From a virus: 25,282 nucleotides of DNA. Positions 1 through 25,282 of the stretch are shown here, piece after piece. The notes under the pieces are model-generated. The model was not told where the DNA came from, did no database searches, and was given only the letters and a program-made list of their open reading frames with translations. Both the position numbers and the translations under genes were made by a program. The stretch spans positions 1-25,282 of the IMG/VR virus record IMGVR_UViG_3300042294_000364, one strand, 5' to 3'. Numbering within the stretch: position 1 is the stretch's first letter; every line of letters starts with the position of its first letter.

Positions 1-782
1 GATTAAACGGCGGAACAATTACCACTAGTGGAACAATTGATTTAGCAAATACCGCCGTAAGTCCCGGCTCCTATACAAACACAAACATTACTGTTGATGC
101 TCAAGGGCGAATAACTTCGGCATCAAACGGTAGTAGCGGCTCTGGTGACGTAGTGGGGCCAGCAAGTTCTACAGATAACGCCTTTGCTAGGTTTGACCTG
201 ACCACTGGTAAGTTGCTGCAAAACTCTAATGCGACCCTCAGTGACGCTGGCGCTCCGATATTCGTAGGTTCGGTAGACATTAGCGGTACGTCCGCTTCTG
301 CCGCTGATCTCAAACTCTACGAGGACACGGACAACGGTACTAACTATGTAGCGTTCAAGGCAGCGGCTTCAATACCTGCAAACGTAACTTGGACTTTACC
401 AGCCGCAGATGGAACCAACGGGCAAGTATTGTCTACCGATGGTTCTGGAACTCTGGCTTGGTCTGCTGGCGGGGGCGGCTCGATTACGGTATCTAACGAT
501 ACAGCGACAGCCGCTAACATCTACCCGCTACTTGCCAACGTAGTCTCAGGCACGGTTTCTAACGTATTTACCAGCAATGCAAGCATTGTCTACCAGCCAA
601 GTACGGGACAACTTACATCTCAGGTCATTGCGGCAGATAACGGTTTGATCGTCAATAAGGCAAACGTGGCTACAAGTTACACAATTGGATCAGGGTATAA
701 CGCAATGTCGGCAGGCCCGATCACTGTTAATAGTGGTGCAAACGTGACCGTTTCTAGCGGTAGCGTCTGGACTGTGGTTTAA
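1..782 (+). CDS. Tail fibre / adhesin protein, C-terminal part (5' end outside window)
   Basis: The frame is open from the first bases of the window, so the gene starts upstream; an internal ATG at 153 is not the true start. Translation before 153 contains the fibre motif ITVDAQGRITSASNG, common in modular phage fibres, followed by repeated low-complexity beta-rich segments and a WTLPAADGTNGQVLSTDGSG module typical of marine and freshwater phage tail fibres. It ends in a Val-rich strand with no chaperone or peptidase domain visible. A good Shine-Dalgarno (AAGGAGA) for the next fibre gene follows the stop. Expected role: trimeric distal or side fibre contacting the host surface. Receptor specificity cannot be inferred. 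Confidence 0.8.
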   Translation, partial: LNGGTITTSGTIDLANTAVSPGSYTNTNITVDAQGRITSASNGSSGSGDVVGPASSTDNAFARFDLTTGKLLQNSNATLSDAGAPIFVGSVDISGTSASAADLKLYEDTDNGTNYVAFKAAASIPANVTWTLPAADGTNGQVLSTDGSGTLAWSAGGGGSITVSNDTATAANIYPLLANVVSGTVSNVFTSNASIVYQPSTGQLTSQVIAADNGLIVNKANVATSYTIGSGYNAMSAGPITVNSGANVTVSSGSVWTVV

Positions 783-791
783 GGAGACAAC

Positions 792-1799
792 ATGGCAATC
801 GTATTAGATGGCACAAGTGGCATAACGCAACCTAACGTAACGGGTGCTTTTGGAGTTGCTGTTGGCACTACGGCGGAACGCCCTAGTTCCCCTGCGGTTG
901 GGATGATTCGGTACAACACAACAGAATCTGATTATGAGGTTTATAGCGGCTCTGATTGGAACCCATTAACGCAGGGCACTTACACTTACTCGGTTGATTA
1001 TCTTGTTGTTGCCGGGGGTGGCGGTGGTGGTAGTGTCAGCGGTACTTATGCTGCTGCTGGAGGCGGTGCAGGTGGATATTTAAGTAGTTCTTTAACTGTT
1101 ACTCCATCAACATCCTATACGGTAACAATTGGATCTGGCGGGGCTGGCGGTGCAAGTGGTAGCAATGCTAGAGGTACAAATGGTAATAATTCAGCAATAG
1201 TTTCTGTTGCTACTGCAACGGGCGGCGGCGGCGGCGCTGCTGGTACTACTGGTTCTGGTGGAAGTGTTGATGGTTTAAGCGGTGGTTCTGGTGGCGGAGG
1301 TTCATACTACAATGGTGCTGGTGGTTCTGGGACTTCTGGGCAAGGAAATCGCGGAGGTAATGCAAACACTACAAATGGTGTTGGCGCCGGCGGTGGAGGT
1401 GCTAGTGCGGCGGGTGGAGACATAAGTTCATCAGAAGCAACAAATGGGGGCGCTGGATCAAATTGGCAATCTCTTGGCACTTTCTACGCCGGAGGTGGCG
1501 GTGGTGGAAACTATGTAGGAACTGTTGCATCACAAGGTGGCAATGGTGGCGGGGGTGCTGGTGGCCTTGGTCAAAATACTGGTGGCCCGGCAAATGGAAC
1601 CGCAGGAACCGCAAACAGAGGTGGTGGCGGTGGTGGAGGAGGTGCAAATAATTCAGCATCAACAAGTGGCGGCGCTGGAGGTTCCGGCATAGTAATTATT
1701 CGGTATTCTGGTTCACAACGAGGAACTGGCGGAACAGTCACTTCTGCTGGCGGTTATACCTATCACACATTTACCTCTTCAGGGACATATACAGCATGA
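792..1799 (+). CDS. Glycine-rich tail fibre / adhesin protein
   Basis: This 335-residue protein starts with a short virion-attachment-like module (MAIVLDGTSGITQPN), then a YLVVAGGGGGG segment, followed by about 200 residues dominated by Gly with Ala, Ser, Thr and Asn. It ends in a beta-rich YTYHTFTSSGTYTA tail. This architecture matches phage Gly-rich adhesin tips, in which polyglycine-II-like sandwiches bind host surface proteins. The AAGGAGA ribosome site lies just upstream of ATG 792, and the stop overlaps the next start by four bases. Long ORFs on other frames over this stretch are shadows of the Gly codon bias. Host receptor unknown. Confidence 0.85.
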   Translation: MAIVLDGTSGITQPNVTGAFGVAVGTTAERPSSPAVGMIRYNTTESDYEVYSGSDWNPLTQGTYTYSVDYLVVAGGGGGGSVSGTYAAAGGGAGGYLSSSLTVTPSTSYTVTIGSGGAGGASGSNARGTNGNNSAIVSVATATGGGGGAAGTTGSGGSVDGLSGGSGGGGSYYNGAGGSGTSGQGNRGGNANTTNGVGAGGGGASAAGGDISSSEATNGGAGSNWQSLGTFYAGGGGGGNYVGTVASQGGNGGGGAGGLGQNTGGPANGTAGTANRGGGGGGGGANNSASTSGGAGGSGIVIIRYSGSQRGTGGTVTSAGGYTYHTFTSSGTYTA

Positions 1800-2149
1800 G
1801 CCACTTTGCAAAAGTTTGTGATGGCATCGTGACACAAGTGATTGTTGCGGAGCCTGAGTTCTTTACTACCTTTGTCGATTCCTCTCCCGGTGAGTGGATT
1901 CAAACTTCCTACAACACACATGGCGGCGTACACGCTAACGGTGGCACACCATTGCGTAAGAACTATGCAGGGATTGGCTACACATATGACCGTGTACGGG
2001 ATGCGTTCATACCGCCACAGCCTTATGCCTCATGGATGCTTAACGAAGATACTTGCCTATGGGATGCTCCGGTGGCTTACCCTGATGATGGTAAGCCGTA
2101 CACATGGGATGAGGCTACAACTAACTGGGTAGAGGTCAATAATGTCTAG
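1796..2149 (+). CDS. Small conserved tail-associated protein
   Basis: This 117-residue protein, starting MSHFAKV, is a common companion of fibre genes in aquatic phages. Visible features are a short beta-rich N-terminus (residues 1-25), the segment SYNTHGGVHANGG, the motif LRKNYAGIGYTYD, then a Trp/Pro/Asp-rich C-terminal half (ASWMLNEDTCLWDAP, YTWDEATTNWVEV). I recognise the family by pattern but know no proven biochemical role; a fibre tip, structural accessory or fibre-assembly function is inferred from position. It overlaps both neighbours (ATGA with the Gly-rich fibre, 8 bases with the next fibre), indicating translational coupling in the fibre operon. Confidence 0.75.
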   Translation: MSHFAKVCDGIVTQVIVAEPEFFTTFVDSSPGEWIQTSYNTHGGVHANGGTPLRKNYAGIGYTYDRVRDAFIPPQPYASWMLNEDTCLWDAPVAYPDDGKPYTWDEATTNWVEVNNV

Positions 2150-2807
2150 CGTATCAATACAAGGCAACGCAAGCGGTACTGGCATATTCACTATTGCCAG
2201 CCCAAATAGCAACACAAATAGGACGCTGACGCTGCCTGACAATACTGGCACTATCCTGACTACTGGTGGAACTATTGCGGCTTCACAGTTGCCTGCTGGA
2301 AGCATTTTAAATGTTTGGACTGACACACTTACAACCGGAGAAGCGTTGTCTGTAAATGATGGAACATCAAATTCAAGTGCGGCATGGACAGACTCATCGT
2401 TGGACATAACAATTACACCATCAAACAGCGCATCAAAATTTTTGGTGTTTGCTGATATTAAATACCAAGCAACATTCAATGTTGTTTATAGAATTTTTGA
2501 TGTAACAGGTTCTACTGTGATACTTGGTTCTGTCGGTAGTGGTGGAGCAAATCAACAAAAAGTGTCTGGAGGGCCTTTCGGGGGGCTTGGAGCGCCCAGT
2601 AATGGAAATGCTAACGGTACAGATTCTAGAACGTCTGTTGTGTTTTATACGCCAGCATCTTCTTCCTCAACAAGACAATTCAAAATTCAATTCTTAGGGG
2701 CAAACAGCAGCGGAACTACCTATGTGGGAAGGAATCCGGGTAACGCAAATGGCTTGTATGATGCTTACTCCCCTTGTACTTTGACAATTCTTGAGGTGGC
2801 AGCATGA
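2142..2807 (+). CDS. Tail fibre protein
   Basis: This 221-residue protein has an N-terminal module with NRTLTLPDNTGTILTTGGT, a common phage fibre linker, and the segment ASQLPAGSILNVW. A beta-sandwich-like C-terminal domain follows (DITITPSNSASKFLVFADI, then Ser/Gly/Asn-rich turns and ILEVAA at the end). The C-terminal part resembles the many phage fibre head domains in which a short beta-jelly-roll reports on the receptor. No enzymatic motif is visible. It overlaps upstream and downstream genes by a few bases. Confidence 0.75.
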   Translation: MSSVSIQGNASGTGIFTIASPNSNTNRTLTLPDNTGTILTTGGTIAASQLPAGSILNVWTDTLTTGEALSVNDGTSNSSAAWTDSSLDITITPSNSASKFLVFADIKYQATFNVVYRIFDVTGSTVILGSVGSGGANQQKVSGGPFGGLGAPSNGNANGTDSRTSVVFYTPASSSSTRQFKIQFLGANSSGTTYVGRNPGNANGLYDAYSPCTLTILEVAA

Positions 2808-3112
2808 TTAAATTTTTAGATAAGGCACTCCTACTTCTTGCGCCCAATGTTCGTTGGAGAATTACGGGAGAACAAGTATATGAAAACATTGTATGGCTAG
2901 ATTCTATGGTGTCAGTTCCAACCAAAGCAGAAGTTGAGCAAAAGGCACAAGAACTGCAAGACGAGTATGAATCCAAGCAATACCAGCGTGATCGTTCAGA
3001 GGCGTACCCATCTCTAGCCGAGCAACTAGATATGCAATATTGGGACAAAGTGAATGGCACAACTGTGTGGGCAGACACCATTGCAGAAATCAAAGCGAGG
3101 TTCCCAAAATGA
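2804..3112 (+). CDS. Putative tail fibre assembly chaperone / XkdW-like protein
   Basis: This 102-residue protein has a hydrophobic N-terminus (MIKFLDKALLLLAPNVRW), a central helix rich in Glu/Gln/Lys (VEQKAQELQDEYESKQYQR), and the segment RSEAYPSLAEQLDMQYWD, which recurs in small phage proteins encoded next to fibres. That Y-P-(S/D)-x-x-(D/E)-Q-L-D-x-x-Y/W motif is characteristic of tail-assembly/XkdW-like proteins. Function is inferred from motif and position. Its stop overlaps the ATG of the 31-residue fibre fragment that follows. Confidence 0.65.
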   Translation: MIKFLDKALLLLAPNVRWRITGEQVYENIVWLDSMVSVPTKAEVEQKAQELQDEYESKQYQRDRSEAYPSLAEQLDMQYWDKVNGTTVWADTIAEIKARFPK

Positions 3113-3204
3113 GTACGGTACGCACGAACAACATCTTAGACGCTAGTGGTGGCAATACGGCTACGATAAATAGCATGACCCCTACTGCGGATAGTTTGCA
3201 ATGA
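3109..3204 (+). pseudogene. 31-residue orphan N-terminus of a tail fibre gene
   Basis: This ATGA-coupled reading frame encodes only 31 residues, beginning MSTVRTNNILDASGGNTAT. The first ~30 residues align without gaps with the start of the full-length fibre at 3842 (MSTIKTNAILDASGGETAT), including the following N-x-x-T-P-T. After that it stops, and the stop overlaps the start of a homing endonuclease ORF. The most economical reading is that a fibre gene lost its body when the endonuclease gene was inserted or moved in, leaving only the N-terminal module. Alternatively the short peptide is retained as a translational coupler. Too short for automatic gene calls, but the paralogy is clear. Confidence 0.7.
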
Positions 3205-3845
3205 GTTTTCCTTATACCGCTTTGTTAGTAATGACTCACAACAAGACGGGGTTAAAGTATTTTTGTAAGACAACCAGAATGGATGAATTACACAAATACA
3301 AAGGAAGTGGGCTTCATTGGAAGCGCCATCTAAAAGCGCATGGCAGAGATGTATCTGTTGGAGTTCTTGGGCTTTACCAAGACAAAGAGCGTTGCATGAA
3401 AGCGGCTTTAGATTTTAGTAGGCAGAACAACATCATTAAAAGCCAAGAGTGGGCTAACTTAATTGATGAGGATGGAATGACAGGGGCCGGTGCTGGTTCA
3501 GCAAATCATCGTTATGGAAAGCCACACCCAAATAAAGGTGGTACTCGACCAGACATGATTGGTAGGTTGGTTGGCGAAAAGAATGGTATGTACGGCAAGC
3601 CAAGCGCGATGCGTGGTGCGGCAAAACCAAAGGGTAAAGACAGTCCTTTATATGGTCGTAAGCGTCCAGAAGGCGGCGGTAAGCCACCCAAAACAGTAGT
3701 GCGGTTGGAAGATAAAAAAGAATATCTATCTGTCGCTGATGCTGCTAGAGATATTGACGGAACCCGCAGCGGAATTACAAAATGTTGTCTAAACAAAGCA
3801 AAAACTGCTCATGGTTATACATGGGCTTATAAGGAGTTTGCATGA
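3201..3845 (+). CDS. GIY-YIG-type homing endonuclease with NUMOD repeats
   Basis: This 214-residue protein has an N-terminal domain (about 5-95) with the pattern LLVMTHNKTGLKYFCKTT, a diverged GIY-YIG core, then YKGSGLHWKRHLKAHG and ANLIDEDGMTG as in phage Seg-like enzymes. Three NUMOD3-type DNA-binding repeats follow (SANHRYGKPHPNKG near 100-113, EKNGMYGKP near 126-134, GKDSPLYGRKRPEG near 145-158). A NUMOD1-like helix-turn-helix module ends it (about 166-211, including LSVADAARDIDG and KTAHGYTWAY). Such free-standing enzymes cut cognate DNA and spread by repair. It sits between a truncated and an intact copy of the same fibre N-terminus and overlaps both by four bases, so it is neatly grafted into the fibre operon. 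The cut site is unknown. Confidence 0.88.
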   Translation: MSFPYTALLVMTHNKTGLKYFCKTTRMDELHKYKGSGLHWKRHLKAHGRDVSVGVLGLYQDKERCMKAALDFSRQNNIIKSQEWANLIDEDGMTGAGAGSANHRYGKPHPNKGGTRPDMIGRLVGEKNGMYGKPSAMRGAAKPKGKDSPLYGRKRPEGGGKPPKTVVRLEDKKEYLSVADAARDIDGTRSGITKCCLNKAKTAHGYTWAYKEFA

Positions 3846-4900
3846 GTACGATCAAAACGAACGCAATTCTTGATGCGTCTGGCGGTGAAACGGCTACCGT
3901 AAATGGTTACACGCCAACTTTATCTAATATGCCGGGATACAACCGCATCATCAATGGTGACATGAGGATTGACCAGAGGAACGCTGGTGCGAGTGTTTCA
4001 ACTACGACAACCGCAAGTACTGTTTATACTTTGGACAGATGGTCTTATGCAGTAAGCGCTGCATCTAAATTTACTATTCAACAATCTACAACAGCCGCCA
4101 CAGGGTTTGTAAATAGCGCTTTAGTAACCTCTTCTTCTGCGTATACAGTTTTAACAAACGATTATTTTGTAGTTTCACAGTTTATTGAAGGTACAAATGT
4201 AGCAGACCTTGCTTGGGGTACAGCAAATGCTAAAACAGTTACTTTATCTTTTTGGGTAAGGTCTAGTCTTACTGGGACTTTTGGTGGTGCTTTACAAAAT
4301 TCAGCCCAAAATAGGGCATATCCTTTTACTTATTCAATTTCTGTTGCAAATACTTGGGAGCAAAAGTCTGTAACAATTTCTGGTGATACAAGTGGAACTT
4401 GGCTAACTGATACTGGAACTGGTATTCGTTTGCGTTTTGGATTAGGTGTTGGAACTACATACAGTGGAACCGCTGGCGCATGGGCAGGATCACAGTATTT
4501 CTCAGCCACAGGCGCAACTAGTGTAGTTGGAACCAACGGAGCCACTTGGTACATCACAGGCGTTCAACTCGAAGTAGGCTCTGTTGCTACACCGTTTGAG
4601 CGCAGGGATTATGGGCGTGAGTTTATTCTGTGCCAAAGATATTATCAAACACTTGCTTATGGACTTTGGTCTGGAAATTGTACAAGCAGTATTCCTTATT
4701 ATCAAAGTATGCCATTTGGTGTTGTGATGCGAGCATCTCCAACATTAACTTCTACTAACTTGGCCGCAAGCGGTTTTCCAACCACCGGTTCTTTGTTAAA
4801 TGGAACAGGCCCAAGTTATGCATCTTGGTATAGAACTTCAAATAGCACAACAAACGGAGGATTTTTTGCTGATTCTTTAACATTTGCAGCGGAGTTATAA
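3842..4900 (+). CDS. Tail fibre protein with carbohydrate-binding-like domain
   Basis: This 352-residue fibre has an N-terminal module MSTIKTNAILDASGG shared with the orphan fragment upstream. The marker YNRIINGDMRIDQRNAGAS follows near residue 34; it recurs in many aquatic phage fibres. A jelly-roll-like middle region (about 60-245) includes LSFWVRSSLTGTFG and ends in ITGVQLEVGSVATPFERRD, the usual end of that domain. A variable C-terminal tail follows (FILCQRYYQTL onwards), likely the trimerising or receptor-facing tip. Role: host recognition. It overlaps the homing endonuclease stop by four bases and abuts the next small gene directly. Confidence 0.85.
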   Translation: MSTIKTNAILDASGGETATVNGYTPTLSNMPGYNRIINGDMRIDQRNAGASVSTTTTASTVYTLDRWSYAVSAASKFTIQQSTTAATGFVNSALVTSSSAYTVLTNDYFVVSQFIEGTNVADLAWGTANAKTVTLSFWVRSSLTGTFGGALQNSAQNRAYPFTYSISVANTWEQKSVTISGDTSGTWLTDTGTGIRLRFGLGVGTTYSGTAGAWAGSQYFSATGATSVVGTNGATWYITGVQLEVGSVATPFERRDYGREFILCQRYYQTLAYGLWSGNCTSSIPYYQSMPFGVVMRASPTLTSTNLAASGFPTTGSLLNGTGPSYASWYRTSNSTTNGGFFADSLTFAAEL

Positions 4901-5104
4901 ATGTATAAACAAACAAAACATCTAAATCAAAACATAAACGGCATACAGCGTTTATTGGATGGCGCTTGCATCCCATTCGACCCCGCCAACACAGACTACG
5001 CAGAGTTTAAGAAGGCAGTCACGGCTGGCGCAGAACTGCAAGACGCTGATGGCGTGAAAATGACCGCTAAGGCCGCTAAAGCCTTCATAGCAACCCTGCC
5101 GTGA
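4901..5104 (+). CDS. Small conserved phage protein following the fibre genes
   Basis: This 67-residue protein contains the pattern IPFDPANTDYAEFKKAVTAG, a motif (N-T-D-Y-x-x-F-K/L) widespread in short ORFs at the ends of phage fibre operons, then an Ala/Lys-rich helix. No membrane segment. Function unknown; a small structural or fibre-tip accessory role is inferred only from synteny. Its ATG follows the fibre stop immediately and its own stop overlaps the GTG start of the next gene. Confidence 0.65.
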   Translation: MYKQTKHLNQNINGIQRLLDGACIPFDPANTDYAEFKKAVTAGAELQDADGVKMTAKAAKAFIATLP

Positions 5105-5301
5105 TCCTACCTATGCCTACCCATACGGACATTGTAGAAACCAAACTATCGGCTCATGAGATCATCTGCGCTGAAAGATACCGTGGGATCAATGCACGGC
5201 TAAAGCGCATTGAGGTTATTGGCATTGGTGCAACTGCAACAATTATTGCCGCTATGGGGTGGGTAATTAACCTGCTGATTGGGCTGGTAGCCAAACTGTG
5301 A
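5101..5301 (+). CDS. Small membrane protein, XhlA/holin-accessory-like
   Basis: This 66-residue protein has an amphipathic N-terminal half (VETKLSAHEIICAERYRG, INARLKRIE) and one C-terminal membrane segment (about 39-62, IGIGATATIIAAMGWVINLL). This layout matches XhlA-type proteins, which attach to membranes and assist holins, but no residue signature proves it. The GTG start at 5101 overlaps the previous stop; an ATG four codons downstream (5113) is an alternative, and neither has a clear Shine-Dalgarno, so coupling is likely. It lies far from the main lysis cassette at 15.4-16.6 kb, so a tail-associated or membrane-anchoring role is also possible. Confidence 0.55.
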   Translation: MILPMPTHTDIVETKLSAHEIICAERYRGINARLKRIEVIGIGATATIIAAMGWVINLLIGLVAKL

Positions 5302-5639
5302 ACTTTGAGAGTCTGGCCCAAGTACGCTTTGGCGATCCAGATGGGCTAAAAGAGTTTCTGTTTGAAAACGGTATTCAGCACCAATCCTTTGCCGAGCGCC
5401 TAATTGACCTTGGATTTACGGTTCCGCGCTATCCGCTGATAGACGCTGACGTAGAGGATTTGGACGATTGGCTGGCAATCCACCAGATTGAGCATCAGGC
5501 TTTTGCTACCATATTAGACTTGGACAACCCGTTCAATTTACTTGACACGGATTGGAACCAAGAGGATTCTTTCTATGATTGGATCAACAGCCATCTGCTG
5601 ATCCATGAACAGATTGCTAAAGCATTAGGCGTTACATAA
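5298..5639 (+). CDS. Hypothetical protein with three internal repeats
   Basis: This acidic 113-residue protein of unknown family carries three diverged copies of a ~30-residue unit, near residues 13-43, 51-80 and 88-113. The shared pattern is D-x-(D/E)-D/G-L/F-x-(D/E)-(F/W)-(L/I), a spacer of about five, then H-(Q/E)-x-(F/I)-A; examples are DGLKEFLFENGIQHQSFA, EDLDDWLAIHQIEHQAFA and FYDWINSHLLIHEQIA. Each unit is likely a helical hairpin. No catalytic motif or membrane segment is seen. The GTG start overlaps the preceding stop by four bases. It is the last gene before the acyl carrier protein, separated by a short leader with the ribosome site AAGGGG. Confidence 0.6.
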   Translation: MNFESLAQVRFGDPDGLKEFLFENGIQHQSFAERLIDLGFTVPRYPLIDADVEDLDDWLAIHQIEHQAFATILDLDNPFNLLDTDWNQEDSFYDWINSHLLIHEQIAKALGVT

Positions 5640-5649
5640 GGGGCTAAAT

Positions 5650-5931
5650 ATGGATTTCCTAGCGCTGGTGCATGAGGTAGGCAAGATAGCCAAGCCTATG
5701 CACCAAGACTCACTTGAAAAACCCGATTGGGATTCACCGTTTAACGAACTAGGCTTTGACAGCCTAGATATGCTCATGGTGGGCTTGTATATGTGCGACA
5801 TATACGGGGTGCCGGAAGAGGTTGGCAAGACCATGCAGGTCACAAATTGCACCCAATTGAAGTCATTTATTGACCAGCATAAGACCAAGGAGCCGGAAAG
5901 CGTAGAAGCGGCTATTGAGTCGGTCAAATGA
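5650..5931 (+). CDS. Acyl carrier protein
   Basis: This 93-residue acidic helical protein carries the phosphopantetheine attachment motif G-F-D-S-L-D with Ser38, at the start of helix II, followed by MLMVGLYMCDIYGV as in bacterial ACPs. Length and the acidic, helical pattern (helix I about 2-15, helix II 38-52, then TQLKSFIDQHK as helix IV) fit the family. To work it must be converted to holo-ACP by a host phosphopantetheinyl transferase, since none is encoded here. It is preceded by the leader TAAGGGGCTAAATATG and overlaps the ketosynthase gene by four bases, so the two are probably translated together. Whether it carries fatty acyl, polyketide or other chains is unknown. Confidence 0.9.
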   Translation: MDFLALVHEVGKIAKPMHQDSLEKPDWDSPFNELGFDSLDMLMVGLYMCDIYGVPEEVGKTMQVTNCTQLKSFIDQHKTKEPESVEAAIESVK

Positions 5932-7028
5932 TCTACCTTAATTACTGGAATACGGCCTGTACTGAGCAAACTACGCTCATGGATGACCTAATTTTTCCCC
6001 AAAAGGTACATTTTTTCCCCTCTACATACGCCAAAAAAGACACCGGATTGGTCTACGCGCCACACCGCTTAGTCGAGATGGTCTGCACCCCCCAAATAAT
6101 TTCACATATTAGGGAAAACCCTAAGTCTAAGCAGGCGTTCATTTTGGCAGGCGGCAACCAACACTTTGCCGGAATCAATCCTCGCAAGATTAAGGACACC
6201 CAGTTGTCCTACGTGTACAAGTTTCTACCGTTTACGCTTACACAAGTGTATGCAGGCAGGCTGGCGCAGATGATGGGGGTGCATGATCTTATCCAAACTG
6301 ACGCTTCTGCCTGCGCGTCTAGCCTGAAGGTGATGACGGACGTAAGAAACCTGATGTTGTATGAAAAGTTTGATCGGGTAGTCGTTTTAAGTGTCGAAGA
6401 TGCTGTTTCCAACTCTGTTTTGGAGTTTTTTGGGGAGGCAAAGGCTATTTTGACCCCAGAAGAGGAAGAAAAAGGGGTGTTACCAAGCGCTTTTGACAGC
6501 CAAAACTACGGTTTTCATGTCGCGCAGGGCGCTGTTTTGGCAATCTTTGAGGCTACTCCCCAAGAAAACACAATTGCTGCACTGCGTCATAGTTCCAATG
6601 CTTCAGAAAGAAGTACCAATGCCATAGGGCAGAACCCTAGCGGTCAGGGATTCATCCGTGCGATCAATGGGTGTGTGGATCAGGGGCTAGACCCGGAGGC
6701 TATAAGCGTGGTAAAGAGTCATGGCACGGGTACCAAGTCCAACAATGAGGCCGAAAAGAACGCTTTGAAAGACCTAAACACCCATTTTGTCGCTACCAGT
6801 TACAAGCCAAAAATAGGGCATACTATGGGCGCTTCGGGCTTGCTAGAAACCCTATTATTGTTAGAAAATATGAGGAATGGGTTTGTGCCTGAAATACCCA
6901 ATCGTACAGAGGATGACTACGTTTACCTGTCAAAGCCTGTAGAGGCACCCAAGGGGCTAGTGTTAAGTTTGGCGGCTGGCATGGGCAATATCTACTCTGC
7001 CGCCGTGTTTGAGCCTATGGGGGCATGA
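5928..7028 (+). CDS. Beta-ketoacyl-ACP synthase (KAS II / FabF-like)
   Basis: This 366-residue thiolase-fold condensing enzyme would extend an acyl chain by decarboxylative Claisen condensation on ACP. The full triad is visible: Cys129 in TDASACASSL, His265 in SHGTGTKSNNEAE, and Lys293 plus His298 in KPKIGHTMGASGL, spaced as in FabF. It is shorter than the usual ~410 residues because the N-terminal strand region is degenerate (no G-L-G-x-x-S/T-P). The C-terminal gate that normally reads G-F-G-G-T-N is AAGMGN here, so the gating phenylalanines are absent, which suggests altered substrate handling. It overlaps both the ACP gene and the following gene by four bases. Substrate unknown. Confidence 0.88.
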   Translation: MIYLNYWNTACTEQTTLMDDLIFPQKVHFFPSTYAKKDTGLVYAPHRLVEMVCTPQIISHIRENPKSKQAFILAGGNQHFAGINPRKIKDTQLSYVYKFLPFTLTQVYAGRLAQMMGVHDLIQTDASACASSLKVMTDVRNLMLYEKFDRVVVLSVEDAVSNSVLEFFGEAKAILTPEEEEKGVLPSAFDSQNYGFHVAQGAVLAIFEATPQENTIAALRHSSNASERSTNAIGQNPSGQGFIRAINGCVDQGLDPEAISVVKSHGTGTKSNNEAEKNALKDLNTHFVATSYKPKIGHTMGASGLLETLLLLENMRNGFVPEIPNRTEDDYVYLSKPVEAPKGLVLSLAAGMGNIYSAAVFEPMGA

Positions 7029-7480
7029 TGGCACAATTAGTTGATAGCCAGCAACAAGAGTTAAGTGTCGAGGAAATCCTTGACATTGTAAACTGGTCAT
7101 CTCCAGAGCCAATGGAGACTGCTCGTTTTATCGCTATGATAAACGCAGAACTCCAGATGCCGAATACATTGTTCATTCGGCAAGGCAATACTCTATTCAT
7201 CATCCACAAGGCAGACCGTGGTGTGGGATTGTTCCGCGCCTTGAACGCGGATACTGCTAGAAACTTTCTTGCAAACAGCGTGGAGTTTATCAAAGCCTGT
7301 CACAAGATGGGTTTTGACACGATGGCTACTCAATTTAGTGATGCGTCACTGCTAAACATATTTCGGTTTATTTCGGAAAACCCTCCAATTGAGGGCATGG
7401 GCTATGAAGCAAAACAATTGAATGACGGTAGTTTCTACGTTACGGTTAAAACGGGGCCAGTTAGAGGTGCGAAAAAATGA
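7025..7480 (+). CDS. Hypothetical protein, possibly GNAT-like
   Basis: This 151-residue protein overlaps the ketosynthase stop (two ATGs in tandem at 7025 and 7028). A long mixed alpha/beta region contains NTLFIIHKADRGVGLFRAL, a helix FLANSVEFIKACHKMGFDT, then TQFSDASLLNIFRFISENPP and GMGYEAKQLNDGSFYV, ending in a basic tail. The order strand-strand-helix-strand-helix-strand with the phrase MGFDT(x)3-F-(S/x)D is reminiscent of small phage proteins assigned to the GNAT fold, but no acetyl-CoA loop (Q/R-x-x-G-x-G/A) is plain. If it is a GNAT-fold acyltransferase, its neighbours would supply acyl-ACP. It may equally be a structural or chaperone protein. Tentative. Confidence 0.4.
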   Translation: MMAQLVDSQQQELSVEEILDIVNWSSPEPMETARFIAMINAELQMPNTLFIRQGNTLFIIHKADRGVGLFRALNADTARNFLANSVEFIKACHKMGFDTMATQFSDASLLNIFRFISENPPIEGMGYEAKQLNDGSFYVTVKTGPVRGAKK

Positions 7481-8976
7481 ATAAATATGCACTTATAGAG
7501 TCTGGTTGGGTACCCGGACACCCAGATGCGTTCAAACCAAATGCTGTCGGCAAGATTAGTTTGTATGGCTCAAACCCATTAGAAACCATTGGGGATTTAG
7601 TTGGGGACACTTTTGAGGCTGTTGGAGATTTGGTTGAGGATGTAGTAGACGTTGTTGAAACAACAGTTGAAGTTATCGTTGAAAACCCAGAAATCCTAGT
7701 CATTGCTATTGCTGCACCCTATGCAATCTCAGCCATTGGTACTGCTATGGGAGCCTCAGCAGCAACAATTGCTGCCGTAACCCAACCAATTACAGCCGCA
7801 GCGATCACTGCAAGCCAAGGTGGGGACATTGAAGACATTGGTAAGGCGGCTCTGGCTGCTTACGTTGCACCAAGAGTTGCTGGTTCCACAGCAGCCACGG
7901 CTTCTGCTTCAGGATTACAAAACACACTGGCTAACGTAGTAGGTGGTGCCGCAGGTGGCGCTACAGCCGCAGCCATTACGGGTGGCGATATTGGTCAGTC
8001 TGCCGTTAGTAGCGGCATAGCAAGCGGGGTAGGCGCTGAAGTCAAAGAAGGACTAACAGGACTTGGCGGCACACCAACCGAACCACAAGCAATTACAGGA
8101 GCCGAACAAGTTGGTGCAACGCAAGGTGGTCTTTCACCCTCTACCGCTGAAACCATTGGTCGAGTAGTAGGCGCTGCTGCTGGCGGTGCTGCTACTGGAA
8201 ACACAGAGGCCGCTGTTACTGGCGCATTGCTTGGCGAACTTAACCGTGAGTTAAAGAAACTTACGACAGACGAGGTTGATATTGGCTTTGGCCCCGGCAA
8301 ATTCCAACAAGACCTGACAGAACAAGATATTGTCGGTATGCCGGAAGACCAGTTTGATCGCATGATGACCGCGATTGAACAGGATTTAAGCGGGTCAGAG
8401 CGTGAACAACTGTTTGCTCCTGACGCTCCGGGTATTGGGCCACAAGACTATGGCCTTACCGCTGGCACTACCCGTAGGCCAAGAGAAGAGATGGGAGGCG
8501 CTCAAGGCGCTGGCGGTGAATTAGAAGAGTTGCCAGAAGATATTAACTTTGAAGAGATTTTTGCTGGCGAGTATGGCGGTGAAGGACTGCGTGGCCCTGA
8601 AGTATCTGCTGCCGAAGGTATGGGTGGTGGTACTGGACTAACCGTGCCGCGTGAGAAAGAGACTGTCACTGAGCGTGGCGTAGAACCTGAAGACCAAATC
8701 TTGCGCCAGATTGAAGAGGAGATGTATCCAACTCCCGGTACGCAAGGGGTTGTACGTCAGCCTTCTGATCTGTCTACGCTTCAGTTAAGGGTTTCGGGTG
8801 AAACGCCAGCGTCTACTGCTGCCCGTGAAACACCTGCAATCTCTACCCGTGTCACTGGCGAAGCAGGCGAAGGCATCCTTGGGGAAAAAGAGCCGATATT
8901 CGGTGGTGATGAAGATGAACAACGTGCGGTATGGAACCGCCGTTCACTGCGCCTTAGACGCGCTTTAGGATTCTAA
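7477..8976 (+). CDS. Large Gly/Ala-rich internal virion protein
   Basis: This 499-residue protein has no enzymatic motif. After a polar N-terminus (1-45), acidic amphipathic repeats (DLVGDTFEAVGDLVEDVVDV) lead into a hydrophobic helical stretch (about 65-115, including LVIAIAAPYAISAIGTAMGA), then long Gly/Ala/Thr-rich segments that suggest a membrane-interacting or DNA-ejection protein. The second half (about 245-499) is acidic and low-complexity, with a short basic C-terminus (NRRSLRLRRALGF). Proteins of this composition lie beside internal virion proteins in short-tailed and related aquatic phages. It overlaps the preceding gene by four bases. Role inferred from composition and neighbours. 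Confidence 0.6.
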   Translation: MNKYALIESGWVPGHPDAFKPNAVGKISLYGSNPLETIGDLVGDTFEAVGDLVEDVVDVVETTVEVIVENPEILVIAIAAPYAISAIGTAMGASAATIAAVTQPITAAAITASQGGDIEDIGKAALAAYVAPRVAGSTAATASASGLQNTLANVVGGAAGGATAAAITGGDIGQSAVSSGIASGVGAEVKEGLTGLGGTPTEPQAITGAEQVGATQGGLSPSTAETIGRVVGAAAGGAATGNTEAAVTGALLGELNRELKKLTTDEVDIGFGPGKFQQDLTEQDIVGMPEDQFDRMMTAIEQDLSGSEREQLFAPDAPGIGPQDYGLTAGTTRRPREEMGGAQGAGGELEELPEDINFEEIFAGEYGGEGLRGPEVSAAEGMGGGTGLTVPREKETVTERGVEPEDQILRQIEEEMYPTPGTQGVVRQPSDLSTLQLRVSGETPASTAARETPAISTRVTGEAGEGILGEKEPIFGGDEDEQRAVWNRRSLRLRRALGF

Positions 8977-8977
8977 T

Positions 8978-10138
8978 ATGCCCGGAATGAAAAGTTTAGT
9001 TGGGATGGGTGGTTCTGGAAATGCCCGTGAACTCGCTGAGATGTTACGCCAACTTGGTCGAGGCCGGGATACCGTGCTTGCCCATATCACGCCAGAAGAG
9101 GCTCAGATGCTCATGGATGCTGGTGGCTCCGGGGATATAAACCCCAACACTGGCTTGCCTGAGTTTCAAGATGCAGATATTCAGGGCGATGAAAATTTCT
9201 ACGGTGTATCTACAATTCCTTATCAGGGTGACGTAGAAATGCAAGAAGGTGGTTTTTACGGACAAACGCCAACGGCAAGAATTATTGAACGCCCTACAAG
9301 TAATCAAGGTCGACAATTGGTCACAACTTTACTTGAACCAACGCAAGAGCGAGCATTGCCAGCAAGAGTTTATGCTAATTTAACAGGAACTAAACCAACT
9401 ATTTACCAACCACAAACACAGTATGCAGCAGAGTTTGGACTTACGGATGCAGAACTGCAACCCGGTGGATTTTACGGTGGTCGCGCTCCAACAGCAGAAG
9501 AATACGCCGCAGTTTACCAAGAACCACAACCCGGATTTTTGCAAACAGCAGCCCAAGGAATTGAAGATACTGCGGCGCAATATAGAGATTTGGCACGACA
9601 GTATCCTACGGTTGCGAAGATGCTCTCTACTGGTGCCACTACATTGCCAGCCTTAATTAACGCAATACGTGCCAGAAGAGAGGCGGAAAAAAGTGCAGCG
9701 GAGTTTAGGCGCTTAGGTGAGCCTTTACGCGCACAAGGCGAATCGTTAAGGCAACAGGCTTTGTCTGGAACCTTGACTCCGCAACAGGCGGCTGCTCAAG
9801 AGGCTTCACGGGCAAGATTACGTCAGCAAGCGTCTACCCGTGGCGCAACCACTGGTACACAGCAGGCAATGATCGAAGGTCAGTTAGGACGTACTCGCGC
9901 TCAATTAAGCGAGACAAATCTTAACAATGCGCTCAAGCAATTAAACCTTGCTAACGCTTACGATGAAGCCGCTATTAAGGCAAAACTTGCCGCAGATGCG
10001 GAAATATCAAACAGCGTAGCAAACATTTTTGCAAACCTTGGTAGAGACATTACTAGCCAAGCACCAGCGCCGCAAAGGCAACAAACCGCTATGGCTACAC
10101 AACCTGAAGTTACACGCCGCCCTGACACGCGAGGATAA
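8978..10138 (+). CDS. Internal virion protein with FYG repeats
   Basis: This 386-residue protein begins MPGMKSLVGMGGSGNARELAE and contains GDINPNTGLPEF, a segment I recognise from internal virion proteins of aquatic phages. An N-terminal half with three Phe-Tyr-Gly turns (ENFYG near 73, GGFYGQTPTA near 92, GGFYGGRAPTAEE near 164) is followed by a long Ala/Gln/Arg-rich coiled coil (about 225-350). The C-terminus is Pro/Gln-rich. The recurring GGFYG unit is a notable internal repeat. Likely part of the inner virion or ejection machinery; no enzyme motif is seen. Confidence 0.6.
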   Translation: MPGMKSLVGMGGSGNARELAEMLRQLGRGRDTVLAHITPEEAQMLMDAGGSGDINPNTGLPEFQDADIQGDENFYGVSTIPYQGDVEMQEGGFYGQTPTARIIERPTSNQGRQLVTTLLEPTQERALPARVYANLTGTKPTIYQPQTQYAAEFGLTDAELQPGGFYGGRAPTAEEYAAVYQEPQPGFLQTAAQGIEDTAAQYRDLARQYPTVAKMLSTGATTLPALINAIRARREAEKSAAEFRRLGEPLRAQGESLRQQALSGTLTPQQAAAQEASRARLRQQASTRGATTGTQQAMIEGQLGRTRAQLSETNLNNALKQLNLANAYDEAAIKAKLAADAEISNSVANIFANLGRDITSQAPAPQRQQTAMATQPEVTRRPDTRG

Positions 10139-10140
10139 AC

Positions 10141-11430
10141 ATGGCTCTAGCCGAAACCCTTAATCAACCAATCGATCCTTTTGCAAGCATTGGAAAAATT
10201 GCAAAAGGCGAGGATGTTATTAGTCGTGCAGGTATTGCGCGTAAAGAATTGGAACCTTTAGCAAGAGAAGAGTCGGCTGCTACAGAGGCCGCAAAAATTA
10301 AAGAATCACAATTAAAACTTCAACAAGCAAAAAAAGAAACGGAAGTTGAAGAGACATTTGCCAAAGAAAAACGTAAAGCAGTAGAAGATTTTCAAAAAAA
10401 CTTGCCACAACAGCCTCTTTTTAACCCCACTCAATTTGATTCTGGAGCCGCAGCAGAACTCGCTGGCATGACTGCAATTCTTGGCACCCTTGTTGGAGGT
10501 GTCAGCGCCCGTGCCGCATTAAAAAGCATGGAAGGATTTACCAAAGGCGCTAGAGAAGGCCGTGTTGATTTGTATGACAAAGAAGTAAAGCAATTTGAAA
10601 AAGATTTAGGCGCTTGGAAAAACAATGTTGAAATGGCAAAAAGCCGTTTAACAGAGATTATTGACTTGTTAGGCACAGATAAAAATGCTGCCAGAATTAA
10701 ACTAAAAGAATTAGAACCTAGTCTCGATGAAGGCTTGATTAAAACACAAGTACGCATGGGCAACCCAAAAAGGGCTTTGGAGATTGCTAATAAAGCATCT
10801 CAAGCCGGAGATCAAGCAGAAGCAGCACTGTCAAGGTCAACAAATAAAGACGGATTAAAACCGGGTGTCGTTGCGTCAGACCGTTTTGCAATGCGAGTCA
10901 AACTAAAAGGCGTGTCTGATCGAATGAAAAAGGCGTTATCAGACGAAAATTTTGCTAAAACACTCGATAAGTACAGATTAGATTTATTTTTCCAAGAGCA
11001 ATCTCCGTATCTTGACCAATTGCTGCAAACCAACATACCAGAAGATGTTAGGGCGTTTGCTATTCTGGCAAAAACATTCCGTAACCAAAAATATAAAGAA
11101 GAGTCTGGCACGGCTGTTACATCCTACGAACAATTGCGCCAATATGGTGCAGTGCCTCAGCCGGGAGATTCTGCAAAAACATTAAAAGATAAATTAAAGA
11201 CACTTGACGAAGGATTGATTAGTGATATTACTACCGATATGACGGTATATCCACAGTTGAGAGCCGTTGGTCAGTCGCTTGGATACGCACGATCCATGTC
11301 TCAACCTGCAACTGAAAAAATTGCTACCAAAGAAGACGTTGATGCAACAGCAGAAGCAAACAAATTAACCGTAGATCAGGTTAAACAAATGTTAAAAGCC
11401 CAAGGTTACAAAATCGAAGGCGAGGAATAA
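10141..11430 (+). CDS. Coiled-coil internal virion protein
   Basis: This 429-residue protein is highly helical, with long Lys/Glu/Ala coiled coils (about 30-90 and 130-190, e.g. KIKESQLKLQQAKKETEVEE) and a glycine-rich hydrophobic segment near 105-125 (LAGMTAILGTLVGGVSARAAL) that could insert in a membrane. The C-terminal half is helical without recognisable motifs. Ribosome site GAGGA lies six bases upstream of ATG 10141. It lies in the cluster of large helical proteins between the tail genes and the small-gene run, as expected for internal or ejection proteins. Function inferred from composition and position. Confidence 0.6.
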   Translation: MALAETLNQPIDPFASIGKIAKGEDVISRAGIARKELEPLAREESAATEAAKIKESQLKLQQAKKETEVEETFAKEKRKAVEDFQKNLPQQPLFNPTQFDSGAAAELAGMTAILGTLVGGVSARAALKSMEGFTKGAREGRVDLYDKEVKQFEKDLGAWKNNVEMAKSRLTEIIDLLGTDKNAARIKLKELEPSLDEGLIKTQVRMGNPKRALEIANKASQAGDQAEAALSRSTNKDGLKPGVVASDRFAMRVKLKGVSDRMKKALSDENFAKTLDKYRLDLFFQEQSPYLDQLLQTNIPEDVRAFAILAKTFRNQKYKEESGTAVTSYEQLRQYGAVPQPGDSAKTLKDKLKTLDEGLISDITTDMTVYPQLRAVGQSLGYARSMSQPATEKIATKEDVDATAEANKLTVDQVKQMLKAQGYKIEGEE

Positions 11431-13764
11431 ATGGCACAAACAGGACGCAATTTACTGGCTCAAGAGCCACCAAAAGGCAGAAATTTATTTGCCGAAGAAG
11501 TTCCTACGCCTAGCGAACCAACTTCAGAGCCAGAAAGCAAACCAGACCAAAGATTTGATATTAGAAAAATTCCTGAATCTGCTGCTTATGGCGGATTGTT
11601 TGGTGCGCTTACGCCTGAGATTATGAAAGGCGCTGGAAAAGTTGCTGGAGTATTTCCGCAAACTCGCGCTTTTGCGCCAATGTTTGAGGTGGCTGGCGAG
11701 GCTGCTAGAGGCCGCAGGGCTGCCGGTGCCGTTGCTGGCGGGTTTTCTGCTGGCACAGGAGAGACTGCTGCTCAAACCGCAAAAGCACTTGGCGCAGGGC
11801 CGGTAGTACAAGAGGCTGCAAGATTTGGTACGGAAATATTAGGGCCTGCCGGATTGGTTGCTGCTGGTCGTAGCCTGCCGATCACGAGAGAGTTTATTAA
11901 AGATATTACTGAGGGCGGCTATAAAGACGCTACTCAGCGTTTTGCTGATCGTTTGCGTGGCCCTGCTGCCCGTGAGGCAAGAACTGCTCAAGAGGCGGTC
12001 ATTGGCGCTTTAGAAAAAGAAGCATCTGCACTACGAGCCGAAGGAAAATCAGTGGCAGACCAGATCATTGCTAACGCTGAATCTGAAGCCACAAGGTTAG
12101 CGCCTACTAACGCGCAACGTGCTGCTGAAATTAGACAGGCTGCGCGTAACGAGGCTAACAATATTCTTGCAGACATTGATCGCCAAATAAAGTTCAAGAG
12201 GGCTGCATTGAGCCGTACCCGTGGAGTTATTGCCGAGGCCGAGCGCGTTCCGGGGAGCGCCCGTGCTTTGATTGGAGAGCCAAGAGAGGCTACAGACGTA
12301 GGAACCACCTTACGTGACAGGATCACTCAGGTACAAGGTGATCGTTTAGCCAAACGAGAAGCGCAAATTGTGGCAGATAAAGAGGCGGTAAATGCTGAAG
12401 TTACTGCCAAACAGTCTGCTGGTAATTACGTTTCTAACCGACAAGATTACCAAGACTTGCTTAATTTTTTGAAAGTTAAGGCTGGTATTGGCGCACAAGG
12501 CGCAAAGCAACCGTTGCAATCAGAACGTGATCCCGGCACGGTTAATGCCCTTAAACAAGTTTATAACGCATTAGACAGTACAGAAACACAGGAAGTAGGT
12601 GGTGTAGCCGTTCCTAAGATTCCGGGTTTCGATGCCATTGACACGGTACGCCGCAGATTGGGTGAGGCTTTCCGTAACCCAACGGCTGAAGGGTATGGCG
12701 CTATTGGTCAAGGATATGCCCGTGATCTGTACAAACAGTTAAGCACAATTCTTGGCGAATACTCCCCAGCCAAGAAACAGTTAATCAAGAATTATGAAAA
12801 CCTATCCCGTGATCTTGATGTATTTAAGGGTGGCGCAGGGCAAAAGGCTACGGCTGTAGAACGGTTTGACCCGGACAGGTTTAAGACCTACGCCTCAGAA
12901 TTGCCTGCCAACTACTTTACCAATCGTGAGTCAGTTAAGGACTTGATTGAACTTACTGGTGGGGATCGCCGGTTTGTAGAACAACAGGCTGCTTCTTATG
13001 TTGCACGGCAACTAGAGGGTGTCAAAACACAACAGGCAGCGTCTAATTGGGAATTGGCTAATCGGGATTGGCTGGTTGAGTTTCCAGCGCTGCAAGGCTC
13101 AGTGAACCGCTATTTAGAATCTTTAGGCTTTGCAGAACGCCGTATCCCTAGGACTGAGGCTGTAGCCAAAGCACTAAAGACTGAGATTCCTAAGATTCCT
13201 GAACTTGCTCAAAAACGAGCAGGCCAGATAGTCAAAGGCGCGGAGAAAGAAGCCGCTGCGCTTGAACGCCCCGGTGCAGCACTAAGTGCTGAGGCAAGAA
13301 CTGCCGCAAGAGAAACGCAGGCCGCAGCATCGGCAAAGGCTAAGTTGCTATCTAGCCTTGGAAAAGACCCGGCAAAGGCTTTTGACGAATTGGTACGTGC
13401 CGGTAATACCGATAGGTTACGTGCTGCTGCCCCGGTCATTAAGTCTGATCCAGAAATACAAAGTCAATTTTTGGAAGGTGTACGGATTAGTCTTAGCCGT
13501 GTCAATCCACAAGAAATGGCTGATACCTACCGCCGTTTGATCCAGCCTGCCTTGTTAGATACCAAATTGATTGACGCTAAACAAGCCAAACAGATTGCCG
13601 ATCAGGTGCGTTTGGTAGAAATGTCAGTGGCTCCTGAGCGCCGTGCTATGGCAATCACTTCAGCCATTCGTAATGCGGTTACTGGAACGGCTGGTGCTGC
13701 CTCCTCTAGGCTTATGGAATCGCTAGGTTTATCTTTTACCCAACCATTTTTAGGAGGCCAATAA
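11431..13764 (+). CDS. Large coiled-coil internal virion / ejection protein
   Basis: At 777 residues this is the largest gene in the window. It begins MAQTGRNLLAQEPPKGRNLF, then a Gly/Ala-rich hydrophobic segment (about 50-140) that may associate with membranes, followed by very long Ala/Arg/Glu/Lys coiled coils (about 160-320 and 580-650). No protease or transglycosylase motif was seen in the translation, unlike some podoviral internal proteins. The stop overlaps the next ATG by one base. It is preceded by the site GAGGA and ends the large-protein block. Best read as an inner-core or ejection protein. Confidence 0.6.
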   Translation: MAQTGRNLLAQEPPKGRNLFAEEVPTPSEPTSEPESKPDQRFDIRKIPESAAYGGLFGALTPEIMKGAGKVAGVFPQTRAFAPMFEVAGEAARGRRAAGAVAGGFSAGTGETAAQTAKALGAGPVVQEAARFGTEILGPAGLVAAGRSLPITREFIKDITEGGYKDATQRFADRLRGPAAREARTAQEAVIGALEKEASALRAEGKSVADQIIANAESEATRLAPTNAQRAAEIRQAARNEANNILADIDRQIKFKRAALSRTRGVIAEAERVPGSARALIGEPREATDVGTTLRDRITQVQGDRLAKREAQIVADKEAVNAEVTAKQSAGNYVSNRQDYQDLLNFLKVKAGIGAQGAKQPLQSERDPGTVNALKQVYNALDSTETQEVGGVAVPKIPGFDAIDTVRRRLGEAFRNPTAEGYGAIGQGYARDLYKQLSTILGEYSPAKKQLIKNYENLSRDLDVFKGGAGQKATAVERFDPDRFKTYASELPANYFTNRESVKDLIELTGGDRRFVEQQAASYVARQLEGVKTQQAASNWELANRDWLVEFPALQGSVNRYLESLGFAERRIPRTEAVAKALKTEIPKIPELAQKRAGQIVKGAEKEAAALERPGAALSAEARTAARETQAAASAKAKLLSSLGKDPAKAFDELVRAGNTDRLRAAAPVIKSDPEIQSQFLEGVRISLSRVNPQEMADTYRRLIQPALLDTKLIDAKQAKQIADQVRLVEMSVAPERRAMAITSAIRNAVTGTAGAASSRLMESLGLSFTQPFLGGQ

Positions 13765-13940
13765 TGCCCTTAATGAAAGGTTCTGGCAAAAAGACTATCT
13801 CTACCAATATTGGTGAGATGGTAAGTAAGTTTAAGCGTACTGGAAAACTCGGCACTTCCCGTCCGTCTAGTAAACGTGCCGCAATGAAACAGGCTGCTGC
13901 TGCTGCATATGCCAGCGCCAGAAAGAGCAAACGCAAATGA
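13764..13940 (+). CDS. Small basic peptide (58 aa), conserved phage family
   Basis: This short gene is reconstructed here: ATG 13764 overlaps the previous TAA by one base, and the frame closes at 13940 after 58 residues. The peptide is strongly basic, starts MPLMKGSGKKTISTNIGEMV and ends AASARKSKRK-like in a Lys/Arg tail. The GSGKKTISxNI opening matches a small basic family I have seen annotated in aquatic phages (DUF6496-like); the role is unknown, possibly nucleic-acid binding or packaging. It is coupled to the next gene (ATGA at 13937). Confidence 0.7.
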   Translation: MPLMKGSGKKTISTNIGEMVSKFKRTGKLGTSRPSSKRAAMKQAAAAAYASARKSKRK

Positions 13941-14110
13941 ACAAGAATTACCAAGAAATGACTCAGATGGAAAAGCGTCAGGCTGATCGTTCTGCCGCAC
14001 GTAATTCTGCTAATGAGACTACTGGCTCAGAAGATGCCATGAGAGCGCGTGGTATGCGTCCTTTGGAGCCAAAAAAGATGAACCGTTCCAAGCGGAAAAT
14101 GGATAGATGA
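13937..14110 (+). CDS. Small basic peptide (57 aa), hypothetical
   Basis: Reconstructed from the overlap of the previous stop: ATGA at 13937, frame open to TGA 14110, 57 residues. It begins MNKNYQEMTQMEKRQADRSA and ends in a Lys/Arg-rich segment (KKMNRSKRKMDR). Net positive charge and length suggest a nucleic-acid-binding or scaffold peptide, but nothing is proven. Its stop overlaps the start of the next gene in the same ATGA style, so the three form one coupled unit. Confidence 0.65.
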   Translation: MNKNYQEMTQMEKRQADRSAARNSANETTGSEDAMRARGMRPLEPKKMNRSKRKMDR

Positions 14111-14310
14111 GCAAGAAACAAAAGGGGCTGAACCCGGAATTAGAGGAAGCAGTCAGCACATTACTGCGTCAAGTAATGAGTGACACTACCGCCTCTTTGA
14201 CCGACAAGACTAAAGTATTAGACCGCGCTCTCAAACTGGAACAAATCAAACAAAAGATTTCAGATGACGAGTGGGGTAAGGGTTTTTATAACGATGAAGA
14301 AGGAGAGTAA
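14107..14310 (+). CDS. Hypothetical small helical protein
   Basis: This 67-residue protein is helical and acidic at the C-terminus: LEEAVSTLLRQVMSD, then TDKTKVLDRALKLEQIKQKI, and an acidic end (DDEWGKGFYNDEEGE). I have seen the LDRALKLE...DDEWG pattern in small proteins of aquatic phages, often near packaging genes, but cannot assign a function. ATG overlaps the preceding stop by four bases. Confidence 0.6.
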   Translation: MSKKQKGLNPELEEAVSTLLRQVMSDTTASLTDKTKVLDRALKLEQIKQKISDDEWGKGFYNDEEGE

Positions 14311-14312
14311 TT

Positions 14313-14540
14313 ATGTCGGAAGGAATGTTGTTGAAGATTCTACGGATAACGATGGAAGTAATATCTATGCGGTTATTGACCATCTTATCTATGGGGATGA
14401 GTTTTGGACTGGCTCTGTGGACGATGCAAGAGCCTTCTTGGGAACGTATGGCGATGGCTGCATTTTTTGCAGTGTGCGTCTTTTTACCTTGCATTAACAT
14501 TGAGAGGATTAAAAATGAAACTAAAGATCAGCAAAACTAG
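14313..14540 (+). CDS. Two-TM membrane protein, hypothetical
   Basis: This 75-residue protein has two membrane spans (about 18-37, MRLLTILSMGMSFGLALWTM, and 45-62, AAFFAVCVFLPCINI) and a basic C-terminus. It follows AAGGAGAG ideally placed before ATG 14313. It overlaps the start of the next gene by 26 bases. It could be a holin or a membrane-docking protein; with the GTA-type holin gene further downstream, an antiholin or pinholin role is only one option. A competing ORF in another frame over the same bases has no ribosome site and is treated as a shadow. Confidence 0.55.
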   Translation: MSEGMLLKILRITMEVISMRLLTILSMGMSFGLALWTMQEPSWERMAMAAFFAVCVFLPCINIERIKNETKDQQN

Positions 14541-14763
14541 CGTTTACATGAACGGTAAAGGCAACGGCAACGGCGAGTACAAAAAAGGGCCAGCCGGTGA
14601 GCCTTATCGCCCAGCGGTCATCACGGACGCTTGTGGGCATATGCAGCCTACTCGCACCAATCCGGGTGGCTTTGTAGGAATCTTTGATTACTCTGGTTCC
14701 GGCAGCACGAAACTGTCCCCAACGTCTAAGCCGGGTAACGCCGGAGGCAAAAGGATTATCTAA
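14515..14763 (+). CDS. Hypothetical 82-residue Gly/Lys-rich phage protein
   Basis: The true start is probably ATG 14515, preceded by GAGAGG at good spacing. An earlier in-frame ATG at 14404 lies inside the upstream membrane-protein gene and lacks a ribosome site. The peptide begins MKLKISKTSVYMNGKGNGNG and contains the loops GPAGEPYRP, TDACGHMQPTRTNPGGF and GSGSTKLSPTSKPG, ending KRII. It is rich in Gly, Lys and Ser with no hydrophobic helix. Function unknown; it directly precedes the pair of small paralogues, so a capsid or tail accessory role is possible. Confidence 0.55.
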   Translation: MKLKISKTSVYMNGKGNGNGEYKKGPAGEPYRPAVITDACGHMQPTRTNPGGFVGIFDYSGSGSTKLSPTSKPGNAGGKRII

Positions 14764-15105
14764 ATGGCTAACAACATAGCGTTTCAGGCTACTGGGAATA
14801 CCTTCGTAGTCGTAACAACCACGTCTAATACGGCGGTAAGCAAGAGTGTTACTGGTAACGCTCCTAGCAACCAATACCGTATTACGTCTGGGAACACCAC
14901 AGCATTTGTTTTGCTGTCGGAATCCAACGTAACTGCCGTATTGCCGACTATGACTACTAGCCAGCCGGGACTATGGCTTGCCAACGGGCAAACCGCAGTC
15001 GTTACCTCCCAACAGACTAGCGCTGATAGAACGGTGTTTATCTCCGTTATCTCTCAAGACGCTAACGGGGTGATCTACATCACGCCGGGAGAAGGAATCT
15101 CTTAA
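14764..15105 (+). CDS. Small beta-rich structural protein, paralogue A
   Basis: This 113-residue protein starts MANNIAFQATGNTFVV and ends VIYITPGEGIS. Alternating Thr/Val strands suggest a beta-sandwich. It is a tandem paralogue of the next gene, sharing the MANNI-x-FQ start and the YITPGEG end. The codons for PGEG contain GGGAGAAGGA, which falls where the ribosome site for the next gene must be. Likely a virion decoration or head-to-tail accessory protein; not proven. Confidence 0.6.
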   Translation: MANNIAFQATGNTFVVVTTTSNTAVSKSVTGNAPSNQYRITSGNTTAFVLLSESNVTAVLPTMTTSQPGLWLANGQTAVVTSQQTSADRTVFISVISQDANGVIYITPGEGIS

Positions 15106-15452
15106 TGGCTAATAACATTCCATTTCAACCGATGGGTAATTGCGTTGTTGCAACCGCATCATCCGCTAACACGCAAGGCAACGTAGTTGCTATTACTGCC
15201 GTAAGTCCAGTAAACCAATATTTTGTGTTTAACCCGGACAAGAACAATCCTGTCTTCGTTGCTTATGGGGATAACGTCAACATTACAGCGGCGATACCAA
15301 GCACCAATGGTGCCGCTGTTGTAGCCATAGCGCCTTACGCTGAGAAGACATTTACGGGGCCGCAGGTCAGCCCTACAAAAACTGTGTATGCAAGGATTAT
15401 TGCACCACACAATAACGCTGAGTTGTACATCACTCCCGGAGAAGGATTGTAA
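15105..15452 (+). CDS. Small beta-rich structural protein, paralogue B
   Basis: This 115-residue paralogue of the preceding protein starts MANNIPFQPMGNCVV and ends ELYITPGEGL, with alternating strands throughout. The middle diverges strongly from copy A. Its ATG follows the copy A stop with a one-base overlap (TAATG) and shares the GAGAAGGA ribosome site embedded in the upstream PGEG codons. The pair probably arose by duplication and may form a hetero-multimer. Role not established. Confidence 0.6.
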   Translation: MANNIPFQPMGNCVVATASSANTQGNVVAITAVSPVNQYFVFNPDKNNPVFVAYGDNVNITAAIPSTNGAAVVAIAPYAEKTFTGPQVSPTKTVYARIIAPHNNAELYITPGEGL

Positions 15453-15808
15453 TGGAAACAAAACAATATGAAAACGCTAAAGAAGTAGCAGGCAAATCGA
15501 TTGGTAGATTTGGCCTCTTCTATATTACGCTAATCGTATTGATTGGCGTAGGTTCTAGTTACTTCCTGTCCGAGTCGGCAATTACAGCCGTGATGACAAT
15601 GATTGGTGGCGCTCTAGTAGCGCTCATCAACCTAATGAACGGCATTGCTGGCACTGCGGTCAAAGAAGAGAAGCCTGAGTTTAAGGTCATCGAGGGATTG
15701 ATCCAGCGTTTAGACCAGAGAGAACCTCCAATGCGGGTAGATGTTGTGGATGGCAAGGTAACGGTTGCCAAAGGCCATGACATTGTTTCGATGAAGGAAG
15801 GCAAATGA
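15452..15808 (+). CDS. Two-TM membrane protein in lysis cassette
   Basis: This 118-residue protein has two spans (about 21-39, GLFYITLIVLIGVGSSYFL, and 44-66, ITAVMTMIGGALVALINLM) and a long soluble C-terminal part (FKVIEGLIQRLDQREPPMRV onwards). The ribosome site GAGAAGGA lies in the end of the upstream gene. It is followed by the 3TM holin and the endolysin, so a holin or antiholin partner is plausible. No family signature is visible. Confidence 0.6.
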   Translation: METKQYENAKEVAGKSIGRFGLFYITLIVLIGVGSSYFLSESAITAVMTMIGGALVALINLMNGIAGTAVKEEKPEFKVIEGLIQRLDQREPPMRVDVVDGKVTVAKGHDIVSMKEGK

Positions 15809-16215
15809 TCCCATTCGCTGCGCTATTCGATGTTGGCATGAAGGTACTGGATAAGGTCATACCTGATCCAGAGGCTAGAGCCAAGGCACAGGCTGAACTT
15901 ATCAAGGTGCAGCAAGAAGGTAGGCTTGCTGAGTTGCAGGCTGATAACGTGGAAGCCCAAGAACTGAGCAAGCGCCTATCTGCCGACATGGGGTCAGACT
16001 CATGGATGTCAAAGAATATCCGGCCTATGACTCTGGTTTACATCCTGACAGCATACCTAGCATTGGCTGTAATGGATGCTATGGGATTAGACATATCTGA
16101 TAACTTTGTATCGCTATTAGGTCAGTGGGGGATGCTAGTTATGTCTTTTTACTTTGGTGGGCGCACTCTTGAAAAGATCATGGACATGAGGGCTAAGAGT
16201 GAACCTAAGTCCTAA
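15805..16215 (+). CDS. GTA-type 3TM holin
   Basis: This 136-residue protein has an amphipathic N-terminal part, an Ala/Lys/Glu helix (about 22-60), then the hallmark SDSWMSKNIRPMTLVYILTA, further hydrophobic spans (about 74-92 and 101-118) and FYFGGRTLEK. The D-S-W-M-(S/T)-(K/R)-N-I-R-P and Y-F-G-G-R-T-L-E-K signatures match the 3TM holin family first named from gene transfer agents. It would permeabilise the inner membrane to release the endolysin encoded directly downstream. It overlaps both neighbours. Confidence 0.85.
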   Translation: MIPFAALFDVGMKVLDKVIPDPEARAKAQAELIKVQQEGRLAELQADNVEAQELSKRLSADMGSDSWMSKNIRPMTLVYILTAYLALAVMDAMGLDISDNFVSLLGQWGMLVMSFYFGGRTLEKIMDMRAKSEPKS

Positions 16216-16636
16216 CTTCACTTTAGAGGAACTAACTTCCTCAGAAACGGCAGACAGACATGGAATTGATAACACGCCTTCGGCAGAAATTATCGAAAAT
16301 CTTAAACACCTTGCGGCAACTCTTCAAGAGGTAAGGACGCTACTTGGCAACAAACCAATCACGGTTTCAAGCGGCTATCGTAGCCCTGCGGTCAATGAGA
16401 AACTGGGTAGCAAACCGACTTCTGACCACTGTAAGGGTTTGGCGGTTGACTTCATTTGCCCGTCTTTTGGAACCCCCGATGAAGTTGTCCGACAGATTAT
16501 GGCTTCGGATATACCGTATAAGCAGGTCATTAGAGAATTTGATAGATGGGTACATCTCGCGGTATCAGCGCCGGGAGAGGAACCGCGCCGCCAAGCGCTA
16601 ATTATTGATAAGCAAGGTACACGGAACTATGCCTAA
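16199..16636 (+). CDS. M15A-type D-Ala-D-Ala peptidase endolysin
   Basis: This 145-residue enzyme of the peptidase M15A family contains TVSSGYRSPAVNEKLGSKPT, then SDHCKGLAVDF with His77 and Asp84 as zinc ligands, and RWVHLAVS with His119 as the third ligand. It would cleave stem-peptide bonds of peptidoglycan. The GTG start at 16199 overlaps the holin gene by 17 bases and is preceded by GAGGG. No signal peptide is present, so export depends on the holin. Length is typical. Confidence 0.9.
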   Translation: MNLSPNFTLEELTSSETADRHGIDNTPSAEIIENLKHLAATLQEVRTLLGNKPITVSSGYRSPAVNEKLGSKPTSDHCKGLAVDFICPSFGTPDEVVRQIMASDIPYKQVIREFDRWVHLAVSAPGEEPRRQALIIDKQGTRNYA

Positions 16637-16862
16637 AAAGAACGTGTCACTAGCCATCAGCCGGGGCGAGAAGTTACCTGTCAGCCGTGGTGCTGGCTTG
16701 ACTGCAAAGGGAAGGGCCAAGTACAACCGGGAAACCGGAAGTGATCTCAAGGCTCCAACCAAAGATACCAGTAGCGGTAGGCACAAGTCGTTCTGTGCTA
16801 GAAGCCGTAACTGGAAAGGTGAACGCGGCAGAGCCGCACGTAAACGATGGGGGTGTAGATGA
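16629..16862 (+). CDS. Small basic conserved phage protein (DUF6321-like)
   Basis: The 77-residue reading from ATG 16629 is preferred over an earlier in-frame ATG at 16605, which lies inside the endolysin gene. The peptide carries GLTAKGRAKYNRETGSDLKA and later KSFCARSRNWKG, then ends in Arg/Lys. This G-L-(S/T)-x-K-G-R-x-x-(Y/F)-N-R-(E/A)-(T/S)-G-S pattern is a recognisable small family in aquatic phages (DUF6321-like). Strong positive charge suggests nucleic-acid contact. Its stop overlaps the next ATG. Confidence 0.75.
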   Translation: MPKKNVSLAISRGEKLPVSRGAGLTAKGRAKYNRETGSDLKAPTKDTSSGRHKSFCARSRNWKGERGRAARKRWGCR

Positions 16863-16996
16863 AAGCCAAAGGACTGTATTACAACATTAACAAACGCCGT
16901 AAAGAAGGCAAGACTCCAAAGAAGCCCGGACAGAAGGGCTACCCAACACGCGAGGCTTTCGTGCGATCCGCTAAGACCGCACGTAAACCACGCTAA
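16859..16996 (+). CDS. Small basic peptide (45 aa), conserved phage family
   Basis: This frame is reconstructed from the ATGA overlap at 16859 and closes at 16996 after 45 residues. It starts MKAKGLYYNINKRRKEGKTP and contains KKPGQKGYPT; the order GL(Y/W)-x-N-I-x-x-(K/R)-R plus KPG-x-K-G-x-P-T matches a tiny basic family in aquatic phages. Role unknown. It is the last gene of the + strand, about 40 bases before the terminator. Confidence 0.75.
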   Translation: MKAKGLYYNINKRRKEGKTPKKPGQKGYPTREAFVRSAKTARKPR

Positions 16997-17035
16997 TCTC
17001 TCCTTCCCTGCCTTACCTTCCCGGCAGGCTTGAAC

Positions 17036-17063
17036 CCCCCGGTCTAGTGCCGGGGGTTTTTTT
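17036..17063 (+). terminator. Rho-independent terminator of the late + strand operon
   Basis: A 7-bp G+C stem (CCCCCGG pairing with CCGGGGG, 17036-17042 and 17050-17056) with a 7-base loop is followed by seven T, a classic intrinsic terminator for the + strand. The T tract overlaps the stop codon of the - strand gene that begins at 17301, so the two arms meet here. No good T tract exists on the opposite strand. Confidence 0.92.
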
Positions 17064-17301
17064 ATTTAAGTCTGTTTACCTGATCGCAGATTACGCCTGC
17101 GATTAGCGCACGTTCCTCTGCCGTACCATCCACCATCTTGCAGATCACGCGATCATTCTCAGTAATGATCTCAAGACTGCCATCCCTGCGCGACATAACA
17201 GCCCAAGGCAATTGGCACATATCGACAACCCATTTCGGTTCATCCCCAACCTCATGCTCCCACCTTTGACGGTCATCATCGTCATCTTGTAATGTAGTCA
17301 T
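17062..17301 (-). CDS. Hypothetical 79-residue acidic protein
   Basis: Reading left on the - strand, ATG at 17301 follows GGAG and overlaps the end of the glycosyltransferase by 20 bases. The protein has an acidic N-terminus (MTTLQDDDDDRQRWEHE), a WVVDMCQLPWAVM core and a helix AEERALIAGVICDQVNRLK. No family recognised. It is the last gene of the - strand operon, with its stop inside the opposing terminator. Confidence 0.55.
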   Translation of the reverse strand: MTTLQDDDDDRQRWEHEVGDEPKWVVDMCQLPWAVMSRRDGSLEIITENDRVICKMVDGTAEERALIAGVICDQVNRLK

Positions 17302-18043
17302 TCTTTGGCTCCGGTGTCTCTACTAATTGTCCTGAAAAGTTGTAAGTGCCAAAGTGTCCAATCTTGCACCAAGGCGCTGCCCATACCTTGCCACCATGTT
17401 TGCGCCATTGATGACAAAAGTGATAATCTTCACTCAGAAGACGTTGGCTTTCAGGGTCTATGCTTTCCGTAAAAAACCTGTAGACAGGCTTGCCTCCGGG
17501 CATATGACTCATATCGTTTCTGAATATCGGTGTGTGTTCAATCATCTTCTCAAAAACTTCACGCTTAATTAGCATAATGCCAGTGCCACCCGCTGCCACT
17601 TCAAATGGCTGGTTCTGAGGCACTGAGATACTGGCTGAACCGTCTAGTAGGTTTACTACAAATGAACCCGTGAACTTCGATAGATCAGCCTCACCTCGTA
17701 GTGCAGCCTCTTTCACGGTTGACCAGTTGATCTCTTTCTTCGGGCAGATACCGACAATGATCTCCTTGTCAGCCATCAGCATATGGTAAATGTCTGAGCC
17801 TCTCCACTGCTGGTCTGCGTCAATGAACAATAGGTGCGTGTTGTCAGTCTCTAAGAACTGATTGACCAAGTTGTTCCGTGCCCGTGTAATCAGGCTTTCG
17901 TTGAACATGAAAGCGCACGTAAGTCTTATGTTCTTGCTACTGAATACGCCAGACATATCTAACAATGACTGAACAAAGACTCCAGTACAGTTACCGCCAT
18001 ACATCGGCGTTGCCAAAAAAATTTTATGTTTTTGCTCTTCCAT
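17282..18043 (-). CDS. Glycosyltransferase-like protein (GT-A fold)
   Basis: This 253-residue protein has an N-terminal strand KIFLATPMYGGNCT, then RARNNLVNQFLETD and HLLFIDADQQW (DxD-like D75-A-D77, metal/nucleotide-sugar binding), then further pattern typical of phage glycosyltransferases (GGTGIMLIKREVFEKM, SEDYHFCHQWRKHGG). Related proteins in phages glycosylate DNA, capsid or host surface; the acceptor here is unknown. ATG 18043 follows GGAG. It lies downstream of the nuclease gene after a short hairpin. Confidence 0.78.
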   Translation of the reverse strand: MEEQKHKIFLATPMYGGNCTGVFVQSLLDMSGVFSSKNIRLTCAFMFNESLITRARNNLVNQFLETDNTHLLFIDADQQWRGSDIYHMLMADKEIIVGICPKKEINWSTVKEAALRGEADLSKFTGSFVVNLLDGSASISVPQNQPFEVAAGGTGIMLIKREVFEKMIEHTPIFRNDMSHMPGGKPVYRFFTESIDPESQRLLSEDYHFCHQWRKHGGKVWAAPWCKIGHFGTYNFSGQLVETPEPKNDYITR

Positions 18044-18074
18044 GCTATCTCCAATTAGTGAGGGGTGCCAGAAT

Positions 18075-18092
18075 CGTTGCCCCTCGGCAACG
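18075..18092 (-). other. Intercistronic hairpin
   Basis: A perfect 7-bp stem (CGTTGCC/GGCAACG) with a 4-base loop lies three bases after the stop of the nuclease gene, before the glycosyltransferase. There is no T tract, so it is not a clear terminator; it may protect the upstream mRNA end or tune expression of the downstream genes. Confidence 0.5.
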
Positions 18093-18094
18093 TC

Positions 18095-18457
18095 CTAATC
18101 ACCGTCTTTTGCGGACGGATGCACCTCTGGCTGTGCGGGGGGTAATTCATTTCCTAAAAACTTGAGCATATCCTCCCACCTGACTAAGGCCAATGACTTC
18201 TCGCCATCAGCCCTCATCACTACGATGGGAGTCTGCCCCTCCTTACATGATGCCTCTGCCTGCTTCATAAACTCATATACAGCGATTTTGCGGCGGCGCT
18301 TACACTCGATCACGAACTGCTCAAGGATAATGTCACCCTCGCCAGCCTCCTGATACTGTACTAGGTTGCGCCGTGTCTTATAGCCAAGGATCATGTACAG
18401 ATCATTGACTATATCTCTTTCGTACTGCGCCCCGCGCTGTCGCTGTAGTTTACCCAT
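18095..18457 (-). CDS. PD-(D/E)XK nuclease, Holliday-junction resolvase type
   Basis: This 120-residue protein shows the order of Hjc/RecB-like nucleases: Glu13 in RGAQYERDIV, then GYKTRR, Asp42 in GEGDI, Glu51 and Lys53 in VIECKRR, then a helix YEFMKQAEAS and a strand TPIVVMRADG. Together these are a complete E...D...ExK active site. It would resolve recombination junctions or replication branches. It sits in the recombination operon after the SSB-like and annealing proteins. The ATG overlaps the stop of the preceding gene by one base. Confidence 0.82.
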   Translation of the reverse strand: MGKLQRQRGAQYERDIVNDLYMILGYKTRRNLVQYQEAGEGDIILEQFVIECKRRRKIAVYEFMKQAEASCKEGQTPIVVMRADGEKSLALVRWEDMLKFLGNELPPAQPEVHPSAKDGD

Positions 18458-18606
18458 TAGAAGCAGGTTGTGTTGCAGTTACCGTTGTAGCAGCATGTCG
18501 TACACATAATCAGTTTGCCACCAGAATTGATGGTGTGAGTTGTGCAGTTAGCATACACGGCAGTTGCAAACGTCAATCCAAATACAGCAGCAATAACTTT
18601 TTTCAT
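18457..18606 (-). CDS. Secreted Cys-rich miniprotein
   Basis: The start chosen is ATG 18606 because AAGGGG lies at proper spacing; longer in-frame starts up to 18645 lie in the upstream gene. The 49-residue product has a clear Sec signal (MKKVIAAVFGLTFATAVYA, cleavage after AxA near residue 19) and a 30-residue mature part with six Cys (NC, MC, TCC, NC, TC). It should be oxidised to disulfides in the periplasm. The role is unknown: it could bind host envelope, block secondary infection, or help lysis. It is embedded among recombination genes. Confidence 0.7.
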   Translation of the reverse strand: MKKVIAAVFGLTFATAVYANCTTHTINSGGKLIMCTTCCYNGNCNTTCF

Positions 18607-18616
18607 GGTTTTCCCC

Positions 18617-18898
18617 TTAAAAAGGTACATCGTCATCCAAGTCATCCATCGACTTGCTCGGAACTGGTTGCACGTTCTGCTTGTAGCCGGGATCGGGCTT
18701 CCAGTTATCTTCCTTCAGGGAGATTAGTGGCCCCCGTCCAGACTGCTTAGTCCATGCAGCAATCTTGACTGTCTCGCCTGCTGCATAGGCACGTTCTAAT
18801 TTTAACTCCCCCTTCCAATCTGGCCCTGCTCCACCTTCTGCTTTTTTAGTGTTGGTGAATAGTACGCCAGTACCCGGTTTGCGCTCTTCGTATGCCAT
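18617..18898 (-). CDS. SSB-like small protein with acidic DDVPF tail
   Basis: This 93-residue protein has a basic, beta-rich body (KPGTGVLFTNTKK, DWKGELKLERAYAAGETVKI, GRGPLISLKEDNWKPD) and ends KSMDDLDDDVPF. The terminal D-D-(V/I)-P-F with acidic residues matches the partner-binding tip of bacterial SSB. The body is too short for a standard OB-fold SSB, so this could be a compact phage ssDNA-binding protein or a host SSB-interactor mimic. ATG follows AAAGGAA. The stop lies just before the ribosome site of the Cys-rich gene. Confidence 0.6.
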   Translation of the reverse strand: MAYEERKPGTGVLFTNTKKAEGGAGPDWKGELKLERAYAAGETVKIAAWTKQSGRGPLISLKEDNWKPDPGYKQNVQPVPSKSMDDLDDDVPF

Positions 18899-19126
18899 CT
18901 ACTTTCCTTTCGCCAAATGATAACGTGCAAACATCTTGCCGTTTTGTTTTACATCTTCCGTGATTATGTTATGCCCTGCTTTACGCAGGTCATCGATCCT
19001 TGCTGCCAACCTTGCACAGCCAAATAAACTCAAAGCGTTCATCGCGGTTAGGCTATTACCCTTGCTTAAATAATTCAAAATCTCTCCGTTTTGTGTGCGC
19101 TTTGTGTTACTTGCTACCTGCTCCAA
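18899..19126 (-). CDS. Helix-turn-helix protein (HTH_39-like)
   Basis: This 75-residue protein reads NGEILNYLSKGNSLTAMNALSLFG-like, then CARLAARIDDLRKAGHNI and KMFARYHLAKGK; this is the pattern of the small phage HTH_39 domain, with a recognition helix CARLAARIDDLRK. The start appears to be TTG at 19126, with a weak AGG upstream; no in-frame ATG exists earlier in the domain, so a start in this area is needed. It may regulate the operon or act at DNA ends. It lies between the annealing protein and the SSB-like gene. Confidence 0.72.
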   Translation of the reverse strand: MEQVASNTKRTQNGEILNYLSKGNSLTAMNALSLFGCARLAARIDDLRKAGHNIITEDVKQNGKMFARYHLAKGK

Positions 19127-19137
19127 GATTGGCCTAA

Positions 19138-19959
19138 TTACTTTGGGAGTGCGTCACTCGCTGCCTTGAGTAAACCCGCTGTGATTCTGTCTGCTATCTC
19201 TACGTGTACACCATTTAGAAGGCTCTGAGTGGATTCGTTGGCAGAGATAAGATCACTAATCTTTTGCACCTTCTCCTCACCAGATAGTTTCTTGGAATCC
19301 AAAATCTTAATGCCCATCTTCTCAAAGGCGGCTAGATAATCATCTTCGTTTGCGTGGTAGGAATATGGCTCATCTGATCCGGGTAGCAATAAGGCCCAAT
19401 CACCCTGCGGCTCTTCAATGACCGTAGGGATTGGCTCTGCCTGTGGTATTACGATATTTTCCTTATGGGCATTAGGGATTGTTTCGACTTCGGTTTCGTC
19501 CAGCATCCCAAGTCCACAGTGAGCAAGCACTGATCGGCGTATTGCTTTGGTAGTGCATTTAAGCACTGCGTTAGCAAGTGCATCTCCCTTGAGGTTTCCA
19601 ATGCTAACAGCCCCTTGATTTTCGCTAGAGCGTCCATCAGCCCCGGTAACTCTGACTGAGACAACGTAAATATCATCCACCCGTTCTTTATTCGTAATTT
19701 GAGTTGACAGTTTGTGGAGGTTACAGAGTTGTTGCGTGGCTCCTGAATTGGCATATAACACCTGTTTCCCGGAAAGGTTCAGCAGGTCAAACGGTTTGGC
19801 ACTTGGATCAAGGCCAATCTGCTTGCAGCGGTAGTTGTAGTACTGCACCTTCTGAACTTGGTTTAGCCCCGACAAGTCCCCTTTTGTGACAATTGATTCA
19901 ATGATCGCTGGATCAATAACAGCGACTTCACCCTTCGGCATACTGATTACGTTACTCAT
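19138..19959 (-). CDS. Phage single-strand annealing recombinase (RecT/Erf-like)
   Basis: This 273-residue protein has the pattern QVQKVQYYNYRCKQIGLDP, AKPFDLLNLSGKQVLYA, a strand-rich core (TQITNKERVDDIYVV) and LKCTTKAIRRSVLAHCGLGM-LDETE. This matches a widely distributed aquatic-phage annealing-protein family (annotated RecT-like), with the K-(A/C)-x-T-K-A-x-R-R signature. It would anneal complementary ssDNA at ends resected by the neighbouring exonuclease. The C-terminal third (from about 165) is acidic and variable. Leader: ribosome site AAGGGG and upstream TGATTAG element. Confidence 0.78.
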   Translation of the reverse strand: MSNVISMPKGEVAVIDPAIIESIVTKGDLSGLNQVQKVQYYNYRCKQIGLDPSAKPFDLLNLSGKQVLYANSGATQQLCNLHKLSTQITNKERVDDIYVVSVRVTGADGRSSENQGAVSIGNLKGDALANAVLKCTTKAIRRSVLAHCGLGMLDETEVETIPNAHKENIVIPQAEPIPTVIEEPQGDWALLLPGSDEPYSYHANEDDYLAAFEKMGIKILDSKKLSGEEKVQKISDLISANESTQSLLNGVHVEIADRITAGLLKAASDALPK

Positions 19960-19968
19960 ATTAGCCCC

Positions 19969-20871
19969 TTACTTGATTAGAAAACGCCGACTTCCCGGCT
20001 GCTCAGTTACAAACTTCTCATAAGTTTCAGGCAATGCCTGCTTCAACAATTCAGCGTTAAATCGCTTGCTAGACTTGCTAGACTTCCACGTGGCAAGGAT
20101 TGAGCCATCGAAAGCCTTCAGCGTAGCCTTCGATTGCATAGCCGCTTGGATCATTTGCTTTAAGCCTTCTTCAGCCTCCTCGTACTCTTTCATCTTGGCC
20201 TTGATCTGCCCTAACTGCTGGCAGGCCAATTCAAGCGCAGCGTTAGCCACCATGTCTGAGCCATCGTCAACCTTGTATAGGTCTTTGGTTGCGTCAGCCA
20301 TCGTCACTGGGTTCCAGTTGCGGGTCTGCACCTGCGCCCAGAACTCAGCCATAGCCCGAATATGAGCCTCGGCTTCTAGTTGTGTAAAGTTTTGCGGAAA
20401 GTGGCATAACTCCTGACCGCCAAAGAGAACAACCAAAACGATGTTCTGCACCCCCTCATGGACTATCTGCTCGTGCAGACATTGGGCGCGGTACTTCTCA
20501 GAAACCATCTCCGTGCCATCATCGCCATACTTCTTGCGCTGGTGTAGGCCAAGGTTCTTGACCTCGTAGAGAGTCTTGCCATCGGTAGAGATGTAGTCAA
20601 AGTGTGAGGCCATCCAGTTATGCTTTGAATGGTGCAGGGTGTAGTCTGCGTCTTTGAACTCCCAACCCCACCTGCCAGCAGCGATCCGCATAATAGGTTC
20701 TTGCATAAGCAAGCCCATCTGTACGGGTTCTACGTCTGAGAGATCAGGTGCATCCTTCTGCCCAACCTTTTGCAGGTAGACTTCACCGCCCTTACCTTCA
20801 GCGATCATGCCTGCGTCACTGCTCCAAATTGCCTTGTCGCGCACGGCAAGGTCTTTTTCGCTTAATGCCAT
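19969..20871 (-). CDS. YqaJ-family viral recombinase / 5'-3' exonuclease
   Basis: ATG 20871 (300 residues) is preferred over an upstream in-frame TTG at 20883, because GGGG sits correctly before the ATG and not before the TTG. The catalytic pattern of YqaJ nucleases is visible: MGLLMQEPIMR (Glu58), Asp92 in SHFDYIS, Glu103 and Lys105 in TLYEVKNLG. Downstream a helical/coiled C-terminus (QIKAKMKEYEEAEEGLK) ends SRRFLIK. It would resect dsDNA ends for the annealing protein encoded immediately downstream, as a RecE/RecT- or Red-like pair. Confidence 0.85.
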   Translation of the reverse strand: MALSEKDLAVRDKAIWSSDAGMIAEGKGGEVYLQKVGQKDAPDLSDVEPVQMGLLMQEPIMRIAAGRWGWEFKDADYTLHHSKHNWMASHFDYISTDGKTLYEVKNLGLHQRKKYGDDGTEMVSEKYRAQCLHEQIVHEGVQNIVLVVLFGGQELCHFPQNFTQLEAEAHIRAMAEFWAQVQTRNWNPVTMADATKDLYKVDDGSDMVANAALELACQQLGQIKAKMKEYEEAEEGLKQMIQAAMQSKATLKAFDGSILATWKSSKSSKRFNAELLKQALPETYEKFVTEQPGSRRFLIK

Positions 20872-20898
20872 ATCAGCCCCCAAATTAAGATAGCGAAG

Positions 20899-21606
20899 TT
20901 ACACGTTACTACAAAAATATCGTTTATGCAATATCGGTCTATTAAGTTTAAGCCAATCCTCGGCTTCCATAGTGTTTTTACTGTCAGCACCAAAGCCACG
21001 CCCAATCGTGCTTGATCCTACGTGGTGAACATAGGCGCGGCTGTTGAAGTGTTTGAAGCCCTCCTGAGCCATGTCATAGCAGGCCACGTTATCACTATAA
21101 AAGTTAGTAGGAGGAAAGCCCGGAAACCCTTCTCGATCCACGCTAGCAAACAAGGGTGCAGTCCACTCTACCTGCTGGATTGTCTCCTCGCTTGCCCACT
21201 TCATGCCTGCCCACGTATCGTTTTCTTGCTTGGCGCGGATATTCTGAGGCATTGAGGCCATGTTACTGCGAGCCGATAGAAAGCCCACCTTGTGCCCCTG
21301 CTGCTTGAGTAACACCCTGTCATGGCAAAGCAGCCAGTAGGTGTTGGGATCAAGTACAACGTCATCGTTAGCCATGATTACAGTCTCATGCCCATCGAGA
21401 AACGCTTGGGTTATGGCATGGTTGAACGAATCTCCGAAATTAGTCTTATCGTTTTCCCCTAAGTAATGCACCCAATCCTGCTTATCTAGGGAGTCCCACT
21501 TACCGTACACGTAAGTGGTTACTTCCCTTGGCACGTACATCCATATTGATTCTAGGAGTACGTTGATGCTCTTGCTGCCCTTGGTTGCTATGACTATCGG
21601 TGTCAT
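20899..21606 (-). CDS. Glycosyltransferase-like protein (GT2/GT-A fold)
   Basis: This 235-residue protein has a Rossmann-like N-terminus TPIVIATKGSKSINVLLESI, then ETVIMANDDVVLDPNTYWLL with the DDxx metal motif at residues 81-82, and FYSDNVACYDMAQEGF. It belongs to the phage GT-A glycosyltransferase class. The acceptor is unknown. It is distinct from the glycosyltransferase at 17.3-18.0 kb and precedes the YqaJ gene. ATG overlaps the miniprotein stop by four bases. Confidence 0.75.
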   Translation of the reverse strand: MTPIVIATKGSKSINVLLESIWMYVPREVTTYVYGKWDSLDKQDWVHYLGENDKTNFGDSFNHAITQAFLDGHETVIMANDDVVLDPNTYWLLCHDRVLLKQQGHKVGFLSARSNMASMPQNIRAKQENDTWAGMKWASEETIQQVEWTAPLFASVDREGFPGFPPTNFYSDNVACYDMAQEGFKHFNSRAYVHHVGSSTIGRGFGADSKNTMEAEDWLKLNRPILHKRYFCSNV

Positions 21607-21686
21607 CGGTCATCTCCATATCCAATGTAAATGCCAATGGCTACAACGACAGCCAACAACATAAATAACTCGATGAGCCAGTTCAT
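21603..21686 (-). CDS. 27-residue single-TM miniprotein
   Basis: Not an annotated-size ORF, but well supported: AGGAGT lies before ATG 21686, the frame closes at 21603, and it overlaps both neighbours by four bases. The peptide MNWLIELFMLLAVVVAIGIY-like has one hydrophobic span (about 3-22) and a short charged tail GYGDDR. It could be an inhibitor or membrane scaffold; function unknown. Confidence 0.6.
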   Translation of the reverse strand: MNWLIELFMLLAVVVAIGIYIGYGDDR

Positions 21687-21892
21687 AGTGACTCCTCTAC
21701 TCTGATGATTACCCGCACTGGCTTGGCCTTGGCAAACCAGTAGGCATCGGTATCCAAGAACGTCTGAGCATCTTTCCTAGTCCTGAAAGTCATAGTTTTG
21801 AATGGTATGACAAATTGGTAGTGCAAGAGGTCGGGTCGTTGAACGAACCTGCCCCGCTTGTCTTGCAGTGCCCAACAGCGAATCTTGATCAT
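21683..21892 (-). CDS. Hypothetical 69-residue basic protein
   Basis: ATG 21892 has GGAGGG close upstream; a longer in-frame start at 22021 would run through the upstream miniprotein gene and lacks a ribosome site. The protein starts MIKIRCWALQDKRGRFVQ, contains HYQFVIPFKTMTFRTRKDAQ and ends VRVIIRVEESL, suggesting an alpha/beta fold. No family recognised. It overlaps the 39-residue TM miniprotein upstream and the 27-residue one downstream. Confidence 0.6.
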   Translation of the reverse strand: MIKIRCWALQDKRGRFVQRPDLLHYQFVIPFKTMTFRTRKDAQTFLDTDAYWFAKAKPVRVIIRVEESL

Positions 21893-22008
21893 TTGTCCCT
21901 CCAAGCAATAAAGCCTATCAGGACAAAGACCAGCACCACAAACCACGCCAGTTCTTGCGCTGTCTCTGCGGCCTGCCCTGATCTTATCCACCAATCCATC
22001 TGGTTCAT
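21889..22008 (-). CDS. 39-residue single-TM miniprotein
   Basis: ATG 22008 to TGA 21889 gives MNQMDWWIRSGQAAETAQEL followed by a hydrophobic span (WFVVLVFVLIGFIAW, about 22-36) and RDK. It overlaps the previous stop and the next start by ATGA. The N-out amphipathic, C-terminal TM layout resembles small phage membrane inhibitors. Function unknown. Confidence 0.6.
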   Translation of the reverse strand: MNQMDWWIRSGQAAETAQELAWFVVLVFVLIGFIAWRDK

Positions 22009-22196
22009 CGGGCCACCTCATCTACGATGCGCTGGATCATCGAGCAGTGGTGCCGTAACTCAGTGGCAACCCCGTCAATGTCCTCCCAGTTTGGTTTGTA
22101 GGCATTGCGGCAAAGCCGGTTCAGGTCAGTCATTAACTTGTTCATCTGCACTACATGACTGCCAACGTCAAACAACATTGGATCAATGTCTTTCAT
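22005..22196 (-). CDS. Hypothetical 63-residue helical protein
   Basis: Helical, with charged residues (MKDIDPMLFDVGSHVVQMN, LMTDLNRLCRNAYKPNWED, ELRHHCSMIQRIVDEVAR). No known family. ATG 22196 is preceded by GGGGGCTGAT and a TGATTAG element. Its stop overlaps the start of the next miniprotein. Confidence 0.55.
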   Translation of the reverse strand: MKDIDPMLFDVGSHVVQMNKLMTDLNRLCRNAYKPNWEDIDGVATELRHHCSMIQRIVDEVAR

Positions 22197-22213
22197 ATCA
22201 GCCCCCTGATTGA

Positions 22214-22399
22214 TTAGTCTAAATGTGATGCTTGGTCTAGTTGTAGCCTGCGTTCCTTGGCCTTGGTTAATAGGTCTGCTACCTCTCTAGCCTCTTGACG
22301 AATACGGTAGAGCCGTTCAGCCAATTGGCGTTCCAATACTAAACTGTTTAATGCGACTTCCATCGCCTCTTGAATCGTGTATTCACGTTGAATGTTCAT
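22214..22399 (-). CDS. Hypothetical 61-residue helical protein, first gene of the early operon
   Basis: ATG 22399 has GGAGG at correct distance; an ATG four codons earlier (22411) lacks one. The protein is a helix of alternating charge (MNIQREYTIQEAMEVALNS, ERQLAERLYRIRQEAREV), likely a coiled coil. It is the first gene after the promoter/operator region at 22.42-22.47 kb. A regulatory or assembly role is possible; function unknown. Confidence 0.55.
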   Translation of the reverse strand: MNIQREYTIQEAMEVALNSLVLERQLAERLYRIRQEAREVADLLTKAKERRLQLDQASHLD

Positions 22400-22422
22400 A
22401 TCATCCTCCATTGATTAGGGTT

Positions 22423-22438
22423 GTGTAAACGTCTACAC
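22423..22438. promoter_or_regulatory. Candidate operator palindrome
   Basis: GTGTAAAC/GTCTACAC is a 16-bp near-perfect palindrome (seven of eight pairs) between the putative promoter at 22448-22474 and the first gene at 22399, so it lies just after the expected transcription start. This is the usual place for a repressor site. The protein that binds is not known; the HTH gene at 18.9-19.1 kb is a candidate. Confidence 0.45.
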
Positions 22439-22447
22439 GATATGAAC

Positions 22448-22474
22448 CGTATACCCATGTTTGTCTGTTGTCAA
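22448..22474 (-). promoter_or_regulatory. Putative sigma70-type promoter of the early - strand operon
   Basis: On the - strand, TTGACA (22469-22474) and TATACG (22448-22453) are separated by 15 bases, shorter than ideal; TACGGT gives 17 bases. It directs transcription toward the 22399 gene and the operon beyond. Preceded upstream by the terminator of the 87-residue gene. Confidence 0.5.
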
Positions 22475-22480
22475 GCGGGA

Positions 22481-22506
22481 AATAAAAAGGGGGGCTTTCG
22501 CCCCCC
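22481..22506 (-). terminator. Intrinsic terminator of the 87-residue gene
   Basis: On the - strand a 7-bp stem (GGGGGGC/GCCCCCC) with a GAAA tetraloop is followed by TTTTTATTT. It lies about 6 bases after the stop of the gene starting at 22775, isolating that gene from the operon that follows. Confidence 0.88.
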
Positions 22507-22511
22507 ATAGA

Positions 22512-22775
22512 TTAGTGCTTTAAGGTGATCACCTCAAAGTCGGTGATTTCTTGATTGGTGTCATGTTCGAAGATTCCACTGTGGTCTGCATACCAGCCGT
22601 TACGGTTGGTCATGTCGATCAGAACCACCTTAATCGTCTCTCCGAATGAGTGCAGGTCTTTCCAGTCTCTCTTAGCCTGTTTGACTGCCCTCTTGACCGC
22701 TTCATCCCTGTCTGAGTTGTAAGCCCAAGATGAACCGCCACCAACAAAAACGATGCCGCAATAGTTTGTACCCAT
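22512..22775 (-). CDS. Hypothetical 87-residue protein in its own transcription unit
   Basis: The protein starts MGTNYCGIVFVGGGSSWAYN, continues with a basic helix (EAVKRAVKQAKRDWKDLHSF), then a beta segment TIKVVLIDMTNRNGWY and ends EITDFEVITLKH. The strand-helix-strand layout suggests a small alpha/beta fold; no family recognised. It has a near-consensus promoter (22835-22862), a hairpin at the mRNA 5' end (22810-22829), a GGAGG site, and a terminator after the stop: a complete single-gene cassette. Host-takeover or inhibitory function is one reasonable guess, but nothing in the sequence proves it. Confidence 0.6.
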   Translation of the reverse strand: MGTNYCGIVFVGGGSSWAYNSDRDEAVKRAVKQAKRDWKDLHSFGETIKVVLIDMTNRNGWYADHSGIFEHDTNQEITDFEVITLKH

Positions 22776-22809
22776 TGAGTACCTCCATGATTAGGATTGT
22801 TAAAGAACG

Positions 22810-22829
22810 ATGAGAGTCTTCACTCTCAT
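22810..22829 (-). other. 5' mRNA hairpin of the 87-residue cassette
   Basis: A perfect 8-bp inverted repeat (ATGAGAGT/ACTCTCAT) with a 4-base loop lies just after the promoter, where the transcript should begin. It may stabilise the mRNA end or act as an operator. Confidence 0.55.
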
Positions 22830-22834
22830 TCACT

Positions 22835-22862
22835 ATTATACACGTTCTATACAGTTTGTCAA
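22835..22862 (-). promoter_or_regulatory. Near-consensus sigma70 promoter
   Basis: On the - strand, TTGACA (22857-22862) and TATAAT (22835-22840) are perfect consensus hexamers separated by 16 bases, one shorter than the optimum. It directs transcription into the 87-residue gene. It begins about 30 bases left of the DnaA-box array. Confidence 0.85.
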
Positions 22863-22892
22863 GTCACTTGATACCACGATATGAAAATATGC

Positions 22893-23116
22893 TGTGGATA
22901 ACTAAAAATATCTGTGGATAACTCTGTGGATAACTTATTTGAGTTGTGGATAACCTTGTGGATAACCTGTGGATAACTTGGTTGGGATATAGCATATATG
23001 TACTTATTACGGGCGTATACTATAGGACATATATTATAAATATAGGACGTAGAATATACGCCCTTACCTAGATAACAAAACATATAGCCTATAGGTTGGC
23101 ACGGGGCTGTGGATAA
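22893..23116. other. Candidate replication origin: seven DnaA boxes
   Basis: TGTGGATAA, the complement of the DnaA box TTATCCACA, occurs perfectly at 22893, 22913, 22925, 22945, 22957, 22968 and 23108, all in one orientation. Spacings of 20, 12, 20, 12 and 11 bases across the first six suggest helically phased DnaA binding. An AT-rich segment (about 22980-23095) follows between boxes 6 and 7, as expected for a duplex-unwinding region. The region has no convincing gene. It implies use of the host initiator for replication; an alternative is a DnaA-titrating decoy. Confidence 0.8.
23011..23063. repeat. Inverted repeat and TATAGGAC repeats in AT-rich segment
   Basis: GGGCGTATA (23011-23019) and TATACGCCC (23055-23063) form a perfect 9-bp inverted repeat separated by 35 bases. 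Between them lie two direct copies of TATAGGAC-x-T (23021 and 23041), 20 bases apart. This lies in the AT-rich unwinding candidate between DnaA boxes and may be a second protein-binding site or cruciform. Confidence 0.6.
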
Positions 23117-23127
23117 CTTTGGGACTC

Positions 23128-23164
23128 GCACCGCCGCTGTCCAACGGATCAGCAGGCGGGGTGC
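23128..23164. other. Long GC-rich imperfect hairpin beside the last DnaA box
   Basis: GCACCGCCGCTG pairs with CAGCAGGCGGGGTGC with small bulges, about 12 bp, around a 10-base loop. It lies 12 bases after the seventh DnaA box. Such a structure could help origin function, for example as a primer or single-strand-start structure, but it could also be chance. From about 23165 to 23398 I see no gene and nothing beyond scattered TGCAAT motifs and CTAG/GGCC-rich palindromes. Confidence 0.4.
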
Positions 23165-23398
23165 GTGTACGTGTGAAATCCTAAATCTTAAATTAATGGC
23201 AAACGCAAAGTGCAATGCCCTAAAAACCAAATCCTGATTTTTTTGCAATAGAAAATGCAATCTTATTTTTGGAGAGCCAGCAATCAAGAAGAATTGGAGC
23301 CTTACGCGCAAGCAGTGCATAGGCATATATGGTGACGGGCCATATCGGGCCATGGTGCCTGCGCTAGGGCATGGCCTAGGCTAGCCCCTAGGGGATAA

Positions 23399-23425
23399 GA
23401 AAAAAGGCCCGTATAGGGCCTTTTA
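23399..23425 (-). terminator. Bidirectional intrinsic terminator
   Basis: AAAAGGCCC pairs with GGGCCTTTT around a GTATA loop. On the - strand it is followed by six T and lies just after the stop of the 77-residue gene, so it should end the ardC unit; on the + strand it has four T. It separates that unit from the origin region. Confidence 0.82.
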
Positions 23426-23432
23426 ATCGCGT

Positions 23433-23666
23433 TTAATCGCTATTCAATCGTTTCCAAGTATCGGTTAGCGCTCGGTTGGCACTGTGATAGTTAGAATCTT
23501 CGAGAGCATAGGTTAGAGTATCAAAACAAGCGTTAGCATCCCATTTGAAATGGTTGGCAAGAATCACCCCTAAAACTTCGGAGTCGCTTACTTGATCCCA
23601 ATACTTAGGATCAAATTTTTCTTTTCGCGTTTGGTCAATCAATTCAGGCAAGATTAAATCAATCAT
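23433..23666 (-). CDS. Hypothetical 77-residue acidic protein
   Basis: The protein starts MIDLILPELIDQTRKEKFDP, then YWDQVSDSEVLGVILANHF, CFDTLTYALEDSNYHSANR and ends WKRLNSD. Helical, acidic, no family recognised. AAGGGG lies upstream of ATG 23666. It follows ardC after a leader with two short hairpins and ends at the terminator. Confidence 0.58.
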   Translation of the reverse strand: MIDLILPELIDQTRKEKFDPKYWDQVSDSEVLGVILANHFKWDANACFDTLTYALEDSNYHSANRALTDTWKRLNSD

Positions 23667-23687
23667 TGAAAACCCCTTTTAGGATAT

Positions 23688-23735
23688 GCCGGGGTAATTC
23701 CCGGCCCGTTATCCCCTAGCACTGGGCCAAGGGAT
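23688..23735. other. Intergenic hairpins between ardC and the 77-residue gene
   Basis: GCCGGG/CCCGGC with a 6-base loop (23688-23705) and TTATCCC/GGGATAA (23709-23735) form two adjacent stems in the 82-base gap after ardC. Neither has a T tract, so they may regulate or stabilise the leader. Confidence 0.45.
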
Positions 23736-23748
23736 AAAAGGCCGGAAA

Positions 23749-24630
23749 CTAGGCCGCTAGGGGCATTTCCTCGATTGACTCCGCCTGCTTACCCTTGACT
23801 AGGTAATCCATGGCGGACTGGGCCTTACCTGCCGCGCTAATAATGAATTTCTTGTCATTTTTTAGGGCCTTGAGCCACGATTCAATATAGGCCGCATGGC
23901 GTAGGTCACCGTCAAGGCCACAATGAGCGCAAAGCATTGCCGCGCCCAATTCCGCGACTAATTCCTCGTAGGCGTAATTCTCCGAACCGAACCGGGCCGG
24001 GGTTAGACGTTTAAGACGTGATTCATGGCCCGTAGCGTGAATGGTTTCATGTAAGAGAGTCGCATAGTAAGACTCTCGATTCTTGAATTGCCCCTTTTCA
24101 GGCATGTGAATCGAATCATTACTAGGCCGAAAAAACGCCTCGTTTCCGCCATGGTGTAGGCCGCCAGCGAGTGCAAGGGAATCGGTTAGGGATTGGGCCT
24201 TTTCGCATGGTTCCCATGTTTCAGGTGCAAGTGACTCGCGTACCGGTAGGGCTAGATCTTCGCATTGATCTACATTAAACACGTAATAATGCTTAAGCAT
24301 GGGCACGTGCGTTACTTGATCCGGGTTAGTCTTGTCCTTAACAGCCAAGGGTTTCCAGAAAACAATGGGCGTGCCCTTTTCCCCGGCCTTAACGTGACCG
24401 CCTAAGGTATTGGCTTGTTTCAACGTAACCCATGCGTTACTGGTGAACGTACTACCCATTAGCGTTAAGAACGTCCAATTCGCGCCCCGGTAGATCGTGC
24501 CCGATGCCGGGTTATAGGGCTGGCCGTTAGCGTTACCGTTTCGCACGCTTTTCCAAGGTTTAACCCATGGCGCGGCACCTTGCTCTAATTCCGCGATGAT
24601 CCGATCTGTGATTACTTGTGCAATATCCAT
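23749..24630 (-). CDS. ArdC-like antirestriction protein
   Basis: This 293-residue protein has an N-terminal ssDNA-binding domain (about 1-125; APWVKPWKS, ANGQPYNPASGTIYRGANW, GEKGTPIVFWKP, YYVFNVDQC), followed by a C-terminal zincin-type domain with HETIHATGHESRL (194-206) and YEELVAELGAAML, giving the HExxH metal site plus downstream Glu. This two-part layout is the ArdC antirestriction family, first known from plasmids, which protects incoming ssDNA or dsDNA from restriction. ATG follows AAGGGGCTAATT. It lies on the early strand, next to the origin, a sensible place for a gene acting at entry. Confidence 0.85.
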   Translation of the reverse strand: MDIAQVITDRIIAELEQGAAPWVKPWKSVRNGNANGQPYNPASGTIYRGANWTFLTLMGSTFTSNAWVTLKQANTLGGHVKAGEKGTPIVFWKPLAVKDKTNPDQVTHVPMLKHYYVFNVDQCEDLALPVRESLAPETWEPCEKAQSLTDSLALAGGLHHGGNEAFFRPSNDSIHMPEKGQFKNRESYYATLLHETIHATGHESRLKRLTPARFGSENYAYEELVAELGAAMLCAHCGLDGDLRHAAYIESWLKALKNDKKFIISAAGKAQSAMDYLVKGKQAESIEEMPLAA

Positions 24631-24647
24631 AATTAGCCCCTTAATGA

Positions 24648-24797
24648 TTAGATTGAAAAGAAAATAGAACGTAGTGCCTGATAACGGCTAGCCCCTAGAT
24701 TTCTCAGGTGCCAATACGCTCTCTTCTTGCCATATAGGACAATGTAATTGGCGAGAGAGCGCGGGTTAGATTCCAATTTGAGAATGACGTTTTGCAT
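24648..24797 (-). CDS. Hypothetical 49-residue basic protein
   Basis: Found by reading the frame from ATG 24797, which follows AAGGGG; stop at 24648. The peptide MQNVILKLESNPRSLANYIV-like continues with KKRAYWHLRNLGASRYQALR and ends SIFFSI. It is basic and probably helical. No family recognised. Its stop TAA lies in the leader (TAATCA...) of ardC, so the two are likely co-transcribed. Confidence 0.6.
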   Translation of the reverse strand: MQNVILKLESNPRSLANYIVLYGKKRAYWHLRNLGASRYQALRSIFFSI

Positions 24798-24858
24798 GGT
24801 GAACCCCTTATATATTGTTTAGGAATTTATAAGATAGCACGTTATCGCGTTTAGTTTC

Positions 24859-24945
24859 CCTATATATATCTATATTTTTTTTTATAGGTTTTATATATAC
24901 GATAGTCTTTTACTATATAGGTGTTCTTATATATCTATATATAGG
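24859..24945. repeat. AT-rich leader with TATA-type repeats
   Basis: TATATATCTATAT appears twice (about 24863-24875 and 24928-24940), and CCTATATATA/TATATATAGG form an inverted repeat at the borders. The gap from 24798 to 25061 holds no gene. This stretch may contain the promoter for the 24797 gene and ardC, or a second melting site. A short inverted repeat CCCCAT/ATGGGG lies at 25013-25043 nearer the right edge. Confidence 0.45.
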
Positions 24946-25061
24946 ATCGTAAGATCATAGGGCGATAGATTGGGGGATTGATCCTAATCGCGCCCAACGC
25001 GTTTAGGGAATTCCCCATGCCCTAGGCCATACCCGCTATGGGGTAACGGCACTATGAGCGT

Positions 25062-25282
25062 TTAATCAATTTCTAAACGTATTGCGTTACGCACAATCCA
25101 ATCATTCGTTTCATTTCGTGCCGGTAAAAATGCCCGATCAAATGGGTTTGCACTTTCTGGATGCGCGACCCATAACCGTCCCCGCCCCAAGGAAAAATCA
25201 GGTTTTCCTATAATGGCTACGGGTGCGGTAACAATCTGTCTGGCAACGCTGAGATCGGTTGTTGTACACAACCGCACCCACC
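25062..25282 (-). CDS. Partial hypothetical protein at window edge
   Basis: The frame is open at the right edge of the window; a GTG at 25277 is in frame but translation continues beyond it, so the 5' end is outside. Visible C-terminal residues include CTTTDLSVARQIVTAPVA, DFSLGRGRLWVAH and NDWIVRNAIRLEID. The family is not recognised. It reads toward the AT-rich gap and probably belongs to the early - strand transcription. Confidence 0.5.
   Translation of the reverse strand, partial: WVRLCTTTDLSVARQIVTAPVAIIGKPDFSLGRGRLWVAHPESANPFDRAFLPARNETNDWIVRNAIRLEID

Follow-up and report, generated by a model that had tools for sequence, protein, structure and literature searches.

An acyl carrier protein (ACP) and a beta-ketoacyl-ACP synthase (KS), encoded by overlapping phage genes, constitute a conserved and selected module of known chemistry, found in a new setting and with a KS that belongs to a new clade. 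Across hundreds of contigs from uncultured tailed phages, ACP and condensing enzyme occur as an obligate selected unit, and the two genes stay joined while moving between virion and replication operons.

Gene organization in the analysed DNA

The complete stretch of DNA that was analysed, referred to as the window, comprises 25,282 bases and is a linear virus record from IMG/VR. The relevant features are:

5298-5639, + strand: 113-aa protein, function unassigned, upstream of the ACP gene
5650-5931, + strand: ACP, 93 aa, with predicted phosphopantetheine site Ser38 (codon 5761-5763) in a DSLD motif
5928-7028, + strand: KS with FabF-type fold, 366 aa
6312-6314, 6720-6722, 6804-6806 and 6819-6821, + strand: codons of the KS catalytic residues Cys129, His265, Lys293 and His298, respectively
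7025-7480, + strand: GNAT-fold protein (third gene), 151 aa; a virion-block gene, not part of the ACP-KS cassette
7477-8976, + strand: first presumed internal-virion (ejection) protein, 499 aa, adjoining the GNAT gene in the virion contexts examined

Every junction between the ACP, KS, GNAT and first ejection-protein genes is a 4-base ATGA overlap. An earlier note on this DNA had described an ACP with Ser38 and a KS with a Cys-His-Lys-His catalytic set, coupled by such an overlap and placed between tail and internal-virion genes. The pair is present as claimed, according to reading frames, Pfam matches, fold match and conservation, and the placement agrees with the window and is typical of 140 related loci, the ejection label being presumed.

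Elsewhere in the window, the strand switches at about 16600-17100 from virion genes on the + strand to replication-type genes on the - strand. Between tail-fibre genes lies one for a 214-aa protein (3201-3845) which by eye is homing-endonuclease-like, with NUMOD-like repeats. A small Cys-rich protein with a signal-like N-terminus is encoded at 18457-18645 (- strand), and a weak homologue was found at the same place in contig L270 (18630-18842).

The acyl carrier protein

As judged from its sequence, the first gene encodes a divergent ACP, for which phosphopantetheinylation is predicted at Ser38. It shares with type II ACPs the DSLD attachment motif and the small size, but differs in its divergent sequence and a C-terminal extension of about 15 residues, and the single window sequence scores 17.8 bits with the Pfam PP-binding family, below the cut-off of 20.8. 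Only three of 28 phage ACPs match this family at E 0.01. A profile of these 28 proteins searched against the PDB gave 12 matches, all of them acyl carrier proteins (best E = 1.5e-4), and the DSLD serine is aligned in the match displayed. Residues D37, S38 and D40 are identical in all 81 sequences compared, the motif being either DSLD or DSMD.

The ketosynthase

The KS has a thiolase fold with N- and C-terminal ketoacyl-synt domains, and the window protein exceeds the Pfam cut-offs for both (PF02801, 57.4 bits; PF00109, 36.6 bits). Its structure model (pLDDT 92) has FabF as top PDB fold match in Foldseek (E = 1.6e-20), and actinorhodin KS is also among the matches, i.e. the fold is FabF/KS-CLF like. 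Cys129, His265, Lys293 and His298 align with Cys163, His303, Lys335 and His340, the catalytic residues of E. coli FabF. Of 188 sequences covering the position, including the bacterial homologue described below, 187 have the Cys, and His265, Lys293 and His298 show no variation wherever the sequence covers them. The KS of contig L228, otherwise intact, has an Arg at the catalytic Cys position, representing either a sequencing error or an inactive enzyme.

Although fold, ketoacyl-synt domains and catalytic residues are shared with FabF, the phage KS is only about 23% identical to the aligned E. coli protein, has a shortened N-terminal half within its 366 residues, is encoded by phages, and scores 89.5 bits with the NCBIfam FabF equivalog, far under the cut-off of 493.75. 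The gate of FabF-type enzymes, a GFGG loop with a flanking Asn, governs substrate access and the oxyanion hole (PMC7138838). In place of GFGG-x-N the phage KS has GMGN-x-Y, with Phe400, Gly402 and Asn404 of FabF replaced by Met352, Asn354 and Tyr356, and so departs from the FabF gate. The phage motif is without variation in alignments of 82 and of 39 sequences; the end of the L210 sequence is frayed at this point. The protein would work like a KS, yet by the equivalog score it is not FabF itself. A dedicated ACP together with an altered gate suggests a KS with a preference for its own ACP and for a particular substrate, and from the gate we infer an altered choice of substrate or partner.

Distribution, linkage and selection

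The three genes are present in the same order in MW202545.1 (L006), a complete circular 57-kb phage record from Manatee Spring, with 59%, 41% and 32% identity, respectively. As this order recurs both in MW202545.1 and in more than 100 viral contigs, chance can be excluded. A first profile scan identified 421 viral contigs encoding the KS, a number that subsequently rose to at least 568. From these, 190 distinct loci were fetched, and in all 182 with upstream sequence an ACP gene directly precedes the KS gene, the remaining eight contigs having at most 70 bases ahead of the KS frame. Stop and start codons of the two genes overlap, mostly by 4 or 1 bases.

Median pairwise dN/dS values are 0.068 for the KS and 0.086 for the ACP in loci of the virion context, and 0.064 and 0.057 in loci of the replication context (see below). 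These ratios indicate that the pair is under purifying selection. Taken with the near-invariant catalytic residues, values of about 0.07 suggest that ACP and KS form a conserved two-part enzyme module that is presumably active. Both the existence of relatives and purifying selection, on which the earlier note had made its interpretation depend, were thus found, as was the constant association of ACP with KS. Because the pair occurs in more than 180 phage loci and also in a phage record that is complete and circular, cellular contamination or an assembly accident is ruled out, and the dN/dS values rule out decay or passenger DNA. As metabolic genes on which purifying selection acts in bona fide phage genomes, the two have the properties of auxiliary metabolic genes.

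In a set of 50,697 phage records, MW202545.1 was the only one with relatives of the phage ACP or close relatives of the KS, and the collection searched contained no cultured representative of the group. Members of the KS clade come almost exclusively from these phages. Matches in records named as 'Listeria', 'Enterococcus' and 'Staphylococcus' phages were rejected, since they concern only the general KS core (about 21–30% identity) and are probably bacterial sequence. Some further features of MW202545.1 may be mentioned. Its deposited KS gene (22437-23381 in L006) is annotated too short, as homology runs to 23537. The record also encodes matches to SPFH/Band_7, a Tad2-like anti-Thoeris domain, YdaS and a 2OG-Fe(II) oxygenase, and it is labelled Siphoviridae despite an SU10-type adaptor and an Sf6-type terminase.

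Relocation and deletion of the pair

Two main genomic contexts were observed. In 140 loci the pair resides in the virion block, typically between the gene for a tail protein of about 670 residues, which corresponds to a virion structural PHROG in MW202545.1, and the GNAT gene. The latter adjoins the pair in 139 of these loci, and the one exception ends at a contig edge; the reading frames of L032 also include a GNAT gene. In 48 other loci the pair has a helicase-like gene on one side and small early-type genes on the other, labels that derive from our reading of the sequences, and no adjoining GNAT gene. A third context was found in a single locus, L027.

In the KS tree the loci of the replication context require one or two changes of context and are nested within the virion-context diversity, next to L083. 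Six of these contigs (G182, G183, G184, G186, G189 and G190) carry the GNAT gene away from the pair, and all replication-context contigs with the tail-protein gene have a GNAT gene. In the stretches of G182 and G183 that were read, the pair is encoded on the strand opposite to the virion genes, and tail protein and GNAT have no ACP-KS genes between them. L083 is likewise the nearest match for other virion genes on these contigs (c94, c74), which fits relocation inside one phage lineage.

In one sublineage the pair has been deleted from its place beside GNAT. Contigs L121, L122 and L124 contain the GNAT gene and no KS gene; they are fragments, and their phages may carry a copy of the pair elsewhere. 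L152 (36.8 kb) likewise has GNAT and no KS gene. In L121, a homologue of the 113-aa protein is encoded directly upstream of GNAT, with a KS remnant alone between them: within the spacer of this sublineage, a 52-base segment matches positions 933-984 of the relatives' KS gene with 86.5% identity (E 4e-12; none of 500 shuffled spacers matched). This remnant implies that the pair was formerly present in the L121 sublineage and was then deleted, and hence that it is not always required at that place.

These cases bear directly on two points of the earlier note. It had taken the late position of the pair as an argument for a role in assembly, exit or the virion itself, which finds no support, since 48 loci have the same pair in a replication operon and, where checked, on the strand opposite to the virion genes; position is therefore ruled out as a guide to function. 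The note had also asked for a check of whether pair and third gene always occur together; this held for ACP and KS and failed for the GNAT gene, which is separable, as seen in the 48 relocated loci and the L121-type deletion.

The GNAT-fold protein

The third protein could not be assigned to a family by sequence in Pfam searches, which included 40 members at E 0.1. The proposal that it is a GNAT-fold protein was borne out by structure prediction: the model (pLDDT 91) matches GNAT acetyltransferases, with RimI as best hit (E = 5.5e-5) at a moderate TM of about 0.6. As regards the R/Q-x-x-G-x-G/A CoA-binding loop of the GNAT fold, the loop between strand 67-74 and the helix starting at 78 is short, as read by eye from sequence and secondary structure. 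The position of the gene ahead of the ejection proteins presumably resembles that of a T7 gp13-like protein, but none of the 40 members had a sequence match to such a family at E 0.1. The GNAT gene keeps to the virion block when the pair is relocated or deleted; it is a virion-block gene and not a third part of the cassette, and membership of the cassette is thereby ruled out.

Bacterial relatives

A single bacterial homologue of the phage KS was identified in GTDB contigs, namely in the Sulfurovum MAG contig JALSPX010000176.1 (L087). This KS is 35% identical and carries the same GMGN-x-Y motif. The region 179-3886 of L087 encodes a ferritin-like protein, an ACP, the phage-clade KS, an MBL hydrolase and FabG. 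A further KS-like frame lies at about 7554-8000. From its gene content the cluster looks like a specialised biosynthetic cluster and not like a housekeeping fatty-acid operon, and it is a possible source of the phage pair. Compared with this homologue, FabF-type proteins from 150 Campylobacterota genomes are much more remote from the phage KS, and among the plasmid KS matches listed identity was about 23–29%.

Proposed function and alternatives

We propose that phosphopantetheine and malonyl groups come from the host, that chains carried by the phage ACP are lengthened by the phage KS, and that the resulting product changes the acyl or lipid pools of the host, an explanation to which we give an even chance. 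A host phosphopantetheinyl transferase (PPTase) would modify Ser38 of the phage ACP, giving the holo protein, and a host malonyl transferase of the FabD type would load it with malonyl. Cys129 of the KS would then accept an acyl chain and condense it with malonyl-ACP by means of His265, His298 and Lys293. Host reductases and dehydratase could complete the cycle, or the beta-keto product might be used directly. With the new chains, the infected cell would have an altered acyl or lipid supply, most likely of membrane or envelope lipid. A search of 28 phage records, many of which are fragmentary, revealed no PPTase, and the Pfam matches listed for 60 proteins of MW202545.1 (25 of 28 families) include no other fatty-acid enzyme. 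Hence, the pair probably depends on host enzymes, i.e. holo-ACP synthase and malonyl transferase, as well as FabG, FabZ and FabI if the chains are reduced. What we infer is enzyme activity, reliance on host enzymes and, most of all, the product and its destination. Weighing against the proposal are the weak Pfam score of single ACPs, the deletion of the pair in the L121 sublineage, the Cys to Arg change in L228, and the fact that the sole bacterial homologue found is part of a seemingly specialised cluster.

Rather than supplying new chains, the pair could slow or redirect host lipid metabolism, as a sink, as a malonyl-ACP decarboxylase, or by ACP binding to regulators such as SpoT. The early-type position in 48 loci and the altered KS gate agree with such a diversion, and bacterial ACP binds SpoT and promotes MukBEF action, according to two reports (PMC3340395, PMC8602292). 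A decoy ACP, however, would need no coupled KS with four conserved catalytic residues, and we regard this explanation as unlikely. The gene neighbourhood of the nearest bacterial KS, with its ACP, ferritin-like protein, MBL hydrolase, FabG and KS-like frame, could instead point to a beta-keto or short polyketide-like small molecule, released by the host and acting as signal or toxin. This appears quite improbable, as no recognised releasing or tailoring enzyme adjoins the phage pair. That the pair has a structural or non-catalytic function in the virion, as the original reading of the late position would have it, fits its location in 140 loci ahead of the GNAT gene and the presumed ejection proteins, but is highly improbable in view of the near-invariant catalytic residues and the relocation to a replication operon.

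Enzymes of the HlyC and LuxI families have a GNAT fold and take acyl-ACP as substrate, which makes it attractive to suppose that KS and ACP produce acyl-ACP from which the GNAT protein transfers the acyl group to a phage protein, e.g. an ejection protein that enters the membrane. In most loci GNAT is indeed the next gene, followed by presumed ejection proteins; six replication-context contigs have it elsewhere, and those with a tail-protein gene all retain it. The GNAT model also lacks an obvious long loop for the CoA pyrophosphate, which would be consistent with a non-CoA donor. The absence of this loop would also fit a purely structural GNAT-like protein, however, and the GNAT gene remains where the pair has been deleted (L121, L122, L124) or moved away. 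Protein acylation by this route is therefore distinctly doubtful. Its more specific form, in which GNAT attaches the phage-made chain to an ejection protein as a phage-directed acylation of the DNA-injection apparatus, we consider very unlikely because of the independence of GNAT from the pair.

Comparison with known phage ACP genes

ACP genes have been reported in Erythrobacter phage vB_EliS-R6L (PMC5463345) and Alteromonas phage R22Y (PMC11705849). As in the present case, these are ACPs of phage genomes discussed as auxiliary metabolic genes, but in the available parts of the two reports they are presented without a partner KS and with unclear function. A description of a coupled ACP-KS phage module was not found in the open-access literature. 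The defined two-protein system makes the role of phage ACPs directly testable and, if active, would clearly show a virus controlling the synthesis of acyl chains, our proposed explanation of the pair. A set of acpP, fabF and fabG genes has been described in Rhodobacteraceae prophages (PMC8224337). There the order fabG-acpP-fabF is that of E. coli, suggesting that the set is possibly a host operon included in the prophage call, whereas the phage pair has a KS of a separate clade and is without fabG.

Follow-up and report, generated by a model that had tools for sequence, protein, structure and literature searches.

Phased DnaA boxes flanking AT-rich DNA in an uncultivated phage lineage form a candidate replication origin

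The DNA analyzed here, the window, is an IMG/VR phage contig of 25,282 bases, classed as linear and probably a fragment. Read along the minus strand, the region under study runs from ardC through a small gene, a hairpin, a lone DnaA box, an AT-rich segment, six more DnaA boxes, a promoter, an 87-aa gene and a second hairpin into the early operon (Table 1). The promoter starts 30 nt past the last box of the cluster. The 87-aa gene is a cassette that some relatives lack together with the last boxes, and the three extra boxes of the window travel with it. In the late region, a gene for an acyl-carrier-protein-like product (5650-5931, weak match) adjoins one for a FabF-like beta-ketoacyl synthase (5928-7028). 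This pair, for which no counterpart was found in the relatives G003 or G008, looks like acquired metabolic cargo.

Table 1. Features of the window around the DnaA boxes and in the early operon
Feature	Position	Strand	Basis or remark
Holliday-junction resolvase-like (RusA) / PDDEXK nuclease	18095..18457	-	phrog_244 E 8e-19; PF24608
SSB-like protein, early operon	18617..18898	-	phrog_18154 E 9e-6
Small winged-helix protein HTH_39, early operon	18899..19126	-	PF14090 E 9e-14
RAD52-fold single-strand annealing protein, 273 aa, early operon	19138..19959	-	AlphaFold2 + Foldseek
RecE-like / YqaJ recombination exonuclease, early operon	19969..20883	-	phrog_434 E 6e-43; PF09588
Terminator-like hairpin	22489..22506	-	closes the 87-aa gene
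First gene past the promoter, 87 aa	22512..22775	-	no assigned function
Sigma-70 promoter	22835..22862	-	TTGACA-16-TATAAT, 12/12 matches; reads into early genes
Cluster of six perfect DnaA boxes (84 nt)	22893..22976	-	exact TTATCCACA
Boxes in cluster	22893-22901, 22913-22921, 22925-22933, 22945-22953, 22957-22965, 22968-22976	-	
Candidate DNA-unwinding element between boxes	22977..23107		63% AT; many TATA/CTATAG steps
Imperfect inverted repeat in AT-rich segment	23008..23066		28-nt arms, 79% complementary
Lone seventh perfect DnaA box	23108..23116	-	far side of AT-rich segment; orientation as in cluster
Terminator-like hairpin + T-run	23402..23424	-	between upstream gene and box region
Small gene upstream of box region	23433-23666	-	
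ArdC-like antirestriction protein, upstream of box region	23749..24630	-	PF08401, PF18818; phrog_7245
Least stable 100 bp of record	24860..24959		divergent region 5´ of ardC; without DnaA boxes

As the sequence of the annealing protein placed it in no clear family (a Pfam Rad52 match fell slightly below the cut-off), its structure was predicted. With the AlphaFold2 model (pLDDT 79) as query, human RAD52 chains headed the Foldseek list at a probability near 1 (1.00), and two of these chains gave a Z of 8.4 and an rmsd of 3.0-3.8 over 98-108 residues. This predicted RAD52 fold makes it very unlikely that the protein is an initiator in disguise, and that candidate was rejected.

Scanning both strands of the record for TTATCCACA revealed seven exact copies, all on the minus strand, with start-to-start spacings of 20, 12, 20, 12, 11 and then 140 nt, and no exact copy elsewhere on either strand. 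The sequence-only reading that had pointed to the locus gave the copy number, coordinates, spacings and single orientation correctly. Its description of a seven-copy array is right as to the seven copies and not as to a single array, given that six boxes lie tightly together and one stands alone beyond the AT-rich segment. The same reading had called the boxes stronger than chance, and the statistics agree: a first-order Markov model predicts 0.21 exact boxes in the whole record compared with the seven found, and the chance of five further boxes within 100 nt of one box is ~3e-18. A chance origin of the cluster was rejected on both figures. The number of one-mismatch sites across the window is ordinary (19 found, 24 expected), and the signal therefore lies in the exact, one-strand cluster. 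An open frame of 164 aa also runs over the array (22859-23353). Neither this frame as a gene nor the boxes as a coding repeat is credible, since the gap between lone box and cluster in the relatives (140, 142, 163, 164, 205, 231 or 256 nt) breaks the frame. The box element is real, selected and non-random.

The AT-rich segment that the sequence-only reading placed beside the boxes is equally real. By nearest-neighbor duplex energies, only one 100-bp stretch of the record is less stable than 22987-23086 (-1.130 kcal/mol per step, compared with a record mean of -1.386 and sd of 0.071), and in seven near-complete relatives (G001-G007) the segment beside or between the boxes also ranks second in instability, or third in G006. 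The whole segment is a candidate DNA-unwinding element adjacent to the boxes, as in origins of the oriC type, with an instability that is computed and a melting that is predicted. The inverted repeat within it is largely kept among relatives whose AT-rich DNA is of the 140-nt type. A cruciform or single-strand hairpin in the segment was rejected, the folding not being significant (z -1.0). The least stable 100 bp of the record lies 5´ of ardC, and the matching position ranks first in several relatives as well. This box-less region may simply be a promoter region and is also a possible second origin or promoter hub. In G008, which carries no boxes, the matching region has 17-nt tandem repeats (6787-6841).

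The sequence-only reading had noted that no initiator gene is visible beside the array, and this extends well past the neighboring genes: none is recognizable in the window or in the near-complete and circular relatives. The gene lists of G003 (38.3 kb) and G008 (38.0 kb; probably complete, since both of its ends fall within the annealing-protein gene) contain no recognizable polymerase, helicase, primase or initiator, being made up of structural genes, terminase, the recombination operon and small unknowns. Likewise, the annotations of MW202753 and MW202825, which are circular, list no recognizable DNA polymerase, helicase, primase or initiator. A novel initiator could be among the small early proteins of no assigned function. 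Once the boxes were masked, no other 8-mer was present three times in the intergenic region (22777-23402), which thus gives no sign of iterons. We also looked for DnaA-trios, which by the published rule require a box, a spacer of 0-16 nt and at least three NAN triplets (PMC8287927), and detected at most two triplets after any box, the level of chance. By this rule ~15% of bacterial origins have no trios, and the score of E. coli oriC is weak (PMC8287927). No Dam site (GATC) was present in the core, and no dnaA gene was found. The GC3 skew had an unexpected sign; its strand bias, and that of GC skew likewise, is confounded with gene direction, so that neither points clearly towards or away from an origin.

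Relatives were examined using the exonuclease and the terminase as anchors, in sets that partly overlap. With the exonuclease, boxes were detected at the corresponding place and in the same orientation in 17 of 24 viral loci that have upstream DNA, and not in the other seven, some of which are short. With the terminase, 12 of the 14 loci of the main clade (at least 81% identity, at least 5.6 kb upstream) have boxes 3.9-5.4 kb before the terminase gene, compared with 0 of 5 loci of a clade at 76% identity (~5.6 kb or more upstream); the circular GenBank relatives MW202753 and MW202825 have no arrays either. A search for the array in related phages, suggested in the sequence-only reading, thus had a divided outcome, with conservation in the main clade and absence from two side clades. 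In genome assemblies, the terminase relatives are contigs in MAGs of different phyla.

The core layout in array-bearing relatives is a lone box, 131-247 nt of AT-rich DNA and usually two to six boxes, the first cluster spacings being mostly 11 and 12 nt. In most of these relatives the counterpart of the lone box lies 134-256 nt from the cluster; it was not found in L027, L040, L257, L263, L265 and L269. The part most often retained is the three boxes closest to the AT-rich segment (11 + 12 nt pitch), and most relatives retain just two to four boxes. At the cluster position of L018 and L019, a single perfect box is preceded by eroded TTATCC copies. The AT-rich DNA occurs as several types that differ in length (140, 205, 231 and 256 nt), indicating that the arrangement is preserved while the sequence is swapped. 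A TTGAC(A/T) hexamer lies 12-61 nt past the cluster in most relatives; no promoter was found within the stretch examined of L018, L019 and L036, though the box-AT-box unit persists there.

The one-mismatch boxes of relatives comprise TTGTCCACA, TTTTCCACA, TTATACACA, TTATTCACA, TTATGCACA and a few others. Of 14 one-mismatch changes among orthologous boxes, ten affect position 3 or 5 (P ~1e-4 if the changes are independent, an optimistic value because orthologous boxes share ancestry). The DnaA consensus TTWTNCACA tolerates change at these two positions, and TTGTCCACA is found in actinobacteria. Judged by that consensus, the box changes fall mostly at positions where DnaA accepts them. Beyond the 9-mer, just the two preceding bases carry much information. 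In the box-less relatives, the relaxed consensus TTWTNCACA revealed no clustered hidden boxes; these clades have the same recombination operon and retain the HTH_39 gene. One of the box-less relatives, L245, encodes a protein (6533-7168) that matches the central domain of the DNA polymerase III beta clamp (PF02767, E 3e-9). Repeats of (A/C)TTGGATACGG are present in the intergenic region of another, L046 (6853-7080), and also beside or upstream of the lone box of L026.

Arrays of this kind extend beyond the lineage. A pattern of three same-strand boxes, with spacings of 11-26 nt allowed, was matched in at least 120 viral contigs (L047-L166), a count that does not equal independent events because the contigs are partly related. 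Among the matches listed, 92% of spacings are at 11-12 or 19-24 nt (chi-square 712, 15 df), and the boxes thus tend to lie on one helix face. The array-bearing contigs among these matches range from 27 to 66% GC, and their AT excess is strongest 5´ of the cluster. Maximum instability near the arrays exceeds z 2.5 in 67% of the contigs listed and in 15% of random stretches, a control that is random and not intergenic. A terminase gene (mostly the small or large subunit, assigned by sequence clusters) lies close to the array in 49 of the 120 matches listed. A few replication initiators and helicases are also among the neighbors in these matches, so the arrays are not tied to any one gene context.

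Named phages carry arrays too. The T7-like phages phiEap-1 (71-174 and 39009-39112), Shigella A7 (22-135 and 39903-40016) and Klebsiella ZK1 (19-198 and 45566-45745) have them at both genome ends, within direct terminal repeats, and encode their own polymerase and primase-helicase. In phage T5 (L287), one perfect and three one-mismatch same-strand boxes lie within the annotated injection stop signal (9437-9518). In the microvirus bajarodmic virus 162 (L200), a single-stranded DNA phage, the Rep gene is followed immediately by five DnaA boxes with a pitch of 11-12 nt (277-331). In the open-licence literature, where older work may be missed, we did not find phage DnaA-box arrays described as a class; for one phage, an Ori-Finder prediction that includes DnaA boxes is available (PMC11512268). 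Phased DnaA-box arrays are widespread in viral contigs.

Among known systems, oriR, the plasmid-stage origin of phage/plasmid P1, is a proven origin. Checking it directly (locus L286), we found same-strand boxes at 12650 (one mismatch), 12891 (one mismatch) and 12900. As in the phage studied here, same-strand boxes lie on both sides of a core; those of P1 are a near-match on one side and, ~240 nt away, a tandem pair on the other. P1 oriR too is extrachromosomal phage DNA, and P1 uses host DnaA. DnaA boxes flanking an AT-rich core are likewise what we observed. The P1 boxes, however, flank five RepA iterons and five core Dam sites, next to repA, whereas the present element has no iterons, no core GATC and no rep gene, and its boxes are more numerous and perfect. 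With iterons and a rep initiator gene both absent, it is not of the iteron class. The likeness to oriC lies in a DnaA-box cluster, here beyond chance (seven exact copies, ~1e-18), beside an easily melted AT-rich element, and in the head-to-tail pitch of 11-12 nt. It differs from oriC in lacking a dnaA gene, Dam sites and, by the published rule, DnaA-trios, and in that the AT-rich DNA sits between a lone box and the cluster, in a phage of ~38 kb. The arrays of the T5 injection stop and the T7-like terminal repeats resemble it as DnaA-box arrays in phage non-coding DNA near early genes, but T5 and the T7-like phages encode their own replisome, and the T7-like arrays, placed in terminal repeats at both ends, have no least-stable DNA next to them, whereas the present array occurs once in the record. 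The E. coli sites datA and DARS also have several DnaA boxes away from oriC and alter DnaA supply. DARS requires a core of boxes in opposed orientation, and datA is marked by boxes together with an IHF site; all seven boxes here share one orientation, so the DARS core is absent, and they flank unstable DNA.

The reading we prefer, and to which we give a little more than an even chance, is that the element serves the phage as an origin of replication like oriC or P1 oriR, opened by host DnaA and followed by recombination-dependent replication. Host DnaA would bind the phased same-strand boxes on both flanks of the AT-rich segment and oligomerize, melting the segment, onto which host DnaB and the replisome would be loaded for a theta start. 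The perfect promoter beside the cluster would direct transcription of the recombination operon, and the RecE-like exonuclease, RAD52-fold annealing protein and SSB would then bring about a recombination-dependent, concatemer-forming mode for packaging. We infer the opening step, that is, DnaA binding, melting and helicase loading, from the anatomy and the P1 oriR precedent, and the switch to recombination from the early gene set. Because an oriC-like switch is present and the phage's own starter gene was not found, the phage probably borrows host DnaA.

The chromosome- or plasmid-style origin proposed in the sequence-only reading is thus upheld in its anatomy, with boxes that flank unstable DNA, are conserved in many relatives and have no visible initiator, and is weakened by the two side clades without boxes. 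Those clades also lack a recognizable initiator, so not every relative needs the array, and, as they share the operon, the lineage can evidently start without boxes. The least stable DNA of the window, moreover, lies at 24860-24959 and not between the boxes. Nor does an array alone make an origin, since phages with their own polymerase and primase-helicase (phiEap-1, A7 and ZK1) carry similar ones. Arrays have at least one other use in nature, which holds our confidence in the origin near one half.

One real rival is promoter control. From its sites upstream of the perfect sigma-70 promoter, DnaA would either activate or repress transcription of the early recombination operon and couple it to the cell-cycle state of the host. 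The cluster stops 30 nt short of a 12/12 promoter, the boxes are oriented along the operon, and most relatives have the hexamer past the cluster. This explanation is weakened, however, by the variable distance of the promoter (12-61 nt, or none found, as in L018, L019 and L036) while the box-AT-box unit stays, and a promoter site leaves the lone box beyond the unstable DNA unexplained; we consider it unlikely. The other real rival, likewise unlikely, is that the array is a decoy that soaks up host DnaA, so that initiation on the host chromosome stops during infection. Each phage genome brings seven strong sites, and ~30 copies of it would equal the ~200 DnaA monomers present per host origin (PMC5835720), and titration gains some weight from the similar arrays in phages that encode their own replisome and can replicate without DnaA. 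The array would in any case titrate DnaA at a late stage of infection. The pool is nevertheless not titratable by one entering genome, the two to four boxes retained by most relatives are a weak sponge, and titration explains neither the flanked unstable DNA nor the single intergenic location.

T7-like phages carry arrays in their direct terminal repeats and T5-like phages in their first-step-transfer DNA, with DnaA boxes in the T5 injection-stop region, and a terminase gene lies close to 49 of the 120 arrays listed. These positions would suit a role at the terminus or in DNA entry, with DnaA on the first-entering DNA anchoring it, pausing entry or protecting ends. For this lineage we consider such a role improbable: no terminal repeat or fixed end is known, the near-complete contigs (36.6-41.7 kb) break at differing places, the array lies ~4-5 kb from the terminase gene, and the T7-like arrays tested have no adjacent least-stable DNA. 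More improbable still is that the boxes are iterons for a phage-encoded DNA-binding protein and match the DnaA box by coincidence. The early operon does encode the HTH_39 winged-helix protein and several unknown proteins, but what is conserved is the DnaA 9-mer plus little more than two flanking bases, the intergenic region contains no second repeated motif, the variants track the DnaA consensus, the motif recurs in unrelated phages, and the HTH_39 gene is present in box-less relatives too.

Most well-studied phages supply an initiator or helicase loader and bypass the once-per-cycle control that the host exerts over DnaA. We give somewhat less than an even chance to the broader proposal that a large uncultivated phage lineage has its own oriC-like origin, fired only by host DnaA and without a phage initiator, and that similar phased arrays may have evolved in, or been passed among, many unrelated phages. 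If this is true, a bare DnaA origin must fire repeatedly through a protein kept under tight limits by the host, and infection must obey or exploit the DnaA-ATP cycle of the host, since the origin would be fired by host DnaA with no phage initiator. This raises the questions of how a bare DnaA origin would escape RIDA-type control, and whether the recombination operon takes over once DnaA is exhausted. The phased array offers a simple way to recognize, from sequence, phages with a possible dependence on host DnaA, which is directly testable, and the helically phased arrays, which the survey suggests are common in many kinds of phage, are a ready set for probing origin, decoy and entry functions.
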